Origin: a virus | IMG/VR virus record: IMGVR_UViG_3300043811_000231 | Span: 1-60,527 of that record | Strand: one strand, 5' to 3' | Length of the DNA: 60,527 nucleotides | Shown here: in pieces, positions 1 to 60,527 of the stretch | Numbering within the stretch: the first letter of the stretch is position 1 | Layout: the number at the start of each line of letters is the position of its first letter | Position numbers and translations under genes: made by a program | Notes under the pieces: generated by a model | Seen by the model: only the letters and a program-made list of their open reading frames with translations | What the model was told of the DNA's origin: nothing | Databases searched by the model: none

Positions 1-127
1 AGTGTACGATGCGCCCCCGTCAATCGAGAGCCTCACTGAGTTGGACCCGTTGTTTTGGATCACAATCGTCTTATCGTACGGACCGGGCTTAATGATGGTT
101 TTGGCCGTGGTCGAAAGAGTCGTGACT
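1..127. repeat. Left copy of the 127-bp terminal repeat
   Basis: Bases 1-127 are identical to 60401-60527. A gene reads through the repeat in frame when the ends are merged, so this is the overlap left when a circular contig is opened. 127 is also a common maximum assembly k-mer, which argues against a true packaging repeat. Confidence 0.95.
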
Positions 128-213
128 TGGCCGACCGACGCTTGGAGTGAAGCGGCAACAGTAAAAACGACAGCTGTAAAAAACAGTCTGAAAAAACGAA
201 GTTTTGAGATCAT
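1..213 (-). CDS. Exported small virion-type protein, N-terminal part (split by the window ends)
   Basis: The ATG at 213 starts a 140-residue protein whose first 71 codons lie here; the rest is at 60400-60191 after joining the 127-bp overlap. Residues 1-29 look like a Sec signal peptide: a basic start (MISKLRFFR), a hydrophobic core and a possible cleavage site after LQA. The mature part contains IDGGASYTDPASG and is Gly/Thr/Pro-rich, as in small capsid- or fibre-associated beta proteins. It lies 30 nt after the tailspike gene and overlaps the start of the following fibre gene by 4 nt, so it is in the late operon. The family is not recognised. Confidence 0.85.
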   Translation of the reverse strand, partial: MISKLRFFRLFFTAVVFTVAASLQASVGQVTTLSTTAKTIIKPGPYDKTIVIQNNGSNSVRLSIDGGASYT

Positions 214-243
214 TGGTTTGGAAGGATTACGGGTTACACTGAA

Positions 244-3159
244 CTACATTGAAATAGCCCCAAAAGTTTTAAACGTTGGTGATGCGATAGACCCTACCCA
301 CTGCCACCAAACCGTTCCATCGTTAACAAACCCAGAAGTAGCGCTCGGCGCACTCGAAGCGGTAGTCCCAGGAACGACGCACTTGTAAATGTTATTCCCC
401 ACCGTATAACGGTAATCTGAAAGTCGAACAGCCGTAGTCGCCGCCCACGCCCCATAATCGCCAGGCGCAAAACCGCCCGTAGCTGTAAATCCACCGGCCA
501 CCGTACAAACGAGCCCAATATACCCTCCCGCAGTCGGATTGGTTGCCAACACCTGATCACCCACACGCCAAATTCCAGTTGTAGGAGCGGTTGTTCCTGA
601 CTGATAAAACGTGCGAGGAAGCGTCTCTTGCTGAACTCCGTCAAAAAATGAAAGCTGATTCGAATTTACAATCACATCTCCAGTGCGAAGATCGTACGGG
701 CCGCTAACGACACCGCCTAGATCCGTATTCGGAATGATAAGGCGACCTGCGGAAACCGTTCCATGCGAGGACTCGTCCCGGTGTAGTAGATTATACCCGT
801 CAATCGCATACGGCCCGGTCTGAACGTACGTATGGTCCCGATTACGGCCGATCTGTAGCATCGTCACCGTTCCCTGCTGGTTGCTCCCTCCGTTCAACGT
901 CATTGCGCCCACGGAAACTTGAATATTGCCGGTAAGGCTGGAATTATAAGCCTCGAACGGAAGAGCGAACTGCGTACCCGCCCCGTAAATTCCTTTGGCC
1001 AAAAGATACCCATTTTGGTCAGTCACATTTACAACCACATATTGGTTAGTACCGCTATTTCCAAAAGGAACGCCGCCAGTAATAACATAACCGTCATTAC
1101 CAGTATCCGACGAAGACGAAATCGTCGTATTTTGATAAATCGTAGTCGCGGTCGTGTCGTACGCAGACCCACTGGTGGTCAGTCTAAACGCGTTGCCGCC
1201 CATCGCTGGCAAGTATGGAGGGTTTGTACTCGTGTTTGCAACGGTGACATTTGATCCGATCGTCCAACCTCCCGTGTTAGGATTGGAATTATAGGTCAAA
1301 AGGTTCTCAGGAGCTCCTGCTTCATCCTGATCAAAAATAAATTGGGAAGGCCCCGACCAAATCGAATAACTGCACTGTTCCTTGTGTATAAAGGAAGCAT
1401 TAGAACTTGTGTTTTCAAATAAACGACCACTAAAAATCGTATTTTTTTCACGCAGGCTTAAAAACTGAGCCTGATCTACCGCCAAACCGCCAGGATTTGT
1501 ATTGGGGTTGTTTATACTAAAAACACAATTATCTATAACGACGTTCGTATGCCCACCGCTGGTTTGAGTGTACGACGTATCACCGGATTGGTAGGACGCC
1601 GCTTCCACAATGTACGACCACGAAGCGTAATCAGACTGTGACTGCGTAGGTGCAACATACGCAACAGTCATCGAACCGTTGGTTTCATTCGCTTTGGTGG
1701 TAGTGGTTGGACCTGAAGAAGCCGAAGACGTACCACCAGAAACTACGCGATATGTGTTACCACCGTTCGTTAGAAACTGCTGTCCCTGATAAACCGTTGA
1801 AGCCGCCCAAGCCGTCAGAGTTCGTTGATTCATCCCGGCAAAACTGCAATCTCGGAACGTCACATTTCGTCCAGTACCGCCATTATTGTTAATTCGAAGT
1901 GCCACGGCGCACCCTTCCGAACGAACGCCGTTAAACGCAATAGGATCCCCCACACCCGTAAATTCCAAAGCAGCGCACATGTTCGGAGAAGACCCCCCGA
2001 TGCCGATGTTACCCCCATAAACATAAAACCCTGCGCCATTGTTGCCTTGAGATAAATTAGCCAACGGATTCAAAACTCGAATGCACGCCAATGGCCCCGT
2101 CTGAGCCGTCCCAGAATTCACGCCTATCGAACAGTCATAAACAGTGATACAAAACGAATCCCCGCCGTATACCGCGAGTCCGTACTGATTCGATTGAAAA
2201 TTACACCGGTAAAAAGAAATAAATTCCAGATTTCCGTTGGCCGGCTGCTGATTGATTTGAACACAAGTTGAAACGTTGTTCACGTAAACGTGGTCAAATC
2301 CTTCGGCACTCCCGTGACCTTGGAGGAGCACGCCGCATACGTTCCCATTGCCGTTAATCGAAAGATTTCGCAACATACTGGCGCGATCGTAGGTCTGGCT
2401 GCCCGTAACGCTATCAGGGACATAACAATCAAGTCCCGCAACCCAAGTCGTCGTGAGCCCCGCCGACCCACGCGTAAAAGTATAAACTCCCGCCGAAACT
2501 GAAAGCGTTCCGTGAATATTACCAATGGTTCCAGTTTCACTTCCAGATGCAAGCCACCCCGCCGGCGCCACAATAGTTGTGGCAGAACTATTGGCTCCTG
2601 CAATTGTCGCCCCAGTCGTAAGTTGAAACCCTGAATGTGCGCCCGTAAAAGTGTAGGCAAAAACAACCGCCGGAAGCGTAGTCGGACCAGTGTAAAGTAT
2701 CTGAGAATTCGAAGCGTTGTCCTGAACACCTTGGCCTTCTAATATAAAACCTGATACCCCGGCCGGAATAACAAGAGGCGCTGAAGTTTTACACGTAAAC
2801 CCAGCCGGAATATAGAGAATCCCGCCTTTCCCACCCGACGCCGCCACAGTGGCATTGATCGCAGCCTGAATCGCCGCCGTATCATCGGTTGTACCGTTGC
2901 CAACCGCTCCATACCACGCAACAGAAGCTTGAGTTGGTAAAATATTTTGCGGGAGCGGTCCCCACACCCCGTTCCCATACAAAATAGTGTTCGAAGAAGG
3001 GATCCCGGTACCGAGATTTGTTGGCGGCAAAACTGCCGATCCTTGAGTCAAAGATTGATTAAGCGTAAGTGTCCCGGTGATCGTAGGATTGACTAGCTGC
3101 GCACGACAAACCGTTAAAAACAACTCGCAAAAAAGAAGCATTCGTAAGAACCGTTTCAT
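244..3159 (-). CDS. Tailspike-like protein with pectate-lyase-type beta-helix and a signal peptide
   Basis: 971 residues. Residues 1-20 (MKRFLRMLLFCELFLTVCRA) look like a Sec signal peptide, which is unusual for a virion protein. An adaptor-like stretch follows (NPTITGTLTL, LYGNGVWGP), then near residue 80 the motif GAVGNGTTDDTAAIQAAINA, typical of Pectate_lyase_3-type beta-helix tailspikes that bind or cut surface polysaccharide. The middle is repetitive and Asn/Gly/Ser-rich as expected for a right-handed beta-helix, and the C-terminal part (YRYTVGNNIYKCVVPGTT) resembles carbohydrate-binding tail modules. A promoter at 3166-3194 sits just upstream. The probable role is host-surface recognition or depolymerisation; the catalytic residues cannot be assigned by eye. 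Confidence 0.85.
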   Translation of the reverse strand: MKRFLRMLLFCELFLTVCRAQLVNPTITGTLTLNQSLTQGSAVLPPTNLGTGIPSSNTILYGNGVWGPLPQNILPTQASVAWYGAVGNGTTDDTAAIQAAINATVAASGGKGGILYIPAGFTCKTSAPLVIPAGVSGFILEGQGVQDNASNSQILYTGPTTLPAVVFAYTFTGAHSGFQLTTGATIAGANSSATTIVAPAGWLASGSETGTIGNIHGTLSVSAGVYTFTRGSAGLTTTWVAGLDCYVPDSVTGSQTYDRASMLRNLSINGNGNVCGVLLQGHGSAEGFDHVYVNNVSTCVQINQQPANGNLEFISFYRCNFQSNQYGLAVYGGDSFCITVYDCSIGVNSGTAQTGPLACIRVLNPLANLSQGNNGAGFYVYGGNIGIGGSSPNMCAALEFTGVGDPIAFNGVRSEGCAVALRINNNGGTGRNVTFRDCSFAGMNQRTLTAWAASTVYQGQQFLTNGGNTYRVVSGGTSSASSGPTTTTKANETNGSMTVAYVAPTQSQSDYASWSYIVEAASYQSGDTSYTQTSGGHTNVVIDNCVFSINNPNTNPGGLAVDQAQFLSLREKNTIFSGRLFENTSSNASFIHKEQCSYSIWSGPSQFIFDQDEAGAPENLLTYNSNPNTGGWTIGSNVTVANTSTNPPYLPAMGGNAFRLTTSGSAYDTTATTIYQNTTISSSSDTGNDGYVITGGVPFGNSGTNQYVVVNVTDQNGYLLAKGIYGAGTQFALPFEAYNSSLTGNIQVSVGAMTLNGGSNQQGTVTMLQIGRNRDHTYVQTGPYAIDGYNLLHRDESSHGTVSAGRLIIPNTDLGGVVSGPYDLRTGDVIVNSNQLSFFDGVQQETLPRTFYQSGTTAPTTGIWRVGDQVLATNPTAGGYIGLVCTVAGGFTATGGFAPGDYGAWAATTAVRLSDYRYTVGNNIYKCVVPGTTASSAPSATSGFVNDGTVWWQWVGSIASPTFKTFGAISM

Positions 3160-3165
3160 TGAAAA

Positions 3166-3194
3166 ATTTAAATTTTTTACAGACTCTAAGTCAA
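3166..3194 (-). promoter_or_regulatory. Sigma-70-like promoter for the tailspike gene
   Basis: Reading leftward, TTGACT (3194-3189), a 17-nt spacer and TTAAAT (3171-3166) form a good -35/-10 pair. The expected transcription start is at about the A of the tailspike ATG (3159), so the mRNA could be leaderless. Confidence 0.55.
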
Positions 3195-3197
3195 GTT

Positions 3198-3914
3198 TTA
3201 ACCGAGAGATACGACCACAGAACTATCCGACGCCCCTATGCAGCGCAGGGTAATGCGTAACCACGCACCGGCAGCCAAAGTTGAAGGAAGAGCAAACCCG
3301 TTTGCCTGCTGCCACGACGAATTCCATGTTAGATTGATCGTTCCCCCCGTCGAATTATTTATATCCAAAACCTGAGACGCCCCTGCTAATACACCCAAAG
3401 ACCCCCCGGGAGAAAATGACGCCGACCCTGCCAGTACCGCCAATCCGTACGTGCCTGCTAAAAAAGTAACCTGGATATTTCCAGAAGACGCGTAATTATA
3501 TGGAACTGCGTTTCCAATATAACTATTAAAGTTCACGGCTTGCGATGGATTTGTAACAAACCCGGAAGCCCCTACATATACAGGACTGGCGGGAGCAATG
3601 CCAGTCCCTCCGACCCACCCAACCACCGCTAAAATAGGATTCCCCGAATAAATTATTATGGCCAGCACTGGCGACCACCCGTTTAACCCCGGGGTAGAAA
3701 CTACGGGCGGAAGTGGCGAAGTCGGTGTCGAAACTGTGATGCCGTTCGAACTCGCCGTTGGAATTTTTTGAACCGCCGTGTTTAATTGCTGTATAGCCAA
3801 GGCAACCTCATTAGCCCACTGCGCCACAGCCGCCTGGTATTGCCCTTCCGGAGAAGAAGGAGGCGCCACGACCCGCGGCGCATTATCAACCGAAATTGGA
3901 CTTACTAAAGCCAT
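3198..3914 (-). CDS. Tail/fibre-associated protein (unknown)
   Basis: 238 residues from the ATG at 3914, which overlaps the stop of the nozzle gene by one base (TAATG); an in-frame start at 3971 would add 19 residues inside that gene and is less likely. Residues 20-60 are helical (QWANEVALAIQQLNTAVQK). The C-terminal half has the phage tail motif VVGWVGGTG and ends in a beta-rich section (LAAGAWLRITLRC). Its position between nozzle and tailspike suggests a fibre-attachment or tail-tip protein; this is inferred from context and composition. Confidence 0.75.
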   Translation of the reverse strand: MALVSPISVDNAPRVVAPPSSPEGQYQAAVAQWANEVALAIQQLNTAVQKIPTASSNGITVSTPTSPLPPVVSTPGLNGWSPVLAIIIYSGNPILAVVGWVGGTGIAPASPVYVGASGFVTNPSQAVNFNSYIGNAVPYNYASSGNIQVTFLAGTYGLAVLAGSASFSPGGSLGVLAGASQVLDINNSTGGTINLTWNSSWQQANGFALPSTLAAGAWLRITLRCIGASDSSVVVSLG

Positions 3915-6328
3915 TAGTACACAGAGCCTGTTCGCCCATTCAAAGTCATTTTTGAAATACGCCAGCCACACCCGGCTTGATTGCTGTTTATACGCACCCG
4001 CAAGTAACGACCCGACCTCTGAATATTTACTTTAGTAATCACGTTTCCATCGCCGTTGACATTTAAATTAACCGGATTCGACCACACTACAGCGTCATCT
4101 AAATTATTACGTGACCCAAGTTGAACCGTAATTACGAACGGGTTGGCCTGCGGAACAAGTGGAAGTCCGGTCTGCAGCGAAATCATCAAAGTGTCGCCAT
4201 ACTTCCAAACTTGCGAATCTCCACCGTCCATATCCGGAGTTTCGTATTGGCAAAGCATCGCCACTCCGTCCCGGTCGTAATTTTGGTTTAAAACGGCCAA
4301 AGTTGGGTTCCCCACTGTCTCGTTGTTTTGAAACCCAGCGAGCATAAAATTGGTCTGAGAACCCGCAAACAAAGATTGCCATGTGGCTGACGCTGGCCAC
4401 GAACCCGGGTTCACCCAAGTGCCAAGCGCCACGGCCCATGTGATGTTCGGACTAAATTTGAGTCGTGAGAGTGCCGTTATCCCGTGCAATACTAACGAAG
4501 GATGAACGCTGGGATCGTAGTCGTCGATCGTGCACGAATCTTCGACATAGTTGTAAATAAAAACTCGGTACGGCGCGTCCGTGGACACCGTACCAGCCAC
4601 CGGATATACAAACCCGATCTCGAAATCCTGTTCGTTGTGATACCCGATAATCTCATCGGCCCGAGTCCGATCCAACTCTGCAAAAACTTCAACCGAATGC
4701 TGCCGTCCAATCGGTACCAATTGAGATCCGCCGGCATACCTATAAAACTCCCGGTTCCCAAAAATATACATGGTGTCGAGCCCAACCTTTGCGAAAGAAT
4801 ACCGCCCAATAAGTCCTTCATCCGTAACCTGCGGCCGAATAAAAAAAGTGCCTTGGGCGATTCCGACGTACTGCATCGATTGGATCGACCGATTTTTAAA
4901 AATGTATCCATAATCTCCCAACGTGTCACACCAAAGAATGGGGCCGTTGACGAGCACCCCTGCGTTTTGCAAAGCTCCCGCACCATTGGCATCCACGGAC
5001 AAAATCTGCGTACCGGAAGGAACAATGGTGCCTTGTGCCAAAACACCAGTCAGGTTCAAAGCTTCCATCTGAAACGCATTGTACTCTAGAAGTGGTGTGG
5101 CAAACGAGCCTGCAGCTGCCACGGCTGAAGTATTCGTCACAGCGACAAACGGCTGCGGCACAATGATCTCCCCGGCGTAATGAACCGTTGCCCCAGTGAA
5201 CCCAACACCGGTTGCCTGAAGAATAATCGTATTCGTTGACGAATTCACCGACACCACCAAGTAAATATCAGACCCGGCAAATGCAGACACCCCAACTGAT
5301 ACATACGTGCCTGGCAAATACTGAGGCGCTACCGCGGTACTGACTGTAACCTGTCCTCCCGGTGAAGGAATATTGAAATTTGCCGCCACCGCCGTTGCCA
5401 ATGTCCCAGGATCGATTGCCGCCGCCGAAACTTGCAAAACCGCCGAGTTGTTTTGAAAGTACAAAAATTCTCCGGTTTGATACGGAACAAAACTGTTGAT
5501 GTACACGTTCCCCGGCTGACCAGCAGGGATTCCCTGTGCATACCCGGCGACTTGACCATTCTGCCCAGTAATTGGAGCAACTGCAGAGACTTGAAAATAC
5601 GACGTGGTACCCCCGTACTGCATGCTCATAAACTGCCCCAGTGCGAGTAAAGATGCGGTCTGCGAATCGACAAAAATCCACCCCGTAGCGTCTCCAGCTT
5701 CTGGCATTGTGAAGGATTGGATCGTATTTAAAAGCGCAGAGGTAGCGGTTTCTCCCACGGGAATCCAGCAATCCATATTGTCCGTCGCACACCACTGCAA
5801 CAGGCTGTCATTCCATATTAAAACATAATCCCTGAATACGTTAACTCCTTTCCACTTCAAAGTAGGATCAAGGCCAATCACCGGAATAACTGTCCCGGTT
5901 CCATACCACTGCAATAGTATGGAATCAACCTGGGCAAAAACAACCCGGTTGAAAAACGTAGCTGCACTTATACGATTCTGAGAACTGGCAATATCATTTC
6001 CGAAATCGTATAATTGAGTCAGCACCGCGTCGGGAAAAACCGATGGGATTGAAATTGAATATATTTTTCGAGCCGTACCGATTATTCCGACATCTGAAGC
6101 CGGGTTATAAAACTGAGTTTGAAAAATCAAATTAACCGGAGAGTCCAACGGTTCATTTAACGACACGGATACGAACCCTTTTGCATTTTTAACAACGCCT
6201 TTTTCAAAACGAACATTAGACGCTACTGTAGCTGCACGAGGATCCGGTTCATCAGACGCCACGCGAGTGATCAGCCCCAATGTAGGAGCCGCCACCTTTA
6301 TCTCGAAACCTCCTCCAAGACGGCGCAT
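3914..6328 (-). CDS. Tail nozzle-like protein (T7 gp12 / P22 gp10 type)
   Basis: 804 residues, beta-rich throughout, with a start like other podoviral nozzle proteins (SNVRFEKGVVKNAKGF) and repeated hydrophobic strands resembling propeller blades. The C-terminus (KVNIQRSGRYLRVRI) matches the arrangement seen at the end of nozzle or tail-stabilisation proteins, where variable-strain residues are followed by a final beta-sandwich. It lies two genes after the two adaptor-like proteins, where tailed phages with short tails keep the nozzle gene. It would close the tail tube beneath the adaptor ring. Assignment rests on size, context and general pattern. Confidence 0.6.
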   Translation of the reverse strand: MRRLGGGFEIKVAAPTLGLITRVASDEPDPRAATVASNVRFEKGVVKNAKGFVSVSLNEPLDSPVNLIFQTQFYNPASDVGIIGTARKIYSISIPSVFPDAVLTQLYDFGNDIASSQNRISAATFFNRVVFAQVDSILLQWYGTGTVIPVIGLDPTLKWKGVNVFRDYVLIWNDSLLQWCATDNMDCWIPVGETATSALLNTIQSFTMPEAGDATGWIFVDSQTASLLALGQFMSMQYGGTTSYFQVSAVAPITGQNGQVAGYAQGIPAGQPGNVYINSFVPYQTGEFLYFQNNSAVLQVSAAAIDPGTLATAVAANFNIPSPGGQVTVSTAVAPQYLPGTYVSVGVSAFAGSDIYLVVSVNSSTNTIILQATGVGFTGATVHYAGEIIVPQPFVAVTNTSAVAAAGSFATPLLEYNAFQMEALNLTGVLAQGTIVPSGTQILSVDANGAGALQNAGVLVNGPILWCDTLGDYGYIFKNRSIQSMQYVGIAQGTFFIRPQVTDEGLIGRYSFAKVGLDTMYIFGNREFYRYAGGSQLVPIGRQHSVEVFAELDRTRADEIIGYHNEQDFEIGFVYPVAGTVSTDAPYRVFIYNYVEDSCTIDDYDPSVHPSLVLHGITALSRLKFSPNITWAVALGTWVNPGSWPASATWQSLFAGSQTNFMLAGFQNNETVGNPTLAVLNQNYDRDGVAMLCQYETPDMDGGDSQVWKYGDTLMISLQTGLPLVPQANPFVITVQLGSRNNLDDAVVWSNPVNLNVNGDGNVITKVNIQRSGRYLRVRINSNQAGCGWRISKMTLNGRTGSVY

Positions 6329-6329
6329 T

Positions 6330-7019
6330 TTAAGTTTTAATTATGAATGAAAGCCCCAACGAAGGCTGAAGATTGTTGTGCGGCGACCCTCCCCCGGCAG
6401 AACCAGAGTTAACACTGTTCACGTTCGCCCAAATCGGATTTGCACCCGCTGTTCCGTTCAAACTGGCATATTGATTAACCGAATGTGTATGCGGAGGAAT
6501 TTCTCCTATTACGAGGGTATGCTGCTCTTCGCCGAGTTGTTCTCCCAAAGTCCACGTCGTGGCAGAACCGCCTGTGCCCAACCCAAGACCGACTGGAGTT
6601 CGCCCACGCATGTCAGGAAGTCCGAAAGTAGAAGACCCGTCACCCCCAAAGGTTGTGCCGAGCAAAGTAGCCAAGGCAGGATATGAAGTGATCAGTTGCG
6701 TGCTTCCGTTGCAAGTCAACCAGCCGCTGGGTGCCGTAACCGCTCCATACATAATGATCATTCCCGAAACCAAATTTCCAGGCGTGGCCCAAACCGGCGT
6801 AGTAGAAGCGCCCGTCGAAGTCACAACTTGGCCTGCCGTTCCGTATGGCGTCGGGAGCGCCCCGGGTACCTGCGATGCCAGAAGCAGTCCGGTTGTCATG
6901 TCGAACGACACCGACAAAAAATTTATGATCAACTGGGTCAGCGCACGAATTGCCGCTGCCCCGGCAGACACAGCGGAATTGTCCGCTGGAGAGGTGGGAT
7001 CGAAGGGTGTGAGTGGCAT
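6330..7019 (-). CDS. Phage tail collar domain protein
   Basis: 229 residues. Residues ~84-145 form a phage tail collar domain (Pfam PF07484 type): GMIIMYGAVTAPSGWLTCNG and TFGLPDMRGRTPVG. The C-terminal part has the HTHSV and PHNNLQPSLG motifs of microcystin-dependent-protein-like fibre tips. The N-terminal 80 residues probably anchor it to the tail. It abuts the nozzle gene (1-nt gap) and follows the second adaptor gene by 3 nt, so all are co-transcribed. It probably forms part of a short tail fibre or collar. Confidence 0.9.
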   Translation of the reverse strand: MPLTPFDPTSPADNSAVSAGAAAIRALTQLIINFLSVSFDMTTGLLLASQVPGALPTPYGTAGQVVTSTGASTTPVWATPGNLVSGMIIMYGAVTAPSGWLTCNGSTQLITSYPALATLLGTTFGGDGSSTFGLPDMRGRTPVGLGLGTGGSATTWTLGEQLGEEQHTLVIGEIPPHTHSVNQYASLNGTAGANPIWANVNSVNSGSAGGGSPHNNLQPSLGLSFIIKT

Positions 7020-7022
7020 AAG

Positions 7023-7709
7023 TTAGAACCCCATCATACGGGAGGTGCGCCCGCGCACGCTGTGCGAATTGTCGTCCGCAGACGCCTGGGAAAAATAAGC
7101 CGCCGTCATTTTCAAAGCTTCGTTTTTTCCGGCAATCGAATCAGGATCAGACCCAAGCGAATAAACGAGCGCTTTGCACTGCTCCAAAATCAACATTGGG
7201 TACCGTTTCATCAAATCGTTTTCATCCGTCGGATTTACCACCGGTGACAAAAATGAGTAGGTGTCCACACTGAAAGTCGTATCAGGAGGAAGGGAACCTT
7301 CGTCCATAGGACCGGGAAAATAAATCGTCCATTGGTTGTTATTGGTTGGGTCCTGCTCAAGATACGCCGTACGTTCCGCCACGTTGATCCCAATTTGCGT
7401 CAACCGCATCACCTCCTGCCGGGTGAAAATGCGCCAAATGCTGTTCCCGTACGGCGCCCCGGTGGTGGCATACAGTGCGTTCGGACCGCTCTGCAATTCT
7501 TTAAACGTCGTCGGTAGCGCGTAAGAAAACGGCCCTGGACCAGACACATCCAAATTAAACGAAATCGTCAGCTTCATGCAATTGAACGAGCGCCGCTGTT
7601 GAATCTGGTTCAACCCTTCGTTGATCAGCGCGGGGATAGTGCCCAGCCAAGCCTCCTGCCTTGATCCAAGACCGACTGCCACCAGCGCCGATAAAGTTTG
7701 GAGGTTCAT
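7023..7709 (-). CDS. Head-to-tail adaptor-like protein, copy 2
   Basis: 228 residues. It resembles its upstream neighbour: both have an N-terminal helix pair (INEGLNQIQQRRSFNCMKL here, FVNDAVHKIAEMHSFEQMK there), then LPTTFKELQSG versus LPADFKELQDG, then a beta section and a C-terminal helical region. This order matches T7 gp11 / P22 gp4-type adaptors that form the ring under the portal. It overlaps the upstream copy by 4 nt (ATGA) and is followed 3 nt later by the collar gene. The duplication suggests either two stacked rings or a split of roles. Confidence 0.65.
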   Translation of the reverse strand: MNLQTLSALVAVGLGSRQEAWLGTIPALINEGLNQIQQRRSFNCMKLTISFNLDVSGPGPFSYALPTTFKELQSGPNALYATTGAPYGNSIWRIFTRQEVMRLTQIGINVAERTAYLEQDPTNNNQWTIYFPGPMDEGSLPPDTTFSVDTYSFLSPVVNPTDENDLMKRYPMLILEQCKALVYSLGSDPDSIAGKNEALKMTAAYFSQASADDNSHSVRGRTSRMMGF

Positions 7710-8350
7710 GTTTTCTGCTGGGTCATACGCGCCATCGCCACAGCCAAGTCCATCCCTGTTTCCACGGCGAACTCTTTCGTGAATTGGTTTTCATGCAACT
7801 GATAAACAGGGTCGTTGATCGACTCGAACGCAATCGATGCAGCTTTCAAACGAACTAAATTGAAAAAATAGGTGATCAGAGGTGTCGTCTGAGTTGGATC
7901 CGTCACCGCCGACGGATACGCAAAATAATAAATTTGGTTGAGCGTGTGAAGCGCCGTTGCCGGCGCTGGAAGATCGACATAAAAATTCGGGGTACCTCCA
8001 GTATAATCCTGGGTGTAAATGAAACTAAGCGGAGGAACAAGTCCTGCGCCGAGTAACTTCTCAACTTCCGCACGACTGAACACCGGAACAAGAACTCCTG
8101 GGTTCGATCCCACGGTATCAAAAATCGGGTATCTCCCATCTTGGAGCTCTTTAAAATCGGCCGGCAAACTCGCCCGGGTCTGTCCGATCGCCACGGAACC
8201 CGTACCAGTGGCTTTCATCTGTTCAAACGAGTGCATCTCCGCGATCTTGTGCACCGCATCGTTAACGAACCCGAGGTACCGCGGCAAGAGGTCGTCCCGT
8301 TGAACCGTAGTTACGAGGTAGTTTACAACGTCTTGGAAGGTGAGAGCCAT
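7706..8350 (-). CDS. Head-to-tail adaptor-like protein, copy 1
   Basis: 214 residues from the ATG at 8350 (MALTFQDVVNYLVTTVQR); a GTG at 8395 would add 15 poorly conserved-looking residues. N-terminal helices, FKELQDGRYPI, a beta middle and a C-terminal helix (FTKEFAVETGMDLAVAMAR) parallel the downstream gene. The most likely role is an adaptor ring between portal and tail nozzle. It is the first tail gene after the capsid cluster. Confidence 0.65.
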   Translation of the reverse strand: MALTFQDVVNYLVTTVQRDDLLPRYLGFVNDAVHKIAEMHSFEQMKATGTGSVAIGQTRASLPADFKELQDGRYPIFDTVGSNPGVLVPVFSRAEVEKLLGAGLVPPLSFIYTQDYTGGTPNFYVDLPAPATALHTLNQIYYFAYPSAVTDPTQTTPLITYFFNLVRLKAASIAFESINDPVYQLHENQFTKEFAVETGMDLAVAMARMTQQKT

Positions 8351-8429
8351 GGTGAAAAAGAAAACGGCAGTGATCCTTGCGCGAGCAAGAACCACCGCCG
8401 GTTAAAATACCCGCGGGACGCGGAAAGGG

Positions 8430-8636
8430 TTATACGCCGTGGACGGTGTCGGGCGCAGCGCCGCGCTTGGACGGGTCGTTGGAATCGTTGATGCCGCCCT
8501 TGCCAGTCTCAGTCTTTTCCGGAGGCATGCCGCCGAGCGTTTCGATCTGCTCTTTGGGATTGCGTGAGGGCGAATTGACTTTGCCGGAAGACGGCACTTT
8601 CACGCCGCCCGATTTTTCATTGAAGGCTTTGGCCAT
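8430..8636 (-). CDS. Small hydrophilic protein after the capsid gene
   Basis: 68 residues, rich in Lys, Pro, Gly and Ser with no hydrophobic core, so probably unstructured (VKVPSSGKVNSPSRNPKEQ). It starts 18 nt after the previous late gene and has no overlapping competitor on its strand. No family is recognised; a minor head protein is possible from position alone. Confidence 0.6.
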   Translation of the reverse strand: MAKAFNEKSGGVKVPSSGKVNSPSRNPKEQIETLGGMPPEKTETGKGGINDSNDPSKRGAAPDTVHGV

Positions 8637-8654
8637 GGTGGGAGTGGGTTGAAG

Positions 8655-9134
8655 TTACTGTTCGACGATATTGTATTTCTTGGCGACGGCGAGAATTTTC
8701 TGCGCCAGTTCGGAATCGCGGACGATGTGCAGCGCGCTCTTGAAGACGTACTCCGTCCCGTCGAGAAAAATGAGCTTTTCGCCAAAGTGAATGTTCTTCA
8801 CAAAGCGCCATTCGATTTTTACCTTCGGCACAACAGGCGCAGCCGGCTCTGCGTATTCTGGCTCTGTCGGGGCGATCGTCTCAGGTTTGGCCGGAATGAC
8901 GGCTTCCTTGGCCTGCAGTGGCGCCGCCGAGGGTGGAGGGGTTGCCAGCACGTCCGCAGCTGTCTGTGGCGCCGCGTCCTGTTCGCTAGCAGGCGGCGCT
9001 TCGAAGCCGGCCGCAGGAGGTTCGGGCGAAACAGGTTCCGCGGGCTTTGTCGAAGGCACGGAGCTCGGTATCTCCGGCGTATCTTCCGCAGAAGCCCCCA
9101 AGGCTTCTGCCGCGGTTACGATTTCTTTGGGCAT
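8655..9134 (-). CDS. Pro/Ala-rich head protein of unknown function
   Basis: 159 residues. Residues 1-100 are a low-complexity Pro/Ala/Glu linker; residues 103-159 form a compact domain (VKIEWRFVKNIHFGEKLIFL, then a helix ending VAKKYNIVEQ). It is directly downstream of the major capsid gene, a usual place for decoration or head-fibre proteins. A flexible arm plus small capsid-binding domain would fit that role, but this is inference. Confidence 0.7.
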   Translation of the reverse strand: MPKEIVTAAEALGASAEDTPEIPSSVPSTKPAEPVSPEPPAAGFEAPPASEQDAAPQTAADVLATPPPSAAPLQAKEAVIPAKPETIAPTEPEYAEPAAPVVPKVKIEWRFVKNIHFGEKLIFLDGTEYVFKSALHIVRDSELAQKILAVAKKYNIVEQ

Positions 9135-9171
9135 GGCAGATACTATGGGCGCCGCGGCGCGCCCACGTCAA

Positions 9172-10383
9172 TTAGTTTCCGGTGATCAGCTGGAAATTGT
9201 ACGCATGCCCAAAGGCATTGGCGAACTTGAGCTTGATACCCAGCTTGGCGCGGAATTGCTCCTGATACGCATCCTGGCCCCGGGTCTGGATATTGCGTTC
9301 GAGGAAGAGCGGCTCCATCGTCTTTTGGACGATGTTGGGCATGTCGATGACAAACATCGAAGCCTGGTAGGCCGTGAGCTCTTGCAGGAGCGGGTGGAAG
9401 GTAAGTTCGAGAATGCCGAGCGGTGTCACGATGGTCGTGATGTTCATGCCGAACACCGTCTCGTTGTTCATGATCCTGAAACCGGCCGCGGCCGAGTTGG
9501 CGTAGTCGGATAAAGCCTGGAAAGCCAGCGGACCGCAGAGCCCGAGCTTTTGGTTCGAACCGAAGACCATGAAGCTGCGCAGCCACGCCTTGACGAGTGT
9601 AAGCGTTGTGCCGCCGGCACCGCCGCCATTCAGAATGTTGGTTGAAGCCAAACCTGCGCGGTTGATCGCATCACGCACGCCGCCGGTCTGGTAAATGTAG
9701 CCGTTGATGCCCACCAAGCGATTGCGCCGGCCGAGCAAAAATGCCTTCTCGATGTCACCGCAAATTTTTTCCAGTGCATAGATGCGCCGTTCCCGCAGCG
9801 GCCCTTCCATGTCGGAACGAAGCACCGTTCCCTTGAAGGCATTCGTAAGGAAGATGGACGAGTTGAAAGTCTCGACGAAATTTTTCAGCTCCTGGGGATT
9901 CTCGTATACGGCGCGCGTCGGCAGCGAACCTTCCTCCGCGGAGATGAACAGACGGCTCCACAGGTCAGCGTTGTTGATTGCCGCCGGGGTTGTGCCGGCA
10001 TGGCCACGCTCGACGGTGACACTGGCACTCGTGGCATCAGCCGTGACACGGATGTACTCACCTGTGCGCGAATTTTCCATGACGGTGTTGAGCGAGAGCC
10101 CTGCCCAGACCGCATTGCCGGCACCATCGTCCCAAGTGAGCGTGGTGGCCGTGGATGTGAAAGCGGCGTTCGAATAGAAATTCTGGCGGACCGGATCGCG
10201 CTCGAACCAGTTGAACTCCGTGGACTCGGCATTCTCCTTGCGGAGCATGGTCATGAGGGCGAAGAGAACGGCACCGTTTCCGATTCCCTTGGCATGGCGT
10301 ACAGTAACGTGTTGCTGCCACTCGCCGGTCAAATCATCCGTGTCAGCGTTTTGTACAGCAAGCAGGCCAGAAATTAAAGACAT
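9172..10383 (-). CDS. Major capsid protein (HK97-fold, SU10/DUF5309-like)
   Basis: 403 residues, typical for an HK97-fold capsid protein without a protease domain. The pattern of an N-terminal arm, a beta-rich P-domain with GEYIRVTADATSASVTVERG, a central helix containing RRIYALEKICGDIEKAFLLG, and the late VFGMNITTIVTPLGILEL strand pair fits SU10-type capsid proteins (DUF5309). It follows the scaffold gene, separated only by an endonuclease VII-like gene, and has its own promoter motif 50-70 nt upstream, which fits very high late expression. Confidence 0.8.
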   Translation of the reverse strand: MSLISGLLAVQNADTDDLTGEWQQHVTVRHAKGIGNGAVLFALMTMLRKENAESTEFNWFERDPVRQNFYSNAAFTSTATTLTWDDGAGNAVWAGLSLNTVMENSRTGEYIRVTADATSASVTVERGHAGTTPAAINNADLWSRLFISAEEGSLPTRAVYENPQELKNFVETFNSSIFLTNAFKGTVLRSDMEGPLRERRIYALEKICGDIEKAFLLGRRNRLVGINGYIYQTGGVRDAINRAGLASTNILNGGGAGGTTLTLVKAWLRSFMVFGSNQKLGLCGPLAFQALSDYANSAAAGFRIMNNETVFGMNITTIVTPLGILELTFHPLLQELTAYQASMFVIDMPNIVQKTMEPLFLERNIQTRGQDAYQEQFRAKLGIKLKFANAFGHAYNFQLITGN

Positions 10384-10432
10384 GTGAGTAAGTAGTTGAG
10401 GTTGACGTTTTGTAAAACTTTCCTAGAGGAAA

Positions 10433-10453
10433 CAAAAAGTTTCCATCCGTCAA
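10433..10453 (-). promoter_or_regulatory. Promoter-like phage motif upstream of the capsid gene
   Basis: Leftward TTGACGGATGGAAACTTTTT begins one base after the stop of the endonuclease gene and 70 nt before the capsid ATG. The same core occurs at 19716-19705 (-), 20177 (+) and 45688 (+). TTGACG is a good -35; the -10 is not obvious. A TTTCCT/AGGAAA inverted pair lies at 10419-10432. Confidence 0.55.
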
Positions 10454-11131
10454 CTACATTTTAATTTCCGTACACTTGAATTGCCGAAGGTACGCCGCCG
10501 CTTTTTCCAAAACCTCTGGATTATCTTCAAACGACCCGATAGCCGCATTGCATCCAAAACATAAAAGCCCTCGGACTTGTAACGTTTGATGCGAATGATC
10601 AACGCACAGTTTTTGGTACCGAGAATCTTTTTCTTTTCGACTGCAGATCGCACACGCTCCGTTTTGAAGTTTTAATTGAGCATCGTATTGTTCAGGAGTT
10701 ACACCGTACGTCCTTTTCAAATGCCGAGTCCTATAAACTACAGACCGTTTTTCGGGATTTGATTTGTTCCACCTGTCAACCCTGGCAGCATCACATTTTT
10801 TGCACACGTGCTTTCGAAGCCCTTTTGATTGATCGTTCCAATAAAACTCTTCCACCGGTAAATACGAATTACACTTCTTACACTGCCGCACAGTTTCAAC
10901 CGGTACTTTTTGAGAACGGAGAGCGTGTCCATCGCCTCCGTGCTCGGCAATAAAAGTCTCACGCTTTTTTCGACGCACTTCTCGTGCGTGGACGGCCGCT
11001 TTTTCAGCACACACCGCGCACGAATATTTTGTTGCCAACGCTGCTTTCCCACAAACCGCACAAAGCCCCGCCACAAGGCGCCGTTCCCGAAGTGCTTTGA
11101 CTCTATCGTTTATGACTGGTGTTTCGTTCAT
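10454..11131 (-). CDS. Endonuclease VII-type HNH nuclease (probable homing endonuclease)
   Basis: 225 residues. The C-terminal half is a recombination endonuclease VII (PF02945)-type module: YGVTPEQYDAQLKLQNGACA, then LCVDHSHQ, VRGLLCFGCNAAIGSF and a final helix. Two further zinc pairs lie in the N-terminal half (CAVC...CAVC and CKKC...CKKC). It sits alone between scaffold and major capsid genes, breaking an otherwise compact head cluster, as free-standing phage homing endonucleases do. It could instead be the phage's junction resolvase, but a RuvC-like gene is also present at 45110. Confidence 0.85.
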   Translation of the reverse strand: MNETPVINDRVKALRERRLVAGLCAVCGKAALATKYSCAVCAEKAAVHAREVRRKKRETFIAEHGGDGHALRSQKVPVETVRQCKKCNSYLPVEEFYWNDQSKGLRKHVCKKCDAARVDRWNKSNPEKRSVVYRTRHLKRTYGVTPEQYDAQLKLQNGACAICSRKEKDSRYQKLCVDHSHQTLQVRGLLCFGCNAAIGSFEDNPEVLEKAAAYLRQFKCTEIKM

Positions 11132-11173
11132 ACGTTCGTACTACATTACGAACGTACAACGTCAACCCCTTTC

Positions 11174-12334
11174 TCACATCAACGACTCAATAATGGCACT
11201 GTCTCCTTTTACGCCTTTGGTATTTTTACCAGGCGTCGGAGTGGGAAGATTGGTCGGAGGTGGTTGAACTTTTGCTCGTGCGGGTGCTGCTGGCTTCGAA
11301 GGTACCGCGGGCTTTGCCGGTGCCGCTACAGGTTCGGCTGGAGCTGTCGCAGCCGCAGCTGCAGCCTTTCCACCAAAGCGTTTGATCGCCCCGCGGACAA
11401 GCATCGCTGTTTCCTCCTGAAATTCATCCATGGTCATTTTACGAACCCGCTCCGCTTGGTCCTTGACCAAAACGTTTGCCGCGTTTTCCACGAGCTCACG
11501 GTAGTCGGCGAGATCTGGATTTTTTTCCTGAAATTCATCCCAAGCGCGATTGTCCTGCGCCTCAGTGTGTGCATCAATGAGCGGCTGCTGATCGGCGCGA
11601 ATCTGTTCCAACACTGGATTGAGCTCCACCGCAAGAGACTTTCGCATTTCCAAAACCGCATGCGCCGCCTGGCGCCGAATGATATTGTTGAACTCTTTCA
11701 CCGCGTCCGGACCGCCGGCCAAAATTTTATCCATCGTCGCTTCATCCACGGCGGGTCCACCGATCGTGGGGAGATTTTTCTCAACCCACTCGTTGTCTTT
11801 TTTCTGAACCTCCGCGCGCTCTGCGGCAAGCTCCTCGGGAGTTTTTGGTTTGGGCGCGACCGGGGCCGTCTCCGCGGGCTTATCCGGATTGGCGGTTTTG
11901 GCAATTCGCTCCTCCAACTCCTTTTCGGTCCACTCCTTTCCGCCGATCTTGATCTTTACTTCGGGCTTGGCAGGTTCGTCGATTTTTGCCGCAGGTTCTG
12001 CCGGTTTCGCTGGAGATGTAGGTTTAGGCTCCGGTTTTACCGGCGGTACTTTTGCCGGCGTTTTTGACGATGCTGGTTTCGCCGGAGCCGCAGGCTTGAC
12101 CGGCTCAGCAGGTTTTGCCGGAGGCTCGCCCCCGGCTCCTTCTTTTGCAGGCTCCTCGCCTGCCGCCGGCTCTTCAGAAGCTGGTGCTGGTGCACTTACT
12201 GGAGGCTCGACGCCCTCTTCGCCTTTCAAAGATTTTTCAAGGCTCCAGTCGGCCGGAAGACCGAGGGCTTCAGAAACTGAAACAGTAGGAGCCGCTGATG
12301 CGGCTGCCGGTGGTGCGGATATTGGTTTTGGCAT
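11174..12334 (-). CDS. Scaffold-type head assembly protein
   Basis: 386 residues. Residues 1-180 are Pro/Ala/Lys/Glu low complexity with PAKPAEP-type repeats; residues ~185-320 are highly helical and charged (VKEFNNIIRRQAAHAVLEMR, MTMDEFQEETAML). The C-terminal ~70 residues are again Ala/Pro-rich and end with a short basic stretch. Position between portal and capsid, charge and helix content fit a scaffolding protein, which organises capsid subunits and is lost on maturation. No sequence family was recognised. Confidence 0.7.
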   Translation of the reverse strand: MPKPISAPPAAASAAPTVSVSEALGLPADWSLEKSLKGEEGVEPPVSAPAPASEEPAAGEEPAKEGAGGEPPAKPAEPVKPAAPAKPASSKTPAKVPPVKPEPKPTSPAKPAEPAAKIDEPAKPEVKIKIGGKEWTEKELEERIAKTANPDKPAETAPVAPKPKTPEELAAERAEVQKKDNEWVEKNLPTIGGPAVDEATMDKILAGGPDAVKEFNNIIRRQAAHAVLEMRKSLAVELNPVLEQIRADQQPLIDAHTEAQDNRAWDEFQEKNPDLADYRELVENAANVLVKDQAERVRKMTMDEFQEETAMLVRGAIKRFGGKAAAAAATAPAEPVAAPAKPAVPSKPAAPARAKVQPPPTNLPTPTPGKNTKGVKGDSAIIESLM

Positions 12335-12337
12335 AGT

Positions 12338-12598
12338 TTATCGTTTGGTTGAAATTGGATCTTTTCGTGCCAAGATACCAAGGGCTGTTGTAAAACCTTG
12401 AACAATACCTTGTTGCATGGAAATTTTTTCAGGCGGAATAATGTCGAGAGCTTCCCTTGCCCGGGCCTGGGCCACTTCAAATTCGTACTGAATCAACTTC
12501 CGAAACGGCGATTCAGGCATTTTTTCCCACAATTGGGCCGCTTCCTGCTCAGAAATTCCTGTCGCTTCGACGAGAGAGCGTTGGATTATCGATTTCAT
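12338..12598 (-). CDS. Small helical head-cluster protein
   Basis: 86 residues from the ATG at 12598, chosen because it overlaps the stop of the upstream HNH gene by 4 nt (ATGA). It is helical (TGISEQEAAQLWEKMPESPF) and ends 3 nt before the scaffold gene. Unknown function; position suggests a head assembly helper. Confidence 0.65.
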   Translation of the reverse strand: MKSIIQRSLVEATGISEQEAAQLWEKMPESPFRKLIQYEFEVAQARAREALDIIPPEKISMQQGIVQGFTTALGILARKDPISTKR

Positions 12599-12906
12599 GC
12601 TGCTTTGTGACACTGCCTTCCGTGCAGATTTAGGTGATGCTGCCGGCAGAGCCAACGCACATCAAAAGGCTTGGAATAATCATCGTGGTGCATCTGAGCT
12701 CTGGCGCCACACACTTCACATGGTTGTCGTCTTAACGCGCCTCTCCGCACTGCTCGGTTTGCCAAAGACCGCGCTTTTGTATGCGCGTCGTACGCATTTC
12801 CATTTTTAAGTCGGCTACTCTGTACACTTCGATTATGACACGCATAACAGGTCCGCTGCCCGGGCCTAGAAATGTCGCTTTTGCAGATCGAACAAACTGA
12901 AACCAT
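12595..12906 (-). CDS. Small HNH endonuclease-like protein
   Basis: 103 residues. An N-terminal zinc ribbon (CSICKSDI...CYACHNR) is followed by CEVCGARAQMHHDDYSKP and VRWLCRQHHLNLHG, the C-x2-C / HHDDY / LCxxHHxxxH arrangement of small phage HNH nucleases. It starts about 80 nt after the portal stop and overlaps the next gene by 4 nt. It is probably a selfish homing-type insertion in the portal-scaffold interval. The rest of the long open frame upstream of 12906 overlaps the portal gene and is not coding. Confidence 0.8.
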   Translation of the reverse strand: MVSVCSICKSDISRPGQRTCYACHNRSVQSSRLKNGNAYDAHTKARSLANRAVRRGALRRQPCEVCGARAQMHHDDYSKPFDVRWLCRQHHLNLHGRQCHKAA

Positions 12907-12985
12907 CCCGAATTGTTCTTTGTGGAACACGCCCACTTGCAACAAAAAACCTAATTTACGTGCACTAAAATACCTATTTTCGTGC

Positions 12986-15283
12986 TCAAGTATTGCCGGG
13001 ATGTACTTGCGGAGGGCCTGCACTCGGCATTGTTGGACCGCGAAGGGCTTGCATGGCAGATGCCATTCCTGGGCGCGGACCTGGCCGTGGGCCGCGCGGA
13101 GCGTGGCGTGGGTTCGGCGCTCCGGAAATAGGCAGGTGTGATGGACGGTGCCCCATCGGAGGCGGCGGAAGCCCGGCAGTCGTCGGAGGACCGCCCGGGT
13201 GGGGAATGATTCCCGGCGGCGTTGGACCCCCAGTGCCCGATTCGTTGATACCGATGTCAGCCATGATCTGAAACCGTTCGGCCGGAGTAAGTTCTCCGAT
13301 TTTTGCCGCCACCGCCAAACTGGGTTTGACCGGCGGGATCGGCTTCGGTTGCGCTGCCGCGGCCTGCTGCGCCTGTTGCAATAGCGCGAGTGCCTTTTGG
13401 ATTGCGGCCGGGCGCCAACGATATTTTTCCGGATCCTCGCCGGACGCACGAATGAGCGTGAGGAAAAGCTCCCGTGGATCGAGATTGCCATCTGCGGGTT
13501 TGAACATGTCCGGAAATTGCTGCATGCCTTCCAAAGCTCGGGTGATTGCCGCCACCTTTTTTGCGTCGGGACCCGGCAGCGCGCCGTCGTGCGCGCGATA
13601 TGTAAACGTGCCTTGGATAACATCGTTGGTAATGATGAATGGTCCATTCGAAAATTCCTCCGCAGTCTGGGGATCAACTCCGCTAATTTTTCGATACAAC
13701 GTGTCGTCAAAAAACTGCTGAAAATTTGCCACGAACCTCTTGGTTTGGGGAACGATCGCGCTGACGGAAAGAAGCCGGGCGATCGCCGACAGACGCCCCG
13801 CCGCCATTTGCTGCGTTCCAGAAAACTCCGTAGCCGTCACTCCGCCACCCGCGGACTGCCCCTGAAGGTTCTGATTGGCGCCGGACGTGGCCTCGGCAAA
13901 TGAAATAAAGCCTTTCATCTCACCCAAGAAATTCGCCGTCATGTCCACCATCGGCACTTGGCGAACTATCTGGCCTATGTCCATGTTCTGACCCTCGGGA
14001 AGAATCGATATAAACTTTCCCTCCTTCTCTGGATCCTCAAAGTCCGCAATGTCTATAAGATTGGACTTTGCTATAAACACATTGCCTATCGTTCGGGTCA
14101 CGGCCTCTTGGTGACGATTCTTCAGGTAGTCCACGTAGTCCTGAATGTTTTTCAAAATCATCACCCACGACGGAGAGAATTGATAAAATGGCGATGGTCG
14201 CGCTTCGCCCACCGAATATGGGAATTGGCTGTGTTCATAAGTGGACTCGTTGCAGGCCAACGGCTCTTTCTCGTTGCCGAGGATGATTTGAAAAACCTCC
14301 GGGTCCGTACGGTCGTCAATGTCGTAGTCTTTTGGGATAATTTTCACCCAAAGTTCAACGAAATCGATCACGCCTGGATCCTTAGCATCAGCCCTGGAAT
14401 CAACCGGTGTCGCCACCTTCCCGCGCTCGTACGCCGTGCGCGAAATCAAATCCTGCCCGGTCGGTCCCGTCGCCGTGCTGGACGTGGGGTAAGCAATGCT
14501 CTTGGTGGGTTTTTTCTTGAGCTCATTCACCCCGCGCGCCGATAGGTACATAGGGTCGTCCGGCTCTAACTCACTACGGTTTTTTATTTCATCCCACGTC
14601 TTGTTAATCCGGTGACCGGCAAACCGTCCTTCCTGCATCCGATAAATCGGCATCAACGGGTCCATGTAGAAATCGTATGGCGAAACCAACTCGACACGGT
14701 TGAAACCGCCTGTGCGCGTTTTTATTTTTTGAACGGAAGTGATCGGCTGCCCGGTGTCAGGATCGGCAGTGGGTTGTCCTTCTTCATCGAGCACCGGCGC
14801 CTCCTGCCACATCGACTTGTTGATTGGAGCAAAACAGTCGTAAAAAATTCCCCGGTTGTACGTCAGGGCGTTCTCGATCCACATGAACCCAATTTGATAC
14901 ATACCAGCTGGCTGCTGCTCGGCATTCCACTTCAATAGTTCATTCATATACCTAGCGGCGCCATCGTCGTCAGGACCGCCGGCATCAACCTTGTGCGGAG
15001 TATCGTCGCCAAACAACGTCTGCGCCAAAAACGTCGTCATGGTGTGAACGTGCGTGGCAGTAATTGGAAGAATATAACGACGGGGGGTTCCCTTGGCCAG
15101 CTTCACATAGTCCTGTTTGGTCAATGTAGCATAGCACATGAGTATATCATGCGCCGCATCAAAGTCGGCCGTATAGTAATCCAATGTGGCGCGCGCATGC
15201 GTCACATAGTCCTGACCGAGTTTCAAAATTCTTTTTCGAAACTCTTCGTCAGTGTCGAGCCGGCCTGTAAGTGACTGGGGCAT
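12986..15283 (-). CDS. Portal protein
   Basis: 765 residues, in the range of podoviral portals. The wing/stem part (residues ~1-560) has portal hallmarks: a helical start, FMWIENALTYNRGIFYDCF, VSPYDFYMDPLM, ILKNIQDYVDYLKNRHQEAV and a late NFQQFFDDTLYR helix. The last ~90 residues are Pro/Gly/His-rich and probably disordered. It forms the dodecameric DNA channel at one capsid vertex and docks the terminase. It is encoded 12 nt downstream of an acidic protein and upstream of the scaffold, the usual head-gene order. Confidence 0.9.
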   Translation of the reverse strand: MPQSLTGRLDTDEEFRKRILKLGQDYVTHARATLDYYTADFDAAHDILMCYATLTKQDYVKLAKGTPRRYILPITATHVHTMTTFLAQTLFGDDTPHKVDAGGPDDDGAARYMNELLKWNAEQQPAGMYQIGFMWIENALTYNRGIFYDCFAPINKSMWQEAPVLDEEGQPTADPDTGQPITSVQKIKTRTGGFNRVELVSPYDFYMDPLMPIYRMQEGRFAGHRINKTWDEIKNRSELEPDDPMYLSARGVNELKKKPTKSIAYPTSSTATGPTGQDLISRTAYERGKVATPVDSRADAKDPGVIDFVELWVKIIPKDYDIDDRTDPEVFQIILGNEKEPLACNESTYEHSQFPYSVGEARPSPFYQFSPSWVMILKNIQDYVDYLKNRHQEAVTRTIGNVFIAKSNLIDIADFEDPEKEGKFISILPEGQNMDIGQIVRQVPMVDMTANFLGEMKGFISFAEATSGANQNLQGQSAGGGVTATEFSGTQQMAAGRLSAIARLLSVSAIVPQTKRFVANFQQFFDDTLYRKISGVDPQTAEEFSNGPFIITNDVIQGTFTYRAHDGALPGPDAKKVAAITRALEGMQQFPDMFKPADGNLDPRELFLTLIRASGEDPEKYRWRPAAIQKALALLQQAQQAAAAQPKPIPPVKPSLAVAAKIGELTPAERFQIMADIGINESGTGGPTPPGIIPHPGGPPTTAGLPPPPMGHRPSHLPISGAPNPRHAPRGPRPGPRPGMASAMQALRGPTMPSAGPPQVHPGNT

Positions 15284-15295
15284 TTACGCCAGTCC

Positions 15296-15787
15296 TCAAC
15301 CCTCATCGCCGAGAGCTTCAGATGGTGAAGCCGTATCGGGCGACGGCCGCTTAGGTTTGGAATCATCATCCTCGGCAGCTTCATCTTCAGAATCCGCTTC
15401 GTCGGTTCCGCCGGTGCCCTCACCGGCACCTTCGCCCTCCTCTTCTTCCTCATCTTCGTCATCCTCCACGCCTTCGCAGTCCGGATCGACGTGGGTTATG
15501 GACAAAGTAACTCGGGCTGACCCTTTCTTACCAGGCACTTCGTCACCGTAGCTGGCGCCACTCGACGTGCTTTTGACGATGTAGTGAACAAGCGCACAGC
15601 CTTTTTCACCCATGGTGGCTTTATCAAGCCCAAAGGCGGCAACCTGCGGCCCGGTGAGTTCGATAGTGGGAGCGTGCTTTGGCTTACTGGTTTCCTTGCC
15701 TTTACCGGACGAAGCGATGATGCCCCCCATGGACTTGTCGTCGCCGTACTTTTCCTTGTCAGAAATGATGAGTGTTTTCTTAGCCAT
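15296..15787 (-). CDS. Acidic small protein upstream of the portal
   Basis: 163 residues. Residues 1-100 form a mixed domain (CALVHYIVKSTSSGASYGDE); residues 105-150 are strongly acidic (DDEDEEEEEGEG). It is the first gene after a dedicated promoter (15846-15831) and lies 12 nt before the portal gene. Acidic tails of this kind occur in DNA mimics and head-assembly proteins. No family is recognised. Confidence 0.75.
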   Translation of the reverse strand: MAKKTLIISDKEKYGDDKSMGGIIASSGKGKETSKPKHAPTIELTGPQVAAFGLDKATMGEKGCALVHYIVKSTSSGASYGDEVPGKKGSARVTLSITHVDPDCEGVEDDEDEEEEEGEGAGEGTGGTDEADSEDEAAEDDDSKPKRPSPDTASPSEALGDEG

Positions 15788-15830
15788 GAGAGTAAGTGGG
15801 TTGACTGGTTGGAAAGTCTTACACTCGAAA

Positions 15831-15846
15831 CTTTCCCCTGAGTCAA
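15831..15846 (-). promoter_or_regulatory. Promoter-like motif upstream of the acidic/portal genes
   Basis: Leftward TTGACT, a 17-nt spacer containing GGGGAAAGTTT, then TGTAAG gives a plausible -35/-10 pair between the 58-residue gene and the acidic gene. It is a weaker match to the TTGACRGATGGAAA motif found elsewhere. Confidence 0.45.
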
Positions 15847-15850
15847 TTCT

Positions 15851-16027
15851 TTACATTGACCCGTGCACCTTACGGCCGTGCGTGGCTAATTTTTGAAATG
15901 AAGAGAATCCGTATTTTTTACGTCCAATTGCAGCGGCTAATGCGCCTGGGTTTGTGACGCCCGGACGTTTTGCCAGGCTTGCTTTCAAGGAGGCGAAGCG
16001 TACTCCGGTTCCAAGTTTTGGTTTCAT
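15851..16027 (-). CDS. Small basic phage protein
   Basis: 58 residues. The ATG at 16027 overlaps the stop of the cysteine-rich gene (ATGA). The sequence is Lys/Arg/Gly-rich with NPGALAAAIGRKKYG and FQKLATHGRK, a pattern I recognise from many small uncharacterised phage proteins in which an NPxALAAxIGRKKYG core is followed by a basic tail. No function is established. It ends just before the promoter motif at 15846. Confidence 0.75.
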   Translation of the reverse strand: MKPKLGTGVRFASLKASLAKRPGVTNPGALAAAIGRKKYGFSSFQKLATHGRKVHGSM

Positions 16028-16629
16028 TTTGTTGGTGCTCCATTAAATTTACAACACGCCGTGGGAAACACGCGGAAGTCGCCTTTGCCGCAGTACATGC
16101 TACGCCCCTGGCTATCCGGCGCATGCGCCTTCGATGCGAAGGGACAACGGTGGCAACCGAAGCCGGCTCCGTTCTTAGCCACTCCATACGCCGCGCCGGT
16201 CACATCCTCAATATTGGTCATCATCTCGGGATCGCCCGCGCACTTGTTCTCCCAATGGCGGCAACTCCCAGCCTTCTCATCCACCACGAGAGGATCGAGT
16301 TCCTTTTTCCCAAAAACCCACGTACATTTGGACTTGGTTTCCTTGTTACACCGGCCGCAGTTATAGTTCCCCTCCGGATCGTACGTCCGGGTATTCCCCG
16401 TGTACATATCGGCATAGTTGGCATGGTTGGCAAAATCCAACCGCTTGTGATTTTCTTCCAGCTCCCGCTCCGGACCCTGCGTCGTTGGTTGAATGCACAA
16501 TCCGTCCTCGCCACGAAGGGGATCGGTTATTTTTCTACCCTCCACTTTGACCACCGGGGGTTGTTCAACCCGGCCGTTTTTCACCTTGTACAGACTCGTG
16601 GCAAGGCCAGATTTTTTATTTTCGTCCAC
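16024..16629 (-). CDS. Cysteine-rich protein between terminase and portal
   Basis: 201 residues with eleven cysteines, several paired: NCGRC, SCRHWENKC, GCHRC and CC near the end, plus nearby His. This density suggests bound zinc or an iron-sulfur cluster. It begins 1 nt after the large terminase stop, so it is translated with it. No known head gene looks like this; it may be a terminase or portal partner. The metal type cannot be decided from sequence. Confidence 0.8.
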   Translation of the reverse strand: MDENKKSGLATSLYKVKNGRVEQPPVVKVEGRKITDPLRGEDGLCIQPTTQGPERELEENHKRLDFANHANYADMYTGNTRTYDPEGNYNCGRCNKETKSKCTWVFGKKELDPLVVDEKAGSCRHWENKCAGDPEMMTNIEDVTGAAYGVAKNGAGFGCHRCPFASKAHAPDSQGRSMYCGKGDFRVFPTACCKFNGAPTK

Positions 16630-16630
16630 G

Positions 16631-18247
16631 TCAGTAGTCTTTCTTTTTCGGGTTTATTTTCACTGCGCGCTGGGCAAGTACGCCAGTTTTTGGTTTAAGC
16701 TCTTCCATTAAGCGCTTGGCCAGCCGAAGGCAATTTATTTTCGGATACCGGCTGGCATCCTCCAAATGGTCCGCCCCGTTGGCCTGCGGCCCTTTGATCG
16801 GATCGCCGCTCGAATAACCTGCTTCGCCCGGCTTTGGATACCGGTACTCACCCAGATGCGCCACATACAACCGCGGGCAGTTCTTTTTATCGATCCGGTA
16901 CACGTACCGGCCGTTCGGATCCTTCGCCTGCATGAGCCGGTTCACAATCGAAATTGTCGTGTCGAGACTGCGAACCTTGGTCTGAAAGACCGGGTAGATT
17001 CCGTTTTTATTCATGACCTCGATCGACGAACCCTTGTCTCCACGCTGGGCACCCGCAGGGTCGCAGAAATCCAAAACTCCCGCACATACGCTGCGATCAT
17101 TAAAAAACGGAAACTCGTTTTCGGTGATGTCCTGAACCGCGATGCACTGCTTGTCGATGTCGCTCATCTCCTGGTAGTACTCGTGAAGATCCCACCAGTA
17201 TTCCACCGGCACCAACTCCCGGCCGATCTCAAAATCCAACCGAAAATATGCGGAGAAAATATTGGCATGAGTTGACCCGAAGTCCCACCCGCGAACCAGA
17301 TACGCCCCAGTGGGCCACGGTATATCATCGAACGCATGCTTGTCCTGACGGAAGGAGTGGAAGACCGGCTTGCCGTCGAAAAGCTCTGCGTATTGCCCAA
17401 GCAAATACCGCTGCCGGTGCGCGGGCTTGTCCTCGTACTGGTTCTCTAAATCTTCGATGTATGTGGGAGGAAGATTGTGTTTATTTTCCTCAGTGCGGAT
17501 GTGCCAGAAGGCGTGCGTATTGTCGCCACTTTTGGCCTTCTTCTTTTCCAACTTTGCGATCCAATGCCGCGGGCTGGGTGGGTTGGTGTCGAGAATGATG
17601 GAGTAGTCGTCGATAAAGTTTCCGTATGCATCGCGCCAGCGCAAACACCCACGCGCCAGGTCAAGGTCACTTTCCTGCAGCAAGTCGGCCTCGATCATGA
17701 TGAACATGGAACACTCATATCCGCGTAGCTGCCCCTCCGACTTGTCCTCGTCCTTCAGCCCGCGAAATTCGATGTAGCTGCAAAGCCGGTCGCCCACATT
17801 TTCGATCCACGTCTTGATCTGGGCGCGGGTCTTCATTCCATCCGCCCGAAACGCATTGTACGCCAGCATGGCGTCATCGGACGGGATCCGAACCGTCAGA
17901 CCGCCGTTCCACTTGCGAAACAAACTGATCTCCTCGTCCTGCTCGATCCTGTATCCCCATTTCACATACGTCTCGTTGAACGTCATGACGGAGGTATCGT
18001 CGTTCGACACTTGGGTTTTGCGCACGCAGAGCACCTTGGCCCCGGCGTAATGCTTGCAATGCCGCAACGCTTCGACCGCCACGGTGGTTGTTTTACCGGA
18101 CCCGCGCCCTCCTACCAAGCCCCGCACCCGGGCCTGGGACTGGTGGAATTCAAGGCACGAAGGCCCGGGCTTGTACCAGTCAGACGGATCAGATTCGCGG
18201 TGCACCTTGTGCAGCACCTCCAGGGATTTTTCCAGCACCGTCATCAC
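16631..18247 (-). CDS. terL: Large terminase subunit (packaging ATPase-nuclease)
   Basis: 538 residues. Walker A GGRGSGKTT at residues 46-54, Walker B FIMIEAD at ~185-191, and a C-terminal RNase H-like nuclease with RGWDFGSTHAN (~337) and VLDFCDPAG (~400) supplying acidic metal ligands. This is the normal two-domain TerL length and order. It pumps DNA into the prohead through the portal and cuts the concatemer. It overlaps the small terminase by 4 nt. The packaging type (headful or site-specific) cannot be told, although a circularly closing assembly fits headful packaging. Confidence 0.95.
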   Translation of the reverse strand: MMTVLEKSLEVLHKVHRESDPSDWYKPGPSCLEFHQSQARVRGLVGGRGSGKTTTVAVEALRHCKHYAGAKVLCVRKTQVSNDDTSVMTFNETYVKWGYRIEQDEEISLFRKWNGGLTVRIPSDDAMLAYNAFRADGMKTRAQIKTWIENVGDRLCSYIEFRGLKDEDKSEGQLRGYECSMFIMIEADLLQESDLDLARGCLRWRDAYGNFIDDYSIILDTNPPSPRHWIAKLEKKKAKSGDNTHAFWHIRTEENKHNLPPTYIEDLENQYEDKPAHRQRYLLGQYAELFDGKPVFHSFRQDKHAFDDIPWPTGAYLVRGWDFGSTHANIFSAYFRLDFEIGRELVPVEYWWDLHEYYQEMSDIDKQCIAVQDITENEFPFFNDRSVCAGVLDFCDPAGAQRGDKGSSIEVMNKNGIYPVFQTKVRSLDTTISIVNRLMQAKDPNGRYVYRIDKKNCPRLYVAHLGEYRYPKPGEAGYSSGDPIKGPQANGADHLEDASRYPKINCLRLAKRLMEELKPKTGVLAQRAVKINPKKKDY

Positions 18248-19056
18248 CCAACCCTCGCAAATTCAGGGATGATCTTTTTAGCCGGCTCCGGCAGTACGAT
18301 CGCCCCCACCTGCGCACCCAGCTTTTTAAAATCAACTGAGGAGAGTTTCCGAACCGTCACCGCAGGATCATCCTCTGTGGCGTTTCCCGTTGGTGCCATC
18401 TCGATCCTGCCGCCCATAAGGGCGTCCACCTGCTTTACCCCGGTCACTGCGGGCTCCTGTTCAACCTGCTTTTGCATGCGGGGAGCCATAGCCGCGGCCG
18501 GCGGGTGGATGTGGAAGTGGGTGACGGGGCCGGTATTGACAGGAGCCTTGACCGCTCCGTCAGCAGGTGCCAGCTTGGGTGCAGGATCATCACCCAAAGC
18601 CATCATCGATGACTGGTCCACCAGCGCCGCCGCTTTCGCCAGGGTGGCGATCTCCTGCGGCTGCAGAAACAATTCAGCCGACGAATATGCGTCCAACACC
18701 TTCCGAATCTGGCCGCGCAAGTCCTGCGCCACCCCCAGCGCCGCCTCACGGTTCGCCTCGATTCGCTTCTGCGCATCCTTCAGCTGCACCATGGACATGG
18801 GGGAAACGTCGGGCGTGGGCGCGCGTAATGCCAGCTGCTGGTTCAGGCGCACCAGAGTTTCCCAATCCTCCGTGCGCGCCTTCGTTTTCACTTTTTTAAA
18901 ATCGATCTTCAGTTGATCAGACACCTCCTGTAATGATGCCCCCTTGGCATACAACAGAAAAGCCCCAACCCAGTTGGTGCCAGCATGGGTGCGCGCCGGG
19001 ATTGGCTTGGTAAGAGGCTGCGGCGCCCCCGCCGGTATTGTGACGGACTCGCTCAT
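18244..19056 (-). CDS. terS: Small terminase subunit-like protein
   Basis: 270 residues. Residues ~30-60 contain a helix-turn-helix-like segment (GASLQEVSDQLKIDFKKVK), residues ~80-160 are helical (oligomerisation core), and the last ~100 are Ala/Pro-rich. It lies immediately upstream of terL with a 4-nt overlap. It would recognise the packaging start and hand DNA to TerL. Confidence 0.8.
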   Translation of the reverse strand: MSESVTIPAGAPQPLTKPIPARTHAGTNWVGAFLLYAKGASLQEVSDQLKIDFKKVKTKARTEDWETLVRLNQQLALRAPTPDVSPMSMVQLKDAQKRIEANREAALGVAQDLRGQIRKVLDAYSSAELFLQPQEIATLAKAAALVDQSSMMALGDDPAPKLAPADGAVKAPVNTGPVTHFHIHPPAAAMAPRMQKQVEQEPAVTGVKQVDALMGGRIEMAPTGNATEDDPAVTVRKLSSVDFKKLGAQVGAIVLPEPAKKIIPEFARVG

Positions 19057-19187
19057 ATCGAAAAGTCGAAATCGTGCTCAGGCCAAGCAGTTGTATTCCT
19101 GTACTGTGGAAGATGGGGTGCGGACTTCAGTTGCTCGATACCGCCGAGCAAGTGCCCGAATTCAAAAGCAAGAATCGCACTTATCAT
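19053..19187 (-). CDS. Tiny coupled protein before the small terminase
   Basis: 44 residues (begins MISAILAFEFGHLLGG). Its ATG overlaps the stop of the preceding small gene (ATGA) and its stop overlaps the terS ATG (ATGA), so the frame is held on both sides by coupling. The N-terminal third is hydrophobic, the rest polar and acidic. Unknown function. Confidence 0.55.
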   Translation of the reverse strand: MISAILAFEFGHLLGGIEQLKSAPHLPQYRNTTAWPEHDFDFSI

Positions 19188-19333
19188 TTCACCATCTTGC
19201 CACCTCGGGAATTTTTTGCCAGAAAATTAACCGGCTTTTTCCTGCGATGATGCTGCGGAACAAAGGGCCGCGTGGGCGCCCCTGTCGCCTTAATGTTATT
19301 CACCTGCTGCTGCGGAGAGGTGGAGCTGTGCAT
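19184..19333 (-). CDS. Tiny basic coupled protein
   Basis: 49 residues, basic (HHRRKKPVNFLAKNSRGGK). The ATG at 19333 overlaps the stop of the preceding DUF6496-like gene (TGATG) and its stop overlaps the next ATG. Probably translated by coupling; unknown function. Confidence 0.5.
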   Translation of the reverse strand: MHSSTSPQQQVNNIKATGAPTRPFVPQHHRRKKPVNFLAKNSRGGKMVK

Positions 19334-19524
19334 CAGCGGCTCTTTCGGTAGGCGGAGGAAAGTCCGCCGGAGCGACGGGCCGTGCTCAAGGCCACGGCAA
19401 CAGCCTGCTTGTCCGCCTGGGCCTTTCCAAACTTGGCCTTCGTGCGCGCGAACGTCTTCCCCTTGTGGAATTCGGAAATGTTTCCGGAGATAGTTTTGCG
19501 CGATGCGCCAGGCGTGAGTGGCAT
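19333..19524 (-). CDS. DUF6496-like small basic protein
   Basis: 63 residues: a TPGASRKTISGNISEFH start, then FARTKAKFGKAQADKQAVAV and a basic ALSTARRSGG tail. This order (SRxxISxNIxE, xRTxxKFGKxxADKQAxAIAL, xARRSGG) is typical of DUF6496 proteins found in phages and bacteria. It is the first clear late gene. The open frame continues upstream of 19524, but the family start is at this ATG. Function is unknown; nucleic acid binding is plausible from charge. Confidence 0.75.
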   Translation of the reverse strand: MPLTPGASRKTISGNISEFHKGKTFARTKAKFGKAQADKQAVAVALSTARRSGGLSSAYRKSR

Positions 19525-19689
19525 AGGCTGCAGGATGTGTACGATGAAAAATTTTGCCAGAAAATTTTCTGGGTGTATGGCCGATCTCTTTACTGGTGTG
19601 AATGACGCCCCCATGCCGGGTGCGGATGGTACCACGAAGGAATTCCCGTTTTGGAGTTCGATTTCTCGTTTTTGGATTTGGCCCTCCCG

Positions 19690-19728
19690 CAATACCCTCC
19701 GCCGTCCATCCGTCAATACCCTCCGCCG
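19690..19728. repeat. 15-bp direct repeat, two copies, 24-bp period
   Basis: CAATACCCTCCGCCG occurs at 19690-19704 and 19714-19728. The spacer plus the first two bases of the second copy form the TTGACGGATGGA motif on the minus strand. Confidence 0.85.
19705..19716 (-). promoter_or_regulatory. Late-arm copy of the TTGACGGATGGA motif
   Basis: Leftward TTGACGGATGGA, identical to the first 12 bases of the capsid-gene copy, about 180 nt upstream of the first late gene. It is bracketed by two copies of a 15-bp repeat (24-bp period), which could be activator or repressor sites. Confidence 0.5.
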
Positions 19729-19881
19729 ATGCGTCTAGGATGCCCGCCAAGGCCTATGAGTTGCCGCGCGCCGCCGTTCCGCGGGCCATCTGCCCGCCTG
19801 TCAGTCGCAACAACACACCCACAGTCTCAACAGCAAGCCTGTTTTTCCGCCTTGGAAATCCTTTTCTAGTATGGAAACTAC

Positions 19882-19910
19882 TTGACGAATGGACACAAAG
19901 CCGCTACAGT
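19882..19910 (+). promoter_or_regulatory. Early promoter for the rightward arm
   Basis: TTGACG (19882-19887), a 17-nt spacer that starts AATGGACAC, and TACAGT (19905-19910). The ATG of the first early gene is at 19920, so the transcript would have almost no leader. Confidence 0.6.
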
Positions 19911-19919
19911 ATCGGCACT

Positions 19920-20180
19920 ATGCACAACTTCAAAACGATCAAGCCTCTCAACTTCTTTCCGGCCATTGGTTTCAAAGCCGACTGCCTACCGTCTTACTGG
20001 TTTTGTGAAGGCGAAGAGTTCCAACTGCCCGCCGGCACTGTCGTCCACGGCACACTCGATCCGGTAACACCTGGCCGCTACCTAGTCAAAGCGGAGGGTG
20101 CGCGGCCGGCTTTTCGTTTCGTTGGTTTGGATGAAGCGGAGAGGATTGAAACGGAGGAAAGGTTGGCTTGGGTGACTTGA
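19920..20180 (+). CDS. First early protein, unknown
   Basis: 86 residues from the ATG at 19920, ten bases after the -10 box. The frame stays open further upstream through the promoter, so the promoter decides the start. It is mixed and acidic at the C-terminus (GLDEAERIETEERLAWVT) with a probable small beta domain (FCEGEEFQLPAGTVVHGTL). As the first rightward gene it may be an early takeover protein, but no family is recognised. Confidence 0.7.
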   Translation: MHNFKTIKPLNFFPAIGFKADCLPSYWFCEGEEFQLPAGTVVHGTLDPVTPGRYLVKAEGARPAFRFVGLDEAERIETEERLAWVT

Positions 20181-20191
20181 CAGATGGAAAG
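20177..20191 (+). promoter_or_regulatory. TTGACAGATGGAAAG motif overlapping the end of the first early gene
   Basis: Exact 15-base match to 45688-45702. It is followed at once by GTCCAGATGGAC, itself an inverted pair. It could start transcription through the structured non-coding region downstream. Confidence 0.5.
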
Positions 20192-20603
20192 TGGATGTCC
20201 AGATGGACACTCGCCACTAAACGAGCGCACACAAGAACGGGCGCCGTTCTGCCAGCAAACACCCCAAAACCGAGGTTTTTGGGGAATTTTGTCAAATGCT
20301 CGCTTGGCGAGTCATTTGTCCATGTTTGTAAAAAGTCAAGCTTTTTCGTGTAAAAACGTGTGAAAACACGAACGGAGGGTAAAATCGCGTATTTTCTGCC
20401 ATAAGATTGTTAGGACTATGTTAAATCATAGGATATACTTTAACATAACCTCAACTATTTTTATGGAGAAAGTTGGAGATTTGCAAAACAAACCCTCCGT
20501 CATAGGTAAGGCATCCGGCCAAACACCCCAAAACCCCTCGTTTTTGAGGCACGACTCTTTTTTAGTGTTGCATATTTTAGTGATCGATATTTTAGAATTT
20601 TGA
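20181..20603 (+). other. Structured non-coding region (candidate origin or RNA)
   Basis: 423 nt with no convincing gene (a 61-codon frame at 20418-20603 has no supporting features). Inverted repeats: AGAACGG/CCGTTCT (20234-20250), CCCCAAAACC/GGTTTTTGGGG (20262-20284), CAAATG-CTCGC/GCGAG-CATTTG (20293-20318), TTCGTGT/ACACGAA (20345-20372) and ATGTTAAA/TTTAACAT (20418-20446). The 16-mer CAAACACCCCAAAACC is repeated at 20256-20271 and 20520-20535. The right half is AT-rich. This could be a replication origin, a stable RNA or a control region. Confidence 0.5.
20262..20284 (+). terminator. Terminator-like hairpin after the first early gene
   Basis: CCCCAAAACC pairs with GGTTTTTGGGG (one bulged T) around a 2-nt gap, followed by AATTTT. 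It could terminate the short first transcript. Confidence 0.45.
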
Positions 20604-21311
20604 ATGCCAATCAAAAATATATCTAACACGGTAAAAGCCAAAAGAGCCTCGGCGTTCGCAAATGCGTTGTCCCTTCCGGCCGGTAGGGTACACTGTATAT
20701 TCTCATATCAATCAGTAGGTAACAGCTCTGGAATCGTTAAAAACGTGTATTCCACAAGAGAGGAAGGAGATTTTGTTGATACAGTTCATGAGATTGAACG
20801 TATGGTGGAAGGTAAACGCAAGCTGAGCCATCCCGGAGACGGGCGGTCTCGCCCTATTGGGGTAGTTCAGTTTGTTGACCTGGCAGGTGCCCAGGCATAT
20901 GCCCGCCGAGGACAATTAAAGCTCCCTGAAGTGGGCTACGTTTGGCCATCCACTAAAGCGGCCGCGCTAGATTTAGGCGTGTCTCCCGCGTCCCTTTGTG
21001 TGCTTTTTTCACGTGCCAGGCGGGCAGCAGATGGGATTGACTCTAAGATTGTCGTGCGCGGCATTCAACTAGCCTTTACAAATCGGCCCGGTTGGCAGGA
21101 TGCATCCGGCAAGCCGGTCCGAGGCGAAAAATTTGTCCATGGTAAGAAAAACACCACTTTTGAGGAACGTTCCAAGGCGGGCAAACGCCTTTCAATGGAG
21201 GAGACTGCGACGATTTTCAAGTCGGAGAAACCGGGTGTTTGGGTTGACCCGAACGTATACGGTCCGATGCGCGAGACGTTGCCTAAAGCCGGAGAGGGGG
21301 AGAAACGTTAA
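20604..21311 (+). CDS. Putative DNA-binding protein
   Basis: 235 residues. Residues ~112-155 (VWPSTKAAALDLGVSPASLC, then FSRARRAAD and VVRGIQLAF) match the C-terminus of the 138-residue protein at 33349: both read as an aromatic-xS start, A-x3-G-x2-P-x2-L, SRARR, and a VRG strand. This looks like a helix-turn-helix followed by a short beta hairpin, as in phage proteins that specify sequence recognition. The N- and C-terminal parts are unlike known families. Transcribed after the structured region. Confidence 0.7.
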   Translation: MPIKNISNTVKAKRASAFANALSLPAGRVHCIFSYQSVGNSSGIVKNVYSTREEGDFVDTVHEIERMVEGKRKLSHPGDGRSRPIGVVQFVDLAGAQAYARRGQLKLPEVGYVWPSTKAAALDLGVSPASLCVLFSRARRAADGIDSKIVVRGIQLAFTNRPGWQDASGKPVRGEKFVHGKKNTTFEERSKAGKRLSMEETATIFKSEKPGVWVDPNVYGPMRETLPKAGEGEKR

Positions 21312-21312
21312 T

Positions 21313-21654
21313 ATGGACACAAACCCAAAAAACCCTCCGCCTTATCGGCCCGTCGCTTTTGGCGAGCCTTGCCCAAAGTGGGCAAAGAAGTGCCGGATTC
21401 TTGGCTTAGAAGTCCCGATTTGGGCGCGGCCGGACTTAAAAATGCTCTGTTTAGACTTCCCTTCTCACTGTGTGTGGTTGTGCCGTCGTGAGCGTCTGGA
21501 CGCGGCGCCGGATATGCCGGACAGGTTTGAATACGAGCTTGGGCACGGTCTGACTTTGGAAAAAGCGGAGCAAGCTGTCTGGGCGGGATGGGAAGTGTTT
21601 TTACTTCAGGGTTGCGGAAAGACTCAAAGTGAAAAGGACTTGGACAAAGTCTGA
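21313..21654 (+). CDS. Unknown early protein
   Basis: 113 residues, starting 1 nt after the previous stop. Rich in Cys, Trp and Pro (CRILGLEVPIWARPDLKMLC). The C-terminal helix (GLTLEKAEQAVWAGWEVFLL) is amphipathic. No recognised family. The open frame continues upstream but overlaps the preceding gene, so this ATG is preferred. Confidence 0.7.
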   Translation: MDTNPKNPPPYRPVAFGEPCPKWAKKCRILGLEVPIWARPDLKMLCLDFPSHCVWLCRRERLDAAPDMPDRFEYELGHGLTLEKAEQAVWAGWEVFLLQGCGKTQSEKDLDKV

Positions 21655-21707
21655 CTTTTGGAAGGCCAACGCTCTTTTCCTCCGTGGAAACTATTTTCCA
21701 AAAAGCC

Positions 21708-21727
21708 TAAAATAAATGTTGCAATGT
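21708..21727 (+). repeat. TAAAATAAATGTTGCA repeat, copy 1
   Basis: 16-base exact match to 25267-25282 and, as the reverse complement of 13 of its bases, to 43215-43227. The start TAAAAT could be a -10 box. A TGGAAA/TTTCCA hairpin (21685-21700) lies just upstream. Confidence 0.6.
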
Positions 21728-21794
21728 TGCACGGTTTATGATTCTCTCCGTGCTGTTGGCAGGCAATCCCGCCGGCCGACAAATCCACGACGAA

Positions 21795-22115
21795 ATGAAT
21801 ACATTCCAACTCTTACAAACCTTCCCATTGCGTTCACCTGAGCGCAATACCGTTACCCTGGCAAACCGGGCAACGGCGGATACAATTTTTGGCGGAATGT
21901 CTGCTCTTTTGATTGCGAAACGAGCTGACAAGCTGAACGTGCAATTTGCAGAAGCATCCTCTGCGTACGAAATCGTTGCCGATGTTTACTCGCGGAGCAC
22001 GGGCAAACGCTCCGTTCGCTTTGGCGCATGGGAATGCCCGGAATGCGGATCCGTTCACGTTGGTCAGGACAACGCGTTGAGATGCTGCGCTTATAACGAG
22101 GAGGAAAACCAATGA
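21795..22115 (+). CDS. Small protein with C-terminal zinc ribbon
   Basis: 106 residues from the ATG at 21795; an in-frame ATG at 21738 would give 125 and cannot be excluded because neither has a good ribosome site. Near the end, WECPECGSVHVG and CC form a four-Cys zinc-ribbon-like set. The middle (FAEASSAYEIVADVYSRST) is helical. It lies downstream of the TAAAATAAATGTTGCA repeat, so it may head a transcript. Confidence 0.6.
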   Translation: MNTFQLLQTFPLRSPERNTVTLANRATADTIFGGMSALLIAKRADKLNVQFAEASSAYEIVADVYSRSTGKRSVRFGAWECPECGSVHVGQDNALRCCAYNEEENQ

Positions 22116-22462
22116 ACACCCCTACACCCTGGGAAATTGGACACCAACTAGGTGACGGTTTTTCTATCGTTCACGAAATAGCACCTAATTGTGGAAAGTT
22201 GCTTTGCCTTGCAACCGTGCACAACACAGGTGGATGGCCTGTTCATGGTTTCCCGCTTAATGATGAAATCGCAAAAGCCAACCGGGATTTTATTATCCGC
22301 GCATGTAACTCCTATGCGGAGCTGCTTGCGGCTCTGCGCGATTTAGTCGAAAGCGCATCTCACGACCTAGAGCAAACAGGGTATCCGCACGATCAGGCAA
22401 TGCTGACCTTAGCCCATATTGATGCGGCAAACGAGGCAATTACCAAAGCAACCGCATCCTAA
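22112..22462 (+). CDS. Small phage protein, WEIG/ELLAAL family, copy 1
   Basis: 116 residues; ATGA overlap with the previous gene. It shares a plan with the gene at 22537: a TPxPW-xIG start, a central strand set, then (A/N)xxxIxxxxxELLAALxDL and a terminal helix ending TKAT. This is a very common, uncharacterised small phage family in which the NARLIAAAPELLxAL signature is recognised. Confidence 0.75.
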   Translation: MNTPTPWEIGHQLGDGFSIVHEIAPNCGKLLCLATVHNTGGWPVHGFPLNDEIAKANRDFIIRACNSYAELLAALRDLVESASHDLEQTGYPHDQAMLTLAHIDAANEAITKATAS

Positions 22463-22536
22463 GCAATTCCGCTTCGTCGTGGAATCTGCTCCGAAACGGT
22501 GAGGACCCGGGCAGATGCGACGGGCACAAAAACAAT

Positions 22537-22845
22537 ATGAACGTAAAAACGACGCACACACCAGGCCCTTGGCATATCGGCACGCGACCCGGCCCAATCA
22601 TCTATGGCCCGCAAGGCGAGGAAGTGAGAGACATGCGCGGGAGTCTCTTGGCTCCAGCTGAACACTTCGCAAACATCCGGCTAATCGCCTCCGCGCCGGA
22701 GCTGTTGGCGGCATTGCAAGATTTAATGCCGGGTGTTGAGGCTTACGCGGATTCAGTTAAGAACGATGAATATCGCTCAATGTGGGTGAATCAAATCGCA
22801 AAAGCCCGCGCCGCTGTCCTGAAAGCAACGGGAGGGCAGTCGTGA
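22537..22845 (+). CDS. Small phage protein, WHIG/ELLAAL family, copy 2
   Basis: 102 residues: HTPGPWHIGTRPGP, ANIRLIASAPELLAALQDL, then a helix ending AAVLKATG. The middle element is nearly identical to the consensus of a widespread uncharacterised phage family. The gene follows its paralogue by 74 nt, so this is probably a tandem duplication. Confidence 0.8.
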   Translation: MNVKTTHTPGPWHIGTRPGPIIYGPQGEEVRDMRGSLLAPAEHFANIRLIASAPELLAALQDLMPGVEAYADSVKNDEYRSMWVNQIAKARAAVLKATGGQS

Positions 22846-23054
22846 AAACCTACCTTGTCACGCTTTCTCACGACAAAGGCCGCGTCAAAATCCTGACTCG
22901 CGCAGCGTCCTACCAAAACGCGATTACCAATGTTTGCGCTGCTGAACGGGCGCCGGAGTCGGCGGTTTGTTCGGTCTGCGTCAAGGAAACTCAAAGGCAG
23001 TCACGGCGAGCGGTTAAGCTCTGCCAGGATCACGCATTCGACTGCGGAAACTAA
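22842..23054 (+). CDS. Small beta protein, unknown
   Basis: 70 residues from a GTG that overlaps the previous stop (GTGA). Pattern: a YLVTLSHDKGRVKILTRAAS strand pair, a short helix, and ERAPESAVCSVCVKE. Small phage proteins with this RVSLxVRAxSxxxA...APxSA layout are common; function is unknown. Confidence 0.6.
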   Translation: MKTYLVTLSHDKGRVKILTRAASYQNAITNVCAAERAPESAVCSVCVKETQRQSRRAVKLCQDHAFDCGN

Positions 23055-23108
23055 TTTCAGCACACACCGCGAATGCGGCGCCGCCCGGCGTAAAACGGAT
23101 TCACAGCG

Positions 23109-23537
23109 ATGAAAACACAAACCTTAAAAACAGAATTCGTCAGGATTCCACGAGTCGGATTCGTGGAGCCTTATTCAGTCGATCCGCTCAACCGGGCTCA
23201 TGTTTCGGCGTTGATCAAGCGTGCAGAGTCGTACTTTCTTCTAGCGGCAAAAGACTGGGAAACCGGGAATAATTCCGGGGACTCAAAGTTTTACCGGCGC
23301 ATGGAAAGGCAGTGCGCAGCGCTGCGGTCCAATGGTGCGACATTGCTTGCGCAGTTCGACATTAAAACGGATTTCCCCGGTCTTTACCCACACTTCACCG
23401 TGAACGGATTTGACGAGCACACGGTGACGGCCGCAGTCTTGGCCGCAATCGGCCATCCTCGGAACTGGCTGAGCCCAGTTAAACCAAGCCAGCACTTTTC
23501 AGATCATTGCACGGGCGGCGAAGGAGAGCCCGCATAA
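23109..23537 (+). CDS. Unknown early protein
   Basis: 142 residues. A central helical part (LIKRAESYFLLAAKDWETGN) is followed by a mixed region. It has a 54-nt gap upstream and a structured 168-nt gap downstream. No family recognised. Confidence 0.65.
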   Translation: MKTQTLKTEFVRIPRVGFVEPYSVDPLNRAHVSALIKRAESYFLLAAKDWETGNNSGDSKFYRRMERQCAALRSNGATLLAQFDIKTDFPGLYPHFTVNGFDEHTVTAAVLAAIGHPRNWLSPVKPSQHFSDHCTGGEGEPA

Positions 23538-23641
23538 CCCTTTCCATCGCTGGAACTGCCCCGCCGAAAGCTGCAAGCGAGTAGGCGGCCAACAGCGAAA
23601 CAATAAAATCTAAACCTCTTTGCGCCTCAGTCCCGCAAACC

Positions 23642-23690
23642 TTGCCGCCGGCCAGGGCGTACTAAACTAGCCGGACGCAGCCGGCGGCAA
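23642..23690 (+). promoter_or_regulatory. 11-bp inverted repeat enclosing the CTAAACTAG motif
   Basis: TTGCCGCCGGC (23642-23652) is the exact complement of GCCGGCGGCAA (23680-23690), with 27 nt between. The loop contains GGCGTACTAAACTAG (23656-23670), which recurs with one change at 30809-30823. It lies 16 nt before the signal-peptidase-like gene and could be a leader hairpin, operator or terminator. Confidence 0.55.
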
Positions 23691-23705
23691 ACGGGCTGCC
23701 TTAAA

Positions 23706-24161
23706 ATGAAAAAACCACTCGTTATCTTTACTCAGCTCTTTTCTTTGGTATTTTGGGCGGTCCTGGGATGGCTCATTCTGACCAAGTGCACGGGTTGTGC
23801 CTCCGTACCTTCCGCGGCCGGCATGCCGACACCCCAGGACACAAACGGGCATGCGGTAAAGTTTGCCCGCGATTATGCAGAGCAGCGCCCTGGCTCAGAG
23901 ATCCTGTTTGGAAAAGGTGTCTCGATGCAGCCGTTTCTTACGTCCGGCATGGCGGTTGTCGTTGCACCGGCGCCGTATTCAACCTTGCGCCGAGGCGATC
24001 CGGTTGTTTACCGTCGCAAAAACGGGCTGCTGGTGTGCCACGTTATTACTGGTTGGTGCCTGAGAGGGTACATTGTGCAGGGTCTAAACAACGAAAAATG
24101 GGACGCAGAATGCGTAACGCCGCAAAACTATATCGGCGTACTTGTTGCGGCATTCAAATGA
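23706..24161 (+). CDS. Signal-peptidase-like membrane protein (S26B type, Ser-His dyad)
   Basis: 151 residues. Residues 6-26 are a transmembrane segment; the rest would face the periplasm. GVSMQPFLTSG (71-81) contains the S-M-x-P box with Ser73 as likely nucleophile. LLVCHVITG (108-116) puts His112 where bacterial signal peptidase I has Lys and archaeal/ER-type enzymes have His. GLNNEKWD (126-133) resembles the GDNN-D box, and TPQNYIGVLV the final strand. All boxes are in the right order at minimal spacing. Known family members cut Sec signal peptides; S24-type regulators share the fold but lack the membrane anchor. Several phage virion proteins carry signal peptides and may be its substrates (inference). 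Confidence 0.7.
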   Translation: MKKPLVIFTQLFSLVFWAVLGWLILTKCTGCASVPSAAGMPTPQDTNGHAVKFARDYAEQRPGSEILFGKGVSMQPFLTSGMAVVVAPAPYSTLRRGDPVVYRRKNGLLVCHVITGWCLRGYIVQGLNNEKWDAECVTPQNYIGVLVAAFK

Positions 24162-24334
24162 ACTTGGCAATTCGCATTCTTCCGTTTGGAAAAACACCGG
24201 AGGGTAGGCGGAAGTACGCGTACCAACTCATTAACACTGTTACTCTCCGGACCATCCGGCAGTTGACTGAAAGCCAAGCGGAAGCCATGCGAAGCGAATT
24301 GATTCCAATAGTTCAGATCGAAGCGCCGCAATGA
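24158..24334 (+). CDS. Small early protein, unknown
   Basis: 58 residues, ATGA overlap with the peptidase gene. Basic start, then a helix (LTESQAEAMRSELIPI). No recognised family. Confidence 0.6.
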   Translation: MNLAIRILPFGKTPEGRRKYAYQLINTVTLRTIRQLTESQAEAMRSELIPIVQIEAPQ

Positions 24335-24480
24335 AAACACACTTTGAACAGCGAAACGATCCGCGATTAGCGAGCCCAAGGCTCTGTCTTGTCGTTCAAA
24401 CGGGGAATTTCAGGGCGCCGCGCGTCGTCCTGTTCGCGGCCAGTCCTATCCGCCCCGACAACGGAGCCAAACGCGCATAA
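24331..24480 (+). CDS. Tiny early protein, unknown
   Basis: 49 residues; its ATG overlaps the previous stop and its TAA ends 3 nt before the next ATG. A single strand-helix pattern (RLCLVVQTGNFRAPRVVLF) with a basic end. Supported only by coupling and tight spacing. Confidence 0.45.
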   Translation: MKTHFEQRNDPRLASPRLCLVVQTGNFRAPRVVLFAASPIRPDNGAKRA

Positions 24481-24483
24481 TTT

Positions 24484-24747
24484 ATGAATGAGCATGTTAC
24501 AACACCGAGCCTCGGCAAAGAGTATCGTATGCGCTGGACGCGCGGGCAACTTGCTGAAATTGGAATTTTAGCGCGGGTGGACGAAGTTCTCGACCTTCCA
24601 AAAAGCACCCGGATAATCGAATTTGCCTGCCGATGGGATGGCACGCCTGTCGGCCTTGGCCGCGAAGTGGTGGAAGCTTTTGAAGCCTATCGAAAGAGAC
24701 ATGCTTGGAATATCGACTTTGGTTTATTCATTCTCCGTTCGTTATGA
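24484..24747 (+). CDS. Unknown early protein
   Basis: 87 residues, starting 3 nt after the previous stop and overlapping the next by 4 nt. Helical (VGLGREVVEAFEAYRKR) with a Trp-rich start. No recognised family. Confidence 0.65.
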   Translation: MNEHVTTPSLGKEYRMRWTRGQLAEIGILARVDEVLDLPKSTRIIEFACRWDGTPVGLGREVVEAFEAYRKRHAWNIDFGLFILRSL

Positions 24748-25130
24748 CCCCCGAAATTTTCTGCCTCTGCGAAGCCGTCACGATCAAGCACGGCCAGCTG
24801 TGCATCCTGCACACGATCCTAAACGGGAGCTTCCCGCAGGCTCCGGCATTTGTGTCGGTGGCGTTGGCTGCCAAGGTGCGCTTTATGCACAACGAAGAAG
24901 GGGTGCATCGCCTTGAAACGGAAGCGACCAATGCGGACGGTGCGGTGGTGTGGCGCGGCGAAGTTCAAGAGATGAAAGTCTTCGTGGACCGCCAGGAAGC
25001 GCAATACGCTCAGACGGCGTGGCAGGTTGCGGCCGAGTTTTGGCCGGGCACGCACGAATTTTTCCTCCGGGTGGACGGAACAGTAATCGCATCGGCGCTG
25101 TTTGCCGTGCTGGTGCAACCGCCCCAATGA
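24744..25130 (+). CDS. Beta-rich early protein, DUF6941-like
   Basis: 128 residues: alternating strands (IFCLCEAVTIKHGQLCILHT, FVSVALAAKVRF, HEFFLRVDGTVIASALFAV). The arrangement of an N-terminal AEAVxxxxGxxxIxG-type strand and a late helix-free beta sandwich is like small uncharacterised proteins of the DUF6941 kind; the match is from pattern only. ATGA overlap with the previous gene. The structured element follows 3 nt after its stop. Confidence 0.6.
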   Translation: MTPEIFCLCEAVTIKHGQLCILHTILNGSFPQAPAFVSVALAAKVRFMHNEEGVHRLETEATNADGAVVWRGEVQEMKVFVDRQEAQYAQTAWQVAAEFWPGTHEFFLRVDGTVIASALFAVLVQPPQ

Positions 25131-25132
25131 AT

Positions 25133-25259
25133 TGTCAGGCCCGCTCGTAAACTCGCCGACTCGCCATAGATAAAATTGATGAAAGCTGCAACGAGGAGCT
25201 GTCCGCCGTCCTGAAAGACGGCTGGTTAACAACACTAGGAAATTAGAACGGGCCTGACA
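25133..25259 (+). ncRNA. Candidate structured RNA (or small TIR element)
   Basis: The 11-bp exact inverted repeat TGTCAGGCCCG (25133-25143) / CGGGCCTGACA (25249-25259) closes a 127-nt element in a gene-free gap. Inside: CTCGT (25144-25148) with ACGAG (25191-25195), GCCGTC-ctgaaa-GACGGC (25205-25222), and CTAG-gaaa-TTAG (25235-25246) with a GNRA-type loop. TTTTCTTT follows the outer stem. Together these fold into a multi-branch junction. No known ribozyme or riboswitch core is recognised. Alternative: a miniature element with terminal inverted repeats; no target duplication is seen. Confidence 0.5.
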
Positions 25260-25266
25260 TTTTCTT

Positions 25267-25286
25267 TAAAATAAATGTTGCATTGT
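25267..25286 (+). repeat. TAAAATAAATGTTGCA repeat, copy 2
   Basis: Matches 21708-21723 exactly and continues with TTGTT against ATGTT. It lies between the structured element and the next gene, so it may be that gene's promoter or operator. Confidence 0.6.
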
Positions 25287-25316
25287 TTGAAAATGCAATT
25301 TAGCGGTAGCACGACA

Positions 25317-25508
25317 ATGAAACACACCACCAAAGTTGGCGATTTTGTGCGCGTTTGCTATGATGCCGTTCGTTACAAAGGCTCTCCCGTCCGCGATATT
25401 GATGAACCCGCATCCTTGGGAGTTGAGCGGCTTAAAGTCCAGGCAGTGCGGCGGCACGTTATCAAAACCGTGCACGGCTTCCACCGTTCATGGGTTCGCG
25501 TCAAATGA
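25317..25508 (+). CDS. Small basic early protein
   Basis: 63 residues from the ATG at 25317, first gene after the structured element. Beta-like start (KVGDFVRVCYDAVRYKG) and basic end. An in-frame ATG at 25275 lies within the repeat and is less likely. Confidence 0.6.
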   Translation: MKHTTKVGDFVRVCYDAVRYKGSPVRDIDEPASLGVERLKVQAVRRHVIKTVHGFHRSWVRVK

Positions 25509-25678
25509 CCGAGTATGAAATCCATTTTCAACACTCGAACTCCGCTCACTTGTCTCCAGGCAAAATCGGCTGCTTCTCTGTCGAGGCTGCTCATGAGCAG
25601 ATCACCCAGCTCAAAGACCTCGGCCACGAAATCCTTAAAGTAGAAACTCACGAATGCGAAAACGCCGCAAACGAATGA
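25505..25678 (+). CDS. Small early protein, unknown
   Basis: 57 residues, ATGA overlap with the previous gene. A short alpha/beta pattern (KIGCFSVEAAHEQITQLKDL) like tiny ferredoxin-fold phage proteins. No family recognised. Confidence 0.6.
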   Translation: MTEYEIHFQHSNSAHLSPGKIGCFSVEAAHEQITQLKDLGHEILKVETHECENAANE

Positions 25679-25875
25679 CGCTCACTGAGCGGGTGATCGG
25701 GTTCCTCAACCGGCACCCGTTCTTTTCGCTGGGGGAAATTTCGCGCGGCCTTCGCGCCAACCCGGTTGCGATCAAGTCGATTCTCCGCCGTGGACTTGCC
25801 GCCGGCCGCTTTACGCGCGCCAGGTTCAAAGATACGAAGCCCGACCGCTACGTTTGGTTTTACGCAAATGACTAA
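25675..25875 (+). CDS. Small winged-helix-like protein
   Basis: 66 residues. TLTERVIGFLNRHPFF, SLGEISRGLRANPVAIKSIL and a two-strand wing (AAGRFTRARF, YVWFYAND) give a classical winged helix-turn-helix. Start at 25675 is chosen for the ATGA overlap; an ATG at 25654 would add seven basic residues. Probably a DNA-binding regulator. Confidence 0.7.
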   Translation: MTLTERVIGFLNRHPFFSLGEISRGLRANPVAIKSILRRGLAAGRFTRARFKDTKPDRYVWFYAND

Positions 25876-26035
25876 GCTAATTGTCATTTTCATTCTTTTG
25901 ATGAGCTTGTGGGTTTGGCGCAAATGTGCCCGTCTGTTGCGCGAAGCTGAACACGAGTTGCAAAGCGAGTACCAGCGCACCGAACAGTTAAAACGACAAA
26001 ACCGACGCAGCAAATTTCTTCCGCCCAAGCTATGA
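25868..26035 (+). CDS. Small membrane protein
   Basis: 55 residues: an N-terminal transmembrane helix (LIVIFILLMSLWVW) followed by a charged helix (ARLLREAEHELQSEYQRTEQ). One membrane pass plus helix is the layout of small inner-membrane phage proteins, including very short spanin-like ones, but it lies far from the probable lysis genes. Confidence 0.6.
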   Translation: MTKLIVIFILLMSLWVWRKCARLLREAEHELQSEYQRTEQLKRQNRRSKFLPPKL

Positions 26036-26211
26036 ACATTCACGACCGCGCCCGGCAGATGGTTGCCCAGTCTCGTGGGCCGATGAGCCGCGAAGAGGCT
26101 TACTCAGAGCTTGCACGGCGCGCCGGCAAGCGAGCAAGAAACCGTCGATTGAAAAAAGCTTACAAGCCCGATATATCCAAAGTTCGTTTACCCTACGCCG
26201 ACAATGACTGA
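26032..26211 (+). CDS. Tiny basic helical protein
   Basis: 59 residues, ATGA overlap upstream and 8-nt overlap downstream. Contains SREEAYSELARRAGKRA, a helical segment, and a basic C-terminal half. The MSREEAYxxLxRRAGxRR pattern occurs in many small phage proteins of unknown role. Confidence 0.65.
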   Translation: MNIHDRARQMVAQSRGPMSREEAYSELARRAGKRARNRRLKKAYKPDISKVRLPYADND

Positions 26212-26422
26212 AGCAGACCAAAAAGAACTCGAAGCTTTTCGCAAACACCTTGCTTGGCTTCTCGAAATAAAAGCTCTGGTACTCTTCAAAGACGGCTCTG
26301 ACTGGTGCGCTGTGCGCCCCGATTTTACCAATCTTGAAGAGAGTCCCGCATGGTTCGGGAATACTCGAATTGACGCTATTCTGCACGCGGAAACCCAACC
26401 TACCGGCGCATATTATTCATAA
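26204..26422 (+). CDS. Small acidic early protein
   Basis: 72 residues. Helical start (TEADQKELEAFRKHLAWLL), then a mixed part. It overlaps both neighbours. Unknown function. Confidence 0.6.
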   Translation: MTEADQKELEAFRKHLAWLLEIKALVLFKDGSDWCAVRPDFTNLEESPAWFGNTRIDAILHAETQPTGAYYS

Positions 26423-27000
26423 TGCACCTTTTCCTCGACACTGAAACCACGGGCATTTTCAATTTCCGCTGCCCGATCGATCACCCGGCGCAGACGCGGG
26501 TGGTTCAGCTGGGCATGATCATGGCGGATGAAGACCGGCACGCGGTGGCAGAGCTCAATCTGCTGGTGAAACCGGACGGCTGGGAGATCCCGGCCGAAGC
26601 CTCCGCAGTGCACGGTATCACGACAAAAATGTGCGAGCGGTACGGATTACCTATTAAGCACATTCTACCCTTGTTTACGTCGCTTTGGAGCAGAGCCGAC
26701 CTTTTAGTCGCCCACAGTTTTGCGTTCGATTCGAACATGCTGCAGCGGGAATATTTTCTAATGGGTTTGGACGGCCTCGGTGCGGTATTTGCTGAAAAGG
26801 AGCACTACTGCACCATGCTTTCGTCAACGGACATTCTCAACCTTCAGGGACCGTACGGCGCCAAGTGGCCAAAGCTCATGGAAGTTTATAAGCACGCATT
26901 CGGGAAAGAATTTTCCGGGGCACATGACGCCATGGCGGACGTGCGCGCCTGCCAGGAAGTGTTTTACTGGCTCAGACAAAACCCCACCAACCCAGTCTGA
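26422..27000 (+). CDS. DnaQ-type 3'-5' exonuclease
   Basis: 192 residues, DEDDh family. ExoI FLDTETTG gives Asp6 and Glu8; ExoII is VAHSFAFDSNML with Asp~103; ExoIII HDAMADVRACQ gives His~168 and Asp~172. These bind two metals and cut 3' ends. It stands alone in the small-gene region, some 14 kb from the polymerase, which keeps its own exonuclease motifs. It may act in host DNA breakdown or nucleotide recycling rather than proofreading. It overlaps the previous gene by one base. Confidence 0.9.
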   Translation: MHLFLDTETTGIFNFRCPIDHPAQTRVVQLGMIMADEDRHAVAELNLLVKPDGWEIPAEASAVHGITTKMCERYGLPIKHILPLFTSLWSRADLLVAHSFAFDSNMLQREYFLMGLDGLGAVFAEKEHYCTMLSSTDILNLQGPYGAKWPKLMEVYKHAFGKEFSGAHDAMADVRACQEVFYWLRQNPTNPV

Positions 27001-27200
27001 TGCCCGAAGCCCTCTACAGTTCCGCCATTTACAGCTCCGAAAACATCCTTTGGTGCGGTTATTGGATCGCGGTGAAGTTCAATGCTCCACTCGAAACACA
27101 AACCAATCTGCTCAAGCGATACGAAGAAGAGATGGCATCCAAATTCAAACAAACCACCAATGAAAACCGAGAACGCCCAACACCTCCGCCAAGCAGCTAA
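27000..27200 (+). CDS. Small early protein, unknown
   Basis: 66 residues, one-base overlap (TGATG). An aromatic N-terminal half (NILWCGYWIAVKF) and a polar tail. The tail overlaps the start of the next gene in another frame by 41 nt. Confidence 0.5.
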   Translation: MPEALYSSAIYSSENILWCGYWIAVKFNAPLETQTNLLKRYEEEMASKFKQTTNENRERPTPPPSS

Positions 27201-27345
27201 GCTAATCCGTGCACATGCAGCTATGTTAGCTGTCAGTCACTCAATAGGCGGAGCTTGGCCGTATCCGTACCAGAAACGCGAATATGAAGAGTACCTATCA
27301 GTCGCGCGCAACTTAATCCGAATTTCCAAACTCAAACATCCATGA
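27160..27345 (+). CDS. Small helical early protein
   Basis: 61 residues: ENAQHLRQAAKLIRAHAAML then YPYQKREYEEYLSVARNL. Two amphipathic helices. ATGA overlap with the next gene. The 41-nt overlap with the previous gene makes one of the two less certain. Confidence 0.55.
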   Translation: MKTENAQHLRQAAKLIRAHAAMLAVSHSIGGAWPYPYQKREYEEYLSVARNLIRISKLKHP

Positions 27346-27626
27346 AGACCGCGATCTATATCGAAGACGGAGTGGTGCAGCTTATACTCACCCCAGAAAA
27401 TGCGTTCGAAAAGAACGCGCTTAAATCGTTTTATGAAAAGCCGCTCGACGTGAAAATGTTCGAGGGCACCTTCTATGATTGCAATGGAGGTTGGAGCCGA
27501 CACCAGGAGACTTTCAGGCACACCACCTGCGGGCCGTTCGGTGAAAAGAGAGTGCCCGACAGCTTGATGTTCCGCATCGAAGAAGCCAAACCTTCACCAG
27601 CTCCTGTTAGCGAACCTCCGCTATGA
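27342..27626 (+). CDS. Unknown early protein
   Basis: 94 residues. Beta start (KTAIYIEDGVVQLILTP), two cysteines and a Pro-rich tail. Small phage proteins starting MKTAIxIEDGxxQLVLTPE are common and uncharacterised. Overlaps the next gene by 4 nt. Confidence 0.65.
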   Translation: MKTAIYIEDGVVQLILTPENAFEKNALKSFYEKPLDVKMFEGTFYDCNGGWSRHQETFRHTTCGPFGEKRVPDSLMFRIEEAKPSPAPVSEPPL

Positions 27627-28156
27627 CTAGGCTCGAAAAACTTCTCAACCGCTGTTTTCAGCACAAGGTCGTCGTCAACTGCGACCGCGATCCGTACCTG
27701 TACCGCTGGTACATTTTCCGTACGAAACGCGTGGCATTGTTCCTGCACAAGTTTGTGCGTTCGGACGAAGACCGGGCGCTCCACGATCATCCTTGGGCCT
27801 TCCTCGTGATCCCGATTTGGCGCGGGTACGTCGAGCACATTCAAAAACGAGTCAGTCGTCGTACTCAACCGTCGGTTAAAAATGGTTTTCAGTGGCACGA
27901 AAATTGGGTAACAACCGAACCGAGTAAACGCCGAGTCTGGCCTATTATCGGCATGCGGTACCGGCGCGCAACGTACCGGCACCGGGTTGAGCTGTTCAGG
28001 CAAGTCTTAAAACGACGCGGATCGTGGATAATCCAAACTAAGGAACTCCCGTCCTGGTCCTTTTTCTTCCGATTCCGCGAAACACGCACCTGGGGATTTT
28101 GGCCCAAGGAAGGTTTCATTGCTTGGAACAAATGGTGGCAAAACAACTGCGAATGA
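27623..28156 (+). CDS. Cupin-like protein
   Basis: 177 residues. EDRALHDHPWAFLVIPIWRG contains the cupin-type HDHP metal motif, then GYVEHI, RRATYRHRVEL with a second His, and WGFWPKEGFIAWNKWW. This order is typical of small phage cupins with a DHPWxF...YxEH...HR.EL...WGFxxxxGWxxW pattern. A single-domain beta-barrel, perhaps binding a sugar or amino acid derivative; enzymatic activity is unknown. ATGA overlap with the previous gene. Confidence 0.75.
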   Translation: MTRLEKLLNRCFQHKVVVNCDRDPYLYRWYIFRTKRVALFLHKFVRSDEDRALHDHPWAFLVIPIWRGYVEHIQKRVSRRTQPSVKNGFQWHENWVTTEPSKRRVWPIIGMRYRRATYRHRVELFRQVLKRRGSWIIQTKELPSWSFFFRFRETRTWGFWPKEGFIAWNKWWQNNCE

Positions 28157-28181
28157 ATCCGAATCCACCCGCGCAAACGCC

Positions 28182-28388
28182 ATGAGCACCGACAAAGATG
28201 ACGGAAATCCATTTCTTACCTGTGCGTTATCTGGGTTTATACCAATGATGGTTGGAGGATTCATTGCTGGAGTTTATACTCACGGCGAAGAAGCTGCGAT
28301 ACGCACTGGCATGATATTTTCTATGATCGTCGGCCTTTTCGTGTGGTGGTTATGGCAGACAGTAAAAATCTTTAAGGACAAACCATGA
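28182..28388 (+). CDS. Two-helix membrane protein
   Basis: 68 residues with two membrane helices (LTCALSGFIPMMVGGFIAGV and GMIFSMIVGLFVWWLW) and a short basic tail. Size and layout fit a holin or another small phage membrane protein, but its early location argues against late lysis. ATGA overlap with the next gene. Confidence 0.6.
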   Translation: MSTDKDDGNPFLTCALSGFIPMMVGGFIAGVYTHGEEAAIRTGMIFSMIVGLFVWWLWQTVKIFKDKP

Positions 28389-28726
28389 CCCCACCCACCC
28401 CGCAGCAGCAGACGGCGACGCCGATTTCTGACACGCCTCGAACAGATGCGATTGCAATACGGTTGCTGTCAATGATGGACATGCCACGTTCTCAATCTTG
28501 CGAGTTACTAATTCACGCTTCTCAGCTCGAACGCGACCTCGCCGCTGCGCAAGCGGAGTTGGCATCCGCGCGTGACGCTTTAGAGGAAATAAGCACAGTG
28601 GCGCATTGCATATCGAAAGCCGGTCAGTTAGACACACCAGACCTAGCTTCAGCGTGGAATAAATTTGATCGAATTTCTGTGATGGCCACAAACGCAATTT
28701 GGAAAATAACCCATAAATCACCATGA
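28385..28726 (+). CDS. Coiled-coil early protein
   Basis: 113 residues. The N-terminus SDTPRTDAIAI and the helix QLERDLAAAQAELASARDAL match a common phage family (SDTPRTDA...LERELAAA). No known role. Confidence 0.7.
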   Translation: MTPPTPQQQTATPISDTPRTDAIAIRLLSMMDMPRSQSCELLIHASQLERDLAAAQAELASARDALEEISTVAHCISKAGQLDTPDLASAWNKFDRISVMATNAIWKITHKSP

Positions 28727-28998
28727 GCCTTTACGCGACACCAGAGGAAAGGCTTCAGAACGCAGAAGACTCGCTTGCGTACCTGCGCGATAATATATTA
28801 ATCTTGGAGGCACAGCTCGCCGCCAGCCAGGAGTTGTGCGATGAGCTGGCGGAGGCGTTGAAAGATATGCTGTTTGCGGCTGAGAACGCCGATGAAACGG
28901 GCTATGTTGCGGATGTTGGTTTTATTGAAATCGATGCACTCTACGCAAAAGCCCGTGCCGCCCTCGCCCGCCACGCCTCGGCACGGAAAACAATATGA
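28723..28998 (+). CDS. Helical early protein
   Basis: 91 residues; long helix LAASQELCDELAEALKDM and IDALYAKARAALARH, a repeated plan in small phage proteins. It is related in style to its upstream neighbour. ATGA overlaps on both sides. Confidence 0.65.
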   Translation: MSLYATPEERLQNAEDSLAYLRDNILILEAQLAASQELCDELAEALKDMLFAAENADETGYVADVGFIEIDALYAKARAALARHASARKTI

Positions 28999-29252
28999 AC
29001 ACACCTGAAAATCCTCCAGCGTTTCCGCGTCCTGATTTCCATTCAGACAGGTATTACATTTCGCCCGCACAAGAGGGCATGACCCTGCGCGACTGGTTTG
29101 CGGGGCATGCGTTAATTGCCGCAGGGTCAATATTAGCCAACAAGGACGCAAACCCCGCGGAAGCGCAGCTAGTAGCTTCAGACTGTTATCGCATCGCCGA
29201 CGCCATGCTAGCCGAACGCGAAGCCGCCGAGGCACCGAGGCACCTTCCATGA
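28995..29252 (+). CDS. Small phage protein (MTLRDWFAGHAL family)
   Basis: 85 residues. PPAFPRP, EGMTLRDWFAGHALIAAG and YRIADAMLAEREA match a widespread small phage protein that is expressed early and has no assigned function. ATGA overlaps on both sides. Confidence 0.75.
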   Translation: MNTPENPPAFPRPDFHSDRYYISPAQEGMTLRDWFAGHALIAAGSILANKDANPAEAQLVASDCYRIADAMLAEREAAEAPRHLP

Positions 29253-29605
29253 GTCCAGAGCAACAAAAGATTTGCATAGCCGAGGCGTGCGGGTGGCGCA
29301 CAGAACTTTGGACTGCTGGCGGCTGGGCGTGTTATTCACCATCCGGTGAACGGCAAGGATTCGCTGGAACATCTGAGGCGTCAATGCTACTACATGCGCC
29401 CGACTTCTTGCACGACCTGAACGCCATGCACGAGGCGGAGGAGACGCTTAACGCCCATCAATCCATCGCTTACATAGACGAGCTTTTTAAGGTGCGCCAC
29501 GGAGGAAGTTTTAATGGAAAATGGCAGAACATCGTTTTAGCCACCGCCGCCCAACGCGCGGAAGCCTTCCTGCGCACAACCGGAAAGTGGGATGATGCGA
29601 GATGA
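29249..29605 (+). CDS. Small phage protein, ABA-sandwich-like
   Basis: 118 residues. Pattern QKICIAEACGWRTE ... PDFLHDLNAMHEAEETL ... ATAAQRAEAFLRTTGKW matches the common phage family with an 'IAEACGW...DLNAMHEAE...RAEAFLRT' signature. Function is unknown. ATGA overlaps with both neighbours. Confidence 0.75.
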   Translation: MSPEQQKICIAEACGWRTELWTAGGWACYSPSGERQGFAGTSEASMLLHAPDFLHDLNAMHEAEETLNAHQSIAYIDELFKVRHGGSFNGKWQNIVLATAAQRAEAFLRTTGKWDDAR

Positions 29606-29859
29606 AAACCGTTAAACAGCTACACGCGGAATGGGCTAATCGTATAATTCCGAAGGATGCCCCGCAAGTTCAACGGCAGGAAATGGAGCGCGCGTTTTAT
29701 AGCGGAGCTTTTGCTGTATTCTCGCTTCAACTGGCCGATGTTGCCGCGTTGCCAGACGACAAGGCAGAGGAAGCGATGGATAAAATCTATAACGAGCTAA
29801 TGGACTATTTCAAGATGATGTTGGCAATTCCACGAAAAGGAGGCGTCGAAAGATCGTGA
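29602..29859 (+). CDS. Helical early protein
   Basis: 85 residues, helical with QEMERAFYSGAFAVFSLQLA, a common small phage signature (ExxRAFxAGxxA). Unknown function. Confidence 0.7.
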   Translation: MKTVKQLHAEWANRIIPKDAPQVQRQEMERAFYSGAFAVFSLQLADVAALPDDKAEEAMDKIYNELMDYFKMMLAIPRKGGVERS

Positions 29860-30041
29860 TCCCCCGCCTCCTTCGAGTTTTCCGGCGGTGGTGCAAGGGC
29901 GATTGGTGGCGTGTGCGCAAATCATCTTTTTATCCTGAGACTTGGTATATCGTACAAAAGTATTTCAACATGGAGTCGTCGTCTATTTTCGAGACCCGCC
30001 ATGACGCCCGCGCCGAATGCAGACGGAGGAATTGGCGATGA
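29856..30041 (+). CDS. Small basic early protein
   Basis: 61 residues from a GTG overlapping the previous stop (GTGA). Very basic and Trp/Arg-rich with HDARAECRRRNWR at the end. Unknown. Confidence 0.55.
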   Translation: MIPRLLRVFRRWCKGDWWRVRKSSFYPETWYIVQKYFNMESSSIFETRHDARAECRRRNWR

Positions 30042-30451
30042 ACGATCCAACCAAACCACCCGGCATTCCCGAAGACTTCGGCGCGATGACTGAACAGGAG
30101 CGCGAGCTGCGCCGCATCAAAGCGGAGCAAGGCGGCAATCCGGACGTAGCTTTTCAAGAGGAGATGCGCCAGGTCGAAGCTCAGAAAAAGCGCGCGGCCG
30201 AAGCTCGTGCCCAGTACGAACGTGAACAGAAAGAAGCGGCCGGCGGTCCTCCAGCCGTACGCCTGATGCACCTTCTGATTTCCAAGGAAAAAGGAAAATT
30301 CCGGGTGGTTGGAATGTACTCAACCCGCGAGAAAATTGCCTTGGCGATCGGCGAATGCGTCGGCGACTACTCTGCAGCCGGCGCCGTGATCGGAAATGTG
30401 GACCTTGACCTTTCGATCAAGGTGGACGCCCCCGCCCTTCCCCCGTTATGA
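30038..30451 (+). CDS. Unknown early protein with coiled-coil
   Basis: 137 residues from the ATG at 30038 (ATGA overlap). Residues ~15-70 are a charged coiled-coil (KKRAAEARAQYEREQKEAAG); residues 75-137 form a compact alpha/beta domain (FRVVGMYSTREKIALAIGEC). No family recognised. Confidence 0.65.
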   Translation: MNDPTKPPGIPEDFGAMTEQERELRRIKAEQGGNPDVAFQEEMRQVEAQKKRAAEARAQYEREQKEAAGGPPAVRLMHLLISKEKGKFRVVGMYSTREKIALAIGECVGDYSAAGAVIGNVDLDLSIKVDAPALPPL

Positions 30452-30702
30452 GTTCCCGTCCCAAAGATACCGTTGAGCTGCGCATGCGCGTCGTGCGCAA
30501 GACGGAGGCCGCGTGCTTGGTGACGGGCGCCCAATTCGCGCTTACGCCGGACGCGCGGAGTTGGTGGGTTCCGCGGAGCCTGATGGGCACCACACGCACC
30601 GAGAAGGATCTGAAAACGCCCACCAACTACGATCTGATCATTTTCACCCTGCCGGAGTGGAAGGTGGACCAAGCTGACCTTTGGGACTATGTGACATCAT
30701 GA
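30448..30702 (+). CDS. Unknown early protein
   Basis: 84 residues, ATGA overlap. Mixed with SWWVPRSLMGTTRTEKDL and a C-terminal WKVDQADLWDYV. It is the last well-supported gene of this compact series. Confidence 0.65.
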   Translation: MSSRPKDTVELRMRVVRKTEAACLVTGAQFALTPDARSWWVPRSLMGTTRTEKDLKTPTNYDLIIFTLPEWKVDQADLWDYVTS

Positions 30703-30809
30703 ATCAATTTCAACAACTGGGCCGGTGCGCGGCCACGTGGCATAGACGGGAACTGAAGCGCGGGCAATCCGAGCATAAGAGCAATCCGTCGTGTCCATCT
30801 TTCGTATAG
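30699..30809 (+). CDS. Possible 36-residue protein
   Basis: An ATG overlapping the previous stop (ATGA) opens a 36-codon basic frame ending within the CTAAACTAG motif region. Only coupling supports it. Confidence 0.3.
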   Translation: MNQFQQLGRCAATWHRRELKRGQSEHKSNPSCPSFV

Positions 30810-30828
30810 GCGTGCTAAACTAGGCACG
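30809..30828 (+). promoter_or_regulatory. GGCGTGCTAAACTAG motif with hairpin
   Basis: 30809-30823 matches 23656-23670 with one change in 15 bases. Here CGTGC (30811-30815) and GCACG (30824-30828) make a hairpin around CTAAACTAG-type sequence. It lies 83 nt before the next gene. Confidence 0.5.
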
Positions 30829-30910
30829 ACACGGGCCTCCCGGTGCGTAACCAATCGCACTTGTTGATTTTTATCTTGCAACAATCCAACATTTAATCTG
30901 AAACACTCCC

Positions 30911-31624
30911 ATGCCTTCAAACGAACCGCCCGAAGTTCCTCCCGTCCCTGCGCACATCGCCAACGCCTCCGAAGTTCTTTCGGTCCTCAACACGGAGCTC
31001 ACCTGCTACCGGGTCTTGTCAGCCAAAAAAGCCGCCGAAACCGATTCGATGCAGGCACCCACGAGCTACCAGACGTATCGCTATTTTATCGGAGCTCTAA
31101 AAGACGCCCAGGATCTTCTCCACGTAATGTGCAAGGTGGCAGAAGTGCAGTTGCGCGCCGCCGATGAAGCACTGCAGAGCGATCTTTTGAATCTCGCGGA
31201 GTGCTCGGATTCGGCCGAATCGCGGGTTGAAAAGTGCATGTTTGGCCCGTTTCAACTCGACAATCTACCGCCTGGCAATCCCGGCGAACCTGATTTCGAA
31301 CGGTTGCTCAAGCCGAAGATTGCTCTCAACCGTGCGTACTCACAGCTGATGCACCAGTTGGCGGTCCTGCACACGGCCCTTTTCTCTCCCACCTACAAAC
31401 TGGACTTGACGGAAGAAGAACGGTTGACGGCGTGGCGCGCCCACCGCAAGTCCGAACTCGAAAAGGTACTGGCCAATATCCAGGCCGAAATCGAAGACAA
31501 CCTGAAGTACGCCGCGGCGCTGGCAAAGGCCAAAGAGAACGTGGAAGAAAAAATCTCCACCAACGACGCCATGACATTTGTTACCGGGATTGATTCGGAA
31601 AAAACGCCCGAGAGCGGCGACTAA
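30911..31624 (+). CDS. Helical protein of unknown function
   Basis: 237 residues, almost entirely helical (KVAEVQLRAADEALQSDLLN, RKSELEKVLANIQAEIEDNL). No recognisable motif. It begins a new block after the motif at 30809, followed by genes leading to the replication region. Confidence 0.7.
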   Translation: MPSNEPPEVPPVPAHIANASEVLSVLNTELTCYRVLSAKKAAETDSMQAPTSYQTYRYFIGALKDAQDLLHVMCKVAEVQLRAADEALQSDLLNLAECSDSAESRVEKCMFGPFQLDNLPPGNPGEPDFERLLKPKIALNRAYSQLMHQLAVLHTALFSPTYKLDLTEEERLTAWRAHRKSELEKVLANIQAEIEDNLKYAAALAKAKENVEEKISTNDAMTFVTGIDSEKTPESGD

Positions 31625-31628
31625 ATTT

Positions 31629-32024
31629 ATGACACAAGAAACAAAACCACAAGCTCGGCAGCTCACGGACCACCGTGTGAACGGCCTTAATGAAGCAATC
31701 ATAATCGAAGTTCTCGACAATCCAGGCGACGGCGGCGCAAATCACGAATACCGGATCAGCCTAAAAACCACACCAAATGCTGTTCAGGAAGTATGTGAAG
31801 TTCACTTTCAAAACGGCCCGGTTCTCGAAAGCACTTACAATGGGATTTCGAACGAAGCTCTTGTCGCAATTGTAATCGATCGCATGCGTGGCTTTCAATC
31901 TGGCAAATTTTCTTGCCGGGAAAATGCCGTGGCGCTGACCAAGCTGGAAGAAGCTATGATGTGGTTCCAAAAACGTACGCGCGACCGGCTGGCCCGGGGT
32001 GTCGAAGGTACGCACGGCGTCTGA
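31629..32024 (+). CDS. Widespread phage protein with C-terminal helical hairpin (possible Acb2/Tad1-like)
   Basis: 131 residues. The N-terminal half is a strand set (IIIEVLDNPGDGGANHEYRI); then VHFQNGPVLESTYNGISNEA and FSCRENAVALTKLEEAMMWF followed by RTRDRLARGVEGTH. I recognise this as a very common phage family (FQNGP...VNGxTxEALLAIxIDRLxxFQxGxFxCRENAxALxxxxEAL...RTRDRxARGVEGTH). Its helical hairpin resembles the short hairpin of Acb2/Tad1-type signalling-nucleotide sponges, which counter CBASS or Thoeris, but this link is a guess from pattern memory. Confidence 0.6.
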   Translation: MTQETKPQARQLTDHRVNGLNEAIIIEVLDNPGDGGANHEYRISLKTTPNAVQEVCEVHFQNGPVLESTYNGISNEALVAIVIDRMRGFQSGKFSCRENAVALTKLEEAMMWFQKRTRDRLARGVEGTHGV

Positions 32025-32040
32025 TTTTTCGTATTACCAA

Positions 32041-32997
32041 ATGTCCGCTTTCTTCAAAGGCCAGACTGCAGTTGGAGCTCCAATAGGCTCCAATCGTAGG
32101 TACACGCCGTGGGCCAAGCGCCAGGAAAAACAGCATTCGATCCTGTGGTTGATCGAGCACGCAGTCACGCTGGAGATGCTGCAGGACGTACTCAAAGGTG
32201 CTGCGTACCAGACCAACGCCTCCCCTGATACGCGGCGCCGCTGGGCCGACGCCGCAGAGAAGCGCGCCTTCATCCTGAGGCACCGGCCTCCCATTTATGA
32301 AAAAATCTCCGTCGAAGAAACCGGACTCCAAAAACAAAAGCCGGGCACCGTCGAAAGCTTTGAAGCCGCGCGCCGTGAAACCTTGGGGTTTTTGGGGCTT
32401 GCCCCGGATGCACCGGAACAGCGCATCGCTCAAGTCCTGCAGCACGAAGAGCTCAAAAACCTCGTTGCGATCGAAGCAGCGGAAGTACCGCGCCCTGTTG
32501 ACCCTGCTGCAGTGGTACTTCGAGAGAGCGAAGGCGCGCTCCGTACTTACTCAGATGGCGTCAAGTACGGCCTCGACGCGTCGAAGACGGTCACGCGCAT
32601 GCAAGTCGTAGCGCGGCGCACCAAGTGCCCTCCATGGCCCACTCCTGGGCTACAAGCGAATCCAATCGATCCAGCGGAGTACACCTGCACAGAATGGGAC
32701 GTGCTCTTTTTCTGCGGCCTGCAGGACATCACACGGGAAGTTGTGACTGAGTCTCATCCTGACCAAATGCGGAAATCGCATGTCACGCCAAATGCGGCCG
32801 TGTTCAACGCAGAGTCCGGCGTGGCACCCGTGGCTTGGAAGCTTTGGATCGAAAGTCGGTTCGGAACAAAAATTGAGTACGACCAAAGCAACCTTTCCAT
32901 ACAGCGTCTGCCTCGTGGCCAGCTGGCCCGCGGTTCAACTCCCCTCGAAACCATCGAAGCGGCGCTCAAACGCTGCGACGACATACCTGCCTTTTAA
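32041..32997 (+). CDS. Unknown protein upstream of replication genes
   Basis: 318 residues from the ATG at 32041; a GTG at 31999 would overlap the previous gene and add 14 residues. The N-terminal part is helical (QHSILWLIEHAVTLEMLQDV), the C-terminal ~120 residues mixed (WDVLFFCGLQDITREVVTES). No catalytic motif seen. Confidence 0.7.
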   Translation: MSAFFKGQTAVGAPIGSNRRYTPWAKRQEKQHSILWLIEHAVTLEMLQDVLKGAAYQTNASPDTRRRWADAAEKRAFILRHRPPIYEKISVEETGLQKQKPGTVESFEAARRETLGFLGLAPDAPEQRIAQVLQHEELKNLVAIEAAEVPRPVDPAAVVLRESEGALRTYSDGVKYGLDASKTVTRMQVVARRTKCPPWPTPGLQANPIDPAEYTCTEWDVLFFCGLQDITREVVTESHPDQMRKSHVTPNAAVFNAESGVAPVAWKLWIESRFGTKIEYDQSNLSIQRLPRGQLARGSTPLETIEAALKRCDDIPAF

Positions 32998-32998
32998 C

Positions 32999-33352
32999 AT
33001 GTTTGGATTCAAAAAACGCAAATCGACCCGGGAGATCGACGACTATCGTATTCGTAAAATCGCTGAAAGCGTTTCGAGCGATTGGCACGAAAAACCTCGT
33101 CCAAAGACATGCTGCGTTTTATCCCTGGGCGAAGTGCAAATGCTAATTCCTTCGACAAAAGCAATCTTCGATGCCCCGATGGGCAACCTCGAACTAGCGC
33201 AGCTGTTCGACACGCTGAACAACAGCGTGATTATCCCAAAAGCGCCATGGGCTCCGACGCCTCACAAATTCAATCACTTGGTACAGATGCCTCAAAACGA
33301 TCCAAAAGGCATCTGCTACTACATTCCGGCATTTGTCTTTTATTCCACATGA
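32999..33352 (+). CDS. Unknown small protein
   Basis: 117 residues. Basic start (FKKRKSTREIDDYRIRKIAE), then a mixed domain (TCCVLSLGEVQMLI). Starts 1 nt after the previous stop; overlaps the next by 4 nt. Confidence 0.65.
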   Translation: MFGFKKRKSTREIDDYRIRKIAESVSSDWHEKPRPKTCCVLSLGEVQMLIPSTKAIFDAPMGNLELAQLFDTLNNSVIIPKAPWAPTPHKFNHLVQMPQNDPKGICYYIPAFVFYST

Positions 33353-33765
33353 AACCCAAAGTCACAACCACCTTCACGTTTATTTACAAGACCGACCACG
33401 GCAACGGACGCATCATTGAACGCGTGATGACGGAAACAGGCAGCCGCGAACGTGCCCGCCGACTGTGGCACACCTTCCGTTCGATCTGCGGGGGTTCGTC
33501 GCAGGTGCGGTTGTGCAAAAAAGTTGTGGTGCATCGTGTCAATTGGACTCGTTTTCGGCTATTCAACGGATCTGGTACGGAGATTCCGTTTGCCGGCCAA
33601 ATTTTTAATTCGATCGATTCTCTGGCCCAAGAAATCGGCGCCAATCCCGTTACCCTCCGTGCCGCCCTGAGCCGAGCCCGCAGAGTGAAAAAGAATAAAA
33701 ACGGTTGTTTCACGTCCTCAAACAGTGCCACGGTCCGTGGAGTGACTTATGCCTACGCCGCGTAG
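33349..33765 (+). CDS. Putative DNA-binding protein, paralogue of the 20604 gene
   Basis: 138 residues. The C-terminal 60 (FNSIDSLAQEIGANPVTLRA, then LSRARRVKKN and TVRGVTYAYA) match residues ~112-160 of the protein at 20604. The N-terminal half has a WHTFRSICGG helix segment and basic strands. The shared module looks like a helix-turn-helix with a beta tail. Position just before the helicase suggests recruitment to DNA or regulation. Confidence 0.7.
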   Translation: MKPKVTTTFTFIYKTDHGNGRIIERVMTETGSRERARRLWHTFRSICGGSSQVRLCKKVVVHRVNWTRFRLFNGSGTEIPFAGQIFNSIDSLAQEIGANPVTLRAALSRARRVKKNKNGCFTSSNSATVRGVTYAYAA

Positions 33766-33940
33766 AAAAGTGGGGCGCCCCAGGACAGAGCGCATCCGCA
33801 CAGTATGCACTTTTTCAGACGCCGGTTTGAAGCGTTTAGACTACCTGCGAAAGAAAAAAGCCCGCGGGATTTACCTCGAAGGGCTGGTGATGAAAGTCCC
33901 GCTCGATCCCTTTGAAAGCTTTCGTCTTCTCAAAAAGTGA
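33749..33940 (+). CDS. Small DNA-binding-like protein
   Basis: 63 residues with an AT-hook-like RRKVGRPRTERIRT start and a short ribbon/helix part (AGLKRLDYLRKKKARGIY). It overlaps its neighbours by 17 and 4 nt. Could be a ribbon-helix-helix type regulator. Confidence 0.6.
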   Translation: MPTPRRKVGRPRTERIRTVCTFSDAGLKRLDYLRKKKARGIYLEGLVMKVPLDPFESFRLLKK

Positions 33941-35334
33941 GTTTGTCCCTTCGATCGTACCAGCAGCCTCACTTTGTGAAGTTGCTTCAATCCCTGATCC
34001 TCAATGACTTTGCGCATGACGGATCCGACACGGGCGTTGGGAAGACGTATATCGGTGCGGCGTTGGTAAAAGCCCTTGGCGAAGAAGCACTGATCATTTG
34101 TCCGCTCTCGATCGTACACGACTGGGAAGAGGCATTGCACGGATTCGGCGCATTCAATTACACCGTGATCAACTACGAAAGCGCCTGGCGCCGGCTGGGC
34201 GCCGTACGGCCCTGGGGGTCCGGCTCATTTTTTCAGTTCCACCGGAAATACCCATTGACGGTATTCGACGAAGTACACCGGGCCGGCGGAGAGACTACGA
34301 TCAATTCAAAAATGCTGATCGCCGCCAAGCGCGCCGGCGGAAAAGTGACCACAATCTCCGCCACAGTGGCGGACTCTCCGATGCGGATGAAAGCTTTTGG
34401 TTTTGCCGCGGGCCTTCACGATCTGCGCGACTACACGACTTTTCTGCTGGAGCACCAGTGTAAGCCTGGCACGTTTGGAGGATGGACTTTTTCCAGCAAC
34501 GAACACCCCGAGGTGCTTCCAATTCTCCACGACAAAATTTACGGCCGTGGCCTTGGGAGCCGGCTTCGCAAATCTGAAATCCCAAATTTCCCTAAATCGA
34601 CGACGGAGGTGCGCTTGTTGGGCAACCCGGACAAAACGCTGCTGCGCATGAGTGAAGAGCTTCGGGGGTACTACAACGGCCGCGCGGTTGTGGCTGAACA
34701 GTTTGCCAGGAAAGCAGAGGAAAAGAGGGAACGTGAACGGCTCGCGGCCGAAGCCAACGGCGAGGAGTACGACGAAGACAAGCCGACCGGCGAAGAGATG
34801 GCCCGGCTTATTTTCCTCCGGCAGTCGCTGGAAGCGGCCATGATCCCGTTGATCGGCGACCAGATCGAAGACGCCTTGGAGGATTCCAAGGTGGCTGTGT
34901 TCTGCAGCTTCAATGAAACGATTGAGCAGCTGAAAAAACTGGCGTCCTCGAAAAAGTGGACCTGCGGCGTGATCCGCGGCACCCAGAGCAAACGCAAAGA
35001 CGCCGCGCGGGAGGAGACGATCAAAGCTTTTCAGGCGAACCAGCTGGATTGCCTTTTTTGCAACAGCGAAGCCGGCGGGGTGGGAGTTTCTCTTCACGAC
35101 CCGGTGACGCAAATCCCCCGCACGATGTTCATCTGTCCGACATTTTCCGGCATCACTCTCAAACAAGTGCTGGGACGCGGCTCACGACTTGACGGCGGCT
35201 TCTGCCGAAACATACTTTTATTTTTTGAAGACAGCTACCAGGGAGTTATAGCCCGTATTGTCAGAGGTAAACTGAACAACATCGATTTGATCAACGATGC
35301 AGACCTGACCGGAAATTTTAAATTTAATGCTTGA
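33937..35334 (+). CDS. SF2 DNA helicase / SNF2-like ATPase
   Basis: 465 residues from a GTG that overlaps the previous stop. Q-like start (LRSYQQPHFVKLL), Walker A TGVGKTYIGAAL (~31-42), DEVH box (TVFDEVHRAGG, ~108-118), motif III TISATV, and helicase-C motifs (FCSFNETIEQLKKL; LGRGSRLDG near residue 412). It is a single-chain SF2 enzyme with a DExH-type box. Probable replication or recombination helicase, co-transcribed with the nuclease, ssDNA-binding-like and primase genes. Confidence 0.9.
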   Translation: MSLSLRSYQQPHFVKLLQSLILNDFAHDGSDTGVGKTYIGAALVKALGEEALIICPLSIVHDWEEALHGFGAFNYTVINYESAWRRLGAVRPWGSGSFFQFHRKYPLTVFDEVHRAGGETTINSKMLIAAKRAGGKVTTISATVADSPMRMKAFGFAAGLHDLRDYTTFLLEHQCKPGTFGGWTFSSNEHPEVLPILHDKIYGRGLGSRLRKSEIPNFPKSTTEVRLLGNPDKTLLRMSEELRGYYNGRAVVAEQFARKAEEKRERERLAAEANGEEYDEDKPTGEEMARLIFLRQSLEAAMIPLIGDQIEDALEDSKVAVFCSFNETIEQLKKLASSKKWTCGVIRGTQSKRKDAAREETIKAFQANQLDCLFCNSEAGGVGVSLHDPVTQIPRTMFICPTFSGITLKQVLGRGSRLDGGFCRNILLFFEDSYQGVIARIVRGKLNNIDLINDADLTGNFKFNA

Positions 35335-35382
35335 CGCAACCGAACGGTAGGTTCACAAAACCCAACACTGGCTTTAAAACCT

Positions 35383-35508
35383 ATGCAAACCGAAACGAAA
35401 AACCCAGCAGCGGTCATTCTCGGATCGATGAAATCTCCGAAAAAAGCGCGGGCTGCAAGAATTAACGGCAAAAAAGGAGGGCGTCCCTCCAAAAAGAAAA
35501 AATCATGA
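35383..35508 (+). CDS. Small basic phage protein (GGRPSK type)
   Basis: 41 residues: AAVILGSMKSPKKARAARIN then GKKGGRPSKKKKS. Many phages and bacteria encode similar tiny basic proteins (LGSxKSxxKAxAARxNGxxGGRPxK), some next to toxin or recombination genes. ATGA overlap with the nuclease gene supports it. Confidence 0.75.
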   Translation: MQTETKNPAAVILGSMKSPKKARAARINGKKGGRPSKKKKS

Positions 35509-36848
35509 CTCCTACCGAACAAGCTCCCCCCGATTCCCATTTGGGATCCGACAATCGCTATCACCACAAATACGGTTTTTCATTTATCGCCACGATTGAA
35601 AAATGCCCGGCTGCCGAACGTTCGGAAAAAGCAGCCAAAAACCTCAAGGACGCCGGCGAGCGCGGCACGGAGCTTCACTTGATCCTTGAGCACATCGTCG
35701 AAGATTGGGCATTCGCCATCGAGAGTGGCAAACCTGTCAGCCTGGACACAATCGCGTATCGCACCGGCCCACGCGGCTCAAAACCACCCGTTCTCTCTGT
35801 ACCTGACATCAGTGCAATTCGAAAAGTCGTCGAAGAAATCAAGCCCTTTTTCTCCGTCGAGAAAGGCATGCTGCTCGGAACGGAGGAAAGGATTGATCTT
35901 CGTGGCGGCGACGGGGAGGTAATCTCCTTCGGGTACTACGATCTCTTTCTCAAGCTAGGCCGCACCGTTCTTATCATCGATCACAAGTTTGTCCGCAAGG
36001 AAGTCGAAGGGGCGGAAAAAAACCGCCAAGGCCACGCGCTCGCAGTTTCGGTGTGGCAACAGTACGCCGAGGTGGACGACGTGGTTGTGCTTTTCACGAT
36101 GCCCGACTGCGGATCTTCAATCCACCGGTTCAACCGGACAACCGACGAACTCCGGCTCTTCAACGAGCTGATGCAAATTTTCGCTCTCAAGGAACATCCC
36201 TTCAAAGTCATCCAGGCCGGCGATCACTGCGTGTACTGCCGTCACCGCTACAAATGCCCCGCTGCCATCGGCACTGTCAAAACGATGGTAACGGCGATCG
36301 AGCCGTTGGCGGTTCCTCCGAACTTTGCACCGCACCTGATCCAGACCGCCGAAGACATGGCAATTCTCCGCTACTGGGCCGACACCGTCTCAACCATCAT
36401 CGACGCGATCAAAGAGACTTCGCTTGAGTGGGCACAAAAATCAGAGGAAGGGATCGCTGCCGACGTTAACGGTCAGCATGTCGAGTATCGCGTCATTTCT
36501 CGCGCGTTGCCGCGAAAGGTGGAAAGCCCGTTTGCCGTCTGGGACGCATTCAAAGAATGGCTGCCCGTCGAAGCCGTTCTTTCCGCCAGCAAAGTTGGTA
36601 TTACGGATCTTGAAACCGCTGTAGTAGCTGTCCTTTCCGACCGGCTGATTGCTGAGGGAAAAACGCCCAACGCCACGGCGCTTGCCAAAGATTTTTCAGC
36701 GGCGCTGATCGAAAAAGGGCTGCTCACCCAGGAAGAAGGCCGTACATTTTTTCTGAAACGCGTCAAGGCCAGCGCTCGAAAGAAAAAAGGCACCGAAGCG
36801 CCCGCACTTACGGAAGGCGAGCCCAGTGTACCAGGCGAAGCCCAATAA
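35505..36848 (+). CDS. PD-(D/E)XK nuclease, Cas4/RecB-like (DUF2800-like)
   Basis: 447 residues. GERGTELHLILE (~50-61) is the family motif I; GYYDLFLKLG (~143-152) and IDHKFVRK (~157-164) supply the D...DxK core. A cysteine at residue ~34 (EKCPAAER) and CVYCRHRYKC (~242-251) give four Cys arranged like the iron-sulfur cluster of Cas4/AddB nucleases. The C-terminal 200 residues are helical. It acts on DNA ends, probably with the SF2 helicase and ssDNA-binding-like gene beside it. Confidence 0.85.
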   Translation: MTPTEQAPPDSHLGSDNRYHHKYGFSFIATIEKCPAAERSEKAAKNLKDAGERGTELHLILEHIVEDWAFAIESGKPVSLDTIAYRTGPRGSKPPVLSVPDISAIRKVVEEIKPFFSVEKGMLLGTEERIDLRGGDGEVISFGYYDLFLKLGRTVLIIDHKFVRKEVEGAEKNRQGHALAVSVWQQYAEVDDVVVLFTMPDCGSSIHRFNRTTDELRLFNELMQIFALKEHPFKVIQAGDHCVYCRHRYKCPAAIGTVKTMVTAIEPLAVPPNFAPHLIQTAEDMAILRYWADTVSTIIDAIKETSLEWAQKSEEGIAADVNGQHVEYRVISRALPRKVESPFAVWDAFKEWLPVEAVLSASKVGITDLETAVVAVLSDRLIAEGKTPNATALAKDFSAALIEKGLLTQEEGRTFFLKRVKASARKKKGTEAPALTEGEPSVPGEAQ

Positions 36849-36883
36849 TTTTTCTGAAACAAAACCAGTCAAAACAAAATACC

Positions 36884-38140
36884 ATGCCTAAAGAAGTCCT
36901 GCGCTCCGGCGCATCCGAGCCGACAACGCCGGCTCCAACTCCCGCGGAATTGCCCGGCAATTCTCCATTTACGCCCCAAGAAAGCGCCCAGATCCAAGAG
37001 ATGGACAGCCGGTTGAAAGCGATGTCGCTTGAGCCCCATCTGATCTCCGCCGCTTTGGAAGCCGAAAAGAAAAAGATCATGAAGGCCCGCAAGCCGGTCG
37101 ATCCCGAAAAAGCCTTGTTTCCTGCCCAGGCTGCTGCTCCGGACGCACCTGCAGCGACTCCCGCTTCCCAGCCAGCCGCCGCAAAGGCCACAAAGCCGGC
37201 CGCACCCAAGCCCACGGCTCCGGCTCCGGCGCCGGCTGCGCCTCCGCCCCGTGCCCCTACCGATGAAGAGCTGCGTCAGGCGTACGAGGAAGACCACGGC
37301 GCCGAGCCGGCGCCCCAAGAAACACGCAACGCTCCGGAGCCGGGCCACGTCGATGACTCTGAAGACGAAGCCGCGTCTGCCGTTGTTATTCAAAACCATT
37401 GGTCAAAGGCATCGGGCGGCGCGATCACCGGTCCGGTGGACCGCACCGATTTCAAAACGCCGCAAGTCAAGATCGTGCAGGGGTCAGGACCCCTGAGCCA
37501 GAAGTTCAACCAAGGCACGTTGATCTTCATGGACCAGGTGATCTTCGGGCCGCCCGACCCGCAAAAGCCGGGACCGCCGATCAATTTCATCCCTGTGGCA
37601 CTCCAAAAGTATTTCCGTGAAAATCTGGAGCGCGACCCGGTGACGAAAAAGGTGCCGATTGACCCCACGACAGGCGAGCCCATGCAGCCCCGCAACGCCA
37701 ACACCGCCCAGGATGTCAAAGACCTTGGCGGCACGACGGAATTTACCGTCAGTTCGGAAGGCAAACGTCTCAAGCCATCGTGGGCGCCGGCCGCACGCTG
37801 CGTCGTCATTTTGGAACGTCCCGAGGGATGCACCCACGAAGGCTTTACGATCGCCATCAACATCGGAGGCAAGGATCGGTACTTCGCGCCGGCCATCATC
37901 TTTGTCAACGGCGGTCAATACCGCTCGTTTTTCAAGCCGATCATCGATGCCACGAACTTCATCCTTTGCGAAGGAACCGGCCCGTCGCGCAAGATTATCC
38001 TCGAAAAACGGGTTTGGAAGCTCCAAGTTGTGAAGGAGCTCTCCGGAGAGAATATGGTCTTCAATCCGCGTGTGGAGATGCTGCCCGAGGCATCGTCACC
38101 CGAACTACGGGAACTCGCATCCAGTTTGCGCGGCGCCTAA
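36884..38140 (+). CDS. Probable ssDNA-binding-type protein
   Basis: 418 residues. Residues 1-160 are Pro/Ala-rich and acidic; residues ~170-400 form one domain beginning PQVKIVQGSGPLSQKFNQGT and ending RVWKLQVVKELSGENMVFN. Beta-barrel proteins with this start occur in phage replication modules near exonuclease and primase genes. Binding to ssDNA is inferred from context; no classical SSB tail. Followed by a terminator-like hairpin. Confidence 0.6.
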   Translation: MPKEVLRSGASEPTTPAPTPAELPGNSPFTPQESAQIQEMDSRLKAMSLEPHLISAALEAEKKKIMKARKPVDPEKALFPAQAAAPDAPAATPASQPAAAKATKPAAPKPTAPAPAPAAPPPRAPTDEELRQAYEEDHGAEPAPQETRNAPEPGHVDDSEDEAASAVVIQNHWSKASGGAITGPVDRTDFKTPQVKIVQGSGPLSQKFNQGTLIFMDQVIFGPPDPQKPGPPINFIPVALQKYFRENLERDPVTKKVPIDPTTGEPMQPRNANTAQDVKDLGGTTEFTVSSEGKRLKPSWAPAARCVVILERPEGCTHEGFTIAINIGGKDRYFAPAIIFVNGGQYRSFFKPIIDATNFILCEGTGPSRKIILEKRVWKLQVVKELSGENMVFNPRVEMLPEASSPELRELASSLRGA

Positions 38141-38169
38141 CGCCGCCAATATAAAAGTTCGTTCAACTG

Positions 38170-38200
38170 CCGGTGGGCCTGCAAACCACCGGGATTTTTA
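38170..38200 (+). terminator. Terminator-like hairpin before the HNH-like gene
   Basis: CCGGTGG (38170-38176) pairs with CCACCGG (38186-38192) across 9 nt, followed by GATTTTTA. It lies 30 nt after the ssDNA-binding-like stop and just before the next GTG, so it may reduce read-through or attenuate translation. Confidence 0.55.
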
Positions 38201-38204
38201 TCCC

Positions 38205-38603
38205 GTGTCCAAAAGCCTCCAGCTTTGTCAAACACCGTTTTGTCGCAACGCCCGTTCAAAATCGAACGGATCGAGATTCTGCTATAAATGTGACTCGCGC
38301 AAGTATCGGCAGCGCGACCCAATCAGGGCGGCGTACTATGCTTTGAGAGCCCACGCCGCGCAGCGGGGCGTTACATTCCTGCTGGGGCGGTCGGAGTTCG
38401 AAGAGTGGTGTAAAGAAACCAATTACGTCGAACTCAAGGGACGTTTTAAAGACGACATGTCGGTGGACCGTCTACGGGAAGGTGAACCGTACTCGATCGG
38501 CAACATCCAGATTCTCACGGTGGGTGAAAACGCGGCGAAAATACGAGCCCACGAAAAAGCCATAGCCTCAACAACTGCGACAACCGAGCCGAAGCCTTTT
38601 TGA
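38205..38603 (+). CDS. HNH-like zinc protein
   Basis: 132 residues from a GTG at 38205. A zinc ribbon (CQTPFCRN ... RFCYKCDSRKYR) is followed by SEFEEWCKETNYVELKGRF, MSVDRLREGEPYSIGNIQIL and TVGENAAK. The final part mimics the 'DRIDNxxGYxxxNIxxxT' tail of HNH/AP2 homing proteins, but no clear HNH catalytic His is seen, so it may be a degenerate or non-cutting member. Its TGA overlaps the primase ATG by one base. Confidence 0.65.
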   Translation: MSKSLQLCQTPFCRNARSKSNGSRFCYKCDSRKYRQRDPIRAAYYALRAHAAQRGVTFLLGRSEFEEWCKETNYVELKGRFKDDMSVDRLREGEPYSIGNIQILTVGENAAKIRAHEKAIASTTATTEPKPF

Positions 38604-40834
38604 TGGCCACGAGTCCGCTAATTTTTCCGACATGGCCCAACCTCAGTGAAAAAACTGCGGTGCTGGCTGGACAGCCTTGGGATTGGGATGTGACAGCGGA
38701 AGACGTGACGCGTGTGCGATCGATGCCGAAGGCCGACCGCAAAAAATATATGGAGCGTTCGGATGTGTTGTGGCAGGTGTATTCGTGCGCCAAGGGCGAA
38801 AACTGGTTCCACCCAATTTCCGGAGAAAACCCTCCGTATCAAATTTTAGCCTTCGCGGCCGATTATGATCTGCCGATTGAGTTTCAGTTCGTCGAGGCTG
38901 CTTGTCGTCAGCAACTGAAGCTTGGCGGTTACTGCCCCACTCACGTCGAAACGACACTCTCCAAACACATTCGATGCCTCTGGCTTTTTGAACGTCCTGT
39001 CCTCTGCCCCAACAAAAAATTTGCCGACGAATTTTTAATCCGGCTGGGCAAACTGATCCAAGCAGATGCTTTTCTGCCAGGCATCGATCGCAAGTCTTAC
39101 GACGTGGCGATGCGTTGGACCAATGGAGGATACTGGCACGAATTGAGTTTTTCCAAGCCGGTAGCGGCCGACATTTTGACCGGTCTGGCGGTCAAGACCC
39201 ACACCGCAACAGCAACGAGGAAAACCGATCTTCCGCTCAATGCAGTGGCAAATCTGTTGTTGGCAAAATACCCGCGATTCGAAAAATTCTGCGCCGGGAC
39301 TTTAAGACTGCACGGCACAGGCATCCGCTTCTGGGATGAAAAGGCCGACAATCCCAACGGCGCCATGGTGGTCGAAAAGGGATTCACCTGCGTTACCGGT
39401 GACAAGCCTTTGATGACGTGGGAGGAGCTGCTGGGAAAAACCGTCGTGGAGAATCTGCGCTTGACCAATTACGGGGAAGTCGCCGGAGATCTCTACTTTG
39501 ATGGGATAAAATATTGGGTGAACTCCCATAAAGTTTACCAGCATCTGGAGCGTGCAGATACGCTGCTGCGCATCGCTTCATTTGGGTTCGACCGCTCCCG
39601 AAAAAAGGATGAGCCCATGAGTCCGGCCGAACAAGTGTTGAGTTACATCCATAATGAAAACCGCGTGGATGGCGCGGCGCCCCTCTTGTATCAGCCCCAA
39701 GGGATCGTGCATTACCAAGGCAACACGATTCTTAATATCAGCCGGGCCAAGCCGATGCAGATGGCGGACAAAGAGCACGCGATGCCGGAGGACTTTCCGT
39801 GGCTCTGGAACTTTTTCAACGTGGTCTTTGCCCATCCCGAACTTCTGCCACGGGAGCATTATTTTGCGTGGTGGCGCCGATTCTACATGGGCGCTTTGGA
39901 ATGCAAACCAACCAACGGTCAGGCAATATTTATCTGCGGTCCGCCAGGCTGTGGCAAAAACTTCATCTCCGAACTTCTGCTGCCAATGAGCATGGGCGGC
40001 TCAGCTCCCAATCCGTACCGTTATCTGATGGGCGACACGGATTTTTCCGATGATATTTTTGCTTCACCGGTTTTGGCGATAAACGACGAAGACGCGCCTC
40101 CAGAGCAGAAACGCACGATCTTCGAACAAAAGGTCAAGGGCATGGTGGCAAACAACGAGCACAGCTACCATCCCAAGTTCATGAAAAAAGTCCGCATTGA
40201 ATGGGGCGGACGGCTGGTGTGCACGCTCAACGACGGTCCGAAGGACGTGGAGCTGCTGGTGGGAATTAACGTCAACACCTTCCACAAGGTCAGTTATTTT
40301 TTGGCCCAAAAACATAGCCACGTGTTTTACGACAAGCACAAAAACCGGACGATCGCAGAGAAAGAACTGCCGTTTTTCCTGCGCTGGCTGGTGGACACGT
40401 GGAAGCCTCCGGCCGAAGTTATCGATGTGGGCCGCTTCGGCGTAAAACCGTTTCACGACCCATCATTGATCAAGAGTAACCGCCAGGGTCAGATCAGTTA
40501 CAACTTGCTCGAACTGCTCAGTGCGTGGATGTCAGCGGATCCGAAATGGAACGGCAAGCAGCCCATCTGGCAGGGAACGCCCACGGACTTGCTGAAGGCC
40601 ATGACGCAGGATCAATCATTGGAGGTACTGCTTAAAAATTGGGATCCGACACGGCTTGGCCGTTCCTTGGGCGACCTAGCACGCGCAGAAACCCCCGGCG
40701 TCAGTTTCGATCCGCAGCATCGCGGCCGGCGTTATATTTTGGACAAGGTTCAAATCAGTGCGGCAGTACAAGGCATCACTGTTTCGACAAGTCCAACGCA
40801 GCTGCATTTTGGAGGTTCAAATGGCACGCCGTGA
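38603..40834 (+). CDS. Primase-helicase (SF3/DUF5906-like)
   Basis: 743 residues from the ATG at 38603. The N-terminal ~330 residues are a probable primase (AEP-like) region, with FDxD-type motifs not clear by eye. The C-terminal part is an SF3-type helicase: Walker A FICGPPGCGKNFIS (~443-456), Walker B AINDEDAPP (~488-496) and a sensor-like GRLVCTLNDG (~533). This matches DUF5906-type phage primase-helicases that unwind and prime at the origin. The stop overlaps the polymerase start by 14 nt. Confidence 0.85.
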   Translation: MATSPLIFPTWPNLSEKTAVLAGQPWDWDVTAEDVTRVRSMPKADRKKYMERSDVLWQVYSCAKGENWFHPISGENPPYQILAFAADYDLPIEFQFVEAACRQQLKLGGYCPTHVETTLSKHIRCLWLFERPVLCPNKKFADEFLIRLGKLIQADAFLPGIDRKSYDVAMRWTNGGYWHELSFSKPVAADILTGLAVKTHTATATRKTDLPLNAVANLLLAKYPRFEKFCAGTLRLHGTGIRFWDEKADNPNGAMVVEKGFTCVTGDKPLMTWEELLGKTVVENLRLTNYGEVAGDLYFDGIKYWVNSHKVYQHLERADTLLRIASFGFDRSRKKDEPMSPAEQVLSYIHNENRVDGAAPLLYQPQGIVHYQGNTILNISRAKPMQMADKEHAMPEDFPWLWNFFNVVFAHPELLPREHYFAWWRRFYMGALECKPTNGQAIFICGPPGCGKNFISELLLPMSMGGSAPNPYRYLMGDTDFSDDIFASPVLAINDEDAPPEQKRTIFEQKVKGMVANNEHSYHPKFMKKVRIEWGGRLVCTLNDGPKDVELLVGINVNTFHKVSYFLAQKHSHVFYDKHKNRTIAEKELPFFLRWLVDTWKPPAEVIDVGRFGVKPFHDPSLIKSNRQGQISYNLLELLSAWMSADPKWNGKQPIWQGTPTDLLKAMTQDQSLEVLLKNWDPTRLGRSLGDLARAETPGVSFDPQHRGRRYILDKVQISAAVQGITVSTSPTQLHFGGSNGTP

Positions 40835-42767
40835 TGTGATTCTCGACAGTGAAAGTGACTGGAGCGAAGAAGTGTCCATTCGTCTCATGTGCATGAAAAA
40901 GTACATGTCCCTTTCGAAGACGTACCTTTGGTCAGTCGTTACGGACGGGTATCAGTGGGTTGGGACGCCGAACGAATTCCGTGAAAATTACGCAGCCCGA
41001 GCCATTGTTTGTGACAAAAATTCAAACTTGTGGGCCGTCAATTCGAACTTTGACCAGGAGTGGTTTGAAAACAATTTCCCCGACCTTGCTCCACGGACGA
41101 ACCGATGGCAGTGCGTTTCTGACTACTCAGTTTATCACCAACGGCCGCGCGCTCTGGAGCACATGCACAAAGCTCTTACTGGAAAAACGAAGTCGAAGGT
41201 GGAGCGCAAACAGATGAAAGGAGTTGATTTCCACGAAGTTTTTCCGTTCGAACAGGACCACATGAAAGCGTACAATTTGGACGACGGTGTGGTGGCGCTG
41301 GAAGACCTGAAGGCGTTGCGCCAGCTCGGGCCAATGTCAGCAACGGAGGTTTCTGTAGCCTCTCACACGCGCATGCTCTGCCGTCGCGGCATCGCTTATG
41401 ATCCTGAGTACATTGAAAAATGTCGTCAGCAGCTCGAATGGATCCGGCACAGCGTGAGGCAGGAGCTGCCTTGGTACGCCAAAGGCGAAAAACCCATGGC
41501 CGTGCAGGCGTTCAATACCTACTGTTGCTCTCACGGTATCGCGCCGCCCGCCAACCTCCGCAAAGGCGATGAAGACTTTACGGACTGGATGGCAGCCAAC
41601 CCAAAACTGGCTCCCGTGCTCAAAGCTCGCCAGCGATACGAGCTTGCTAATCGAAAGCTCCAGCATATCGATAAATTTCTCTCCCGTTGCTATGAAGGAA
41701 TCTATTACCCGGACTTACTCTACTGTGGGGCGCCGCACACGCGCCGATGGTCCGCCAAAGGCAGCTCTGACGGATCGCAAACCGACGAAGACGCCACCCA
41801 CTCCGGCTTCAACATCCAGAACATGGACAGGGAGCCGATCTTTGGCGACCTCCTACCGGACTTTATTTCTCCACTTCCACCGACAAAAAGCGGCAAGCCG
41901 CTTCCCGGCATATTCGTCCGCAATTTCCTCGTACCGCGACCCGGCAAAAAATTTATAGTTCTCGACTTCAGCCAAATCGAACCGCGGTGCCTGGCGTGGC
42001 TGGTAGGCGCAGAGGACTTTCTAGACATGGTGCGAAAAGGGTACTCGGTGTACGAAGCTCACGCCCGGGCGCGCCTTGGTTGGGCCGGTGGCGATCTGAA
42101 AACTGAAAACGCCGATCTCTACCGTATGGCCAAGGCTCAAGTGCTGGGCCTCGGGTACGGCTGCGGCGTGGTCAAGTTTCCGGCCGTGGCCTGGTCAATG
42201 GCTCGGCTGCGGATCAATCACGAAGAGTCGGAAAAAGCCGTGTACGGCTACCGCAACGACAACCCACTGATCGCCGGCCGCGGGTATAACGGAGGCCCGG
42301 TGGGCATCTGGGCACGCCTGCAGCAGCTCTGCATCGCTTCATCGCAAGGCACCGATCCGCTGGAAGTGCAGCTACCCAATGGCGAAACGATGCGGTACTT
42401 CAACGTGCAGCAGTACACCCGCTACGACGAACAGGGGAACGGCAAGTTCTGCTACAAAGCCGACAAAATCCTGGGCGACCCAGATCCCCGCGGCGCCAAA
42501 GATATTTACGGTGGCCGGTTGACGGAGAATGTGACGCAGCGCATGGCCCGGGATCTTCTGGCGGAAGCCGTGCTTCGGATCGAGCGCGCCGGCATGCCGG
42601 TGTGCTTCCACGCCCACGACGAATTGATTGCGGAGGTTGACGCCTCGAACGCTGCGGAGGCGCTGGTGGAGGCGAAGCGGCTCATGGAAATCGTGCCGGA
42701 CTGGGCGCACGGCCTTCCGGTGGGTGCGAGCGGCGGTGTTTATGACCGCTACTGTAAGGCTGAGTGA
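40821..42767 (+). CDS. Family A DNA polymerase
   Basis: 648 residues. Start at 40821 is fixed by GGAGG six bases upstream, the best ribosome site in the window. The 3'-5' exonuclease part has DxE (VILDSESDW), AVNSNFDQEWF and YNLDDGVVALE. Polymerase motifs: A FIVLDFSQIEPRCLAWL (~380), B RMAKAQVLGLGYG (~437), C CFHAHDELIAEV (~594). It is the replicative polymerase, as in T7-like phages, but no thioredoxin-binding loop is recognised. Confidence 0.95.
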   Translation: MARRDVILDSESDWSEEVSIRLMCMKKYMSLSKTYLWSVVTDGYQWVGTPNEFRENYAARAIVCDKNSNLWAVNSNFDQEWFENNFPDLAPRTNRWQCVSDYSVYHQRPRALEHMHKALTGKTKSKVERKQMKGVDFHEVFPFEQDHMKAYNLDDGVVALEDLKALRQLGPMSATEVSVASHTRMLCRRGIAYDPEYIEKCRQQLEWIRHSVRQELPWYAKGEKPMAVQAFNTYCCSHGIAPPANLRKGDEDFTDWMAANPKLAPVLKARQRYELANRKLQHIDKFLSRCYEGIYYPDLLYCGAPHTRRWSAKGSSDGSQTDEDATHSGFNIQNMDREPIFGDLLPDFISPLPPTKSGKPLPGIFVRNFLVPRPGKKFIVLDFSQIEPRCLAWLVGAEDFLDMVRKGYSVYEAHARARLGWAGGDLKTENADLYRMAKAQVLGLGYGCGVVKFPAVAWSMARLRINHEESEKAVYGYRNDNPLIAGRGYNGGPVGIWARLQQLCIASSQGTDPLEVQLPNGETMRYFNVQQYTRYDEQGNGKFCYKADKILGDPDPRGAKDIYGGRLTENVTQRMARDLLAEAVLRIERAGMPVCFHAHDELIAEVDASNAAEALVEAKRLMEIVPDWAHGLPVGASGGVYDRYCKAE

Positions 42768-42770
42768 CTT

Positions 42771-43214
42771 ATGCAAAATTTCGAACAACGGTTTTGGGTG
42801 AAAGTTAAAAAGATTCCTGGTGGATGCTGGAACTGGTTGGCGTTTAAGTACCAGGGATACGGCCGATTTGGAATGGACACAGCTGCTGGCTATCGAATGC
42901 GCGGCGCGCACGTTGTGGCATACGAGCTTTTGATTGGTCCAGTTCCTAAAGGAAAAGTGCTGGATCACACTTGTCGCAATCGGGGTTGTGTAAATCCAGA
43001 GCACCTTGAGCCCAAAACCAACGTAGAAAACGTAATGATCGGGAAAGGAGCGTGTGCGGTGCACGCTCGCGCAACGCACTGCATCCACGGCCATCCACTA
43101 TCAGGGTCTAATTTAATGATTCGAAAGCAGGGAGGGCGGTGGTGCCGACTCTGCGGAAATCGACGCATGCGCGAATACCGCGTTCGGTTGAAGTGTGTAA
43201 AAATTTCCAACTAA
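42771..43214 (+). CDS. HNH endonuclease (HNH_3-like)
   Basis: 147 residues. GGCWNWLAFKYQGYGRFG, then VLDHTCRNRGCVNPEHLEPK with the H-N-H core and zinc Cys, followed by HCIHGHPLSG and a CRLCGNRRMREYR tail. This is the standard layout of a phage free-standing HNH_3 endonuclease. It starts 3 nt after the DNA polymerase gene, a favoured site for homing endonucleases. Confidence 0.9.
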   Translation: MQNFEQRFWVKVKKIPGGCWNWLAFKYQGYGRFGMDTAAGYRMRGAHVVAYELLIGPVPKGKVLDHTCRNRGCVNPEHLEPKTNVENVMIGKGACAVHARATHCIHGHPLSGSNLMIRKQGGRWCRLCGNRRMREYRVRLKCVKISN

Positions 43215-43227
43215 GCAACATTTATTT
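43215..43227 (-). repeat. Inverted copy of the AAATAAATGTTGC element
   Basis: GCAACATTTATTT here is the reverse complement of the 13-base core shared by 21710-21722 and 25269-25281. It falls in the 15-nt gap between the HNH and helix-turn-helix genes. Confidence 0.5.
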
Positions 43228-43229
43228 CT

Positions 43230-43418
43230 GTGAACAATAAGTTGACACCAAAGCAAGTTTCGTTCATTCGTCGAAGCAGTGAATCCGACTCTGCGCTTGC
43301 CATGCGATACCGCGTTTCTCGATCAGCCGTGCTTCGTGCTCGGATTGGGCGCACTTTCCGATTCGTAAAAACATTACCCGAGAGGAAATCTTTACATTTT
43401 GGAAAATCATTTCTATGA
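43230..43418 (+). CDS. Small helix-turn-helix protein
   Basis: 62 residues from a GTG. TPKQVSFIRRSSESDSALAM then RYRVSRSAVLRARIGRTFRF is the 'LSxEQVxxIRR...xLAxxYxVSxxxVxxIxxGxxWxxV' helix-turn-helix often seen with HNH nucleases. It may be a remnant DNA-recognition domain related to the adjacent HNH gene. ATGA overlap with the next gene. Confidence 0.75.
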   Translation: MNNKLTPKQVSFIRRSSESDSALAMRYRVSRSAVLRARIGRTFRFVKTLPERKSLHFGKSFL

Positions 43419-43813
43419 ACACTAACGGCACCCCCGAAAGCGCAAACGCACACCAGTTTGTGAGAATGGAGAAAACGGAACTCCTTTCTGTTTTGGAAAA
43501 AGCGTATGCGGACGCCAAGCCGATCAATGATTCGATCGTGGACATCAGTCTGCGCGTCCAAGCCATCACCGCGGAGATTTACCGTCGTTCGATCATCAAA
43601 CATCTGCCCGGCATTCCCGTAGGGCGCCGCCGCACCATCATGAAGGTGGACACGCGCGTTCATCCGAACAAAGGGCTGCCGGCGATCGTGCAGCGCATCG
43701 CGCAGCTTCAGCAGGAGAACATCGAAATCACCGCCGTCGAGTACGACGAAAACACTGGGGAATATTCATTTTTCACAGACCCTGAATTCAACATCGAGGA
43801 ACCCAAATCATGA
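43415..43813 (+). CDS. Unknown protein
   Basis: 132 residues; helical start (EKTELLSVLEKAYADAKPIN), a basic middle (GRRRTIMKVD) and a beta C-terminus (NIEITAVEYDENTGEYSFFT). ATGA overlaps on both sides. No family recognised. Confidence 0.7.
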   Translation: MNTNGTPESANAHQFVRMEKTELLSVLEKAYADAKPINDSIVDISLRVQAITAEIYRRSIIKHLPGIPVGRRRTIMKVDTRVHPNKGLPAIVQRIAQLQQENIEITAVEYDENTGEYSFFTDPEFNIEEPKS

Positions 43814-44130
43814 TGAACAGCGAACTGATGGTTTACTGGCTTCGCGCCATGGTCCAAGCAATGCCGCCGGGTGGAAAAAAACGAGCGGCCGTCATGCTCG
43901 GGCTCTCGCCTTCCGGCTTTTCCAAGCTGCTCAACAACGCCGAGCGCGGCTTTGATGAGAAAACGCTCAAAGCCGTGGCATGGGTCGAGAACTCCAAAGC
44001 CCACAAATATCCCGAGGCGCAATTCCCCATTACCAACCGCATGACGATTGGCCCCATCATCGTCGAAATGCGCAAAGGCGCAGGCGGAGAAGAATTTCCC
44101 GTATGGCGGCTTGCCCCAAAACAGCAGTGA
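43810..44130 (+). CDS. Helix-turn-helix regulator-like protein
   Basis: 106 residues. KKRAAVMLGLSPSGFSKLLN is an XRE-like helix-turn-helix; the C-terminus (RMTIGPIIVEMRKG) is a short strand set. Possibly a regulator of the methyltransferase gene that overlaps its end by 28 nt. Confidence 0.7.
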   Translation: MMNSELMVYWLRAMVQAMPPGGKKRAAVMLGLSPSGFSKLLNNAERGFDEKTLKAVAWVENSKAHKYPEAQFPITNRMTIGPIIVEMRKGAGGEEFPVWRLAPKQQ

Positions 44131-45113
44131 TTTACTACAACGAAAACGATCCCAAAGCAGCAGCATGGCTCCAAGCTCTTATAGACGCTAGGGAGATTGG
44201 TTTTGGCGTTGTGGACAAACGCAGTATTTGTGACGTTCAACCCAATGAGCTTTCCGGATTCGATCAACACCACTTCTTCGCCGGAATCGGCGGCTGGCCT
44301 CTCGCCCTTCGAATTGCGGGTTGGCCTGACGATAAACCGGTTGCCACTGGGAGCTGCCCATGCCAGCCGTTTTCTACTGCCGGAAAACGAAAAGGCGTTG
44401 CTGATTCGCGCCATCTTTGGCCGCAGTTTTTCCGACTCATTCAAGAGCGAAAATTTCCAGTTGTCTTTGGAGAACAGGTTGCGAGCAAGGATGGCCGCAT
44501 TTGGCTCGCCGGAGTACGAGCTGACCTGGAAAACGTGGGATATGCCGTCGGGGCCGCCGATCTGTGCGCTGCGGGCGTCGGCGCGCCGAACATCAGGCAG
44601 CGGCTTTATTGGGTGGCCGACTCCAACGTGTCCAGTGATAACCAACGGCCACCAAGCGGGAAACAACCGATATGTGACCGGGTGCGTCAAAGCGTTGATA
44701 GGCTGGAGCACACCAAAAGCGAGCGACTGCCAAGGAGGCCGGACAACAGAGACCGAGGGCGGAGGGAATGCGCATCTGGACCGGCAGGCGAGGATGCAAC
44801 TGCTCGGCTGGGCCACTCCACGGGCCAGGGACTACAAGAACAACGGAGTGAGTATCGCCCGGGCGGCGAAGGGTGTGGCGGATTCGTTGGATTTGCAGTG
44901 CAAGTTGGTGTGCCGGAATGGAACGGAAGGACCGTCGCCCTTGAGTGCCAGGATGGATACCGGCGCGCCTCCGCTCAATCCGGCGCATTCCCGGTGGCTT
45001 ATGGGCTACCCAAGCGCATGGGACGACTGCGGGGTTACGGCAATGCAATCAATCCGTACCTCGCGGCGCAGTTCATCCAAGCCTCTGAAGAAGCAAGACT
45101 CTGTATAGAATGA
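44103..45113 (+). CDS. DNA cytosine-5 methyltransferase
   Basis: 336 residues in one uninterrupted frame. Motif I HHFFAGIGGW (56-65), motif IV GSCPCQPFSTAGKRKG (83-98, catalytic Cys87), motif VI VFGEQV, motif VIII NIRQRLYWVA, and motifs IX-X near the end (MGRLRGYGNAINPYLAAQFI). The variable target-recognition part between VIII and IX is short. It would protect phage DNA from restriction or mark it. Its 28-nt overlap with the previous gene and GTG-rich interior are normal; a second long frame is nested inside it. Confidence 0.9.
   Translation: MAACPKTAVIYYNENDPKAAAWLQALIDAREIGFGVVDKRSICDVQPNELSGFDQHHFFAGIGGWPLALRIAGWPDDKPVATGSCPCQPFSTAGKRKGVADSRHLWPQFFRLIQERKFPVVFGEQVASKDGRIWLAGVRADLENVGYAVGAADLCAAGVGAPNIRQRLYWVADSNVSSDNQRPPSGKQPICDRVRQSVDRLEHTKSERLPRRPDNRDRGRRECASGPAGEDATARLGHSTGQGLQEQRSEYRPGGEGCGGFVGFAVQVGVPEWNGRTVALECQDGYRRASAQSGAFPVAYGLPKRMGRLRGYGNAINPYLAAQFIQASEEARLCIE
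44245..45108 (+). CDS. Candidate overlapping gene inside the methyltransferase (TWK...WPTPT family)
   Basis: 287 residues from the ATG at 44245 (the frame extends to a TTG at 44197). It lies wholly inside the methyltransferase gene in another frame, with no stop for ~900 nt. The translation has a recognisable pattern: ENEKALLIRAIFGRSF, EYELTWKTWDMPSGPPICAL, repeated GWPTPT/GWSTPK/GWATPR and the end NPAHSRWLMGYPSAWDDC. I recall phage proteins with this TWK...GPPICALRAS...WPTPT...WLMGYPxxWD plan in databases. Some database entries may themselves be misread frames. Function is unknown. Confidence 0.5.
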   Translation: MSFPDSINTTSSPESAAGLSPFELRVGLTINRLPLGAAHASRFLLPENEKALLIRAIFGRSFSDSFKSENFQLSLENRLRARMAAFGSPEYELTWKTWDMPSGPPICALRASARRTSGSGFIGWPTPTCPVITNGHQAGNNRYVTGCVKALIGWSTPKASDCQGGRTTETEGGGNAHLDRQARMQLLGWATPRARDYKNNGVSIARAAKGVADSLDLQCKLVCRNGTEGPSPLSARMDTGAPPLNPAHSRWLMGYPSAWDDCGVTAMQSIRTSRRSSSKPLKKQDSV

Positions 45114-45673
45114 AAATCCTTGCTATAGATCCCGGGCTCTCAGGAGCGGTGGTTTTGCTTGGTCCCGGCGAGCTACAGGTTCGCACAGACTTCAAGCACA
45201 TTGAAGACCTGACACGCGCTATCGATGAATTTGCACCAAGCGCGAGCCACGCGGTGGTCGAGCTTGTAGCCGCGCGTCCTGGGCAGGGTGTGAGCTCCAT
45301 GTTTACCTTCGGAATGTCGGCCGGCGTGGCGCTCGGATCGCTCCACTCGAACGGATTCTCCGCCTACGACAAACGGAAGAAAAAACTGGTCGAGGTGGCG
45401 CCACAGAAATGGCAGCGCTACTTCCGAGAGCTTGAAACTGAACTCGATAAAAGTTTTGGGGATGCTCGACTGCCCTTCGATAGTAAAGCCGTGGCTCGTA
45501 GGTTGCTCAGCCACTCTGCCGAGTTTCTCGAACGCGCCAAAGACCACAACACCGCTGACGCTCTGCTCATGGCTCTCTGGTACGTGTGTACCGCGCCCGA
45601 ACTGGGCAGCTTACGGGAACGGGATAAAATGCGGATGCCGTGGCTGCAAAAACGCTTCAATCAGCCGATTTGA
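45110..45673 (+). CDS. RuvC-like Holliday junction resolvase
   Basis: 187 residues. KILAIDPGLSGAVVLL gives Asp7; AVVELVAARPGQGVSSMFTF gives the second acidic residue; DHNTADALLMALW gives the last two. This is the RNase H-like fold of RuvC, and the PGQGVSSMFxFG segment is typical of phage-type RuvC. It probably resolves branched replication intermediates before packaging. ATGA overlap with the methyltransferase gene. Confidence 0.9.
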   Translation: MKILAIDPGLSGAVVLLGPGELQVRTDFKHIEDLTRAIDEFAPSASHAVVELVAARPGQGVSSMFTFGMSAGVALGSLHSNGFSAYDKRKKKLVEVAPQKWQRYFRELETELDKSFGDARLPFDSKAVARRLLSHSAEFLERAKDHNTADALLMALWYVCTAPELGSLRERDKMRMPWLQKRFNQPI

Positions 45674-45687
45674 CGTTGAGAAAATAA

Positions 45688-45707
45688 TTGACAGATGGAA
45701 AGTTTTT
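45688..45707 (+). promoter_or_regulatory. Promoter-like phage motif before the Ig-like gene
   Basis: TTGACAGATGGAAAGTTTTT, sharing 15 exact bases with 20177-20191 and differing by two in the leftward capsid copy. The ATG of the next gene is 39 nt from the first T. Confidence 0.6.
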
Positions 45708-45726
45708 ACGAAGCTGGCACTCACTT

Positions 45727-46434
45727 ATGAAACAACTGCCTTTTGGTATTATCTTCGGCGGCACGCTTCCGGCAGTCGCCGTCTTATCCTCCACCAAGAC
45801 CACGATTTCCGGCACCGTTACCCAATTCAATGCGTGGATCGCGGAGATCAACACGAACTTCGCCAATTACGGTTACGCTTCGACGCCTAACCTTCCTCTC
45901 CTTCCGACCATCCCCACTCCCGGTTCCACGGCTCCCAACGGCATTGCCTATTTCCAATCGACGCCGCCCGGCGGCACGAGCCTCGGAAGTGGGCCGGCAT
46001 CAAGCTTCCTCCTCATCGACGCCTTCACGAGCAATGGGTACAGCGATCCAAGCGGTGCGCTCGACACGCTGACGGCCGATGCCACGCTGCTCAGTCTGGC
46101 CATAGCCAGGGCCTCCCTGTCCACCGCCGCACCCGTCGCCATCACGGTCCAGCCGACCAACCAGTCGATCGCCCACAATGCCGCCGGCGCAATCGCGCTC
46201 ACGGCCACAGGAACCGGTGCTCTTTTCACGTGGCTTGTGAATCTGCCCAACACGACTGGCTTCCAGCTCTGCACCACGGCAGACGGCGTGCTCTCGACCA
46301 TCAACACGGCCTCCCTCACTATCACCAATCCGCCTCTGGCTAAATACAACGGTGCCAAGTTCGCCTGTATCGTTGATTCGGCTGCCGGCGGTCAGCGCCT
46401 CTGGTCCACGGTTGTCACCCTCACGGTCACTTGA
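45727..46434 (+). CDS. Ig-like domain surface protein
   Basis: 235 residues. Residues ~135-235 (PVAITVQPTNQSIAHNAAGA ... AKFACIVDSAAGG ... VVTLTVT) read as an immunoglobulin-like beta sandwich with the usual C-terminal TVxLxV strand. The N-terminal part has a short helix pair. Such domains decorate phage virions and help binding to host or surface glycans. It has its own promoter motif and a terminator (46461-46495), so it is a separate unit in the early-strand arm. Confidence 0.75.
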   Translation: MKQLPFGIIFGGTLPAVAVLSSTKTTISGTVTQFNAWIAEINTNFANYGYASTPNLPLLPTIPTPGSTAPNGIAYFQSTPPGGTSLGSGPASSFLLIDAFTSNGYSDPSGALDTLTADATLLSLAIARASLSTAAPVAITVQPTNQSIAHNAAGAIALTATGTGALFTWLVNLPNTTGFQLCTTADGVLSTINTASLTITNPPLAKYNGAKFACIVDSAAGGQRLWSTVVTLTVT

Positions 46435-46460
46435 CCGGCCGACTGGCCTTTGTTTCAAGG

Positions 46461-46495
46461 AAAACCCCGGAGCTCTGTGCTTCGGGGTTTTTATT
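46461..46495 (+). terminator. Rho-independent terminator after the Ig-like gene
   Basis: AAAACCCCGGAGC pairs with GCTTCGGGGTTTT (one wobble) around TCTGT, followed by TTTATTT. Strong classical terminator. Confidence 0.85.
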
Positions 46496-46537
46496 TGCAA
46501 AACCAACCCAACTCTGAAAATAGTCTCTTACATACCG

Positions 46538-47608
46538 ATGAAAACCAAACTCTTCAGCTTCCTCAGTCTCTTCGTGGCCCTCACTTTTGGCCTCTTTTCT
46601 CCCACTTATGCTGCCGTCACAACCGGCATCACCCAGCCGATTTCGGTGCCGTACAACAACCCCACGCTTACCACGTTCACCATCCCGGCTGTCAATCCGA
46701 ACAACTACCTACTCCGCGGAGACGGCTCTCTGGTATCCGGTTCGGATCTTGCCGCCGTAATTTCCGGCGGTGGGAGTGGCGTTACCGGCTCCGGGTTGGC
46801 AGTTTTTCAAACGGCCCCCACGATCATCACACCTGTAATTTCCACAGGTTTGACGGCATCCGGTTCAGCTGCGAATGATTTTTCGGCTTCCACCGGTGCC
46901 TTTAAAGCATCGTCTGGAGCAACTACGTTGCCCAATCTCACGAGCAACGGCCTTGTTACCACCAGCGGAGGCACCGGTCTATTGTCTGTGACGGCCACGA
47001 CGGGCTCAGGAAGCGCCGTTTTGGCCACAAGCCCTACGTTGGTAACTCCGACCCTCGGAGCCGCATCGGCCACCAGCATCGCCGTCAACGGCGGCATTGC
47101 ACAGCATCTCGTGATCAACACGTCCACGTCGGGCCAGACGCCCGCAGCCACCACCAGGACGTACATTACAGGCTCGGCAATCGCCATCCCGGCGACCGGT
47201 CTTCAAGTCGGCACCGTGCTCCATTGGCATTTCGACATGACGAAAACTGCTGCCGGGTCTGCTTCCAGTACGATCGACATCGCCTTTGGAACCGCCGGCA
47301 CCACGGCTGACACGGCGCAAGTTTCCTTCACCAAACCCGCCGGCACGGCCGCATCCGACGAAGCGTTTTGCGAAGTCGAGTGTGTCATCAAGACCATCAA
47401 TGCTTCGACCGGCGTGGCCATTGGTGAATTCACCATGGGCCATAATTTATCAGCCACCGGTCACGCCACTATTCCTTTCGTGGCGGTGAACACCACTTCA
47501 GGCTCGTTCAACACGGTTTCGCCAACCTTTGTTGGCCTGTGTATCACGACCGGCGCCTCCGACGCCATCACGATCAACCAGGTCAGTTCGTACGCGCTGA
47601 ATATGTAA
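46538..47608 (+). CDS. Exported fibre-like protein with a signal peptide
   Basis: 356 residues from the ATG at 46538, chosen because it gives a clear Sec signal peptide (MKTKLFSFLSLFVAL...TYA, cleavage after residue ~25) and lies after the terminator; the open frame upstream is not coding. The mature N-terminus (ITQPISVPYNNPTLTTFTIP) and the repeat-like GLTASGSAANDFSASTGAF, also found in the 766-residue fibre, are tail-fibre-type. The C-terminal ~150 residues form a beta domain. It probably binds a surface or acts as a secreted decoy. Confidence 0.8.
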   Translation: MKTKLFSFLSLFVALTFGLFSPTYAAVTTGITQPISVPYNNPTLTTFTIPAVNPNNYLLRGDGSLVSGSDLAAVISGGGSGVTGSGLAVFQTAPTIITPVISTGLTASGSAANDFSASTGAFKASSGATTLPNLTSNGLVTTSGGTGLLSVTATTGSGSAVLATSPTLVTPTLGAASATSIAVNGGIAQHLVINTSTSGQTPAATTRTYITGSAIAIPATGLQVGTVLHWHFDMTKTAAGSASSTIDIAFGTAGTTADTAQVSFTKPAGTAASDEAFCEVECVIKTINASTGVAIGEFTMGHNLSATGHATIPFVAVNTTSGSFNTVSPTFVGLCITTGASDAITINQVSSYALNM

Positions 47609-47640
47609 TTTGGGGTCAGTTGTTCTTTACATCGCATGGA

Positions 47641-47674
47641 CTAAAAGTCCGGGTTAAAAGCCCGGACTTTTTAG
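47641..47674. terminator. Bidirectional terminator where the two arms meet
   Basis: CTAAAAGTCCGGG (47641-47653) pairs with CCCGGACTTTTTAG (47661-47674), one bulge, loop TTAAAAG. T-runs on both sides serve both strands; the right arm overlaps the stop codon of the 1716-residue gene. It separates the convergent early and late arms. Confidence 0.9.
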
Positions 47675-50600
47675 TGCGCGTAGAGCAACGTCCTGACCTG
47701 CGGCACCAAGGCACGACGCTCAGAAATCGCCTGCTGGTAAAGCTGCTGCTGGCTCGAATCAAGAGTGCGTTTGAAAGCAACTTCTCGTGCCACACTGCCG
47801 GTGAAGGGCGACTTTGACGCGGCGTCCTTCAAAAAATACTGCATGATTTCGCGTTTGGCAATCGCCTGCTTTGTGGCGTCAGTGATATTTCCCGGGATCT
47901 GCTCTGCCTTGGCTTGAATCAACTGTTGCAGCGTATCCTTGGCTTTCTCCACATCGTTTTCGCGCAGTGCCGTCGTCAAGGCGCTGTACTGGCTAGGTTG
48001 ATCGAAACCACCGCCTCCGCGGGCAATCCCAAGGGATTCGGTATAACGGCCTGCAGCCGCCCTGATCTGTTGTTCCGGAGATTGCACGGCCGCTTCCTTG
48101 ACGCCCACGGCGTTCTCCAACGGCCGAGCGGCGCCTTTGAGCAAAGCTTCCCCCACGTCTCCAAAATTTCCATTTTTTAAATCGGTCATGACCCCTGGGC
48201 CGCTTTTGTCCTGAGTAACCCCCTGAATCGCATTTCCGACCAAAGGATTGAGCTGTTTGACGGCCGCAATCGCGTTCTGGGCGAGCTGGCTGCCCCCCGG
48301 GCCTGCCGGAGATGCCTGCTTGTAGAACGACGCATTGTAACCGGTACCGAGTGTCACGCCGGCATTGACCAACGGCCCGGCATAAGGATGAAGAAACCCG
48401 CCAATGATGTCCTGGCCGGCATTGTCGATAATCTTGCCCGAACTCTCGCCGCGCATCAGCCCGGAAGCCACCGCGTTCGCCCCCGTCAGACGCATTCCGC
48501 GCCGCACGCCGGTCCATTGTTGCGGATCAACGATGATCGCTTTGCCGTTGGCTGCGGTCTTGCCGGTATCGATGGCTCCCAACGGTACTCCAGTGCGCCC
48601 GAATGGCTTTCCGTTGATTGCGTAGTTGATTGCCATCGGCACTGCAAAAAGACCGGTCACAAGTGTCCCAAGTTCAGCTGCACGCATTTTGATAGCGGCA
48701 CTGGTTGACGCGGCCGTGACGCCAGGACTGCCGGTGACGCGGCGAAGCGCCTGCCGGTTGAAACTCTGGCCTGCCACCACAAAGGGAGAAACGCCCCAAT
48801 CCTTAAGACGTGCGGAGATTTGCCCCTGGAGCCGTGGGTTATACTGGCCGACCTGGTTGATAAATTCACGGCGCGCGGCTTCCGAATCCTTGGCCCAGCC
48901 GCGGGCCACCATGTTGTCGTACATGTCGTTTCTCACCAAACGTGCGGCCTTGTCCACCAAATGGATCAAGCGGCCCGTTGCCGACGTGCTTTCGAACGGC
49001 GCGCGTCCGGCGCCCGTCTGCGCCAATTTTGCAATGTCAGCGCGAACCTCGGCCGAATCAGCCACAACGCTTGCGGCGCGAGAGGAAATTCGAGTAAGCG
49101 CGTCCACGATGTTCACGCCGGGGAGCCGGCGCGCCAAATCGCTGACCACGGATTTTCCGCCGGGAGAGCCGGCAATCGACGTGATCAGGTTCATGACATG
49201 GAACACGGCATTGACCGGCCCCTTCAGCTGGATTTTATTCAGCACGTTCGAAATATGCGAAAGGGCGCCCGACTTGAATGTTTCGTCAAGATTCATCGCG
49301 CGCGTCACCTCCGGGTATACGCGCGGGTCCACGTACATGTTACGAATCAGCGTGCGGCCGGAACCACCGGGCAGTCCCTTTCGCTCGATTTGGATTTTGC
49401 GCGGCGTGCGTCCGTTGATTTCCGGAGGCTTTTCACCGGGCGGCACTACGGCGAGTCCGTCTTTCTGGAGTTGATCGTACATTTGGCGTTTCGCCGTCTC
49501 TTCAAAATTGCCCGTGATCATGCGCCGGGCGATTTTATTGTAGTCGGTTTCGTAGTTATCGGCCGTGCCGTACGCCTGCTTGGTGAAGGCTGATCCTTTT
49601 TTTAATGGCGCCGTGAGATCGCCCTTGCGGGTACCGGTGCCTTTCGGTCCCGAAATCGGTTCACCGGCTTCATCTTTGGGTTCGAGATTGACGAAGGCGC
49701 CGGTGTCGAGCCCGGGCTGCGCCACAGTGCCACCAAGGTCCGCGTGCTGCTTCTGTGCGATGGGTTGAACAATGTCTTTGTGCCGCTGAATCGCCTCCTG
49801 AATTTCCGGATCCTTCATGGCCGCGTCCAACTCGGCCTTGGTTTTGAACGGGGAGTCTTCCTTGCCGACGATTGACGTGACATTTTGGGCGTGCTGAAAA
49901 AATTCCTGAAAAGTTTCTTTGTCGCCGGCTGCAGCCGCTTTTCCAGCCTCACGAAGAAGTCCGGTTTTGATCGCTTGGAGACGGTCTTCCACTAAGACCG
50001 CGCCAAGCTTTTTGGCGAAGTCTTCGTCGTGAATGTGATCGCCGAGCACAACGCCGGCATGGGCGGCTGCGATTTCCGGACCTGCTTGTGCGGCCGAAGC
50101 ATAGCGCACAAGGGCGTTGCCGCTATCTTCCGAAAGGGCACTCGTACGCGGCGCGGATTCGCCGGCAATCTTTTTCAACATCCCACGAATTCCGGGCGAG
50201 TTATCCGTCAAAATTCCAGACTGCGCCGCTTCAGTTCGCGTGGCGGATCCCGGTGCCTGTGTGCTATCTTCAATCTGCTTTTGACCGCTACCGTTTCGAT
50301 AATCCGCCACGAAATCCTGAATGTCATCAGGCGTTGCCGTGCCCGCGGCCGTCCCCTCGCCGTGTAGCTCGCGCGCCGCACGAAATAGATTTTCAAGATG
50401 GGGTTGTACCGATTCACCGAACCGATCCATCATCTCCTTCGACCAATCCGTAAATTTGGTGATGCCGCGTTCGAGGGTAGCGGCTCCCTTCACAACGTAA
50501 GCTGCAAAAATCTGAGGGTCTATTGTATTCGTGGCACCCGTCCCAAACCCACGTTCCTTGATCACAGAATCCGCCCATTTTTCAGCGGCCGAGCCGGCGA

Positions 50601-52821
50601 TCAGCCCACGAGACGAAGGATTCGTCGGAGTGGTTTCTGGAACTGGAGTCGCCGTGCCAATACCTTCGGACGGGGGTGTTTTGCTTGGGGGCGTTAGAAT
50701 AATTTTACCGTCTTCTGCGGTTGTTCGCGTCCATCCTGCTTTTTCCAACTGCGGCATCACATTGTCTTTCAATCGAAGAGCCCCTGCGCCGCCGTTTTTA
50801 TATTTTAAATACTTCGGATCTATTGTGACTTTTTTAACTGCCTGTTGATACTGTTGCTGAGTGTTTGAGCGTGCCAAAAATTCTCCGTCTGTGCCTTGAG
50901 AATGGAGTAATTGGTCTGCGGGCTTTCGATAAGATGGATCTGCTTTTAAACTCGGATCGAACTCAATCATGACGCCTTTGTTAGCGCCTTGACCAATAGC
51001 CATTTCCGGCGAACCTGCCATATACAATCCAAGATGCCGAATTTCCGAATCACTTGTACCCGGATCAATGAACGACATTGCTGAATCCGGATCCATTTCT
51101 CTAAAAAAAGACTGTGGCCTACCGCCCGCATTCGCTGGTGGGTTGTTAACTGCGTTTTGAACCTGCTCTAGTGTGTACTGGCCTTGTGGAAGATGGTCCG
51201 GTACGTCCGGAAGATCGACCCCGCGACTGCGGAGGGTATTGAGATTGGTCGATCCGCCGGTCCCGTCCTCGCGCAACACGTCGATCTGGGTGTACCCAGG
51301 ACTCGTGATGCTTGGCATCGATGGATGTGTTTGCGGCCGTTGGACCGTGTACACGTACTTGTCGTCAGGCCGCGGGGCATCCTCGACGGATGGGTAAACC
51401 GGTGCCTCGGGAGCAAAGGCTGTGCTCGTGGACGGCGTGCCGCCTTCTGCCGTTGCTGCGGCCGTAATCGGTGTGGTTTCATCGATTCGACCGCCGGCGT
51501 CATATAACGCCAGTTTGGCCGGCTCGGGCTGCGGCGCGTCGTGGGGTTGGACTTCGGTGTTTGGGTCAAACGTTACCGACTTGTCTTCTGGGTTGAGCCC
51601 CAACGTGGCCGTGGCAGGCTGTTCCTGCGCCCCGCGCACCTCGGGCTGCCCGGGCATGAGCTGCTTTAGCTGCTGCGTCACAGTGGCTGGGTCTTGGCCT
51701 GTTTTTGCAGCAATGACGGGAACTGCCTCGGCAGGCGTTTTTCCATCCAAATCAGCGCCACTGACGCCTTTGAAAGCTTTGATGATCTGCCCAGCTAATT
51801 CACCGCCGGCATGCAACACAACGCCGCTCACGAACGCGCCGCCGATGCGTTCAGCTGCCGCTCCAACGCCTGTTTGGTCAGGTTGGTTTGCCTGTTGAGC
51901 AAGACTTTGACGAATCGGTTCAAGAGCGGTTTGCTGAACGGCAACATTTTTCCCAGCATTCAAAAGCCTACCCGTCAAACTTGCTCCTTTTTCAAGTTCT
52001 CCACCTACCGGTATAAAATTTGTCGGGTCTGTAAGATTGCCGCCAATTTCCCCAGCGACAGAAAGTGCCTTTTCGCCAACTCCTGTCGCGGGAGGCAAGT
52101 CCTGGTAGGACTGCTGCTCTCCGGATTGTTTGGCCTGCGCTACTGCGACTTGGTCTTGTGCGGAACGAAGGGCTGCGAGATTTTCCGGAGTGGAAAATTG
52201 ACGTACCCGCGCTTGCGCCTTGGTCAAAGCAGCGTTGAGCCGGTCGTCAGTATACCCTGCGAAGGGTTTGTCGAGATCGCTGTCCGGATTAATCGAGGCC
52301 GTCAACGCGCCCTGAAGTCCGCCACCGCCCTGCGCCCGGGCGGCTTTTTCATCCTGAATCTGTTTTAACAAATCCTGCGCCTCCAAAAGCTGCTGCGGAG
52401 CTGTGGGCGCACCGTACCCGGACGGGTTCGAAACGATTTCCTTCACTTTGGGCATTTCCGAAGCTGCCACCATCTCACCGGGGATGGTGGACTCGACGGC
52501 GTGCATAAAATGCAGCCCGTACCGTTCGATCGGTGTAACCGGAGTGTCGAAATCGAATTTGGCATACCCTTGGTTGAAAGCAGCGACGCGCGCCTGCTTT
52601 TCATCGTTGGTCAAACCCGCATCGTTGAGCGTGCTGGTGATGTACGGATGCTCAGGAGCAACGGGGGCGCTCGGATCGAATGTTGGCGTTTTGGCGACCG
52701 GTTGGGACGGCGCGCGCGCCGGCGGGACGTCAGGCTCGACCGGGGCATTAGGATCAAAGGCACCGGCCGGAGGCGCCGGGGCGTCAAGTACCGTCACAGG
52801 GCCGTTTGGATCGAAAGGCAT
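47671..52821 (-). CDS. Giant internal virion (polyvalent) protein, T7 gp16-like position
   Basis: 1716 residues, the largest gene. The N-terminus has three FDPxxPV motifs (F3, ~22, ~48). Residues ~575-680 resemble an ADP-ribosyltransferase-like fold (DPDSAMSFIDPGTSDSEIRH, GLYMAGSPEMAIGQGANKG, MIEFDPSLKADPSYRKP). Residues ~770-830 (AAYVVKGAATLERGITKFTD) and the long helical C-terminus (LKDWGVSPFVVAGQSFNRQ) are typical of large polyvalent ejection proteins. It is last of three internal-virion genes and likely crosses the envelope with the DNA. No lysozyme motif is visible. Confidence 0.75.
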   Translation of the reverse strand: MPFDPNGPVTVLDAPAPPAGAFDPNAPVEPDVPPARAPSQPVAKTPTFDPSAPVAPEHPYITSTLNDAGLTNDEKQARVAAFNQGYAKFDFDTPVTPIERYGLHFMHAVESTIPGEMVAASEMPKVKEIVSNPSGYGAPTAPQQLLEAQDLLKQIQDEKAARAQGGGGLQGALTASINPDSDLDKPFAGYTDDRLNAALTKAQARVRQFSTPENLAALRSAQDQVAVAQAKQSGEQQSYQDLPPATGVGEKALSVAGEIGGNLTDPTNFIPVGGELEKGASLTGRLLNAGKNVAVQQTALEPIRQSLAQQANQPDQTGVGAAAERIGGAFVSGVVLHAGGELAGQIIKAFKGVSGADLDGKTPAEAVPVIAAKTGQDPATVTQQLKQLMPGQPEVRGAQEQPATATLGLNPEDKSVTFDPNTEVQPHDAPQPEPAKLALYDAGGRIDETTPITAAATAEGGTPSTSTAFAPEAPVYPSVEDAPRPDDKYVYTVQRPQTHPSMPSITSPGYTQIDVLREDGTGGSTNLNTLRSRGVDLPDVPDHLPQGQYTLEQVQNAVNNPPANAGGRPQSFFREMDPDSAMSFIDPGTSDSEIRHLGLYMAGSPEMAIGQGANKGVMIEFDPSLKADPSYRKPADQLLHSQGTDGEFLARSNTQQQYQQAVKKVTIDPKYLKYKNGGAGALRLKDNVMPQLEKAGWTRTTAEDGKIILTPPSKTPPSEGIGTATPVPETTPTNPSSRGLIAGSAAEKWADSVIKERGFGTGATNTIDPQIFAAYVVKGAATLERGITKFTDWSKEMMDRFGESVQPHLENLFRAARELHGEGTAAGTATPDDIQDFVADYRNGSGQKQIEDSTQAPGSATRTEAAQSGILTDNSPGIRGMLKKIAGESAPRTSALSEDSGNALVRYASAAQAGPEIAAAHAGVVLGDHIHDEDFAKKLGAVLVEDRLQAIKTGLLREAGKAAAAGDKETFQEFFQHAQNVTSIVGKEDSPFKTKAELDAAMKDPEIQEAIQRHKDIVQPIAQKQHADLGGTVAQPGLDTGAFVNLEPKDEAGEPISGPKGTGTRKGDLTAPLKKGSAFTKQAYGTADNYETDYNKIARRMITGNFEETAKRQMYDQLQKDGLAVVPPGEKPPEINGRTPRKIQIERKGLPGGSGRTLIRNMYVDPRVYPEVTRAMNLDETFKSGALSHISNVLNKIQLKGPVNAVFHVMNLITSIAGSPGGKSVVSDLARRLPGVNIVDALTRISSRAASVVADSAEVRADIAKLAQTGAGRAPFESTSATGRLIHLVDKAARLVRNDMYDNMVARGWAKDSEAARREFINQVGQYNPRLQGQISARLKDWGVSPFVVAGQSFNRQALRRVTGSPGVTAASTSAAIKMRAAELGTLVTGLFAVPMAINYAINGKPFGRTGVPLGAIDTGKTAANGKAIIVDPQQWTGVRRGMRLTGANAVASGLMRGESSGKIIDNAGQDIIGGFLHPYAGPLVNAGVTLGTGYNASFYKQASPAGPGGSQLAQNAIAAVKQLNPLVGNAIQGVTQDKSGPGVMTDLKNGNFGDVGEALLKGAARPLENAVGVKEAAVQSPEQQIRAAAGRYTESLGIARGGGGFDQPSQYSALTTALRENDVEKAKDTLQQLIQAKAEQIPGNITDATKQAIAKREIMQYFLKDAASKSPFTGSVAREVAFKRTLDSSQQQLYQQAISERRALVPQVRTLLYAH

Positions 52822-52860
52822 TAACGTACCTTCGACGAAAATCCGCCGTTCGACAACCTT

Positions 52861-54279
52861 TTACGTGCCCATGGCTGCGGGCAACGACGGGATTTGCCCG
52901 GCACTGGGCTGCACGGCTTCCGCCGGCTCGGCTGAAGTTGGGCCGGTTTTGTGGTACCGAACCCCATTCTGCATAAAATAACTGTCAACCGGCAAATCGC
53001 TGAACTTGCTGGCCTTTTTACCCGAAACTGCGGGGGTACCGCCGGCTGGCTGGGATGTTCCGCTGCGGCCACTGCGGATTGGAACCGGATTCGGATTTCC
53101 GACCGAGGGCGATGCCAAGGCATTCTCCCCGGCCTTTGGAGGGGTTCCCAACGGACCCACGCCCGCCGTAGGGGTGTCCTGGGGCGCCGTAAGCGCCGGC
53201 GCCTTTACCGGAAGAGCTCCTGAAGGGCCGCTGTCGCCCGTGCGAGACACATCCTTAACGTCGCCAGATGACGAAGTCACGGAAGACGGTTTGATCGCCG
53301 CGCTCGCGCCTGTGCCCGGCGCGGCCGGCGAGGTTTGCAGTGGCGTAGTAGGTGCCGGAGTCGCCGGAATGCCGAGTTTGGCCGCAAGCGGCCCGTACGC
53401 ATTGAGCCCGTACTTGTTGACGGCCGCGGGATCTTGAAGCAGCGCGGAAAGAGCGGCACGATCAGACGCACTTTCCGGGCCTTTCGTGCCCATGCCCAAA
53501 AACGAAGACTTGGGCTGGCCGGTTTGGGAATTGAAATACTCGTCCACGAGCTTCTGCTGCGCGGCGTCGTTGGCCGCTTTTTGATCGGCTGCATCCTGGT
53601 CTGACTGCCCCCCTTGAGGAGCGACCCGAATCGTCATGATGCCTGTATCGGGATCAACCTGCGGAATTCCGGGCTGACGCGTGATTTGGCCAGTAGCAGG
53701 ATCGACGTGTTCCACATAGGCGGCACGCGGGATTCCACGGCCGCGCTCGTATGTTTGCTGGCTGCCTACGGGCTGACCTGTCGTCTTGTCAATTTCACTA
53801 GTGGTGGTAATTTGGTTGCCGTATGGATCGAGAGTGCCGGGCTTGACAACGGTATTGTACGGCGCCGCTGCCGGATTGTCTTTATACGTTTCCGCCGCAA
53901 AGTAACCGCCGCGGGCCTGAGCTTCTCCCGCTTGAGACAACAGCAACTGACCCTCGTTTTTCAAGTTGTCCAACTGCTGGCCCAACAAAGCTTTTCTTTG
54001 AGGGTTGGTTTCTTGTTCGAAGGCGAGTTGAGTTTGAGCCATTCGATTTTTGAGATCCTGAGCCTGCTGCTGAAGCTGAATATTTTTCTGAGTGGCTGCA
54101 GACTCAGTTTCGGCCTGACTTGCTTGTGCCGCAGCCAAACGTTGCTGCACCGGAAACGCCTGGGCGCGCTGCGCCATTTCCTGACGAATCATATTCTGTT
54201 GAATCTGCGCCTGTGCAGCTTCCTGAATCTGATCGCCTGGCTGTTTGTACCCCTGCTCAGCTAAAGTTATGTAGGGCAT
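52861..54279 (-). CDS. Internal virion protein, T7 gp15-like position
   Basis: 472 residues. Residues ~10-130 are Gln/Ala-rich coiled coil (AQAQIQQNMIRQEMAQRAQA); the rest is Pro/Gly/Ser-rich with a short C-terminal domain (FSDLPVDSYFMQNGVRYH). Low complexity and position between the gp14-like and gp16-like genes suggest a DNA-ejection component. It starts 3 nt after the gp14-like stop. Confidence 0.65.
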   Translation of the reverse strand: MPYITLAEQGYKQPGDQIQEAAQAQIQQNMIRQEMAQRAQAFPVQQRLAAAQASQAETESAATQKNIQLQQQAQDLKNRMAQTQLAFEQETNPQRKALLGQQLDNLKNEGQLLLSQAGEAQARGGYFAAETYKDNPAAAPYNTVVKPGTLDPYGNQITTTSEIDKTTGQPVGSQQTYERGRGIPRAAYVEHVDPATGQITRQPGIPQVDPDTGIMTIRVAPQGGQSDQDAADQKAANDAAQQKLVDEYFNSQTGQPKSSFLGMGTKGPESASDRAALSALLQDPAAVNKYGLNAYGPLAAKLGIPATPAPTTPLQTSPAAPGTGASAAIKPSSVTSSSGDVKDVSRTGDSGPSGALPVKAPALTAPQDTPTAGVGPLGTPPKAGENALASPSVGNPNPVPIRSGRSGTSQPAGGTPAVSGKKASKFSDLPVDSYFMQNGVRYHKTGPTSAEPAEAVQPSAGQIPSLPAAMGT

Positions 54280-54282
54280 TTG

Positions 54283-55143
54283 TTATGCAATAAAATCAGT
54301 GGCTAGACTGTCAGAAGTCGGAGAGCTCCCCTCAACAGGAGTGTAGCCGCCGCCGCCTGCCGAAGGCCCGTTGATACTGTTGTACAAAGAATAAATTCCT
54401 TGTGCCGACTGAATACCTGTACCAATCGCGTTTCCAATATTTGGTTGTTGCACGTACGTCGGCTGCGGACTGTATGGATTGTTTCCGAGGAGCCCAGTCG
54501 TAATTTGAGCCTGTTGTTGATAAGGTGCGTAAAGTGCTTGGTTGACCTGCCCCAAATATGTCGAAGGCTGAGCAACCAAACTTTCGCCAAGTCCGACAGC
54601 CCCCTGCTGAAGCTGCCGTTCCTGCTGGTAATTTTGAGACAGGATTCCGGCACGTGTCTGTGCCGCCTGATTAGCCGTCGCCGCCGTGCCCGCCTGCTGT
54701 GCCTGCTGCATTGCGGTGGAAAAACCAAGACCGTTATTAGCGTAATTCGCCTGCGTTCTCGCGTTCTCGTTTTGGCCCTGGCTGATTATCGAATTATACG
54801 CCTGATTAGCGTAGTTATTGACGATTGGAGAAGTGAGATCGCCTCCCGCAAGTTCGTTGCTCGTGTACGCGTTTGCCGATCCCAACAAGGGATTGCTCGC
54901 CGCACTGTTTAATGAATTTGCGTATGCTTGGGACGCTGCGACTGCCTGCGGATTCACGGTGCCGTTGTTTAGCGCCCCGTAAATGTTGTTCATCGAGGTA
55001 ACGGCTCCCTCGTTGGGCGTGTTCATCTGCCCATAAGCATTATAAAACGTAGGCGGCAGTTGTTGCGGTTGTGACGCATTCATCGACCCGTACGCGGAAA
55101 GCCCACCCCCAACAACGGCTCCGATTGCTGCAATGTAGCCCAT
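54283..55143 (-). CDS. Internal virion protein, T7 gp14-like position
   Basis: 286 residues. The N-terminus AAIGAVVGGGLSAYGSMNA is a glycine-rich membrane-inserting helix as in gp14-type ejection proteins; the rest is Asn/Gln/Ala-rich and helical (NENARTQANYANNGLGFSTA). It probably inserts in the outer membrane on infection. First of the three-gene ejection set. Confidence 0.7.
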   Translation of the reverse strand: MGYIAAIGAVVGGGLSAYGSMNASQPQQLPPTFYNAYGQMNTPNEGAVTSMNNIYGALNNGTVNPQAVAASQAYANSLNSAASNPLLGSANAYTSNELAGGDLTSPIVNNYANQAYNSIISQGQNENARTQANYANNGLGFSTAMQQAQQAGTAATANQAAQTRAGILSQNYQQERQLQQGAVGLGESLVAQPSTYLGQVNQALYAPYQQQAQITTGLLGNNPYSPQPTYVQQPNIGNAIGTGIQSAQGIYSLYNSINGPSAGGGGYTPVEGSSPTSDSLATDFIA

Positions 55144-55145
55144 GG

Positions 55146-55658
55146 TTATGTTTTCGGATTACAAACGATGCGGTCCATCGCCTGATACCGGGCTTCATCA
55201 AATGGTTGATTCGGGCAGCAGAAATCCCAGGCTACACGAGCGCCTGCAGCTGTTCCAAGAGAATCGAAAGAAATCCGTTTCACAGTGCTAAAAAAGGCTT
55301 CCAGAGCTTGTAAACCTCTTTCTGTTTCGTCAAATGCTTTCTCAGCCCGTCCATCCAAAAATACCCCATAGTGCCTGCGATGGCTGTCCAGAGCGATTGA
55401 TTTATTACGTTCGATTACAAGTACAGGGCATTCACGGTACAATGCTGAGAACAAGACCCTTTTGACCAAAATCCCAGAATCGGAAATCCCCACATTTTGA
55501 TGGGGGAGATTTTTCACGTATTCCGCCATCGCCAAAAAATTCATGGAAAACCAAGTAATCGGCTCATGAAGACAAAGTGTAGCTCCCGAACTCAGAAACG
55601 CCGCCATCCACGTGGTTCGTGATCGAGGATAACCGGTAACAAGAAAATTACGCTTCAC
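55146..55658 (-). CDS. Sulfotransferase-like P-loop protein
   Basis: 170 residues from a GTG that overlaps the previous stop (GTGA). NFLVTGYPRSRTTWMAAFL (4-22) is the 5'-phosphosulfate P-loop of PAPS sulfotransferases; SSGATLCLHEP follows, and VLVIERNKSIALDSHRRHY (~96) fits the 3'-phosphate motif. It is shorter than cellular sulfotransferases and lacks a clear acceptor domain. Unusual between lysis-like and ejection genes; it could modify the virion or host surface. Confidence 0.75.
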   Translation of the reverse strand: MKRNFLVTGYPRSRTTWMAAFLSSGATLCLHEPITWFSMNFLAMAEYVKNLPHQNVGISDSGILVKRVLFSALYRECPVLVIERNKSIALDSHRRHYGVFLDGRAEKAFDETERGLQALEAFFSTVKRISFDSLGTAAGARVAWDFCCPNQPFDEARYQAMDRIVCNPKT

Positions 55659-56209
55659 AGTTCCTTTTGAGCCAAAGCCGCCCAAACCGGGAGACGCGCA
55701 CCGATAAGAATGACCGATGCCACTTTCGGAGGAATGCCTAAAATCAAGGCGGTGATAGCGGTAAACGCGCCTGGATTCGGGTGCAGTTTTTTCCCGCGCT
55801 GGTGCAGCAACTCTGTAACCGCCTTTATCTTCTCAGCGCTTTCGGGAAAAACTTGCAACGCTCTTGAAACGGATTCCCAGAGTGGATCCGGGCACTCTTT
55901 AAAAAACGAATTTCCCCAGCCTTGGACAATCTCATGGTTATCCAATGATTTTTCAACAGACTCTAAAAGCAAGTCCATCGGCTGACTAAGACGCCCGTAA
56001 ATAGCTTCAATTGGCGCATGTTTTCCTCCGAAAGTTAAAACTGCCGAAGCAACTGCCATCTCAAACGAACCAGAACCGCCCGCTGAATTTTTCAACGCAC
56101 AGGTGCTGGCATTTTCTCTGAAAGCCGACATCCGATGAGCTTGCTCAACTTCGAATACCAGAGCTTCTTCATTCTTCGTGAGTGGAAGATCTCTCCAAAA
56201 AACGATCAT
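55655..56209 (-). CDS. Degenerate citrate-synthase-like protein
   Basis: 184 residues. The order FEMAVASAVLTFGGKHAPIE, VQGWGNSFFKECPDPLW, ALQVFPESAEKIKAV, KKLHPNPGAFTAITALILG and ARLPVWAALAQKEL follows citrate synthase/citryl-CoA lyase C-terminal signatures (GGxHxPI, GxGHxxYK-DP, L-x-K-L-x-PN, LG-x-P, AR-x-x-W). The first His is kept, the GxGH His is Asn here, and the catalytic Asp after PN is missing, so it is probably inactive. Truncated to under half the usual length. Overlaps both neighbours by 4 nt. Confidence 0.6.
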   Translation of the reverse strand: MIVFWRDLPLTKNEEALVFEVEQAHRMSAFRENASTCALKNSAGGSGSFEMAVASAVLTFGGKHAPIEAIYGRLSQPMDLLLESVEKSLDNHEIVQGWGNSFFKECPDPLWESVSRALQVFPESAEKIKAVTELLHQRGKKLHPNPGAFTAITALILGIPPKVASVILIGARLPVWAALAQKEL

Positions 56210-56550
56210 GGTGCCTCCGCAGCAACGCCCGCTTTCGCCGGACCTTGGTACGCCACGTCGCGCCGTTTTGCAATTTCATCAACCTTGGTTTTGATCTCAT
56301 AAATGGCGGTTTTCATGTCGGCGAGCTGGTTTTTTTCGTCCGCCTGCTCCGCTTGAACCGCAACCATGGTTGCCCGGGTTTCTGCGCCTGTCTCAACATT
56401 TTCGCACCAACGCCCCACCCGGTAAGCGAGTCCGCAAAGGACGCCGCTCGCTACGATGACACTGACAAGAGTTCTCCATGTAGGACGCATGCTGCCTTCA
56501 TCAACATCCCTATCGTCATCTCTTCGCCTCCAATGTTTCGGGGGTGCCAT
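56206..56550 (-). CDS. Single-pass membrane protein with periplasmic coiled-coil (spanin-like)
   Basis: 114 residues. A basic start, transmembrane residues ~25-45 (TLVSVIVASGVLCGLAYRVG) and then a long charged coiled-coil (AEQADEKNQLADMKTAIYEI). This is the layout of an i-spanin or similar lysis/membrane protein. It lies after the lipase-like and lipoprotein genes. Spanin function is inferred. Confidence 0.65.
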   Translation of the reverse strand: MAPPKHWRRRDDDRDVDEGSMRPTWRTLVSVIVASGVLCGLAYRVGRWCENVETGAETRATMVAVQAEQADEKNQLADMKTAIYEIKTKVDEIAKRRDVAYQGPAKAGVAAEAP

Positions 56551-56556
56551 TGTTTT

Positions 56557-57180
56557 TTAATTTGTAAAACAGGCATTTATCGCGGCTTCGTAGTTGGGAA
56601 AAATGTGATGCGCTCGGACGCTAAAGATCGGAACCCCGGGCGCCGGCGAGATGCTGACCGTATTCGGTATGCTCTGGTAACCAGGCGCGGCCAGAGGAAC
56701 GATGTCTCCCTCCACCCACACGTGCGATAATACGTTGGCTTTGTTGAGCACGTCCGCACTGACCAACCGCGGACACGCAAAAACAACCGCCGGAATACCA
56801 AGGATAGCAGAGAGAGTTATGGCCAGCGGACCCCCGCGGCTGTGCCCACAAACGCCGCCGATTTCGTAAGCGTTGAGCGGTTTGCCGGAGAGCCATCGCC
56901 ACGAACGCACTGTCTGCCAGATGCCACGCGACATTGCACCGAGCGGTGTATCTACCGGCAAGAAGTCAAAATCAAGAATCCACTCCTCGCCGTCGCGTGT
57001 ACCAGCGATGCCTAGAATCGGCTTACCCCCAGGCCCCGGTACGAGCGCACCGTACGGCAACGGCCCATCAAGATCGTCGGCGAGCAGCGTGTCGATCAAT
57101 CCCGACTCTGTACCGGAACCGGTAAGAGGGAGATTGTAAGCCGCTTCCTGTGCTGGAAAAAAGGAGCGGGGGTCGAACAT
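56557..57180 (-). CDS. Lipase class 3-like alpha/beta hydrolase
   Basis: 207 residues from the ATG at 57180. ILGIAGTRDGEEWILDFDFL (55-74) matches the oxyanion/core of lipase_3; CGHSRGGPLA (111-120) holds the nucleophile Ser114; VEGDIVPLAAPG (156-167) supplies Asp159; His191 or His192 completes the triad. Together with a holin-like and a lipoprotein gene just upstream it may attack envelope lipid (LysB-like in role). No signal peptide. No muralytic gene is seen nearby. Confidence 0.8.
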   Translation of the reverse strand: MFDPRSFFPAQEAAYNLPLTGSGTESGLIDTLLADDLDGPLPYGALVPGPGGKPILGIAGTRDGEEWILDFDFLPVDTPLGAMSRGIWQTVRSWRWLSGKPLNAYEIGGVCGHSRGGPLAITLSAILGIPAVVFACPRLVSADVLNKANVLSHVWVEGDIVPLAAPGYQSIPNTVSISPAPGVPIFSVRAHHIFPNYEAAINACFTN

Positions 57181-57182
57181 AA

Positions 57183-57635
57183 CTATTGAGGCACAAGCGA
57201 TGGGTTGGCCTGAGCCACGGCGATGGCGGCATTGATTCCGGCGGCAAAGTCTTTCAACTGGCTCCACTCAGCGCCGGTAATAAGAGTCGGGTTACTACCC
57301 GAATTAACCTTCGCAATGTCTCCATTAAGCGCGTCGAGTGCGGACACGCCGGTAAGATCCGCCTTGGTGTGGGACAAATTGGCGATAATCCCGGCCAAAA
57401 TCGTGTTATCGGCCGGCGTAAGCGCCGTGCCCGAGGCAACGCCTGGCAAATCGTTGGCGAGCTGCTGAAGCTGGGACACCGTGGCGATCTTATTTTGAAT
57501 CGAGTACGCCGCGCCAATCTCGCCAGTGTTGGCCACAAGATCAGCTGCGGCCGTGGCTTGAACTTGGGCAGTCGTGCAAGCAGAAGTAAACAGAAGCGCG
57601 AGCAGCGCGACGGATAGGACAAGGACGTTTTTCAT
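57183..57635 (-). CDS. Lipoprotein (lysis or exclusion candidate)
   Basis: 150 residues with a type II signal: MKNVLVLSVALLALLFTSAC, lipid Cys at residue 20. The mature part is helical and Ala-rich (NPTLITGAEWSQLKDFAAGI). Small phage lipoproteins in this position can be o-spanins or superinfection-exclusion factors. It overlaps the holin-like gene by 4 nt. Confidence 0.8.
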   Translation of the reverse strand: MKNVLVLSVALLALLFTSACTTAQVQATAAADLVANTGEIGAAYSIQNKIATVSQLQQLANDLPGVASGTALTPADNTILAGIIANLSHTKADLTGVSALDALNGDIAKVNSGSNPTLITGAEWSQLKDFAAGINAAIAVAQANPSLVPQ

Positions 57636-57892
57636 GGTATGGTTGATTTCGTTGGGTCTGGCAGCGGCTGCCCAGCACGGGCCACCGTTTGATTGAGATA
57701 CGCTAGCAGCGTTGTGCCTGCCAAGGCAAGCACCTTGACGCAGTCGAGAATGATTTGCCCGCGAGTAAGCGCCGACAGTTCGGCCGGTGTAAGGCTGCCA
57801 AAAACGTCCTCAACCGCCATTGCATTCGTCACGACGAAAAAAATCACGCCGGTCAAAATCGACCTTCCGTACTTTTTTAAAAAAGAGAGCAT
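57632..57892 (-). CDS. Holin-like membrane protein
   Basis: 86 residues from the ATG at 57892. Two membrane helices (ILTGVIFFVVTNAMAVEDVF, ILDCVKVLALAGTTLLAYLN) with basic N-terminus and short polar C-terminus, a class II/III holin layout. It begins just after the fibre gene stop and heads the lysis-like cluster. Confidence 0.65.
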   Translation of the reverse strand: MLSFLKKYGRSILTGVIFFVVTNAMAVEDVFGSLTPAELSALTRGQIILDCVKVLALAGTTLLAYLNQTVARAGQPLPDPTKSTIP

Positions 57893-57893
57893 G

Positions 57894-60194
57894 TTAGTTA
57901 ATCTGTTGAATGATACCTTCGGCATTATAAGTTACGCTGGTAAAAGTACCGACCGTGGCAAAAGTAATCGCCGTGGACGCCTTGGCCCGGATGTGGAGGG
58001 GCACGCCCTCGTAAGCCCCGACGCCGAGTGCGTTGGTAATCGTGGTCAGGAAGGTACCAGTCACGCTGGAGAAGTTCATGGTCAGCGTGCGGGAGGTATT
58101 GGTTTCATCCGTGTAGGTGCAGGTGCAGGTGAAGGAGTTCGTGGTCGAAGCGGTGACGTTGATGTTGGCCGACACGATGAAGCTCCCGTCCGCCGCGCCG
58201 ACCGTGTAAGTGGAAAATGCGGCGGCGGCACCTGTCTGCCCGGTGACACGCCCGGAGGCATAGATGGCGGGGTGACCCCAGCCAGCCGTATTTACGTTAT
58301 TATAGACCGACTCCTTCCCTTGGTTAGAGAGAGTCGTGCAGGTAATCTGCCCACTGGCATTGACCCTTCCACCACCGATTCCAACTGAAGTCGTGGCATT
58401 ACCTATCGTATTTGTCACCACCAAAGCTCCTTGGTTGCTCGATCCTGAATTGGTACCGGTCGTCGTGCTGTCCACGATGACAAGTGAATGCGCTCGTGAG
58501 GTAGTCAGGCTGCCCGCCACTGCCGCTGGGCCAACCATCAGAACGTTCTGAATATCTGTCGCGGCGCCGGCAGACGAGTCGGTAAAAGTCGGCGCCCCCA
58601 TGTAAATGCCCTGCAGACTTGTAGCCGTATTAGTACCGGTAACCGTAGTAGTGTAAGCGGGAAGCGTTAGCGTCGTGCCAAAGGTGGTCGCGCCAGATGG
58701 ATTGGCTCCGTAGGTGTAGGCACCTCCTAGGATCGACTGGCCAGAAGCCACATCGAGTGCGTAATCATTGGTAATGGCCAGCGTGGAGGCCGTCGGCTGC
58801 CCAGCGATGTAATTCGTAGCTGCAGTCGTAATCGTTCCGGAGGCGGCGGAGTAGGTGGGGATGCCTTGGTAAAGCGCCGCCACTGTCGCCGGCTCTGAGG
58901 TCTGGAAGGTCGTCGTTGCGGAGGGAATGTTTACCCCGGTCGCAACCGGGGTCGTTGGATTAGTCGAAAAGGTATAAGCCGTGCCTCCAAAGTTGGAAGG
59001 TCCGGCTTCCACGTCGAGCGCCCAAGGTTGGGATAGAATGGCGTTGGTGCCCTGGATCGGCGGCGCACTGATGTCGAGGGTTGAAGCCACGGTGAAGGTC
59101 TGCGAGGCAGATGCGCTGGCAAGAGTGTCCGCCACAAAGTGATATTCGTACTGATCCGCCACGGTGCCGGTCGTCGCCCAGGTGCGCGTAGCGCCTGTCG
59201 TCTGCAACACGGGTACCGTCGTTGCGGCAGTTAAACCTGTATCCGCAGCTGCCGTGATCTGCACGTCAGGTAGCACGCCGGAAGTCTTGGCGGTTGAAGT
59301 AACGGTGAGCGGCGCTGTCGTTGCCGTACCATTAAATACCGCAGGCCCGGTGAATGTCGCAGTGCCCGTTCCAATGGTTACGGATCCAGTAGATGTCTTG
59401 AATGTGCCTGTGCTTGCAGAAAAGTCATTCGCACCCGAACCTGAGGCCGTCAGTCCGCCTGCAATCACAGGCGTCGTCATAGACCACGAGGTGGTCGAGC
59501 TGGCACCAGTGAATGTGTTAGCTGCGTCGGTTCTTGCCACGGTGGCCGATGTTGCCGGGAACGTCATTGTCGTCCCATCAGTTCCGGCCAAGGTCAGGCT
59601 GTTGTTGAAGGTGAGCGTTTTTGCTGCGCCGCCCGTCAACGTGTAGCTGCCAGTCGTGAACGTATCTCCATTGATCGTCGAAGAAAATGTCGCGGCGTTC
59701 GCAACAGTGAGAAGCCCCGCGCTACTTATGCTCATCGCATCTGCCGCAGTCGGGCTTCCTACGATGAAGTGGATGGCATTACTGGTCGTAGTTCCGATGG
59801 CAAGATCTCCGCTATTAGAGTAGAGATAGGTCGCACTCGGCGCATTGAAATTACCACTACCGGTGAACGCCGAGCTGTTAATTCCGAAATCGCCATAGTA
59901 CGTCGTCGCCGTACCGAGGTTATTATTGACGATATAGTCGGCCGAAGCGCCGGTTCCCGCATTCGTATTTTGAAGAATAGATTGAAAATATCCCGTTTGA
60001 CTCCCCGTGATCTGAAGACCTACACCAGTGTCAGTAATCACAGGAATTCCGATATTGACGGGAGCTGTCAATGTGGGGTTGACGGTTAAACCGGCGACTG
60101 AGCTAATGCTGGGACTTCCGCCCAAAGACGCAGATTGAGCACCGAGCCCCAACGCCGTACTCAAAGCAAGTACGAGAAAAATGAATTTTTTCAT
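57894..60194 (-). CDS. Exported tail-fibre-like protein with a signal peptide
   Basis: 766 residues. A Sec signal peptide (MKKFIFLVLALSTALGLGA, cleavage ~19) precedes repeats typical of long fibres: NIGIPVITDTGVGLQITGSQ, GGLTASGSGANDFSASTGTF, and multiple TxTGT strands. The C-terminal ~100 residues (TVGAADGSFIVSANINVTAS, TSRTLTMNFSSVTGTF) are a common fibre-tip domain. It shares the GLTASG block with the 356-residue protein at 46538. ATGA overlap with the 140-residue gene. Secretion of a fibre is unexpected. Confidence 0.85.
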   Translation of the reverse strand: MKKFIFLVLALSTALGLGAQSASLGGSPSISSVAGLTVNPTLTAPVNIGIPVITDTGVGLQITGSQTGYFQSILQNTNAGTGASADYIVNNNLGTATTYYGDFGINSSAFTGSGNFNAPSATYLYSNSGDLAIGTTTSNAIHFIVGSPTAADAMSISSAGLLTVANAATFSSTINGDTFTTGSYTLTGGAAKTLTFNNSLTLAGTDGTTMTFPATSATVARTDAANTFTGASSTTSWSMTTPVIAGGLTASGSGANDFSASTGTFKTSTGSVTIGTGTATFTGPAVFNGTATTAPLTVTSTAKTSGVLPDVQITAAADTGLTAATTVPVLQTTGATRTWATTGTVADQYEYHFVADTLASASASQTFTVASTLDISAPPIQGTNAILSQPWALDVEAGPSNFGGTAYTFSTNPTTPVATGVNIPSATTTFQTSEPATVAALYQGIPTYSAASGTITTAATNYIAGQPTASTLAITNDYALDVASGQSILGGAYTYGANPSGATTFGTTLTLPAYTTTVTGTNTATSLQGIYMGAPTFTDSSAGAATDIQNVLMVGPAAVAGSLTTSRAHSLVIVDSTTTGTNSGSSNQGALVVTNTIGNATTSVGIGGGRVNASGQITCTTLSNQGKESVYNNVNTAGWGHPAIYASGRVTGQTGAAAAFSTYTVGAADGSFIVSANINVTASTTNSFTCTCTYTDETNTSRTLTMNFSSVTGTFLTTITNALGVGAYEGVPLHIRAKASTAITFATVGTFTSVTYNAEGIIQQIN

Positions 60195-60527
60195 GGGGTG
60201 GGAAAAACCGTTTGGGTGCCGTCCGTTGCGATGTCGAGTGTCGTAGACCCGCTTACCATGATTGCAACGATAGGGGGTCGATAAACAGAACCGTTGCTAT
60301 TGGTTGTCGGGGCTGTTGGAACAATGTACTGCTGCCCCGCAGGAAGAAGGATGCCGGTTGTTGCGGTGGGGTTTGTCCCGGCGAGCCCGCTCGCAGGATC
60401 AGTGTACGATGCGCCCCCGTCAATCGAGAGCCTCACTGAGTTGGACCCGTTGTTTTGGATCACAATCGTCTTATCGTACGGACCGGGCTTAATGATGGTT
60501 TTGGCCGTGGTCGAAAGAGTCGTGACT
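60191..60527 (-). CDS. Exported small virion-type protein, C-terminal part (continues at 1-213)
   Basis: This is the last 69 codons (60400-60191) plus the repeated 127 bases of the 140-residue protein that starts at 213. The visible end has ILLPAGQQYIVP and ATDGTQTVFPTP, beta-type. The stop overlaps the next gene by 4 nt. Confidence 0.85.
   Translation of the reverse strand, partial: VTTLSTTAKTIIKPGPYDKTIVIQNNGSNSVRLSIDGGASYTDPASGLAGTNPTATTGILLPAGQQYIVPTAPTTNSNGSVYRPPIVAIMVSGSTTLDIATDGTQTVFPTP
60401..60527. repeat. Right copy of the 127-bp terminal repeat
   Basis: Identical to 1-127; see the left copy. Merging them gives a circle of 60,400 bp. Confidence 0.95.

What the first reader, a model, noticed from the sequence alone, without database searches (positions are those of the whole stretch)
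23706..24161. Phage-encoded signal-peptidase-like enzyme with a Ser-His dyad
An N-terminal membrane helix, S-M-Q-P, a His in the general-base position (LLVCHVITG) and a G-L-N-N box in the right order match archaeal/ER-type signal peptidases rather than the Ser-Lys bacterial type. In the same genome four virion or surface proteins carry Sec signals. A phage enzyme that processes phage exported proteins, or competes with the host one, would be a new system.
Basis: partly seen in the sequence, partly recalled or inferred. Interest (0 to 1): 0.75.

Follow-up and report, generated by a model that had tools for sequence, protein, structure and literature searches.

The report
Phage membrane signal-peptidase-like protein
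An uncultured phage carries a small membrane protein that is a divergent relative of the signal peptidases that cut export tags off proteins in archaea, in the animal and yeast ER, and in some Bacillota; the catalytic serine, histidine and one aspartate are kept, but near relatives of the phage lack the gene and still encode tagged proteins, so a dedicated phage export system is not shown.

Summary
It matches archaeal-type signal peptidase I (TIGR02228, E 8e-9) but at 35.6 bits, below the 51.85-bit membership cut-off. A family-based AlphaFold model (pLDDT 81) has the S24/S26 fold (SipA Z 12.4, LepB 11.1, SEC11C 10.2). Aligned with SipW-type enzymes, Ser73, His112 and a second Asp (D133, S26B spacing) are retained; the first box-E Asp (L127) and the Arg after His (V113) are lost. 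A Ser-His-Asp S26B-like protease is the best reading; activity is untested and a pseudo-enzyme (like SipA) remains possible. The 'new system' is not supported: the gene was not found in 23 related phage records (many are fragments; two of 57-59 kb read in full), yet the two read in full carry at least as many Sec-signal tail-region proteins, and a tailspike signal peptide is conserved in one. Viral proteins of this kind already have database entries (uncultured Caudovirales phage 'Sigpep_I_arch', Bacillus phage BCD7, pandoraviruses). Most likely an accessory membrane protease acquired by one phage; substrate unknown.

The parts
23706..24161 (+). 151-aa S26B-like membrane protein (P0001), the finding
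23718..23786 (+). N-terminal transmembrane helix, residues 5-27; Lys2-Lys3 before it suggest N-in / catalytic domain outside
   Evidence: hydropathy; helix in model; orientation inferred by the positive-inside rule
23886..24158 (+). S24/S26 catalytic-fold domain, residues 61-151
23922..23924 (+). Ser73, presumed nucleophile in G-x-S-M-x-P
   Evidence: invariant in 54 aligned sequences; and with SipW-type enzymes
24039..24041 (+). His112, presumed general base (position of Lys in bacterial S26A/S24)
   Evidence: invariant; aligned with the His of SipW-type enzymes
24042..24044 (+). Val113 where nearly all relatives have Arg
   Evidence: (Arg at 90% or more)
24084..24086 (+). Leu127 where nearly all relatives have Asp (GDN)
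   Evidence: (Asp at 90% or more)
24102..24104 (+). Asp133, six residues after Leu127, aligned without gaps to the second conserved Asp of SipW-type enzymes

Best explanation
The gene encodes a divergent S26B-like (archaeal/ER/SipW-type) membrane serine protease. Shown: the frame, the hydrophobic helix, homology to the S26B/S24 family, the fold in a confident (family-guided) model, and retention of Ser73, His112 and Asp133 at the catalytic positions. Inferred: one helix holds it in the host inner membrane with the domain outside; His112, oriented by Asp133, activates Ser73, which cuts a short exposed peptide next to the membrane. The loss of both Arg113 and Asp127, which in E. coli LepB I recall as a salt-bridge pair (R146-D273), looks like a linked replacement by a hydrophobic Val-Leu pair rather than random decay (recollection, not tested). 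As an accessory gene of the variable small-gene region, in one member of its phage group, it most likely acts on a few specific host or phage membrane proteins during infection rather than as the general signal peptidase. The substrate is unknown.
For: TIGR02228 E 8e-9, SipW model E 2e-3. 53 bacterial relatives aligned: G71, S73, M74, P76, H112, G126, E135 invariant. With two enzymes above the TIGR02228 cut-off (L119, L120; L120 is followed by genes whose products look TasA-like by eye): S, M, P, GD, Y, V, H, G, N, E, second D, V, G invariant, no gap in the box. Model pLDDT 80.8, pTM 0.61; VIA-align: SipA 4n31 Z 12.4, rmsd 1.5 over 87; LepB 3s04 Z 11.1, rmsd 1.9 over 87; SEC11C 7p2q Z 10.2, rmsd 2.1 over 88. 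Best viral match in BFVD is itself called Sigpep_I_arch. Archaeal enzymes need Ser and His but only one of the two conserved Asp (PMC2913515); the residues named crucial are Ser52, His122 and Asp148 (PMC4343526, printed there in the FlaK row), Asp148 being to my recollection the second Asp, i.e. the one kept here. Gene GC 0.54 equals the phage's 0.54.
Against: Below the TIGR02228 cut-off (35.6 vs 51.85) and the Pfam S24 cut-off (21.5 vs 23.3). Yeast Sec11 needs both Asp residues (PMC2913515), and one is Leu here. No close relative was found anywhere, so purifying selection on the active site cannot be measured. The model was made with an alignment of family members and is not an independent proof of fold; the single-sequence model was poor (pLDDT 49). 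No substrate or activity is known.
Confidence: 0.62

Rival explanations
1. A catalytically dead S26-fold protein that binds an exposed peptide or a host membrane partner (for example the host signal peptidase or a receptor) and blocks or chaperones it, as SipA of Streptococcus pyogenes acts without cutting.
For: Two positions conserved in nearly all relatives are lost (V113, L127). The best structural match, SipA, is a non-catalytic signal-peptidase fold with an intact peptide cleft (PMC4049620). Accessory, sporadic gene.
Against: SipA lost the nucleophile and base themselves, whereas Ser73, His112 and Asp133 are all kept, which a pseudo-enzyme need not do.
Confidence: 0.25
2. A dedicated phage signal peptidase that processes the phage's own Sec-exported tail-region proteins, or competes with the host enzyme for them.
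For: The same genome encodes about four Sec-signal proteins and one lipoprotein.
Against: Relatives G002 and G006 have at least as many such proteins without this gene or, as far as tested, any S26 enzyme; the tailspike-like protein's signal peptide is conserved in G002; the gene lies about 20 kb or more from all of them, in a variable block.
Confidence: 0.08
3. An S24-type self-cleaving regulator (LexA/CI/UmuD-like) rather than a signal peptidase.
For: Pfam S24 E 2e-4 and a PHROG repressor family at 3e-3; LexA and lambda CI domains score Z 10-11, not separable by Z from the signal peptidases.
Against: No DNA-binding domain, a membrane helix instead, His in place of the S24 Lys, and better scores with S26B profiles.
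Confidence: 0.03

Closest known systems
SipW / archaeal Sec11 / ER SEC11 signal peptidases (MEROPS S26B, TIGR02228)
   Same: Ser, His and second Asp at the same spacing; S24/S26 fold; N-terminal membrane helix
   Different: First box-E Asp is Leu, Arg after His is Val; score below the family cut-off; chain ends right after the domain, without the hydrophobic C-terminal stretch seen in L119/L120; encoded by a phage
Clostridial S24/S26 peptidases without a membrane anchor (loci L048-L118)
   Same: G-x-SM-x-P, R-R, H, G-x-N and E conserved; 22-32% identity
   Different: They keep GDN and HR, lack the N-terminal membrane helix, have a shorter box without the second Asp and a C-terminal extension
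S. pyogenes SipA (4n31)
   Same: Best structural match, Z 12.4; small catalytic-core fold with membrane anchor
   Different: SipA lost the catalytic Ser and Lys (PMC4049620); here Ser and His are kept
Other viral entries: A0A6J5PXA0 Sigpep_I_arch (uncultured Caudovirales phage), J9PV64 putative signal peptidase I (Bacillus phage BCD7), pandoravirus signal peptidases
   Same: Same fold by Foldseek, E 2e-5 to 2e-3; already annotated as signal peptidases
   Different: Only 14-18% identical; their catalytic residues were not examined here

Membership tests
S26B signal peptidase (TIGR02228) | Whole-protein score above the curated cut-off (51.85 bits) | tested here: not met
   35.6 bits, E 8e-9
S26B signal peptidase (TIGR02228) | Nucleophile Ser in SM-x-P | tested here: met
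   Ser73 invariant
S26B signal peptidase (TIGR02228) | His instead of Lys as general base | tested here: met
   His112 aligned to the family's His
S26B signal peptidase (TIGR02228) | First Asp of the GDN box | tested here: not met
   Leu127
S26B signal peptidase (TIGR02228) | Second Asp, six residues on | tested here: met
   Asp133
S26B signal peptidase (TIGR02228) | Membrane anchor with catalytic domain outside the cytoplasm | tested here: inconclusive
   Helix present; orientation only inferred
S26B signal peptidase (TIGR02228) | S24/S26 fold | tested here: met
   Model pLDDT 80.8; SEC11C Z 10.2, SipA Z 12.4; model built with a family alignment
S26B signal peptidase (TIGR02228) | Cleaves signal peptides | not testable with these tools
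   needs an assay
S26A bacterial signal peptidase (LepB) | Ser-Lys dyad | tested here: not met
   His112 at the Lys position; TIGR02227 only 11.9 bits
S24 LexA-type autoprotease (PF00717) | Score above gathering cut-off and Ser-Lys dyad | tested here: not met
   21.5 vs 23.3 bits; His for Lys; membrane helix at the N-terminus

The most novel reading that the evidence does not exclude
A phage-encoded Ser-His-Asp membrane protease of S26B type, with a Leu in place of the first box-E Asp, that alters the processing of specific exported or membrane proteins during infection, phage or host, as an accessory envelope-remodelling or exclusion function.
Probability: 0.25. Interest if true: 0.6.

Novelty: new member of a known kind. 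Interest (0 to 1): 0.36.

Why it matters
Signal-peptidase-like enzymes are rarely considered in phages. In INPHARED, SipW-type queries find only unannotated, unverified fecal scaffolds. An active one would be a testable way for a phage to change which proteins a host exports or displays. The L127/V113 pair is also a natural test of whether the first box-E Asp is needed in a Ser-His signal peptidase, on which yeast and archaeal results differ (PMC2913515).

Tried and rejected
Close homologues: none by tblastn in viral contigs, genome contigs or plasmids; two weak hits in fecal 'phage' scaffolds, whose neighbours (ABC transporter, HprK-like and PqqD-like proteins, Maf-like, all read by eye) look bacterial. 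Motif scan of viral contigs with Ser codon AGC and the S26B spacing: 7 matches, all chance in unrelated genes; profile-derived patterns in viral contigs found no relatives, so IMG/VR relatives, if any, are too diverged for these scans. Gene absence in relatives means not detected; several of those records are fragments. Single-sequence AlphaFold was uninformative. PADLOC: no match. Sequence search of the PDB with the single protein gave only chance hits; the family profile found SEC11A/C and SpsB weakly, E 0.01-0.03. No promoter consensus was found around the gene. Host could not be determined: no cultured close relatives.

Full report
What is there. The window is a complete IMG/VR record, G000, of 60,527 bases. 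It is a tailed phage: terminase, head-tail adaptor/portal, major head protein, tail proteins, helicase, exonuclease, DNA polymerase, methyltransferase and Holliday-junction resolvase families match. The ORF 23706-24161 (+) is intact and lies in a block of small genes, about 20.6-33 kb, most of which have no detectable counterpart in the two long relatives read in full. Its composition is that of the phage (GC 0.54 vs 0.54), and phage genes flank it on both sides, so there is no sign that it is an assembly artefact of host DNA.

Family. TIGR02228, archaeal-type signal peptidase I, matches residues 71-145 with E 8e-9 and 35.6 bits; SipW matches at 2e-3; the bacterial Ser-Lys model only at 0.16. 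Pfam's S24 model is just under its cut-off. Using the two weak fecal hits as a bridge, 71 bacterial relatives were found, nearly all in Clostridia. In an alignment of 53 of them with the phage protein, G71, S73, M74, P76, H112, G126 and E135 are invariant. At two near-invariant positions the phage protein differs: Arg after the His is V113, and Asp of GDN is L127.

Active site. The clostridial relatives have a shorter box after GDN. Enzymes above the TIGR02228 cut-off (L119, L120) have, for example, KGDANESNDASPV, to which the phage QGLNNEKWDAECV aligns without a gap; Asp133 falls on the second Asp. L120 lies next to genes whose products resemble TasA by eye, as in SipW operons (not tested by profile). 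So Ser, His and one Asp are kept with S26B spacing. A review states that yeast needs both Asp residues while archaeal enzymes need only one (PMC2913515); another names Ser52, His122 and Asp148 as crucial (PMC4343526; the table prints this in the FlaK row, which I take to be a misplaced entry). That Asp148 is the second of the pair is my recollection.

Fold. With the alignment the AlphaFold model reaches pLDDT 80.8, pTM 0.61, with block means of 83-95 over residues 51-150. Foldseek and VIA-align place it in the S24/S26 fold: SipA Z 12.4, LepB Z 11.1, SEC11C Z 10.2, LexA/CI Z 10-11. The fold therefore does not by itself separate signal peptidase from LexA-type; the His, the membrane helix and the profile scores do.

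System. Three long phages were scanned with one simple signal-peptide rule and read by eye. The window has about four Sec-type candidates (244-3159 was seen, the rule missed it) and a lipoprotein; G002 and G006, in which neither the gene nor TIGR02228 is found, and which also lack a PF10502 match, have at least as many in the tail region. The window's tailspike-like protein (244-3159) and its G002 counterpart share the signal peptide region (51% over 77 residues). Several of these peptides end in A-Q (RAQ, GAQ, FAQ, LAQ, SAQ), reminiscent of the Q rule that has been used to argue that P. gingivalis phages rely on the host's signal peptidase (PMC10367356). Export of phage proteins in this group therefore does not appear to need the window's gene. 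What the gene is for is open.

Precedent. BFVD holds 'Sigpep_I_arch' from an uncultured Caudovirales phage as the best viral match, plus pandoravirus and Bacillus phage BCD7 signal peptidases. The idea of a virus-encoded signal-peptidase-like protein is thus on record as annotation; I found no paper that studied one in a phage in the library searched.

Verdict. Observation confirmed; enzyme class supported as 'works like S26B' (probably), formal membership not met by score and by one missing Asp; system claim not supported.

Noticed in passing
window 244-3159 (-), 57894-60194 (-), 46538-47608 (+), 57632-57925 (-), 57183-57635 (-); G002 and G006 tail regions (loci L015-L019): A cassette of long tail-region proteins with Sec-type signal peptides (several ending A-Q) and a lipoprotein occurs across this phage group. 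Tailspike-like virion proteins with export signals are odd, since tails assemble in the cytoplasm. This may be a better lead than the finding itself.
   Followed up: partly
window 244-3159 (-): 971-aa protein with signal peptide followed by a pectate-lyase/tailspike-like motif (PF12708, E 4e-5, below cut-off): possibly a secreted depolymerase or an exported tailspike.
   Followed up: partly
window 56557-57267 (-): 236-aa protein with GHSRGG lipase-like motif (PF01764 E 0.009, below cut-off), conserved at 39% in relative G006.
   Followed up: no
loci L048-L118: Clostridial S24/S26 peptidases without a membrane anchor keep the Ser-His boxes and GDN; one open frame runs on into an ABC transporter (L103) and another begins with an HprK-like part (L075), read by eye. 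They look like maturation proteases of peptide export clusters.
   Followed up: no
window 24705-25130 (+): DUF6941 protein (PF22091, E 5e-12) just downstream, with a homologue in relative G002.
   Followed up: no
MT835590.1 (L002), MT839594.1 (L003): Unverified 'Bacteriophage sp.' fecal scaffolds appear to be bacterial DNA by their gene content; the S24/S26 protein in MT839594.1 is the same as one in [Ruminococcus] torques (L070).
   Followed up: partly

Follow-up and report, generated by a model that had tools for sequence, protein, structure and literature searches.

The C5-cytosine methyltransferase (MTase) gene analyzed here forms, almost certainly, a dual-coding pair with F2, an evolutionarily maintained ORF nested within it in the +1 frame, as judged from sequence comparisons of both frames. 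The locus probably encodes a nested two-subunit C5-cytosine MTase, in which F2 would provide target recognition in trans. The window, i.e., the whole stretch of DNA analyzed, comprises the 60,527 bases of a virus record, and its genes include those for a terminase large subunit, an SU10-type portal and a family A DNA polymerase.

The MTase (336 aa) is encoded in frame 0 at positions 44103-45113 (+) and matched PF00145 (E 5.7e-14) and phrog_363 (E 5e-68). The +1 ORF runs on the same strand from TTG 44197 or ATG 44245 to the stop codon at 45106-45108, with 303 codons when counted from TTG 44197. Both frames were found where the original prediction had placed them, and the strings that it quoted (GWPTPT, GWSTPK, GWATPR and NPAHSRWLMGYPSAWDDC) were all present in the translation of the +1 ORF. 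F2 was assigned to 44203-45108 (+), on the basis of its match to phrog_1008 (E 1.7e-30) and the selection tests, with TTG 44203 as the probable start and ATG 44245, the first ATG, as the alternative. Among the F2 starts of the window, TTG 44203 is preceded by the strongest candidate ribosome-binding site, AGGGAG at 44190-44195 (+), located 7 nt upstream (duplex energy -8.8 kcal/mol). Across 117 loci, ATG codons recurred at MTase residues 38, 44 and 48, and the SD energies of the 5' starts of F2 were better than those of +2-frame controls, but hardly better than those of internal +1 codons. Translation of F2 would begin at an internal start of its own.

The occurrence of the pair was analyzed in 246 type-A loci, comprising 80 loci retrieved from viral contigs by MTase sequence, 80 retrieved by F2 sequence, 80 retrieved from bacterial genomes by F2 sequence, five phage records and the window. 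Both frames, in the same +1 register, occurred in every one of the 246, including the 80 retrieved by MTase sequence alone, and F2 was also detected in nearly all of the 92 loci from two further groups. Among the unique loci (n = 205), the longest +1 stretch without a stop had a mean of 308 codons, compared with 161 in synonymous shuffles, and the share of the MTase ORF that was open reached 91% for the +1 frame and 20% for the +2 frame. In the second MTase group, the open fraction of the +1 frame was 0.88 vs. 0.38 in the shuffles. The contrast loci picked by MTase similarity (Klebsiella S9a and RAH2, YX3973, HC6, SalP219, Krischvirus LF73P4, RcMrWorf and Cr-LKS3) likewise had a long +1 frame carrying the same motifs; in Krischvirus LF73P4, the frames were displaced in the last part of the stretch by an apparent frameshift. 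The nested pair occurs in phages of no fewer than four bacterial phyla, namely Pseudomonadota, Actinomycetota, Bacillota and Cyanobacteriota.

Relatives with an intact MTase and stops in the second frame, which would speak against dual coding, were not found within the group. In this respect, variation was limited to the N-terminus of F2, and in the decayed prophage L218 both frames were damaged. Free-standing copies of F2 were sought by means of PHROG 1008 and PHROG 27243 in 299 genomes of one phylum, and none was detected; likewise, every copy examined in the scans with the F2 sequence overlapped an MTase gene. Loci L332, L335, L350 and L393 were considered as exceptions for F2 and rejected, as they corresponded to frameshifts or to misses of the motif pattern. 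Three other loci (L126, L207 and L243) contained an in-frame stop in the MTase frame with F2 still open. These loci, which may have lost the MTase naturally while retaining F2, or may reflect pseudogenes or sequencing errors, were left out as evidence together with L218.

Purifying selection was observed in both frames, as dual coding requires. In a codon alignment of 117 sequences, the entropy of the +1 frame was set against a synonymous-shuffle null. The variability of the +1 frame was near this null at MTase codons 25-48 and beyond the end of F2; inside F2, stops were virtually absent and the entropy was far under the null. Values of 1.24 vs. 2.28 bits were obtained for codons 133-144, 2.02 vs. 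3.03 bits for the start of the second module, and 0.42 vs. 2.09 bits for the motif-IX-like block LNPAHSRWLM. Additionally, 50 independent pairs with a nucleotide identity of 70-93% yielded a dNN/dNS of 0.14 for the +1 frame (95% CI 0.11-0.16) and a dSN/dSS of 0.45 (0.36-0.58). The value of 5.2 given by the +2-frame dNN/dNS control reflects the geometry of codon positions and cannot serve as a calibrated null; a cleaner control is provided by MTase codons 1-36.

The substitution rates at MTase codon positions 1, 2 and 3 were 0.087, 0.069 and 0.369 at codons 1-36, changed to 0.156, 0.079 and 0.170 at codons 109-170, and reached 0.380, 0.263 and 0.293 in the variable region, where position 1 was the fastest. 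Since MTase position 1 is the wobble position of F2, it is F2 that leads in this region. Rates of 0.363, 0.221 and 0.264 were obtained for the second MTase group after motif VIII. Moreover, the identity of the window F2 to 200 relatives was higher than in all of the 200 shuffles (z 10.5), with codons 109-316 accounting for the excess. These comparisons are limited by the relatedness of the loci and by a shuffle that takes no account of codon context; the 5' end of the MTase gene serves as internal control.

These data were weighed against the reading that F2 is not a gene, its openness and similarity arising as a by-product of how the MTase uses codons, of repeats and of GC content, and being spread by mis-annotation. 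In the window alone, the shuffle test for a +1 frame open that long gave only p = 0.015, and the constraint on +1 amino acids did not go beyond the null at MTase codons 37-108, as such a by-product would predict. Across the family, by contrast, synonymous shuffles reproduced neither the openness nor the conservation, and the codon-position rates flipped to F2. A marine phage with a GC content of 34% likewise had an open F2 frame, while E. coli dcm, from outside the group, has 14 stops in the corresponding frame. The by-product reading is contradicted by these data, barring an unmodelled nucleotide-level constraint that mimics +1 coding, and was considered highly improbable. The nested dual coding put forward by the original prediction is strongly supported by stop avoidance, amino-acid constraint, codon-position rates and the constant +1 register across phyla.

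Frame 0 contains, in order and on the + strand, the C5-MTase motifs I (44274-44321), IV with its PCQ (44346-44375), VI (44460-44486), VIII (44580-44621) and X (45030-45077), in addition to the PF00145 match. The TRD and motif IX, expected between motifs VIII and X, were not found in this frame. The AlphaFold model of the MTase showed a confident core and the motif X helix, with most of residues 197-311 predicted as disordered, and its best structural matches were M.HhaI entries. Because of this predicted disorder at 197-311 and the presence of a motif-IX-like block in the +1 frame, frame 0 was interpreted as the catalytic part and not as a complete single-chain enzyme. In two relatives, just 60-65 residues separate motifs VIII and X, too few for a TRD when judged against M.HhaI.

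F2 contains a helix and a beta-hairpin (SENFQLSLENRL...LTWK...ALRASARRTS) at 44446-44595 (+), predicted with a pLDDT of 83-89 over most of its length and coinciding with the constraint at MTase codons 109-170. No counterpart of this segment was found in known MTases. Three PTP modules, defined by sequence and module analysis, follow on the same strand: module 1 (GWPTPT...) at 44611-44700, module 2 (GWSTPK...) at 44701-44805, and module 3 (GWATPR...) with a linker at 44806-44973. The motif-IX-like block LNPAHSRWLMGYPSAWDDC lies at 44974-45030 (+) and was recognized by its low entropy and by alignment to single-chain actinophage MTases; the hhalign comparison of the F2 C-terminus with motif IX of these enzymes gave an E of 3.3e-5 and a probability of 72% over only 19 columns. 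In the AlphaFold model of F2, the helix and the hairpin were confident, and the helices around the motif-IX-like block less so. The modules had low confidence (mean pLDDT 59.7), as did the model overall, so a folded TRD is not established by it.

The modules begin with (G)WPTP, have a median length of 36 aa and number from one to five per F2 protein. Related modules recurred across loci, and their ordinal position differed in 67% of the related pairs. Paired modules had 65% identity in the F2 frame vs. 40% in the MTase frame, a comparison that favors F2, as the pairs were picked on F2 identity. No Pfam or NCBIfam model matched F2, and a profile search of the PDB gave nothing credible. Foldseek with the F2 model produced four significant matches, all of them phage proteins, one annotated as a methyltransferase, which are probably F2 homologues. 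A weak PADLOC match, obtained for 1 of 113 sequences, was treated as chance.

The position of these modules in other MTases bears on their function. The mycobacteriophages ShiLan, Phasih and Moonbeam encode intact single-chain MTases in which motifs VIII and IX are separated by two or three in-frame PTP modules, which suggests that the F2 modules are probably TRDs supplied in trans. Residues 215-328 of the Moonbeam MTase matched residues 157-260 of the window F2, covering modules and motif IX (F2 profile, i-E 0.0043, Z 1e5). A different arrangement was observed in Gordonia phage Gmala1, where frame 0 goes no further than motif VIII, and a module and motifs IX and X are found in the +1 frame.

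Frame 0 followed by the +1 frame is colinear with a full single-chain MTase, and the Gmala1 arrangement also fits a programmed ribosomal frameshift from the MTase frame to +1 after motif VIII, which would give one chain with motifs I-VIII, the modules and motif IX. Such a mechanism was considered very unlikely, since constraint on the +1 frame is already seen far ahead of motif VIII (MTase codons 109-160), in a part that this fusion would leave unused, and motif X of the window group lies in frame 0, so that a second shift would be needed. Two side observations were made on other MTase loci. In Mycobacterium phage Jarcob (L404, 1321-2491), a frameshifted ShiLan-type MTase is annotated as MTase genes 69 and 70. 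In the uncultured phage GF2-KM23-C739 (L403, 1328-2164), the N-terminus of the MTase and the remainder are in different frames, as two CDSs, which may be due to a sequencing error or to a real frameshift.

In the two-subunit enzyme proposed here, frame 0 would encode a catalytic subunit in which motifs I-VIII and motif X flank a flexible segment that lacks a folded TRD. F2, encoded by the +1 frame, would be composed of an N-terminal tail, the helix/beta-hairpin, one to five exchangeable PTP modules and the motif-IX-like C-terminus. F2 would dock on the catalytic subunit, rebuilding the missing small domain, and would set which DNA sequences are methylated, its PTP modules acting as TRDs; the phage could then use the methylation against host restriction. 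The sequences show that F2 is maintained by evolution, that it has a motif-IX-like block and that modules of its kind fill the TRD slot in intact single-chain relatives; its translation, the association of the chains, the role of the modules as TRDs and the anti-restriction use are inferred. In a wider reading, to which we give an even chance, a very large class of phage C5-MTases from Pseudomonadota, Actinomycetota, Bacillota and Cyanobacteriota would be dual-coding, with a nested modular specificity subunit and a TRD-less catalytic chain, and indels would have moved modules between frames.

The helix/hairpin of F2, having no MTase counterpart, counts against the two-subunit reading. It would be better accommodated if F2 were a real conserved protein with another methylation-linked role, such as an MTase regulator or inhibitor, an antirestriction protein or a DNA-binding partner without target recognition. 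The occurrence of F2 only alongside the MTase is also as expected of a partner. Furthermore, motif IX is in the MTase frame in actinophages, and F2 is kept in ShiLan and Moonbeam although modules and motif IX are already in cis; therefore, F2 may have a further role. On the other hand, a motif-IX-like block and PTP modules that occupy the TRD slot of single-chain enzymes are unexpected for an unrelated regulator, and the MTase frame appears, in its predicted structure, to lack a TRD. For these reasons this alternative was given about one chance in four in our judgement, and the regulator or inhibitor suggested by the original prediction seems less likely than a subunit of the enzyme carrying target recognition and motif IX.

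C5-MTases active as two polypeptides have been described, namely M.AquI and M.EcoHK31I (PMC3404938). The large chain of M.EcoHK31I contains motifs I-VIII, motif X and a predicted TRD, and the small chain contains motif IX (PMC3404938). Compared by motif distribution alone, the window resembles M.EcoHK31I (YGGCCR), its large chain having I-VIII and X and its small chain a motif-IX-like block; it differs in that the PTP modules are on F2 and the large chain is predicted to be disordered where M.EcoHK31I has its predicted TRD. Moreover, M.EcoHK31I belongs to a restriction-modification system, whereas no restriction gene was recognized beside the MTase of the window. The small ORF of M.EcoHK31I reportedly lies inside the large ORF, in another frame. 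If so, the phage family would belong to this kind of enzyme, which it would enlarge by specificity subunits that bear modules and by its occurrence in phages of at least four phyla.

Short tandem recognition units, exchangeable between phages, are known from the multispecific C5-MTases of Bacillus phages (SPR, phi3T and rho11 type). There, the units are within the MTase chain, unlike the separate nested frame found here, and the likeness is one of description only. In M.AquI (CYCGRG), an active enzyme, the division into two chains falls within the variable region (PMC3404938). Its motif distribution is shared by Gmala1, with I-VIII on one ORF and module, IX and X on the other. The window differs in having motif X on the large chain, instead of IX and X on the small one, and in that its ORFs are fully nested.

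Most of the records inspected had only one frame annotated. F2 was usually unannotated, or else called methyltransferase, Mte8-like or hypothetical. In GenBank, K1ind2 has ORF28 ("Mte8-like") nested inside ORF29 ("C-specific methylase"), and in Paenibacillus phage Bloom a second "DNA cytosine methyltransferase" CDS lies inside the first. All of the 113 F2 sequences searched (113/113) matched both PHROG 1008 and PHROG 31772, and the entries under these families and under "Mte8-like" are the F2 ORF or its homologues. The association with independent phage proteins made in the original prediction is accounted for by database entries for this same nested ORF, all copies examined overlapping an MTase. 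No proposed function for the nested frame was found with the PHROG 1008, PHROG 31772 or "Mte8-like" annotations, and no description of this nested pair in phages was found in a literature search that had subscription papers mostly outside its reach.

Few long gene pairs are both fully nested and conserved across phyla, and such cases are disputed. As annotation often keeps one frame, a widespread phage protein has been missed or mislabelled. If F2 is a specificity subunit, many "complete" MTases would lack activity or specificity once cloned by themselves or codon-optimized, because recoding destroys the second gene, and the nested modules might allow methylation specificity to be predicted. 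In addition, the nested, split and single-chain forms of the family make up a natural series in which domains can be watched moving between reading frames.

Several other ORFs were observed in the window. An antisense ORF of 327 codons extends across the start of the MTase gene (43833-44816, -). Just upstream of the MTase region, an HNH endonuclease (PF13392) is encoded at 42771-43214 (+), and further ORFs judged HNH-like by eye are located at 10454-11131 (-) and 12595-13710 (-). Directly 3' of the MTase, overlapping its stop codon, an ORF at 45110-45673 (+) was judged RuvC-like by eye (MKILAIDPGLSGAVV) and had no match in a Pfam search. Finally, two structural-looking ORFs at 46352-47608 (+) and 57894-60194 (-) have near-identical repeats in common (GLTASGSxANDFSASTGxFKxS), which suggests a duplicated module in putative fibre-like proteins.
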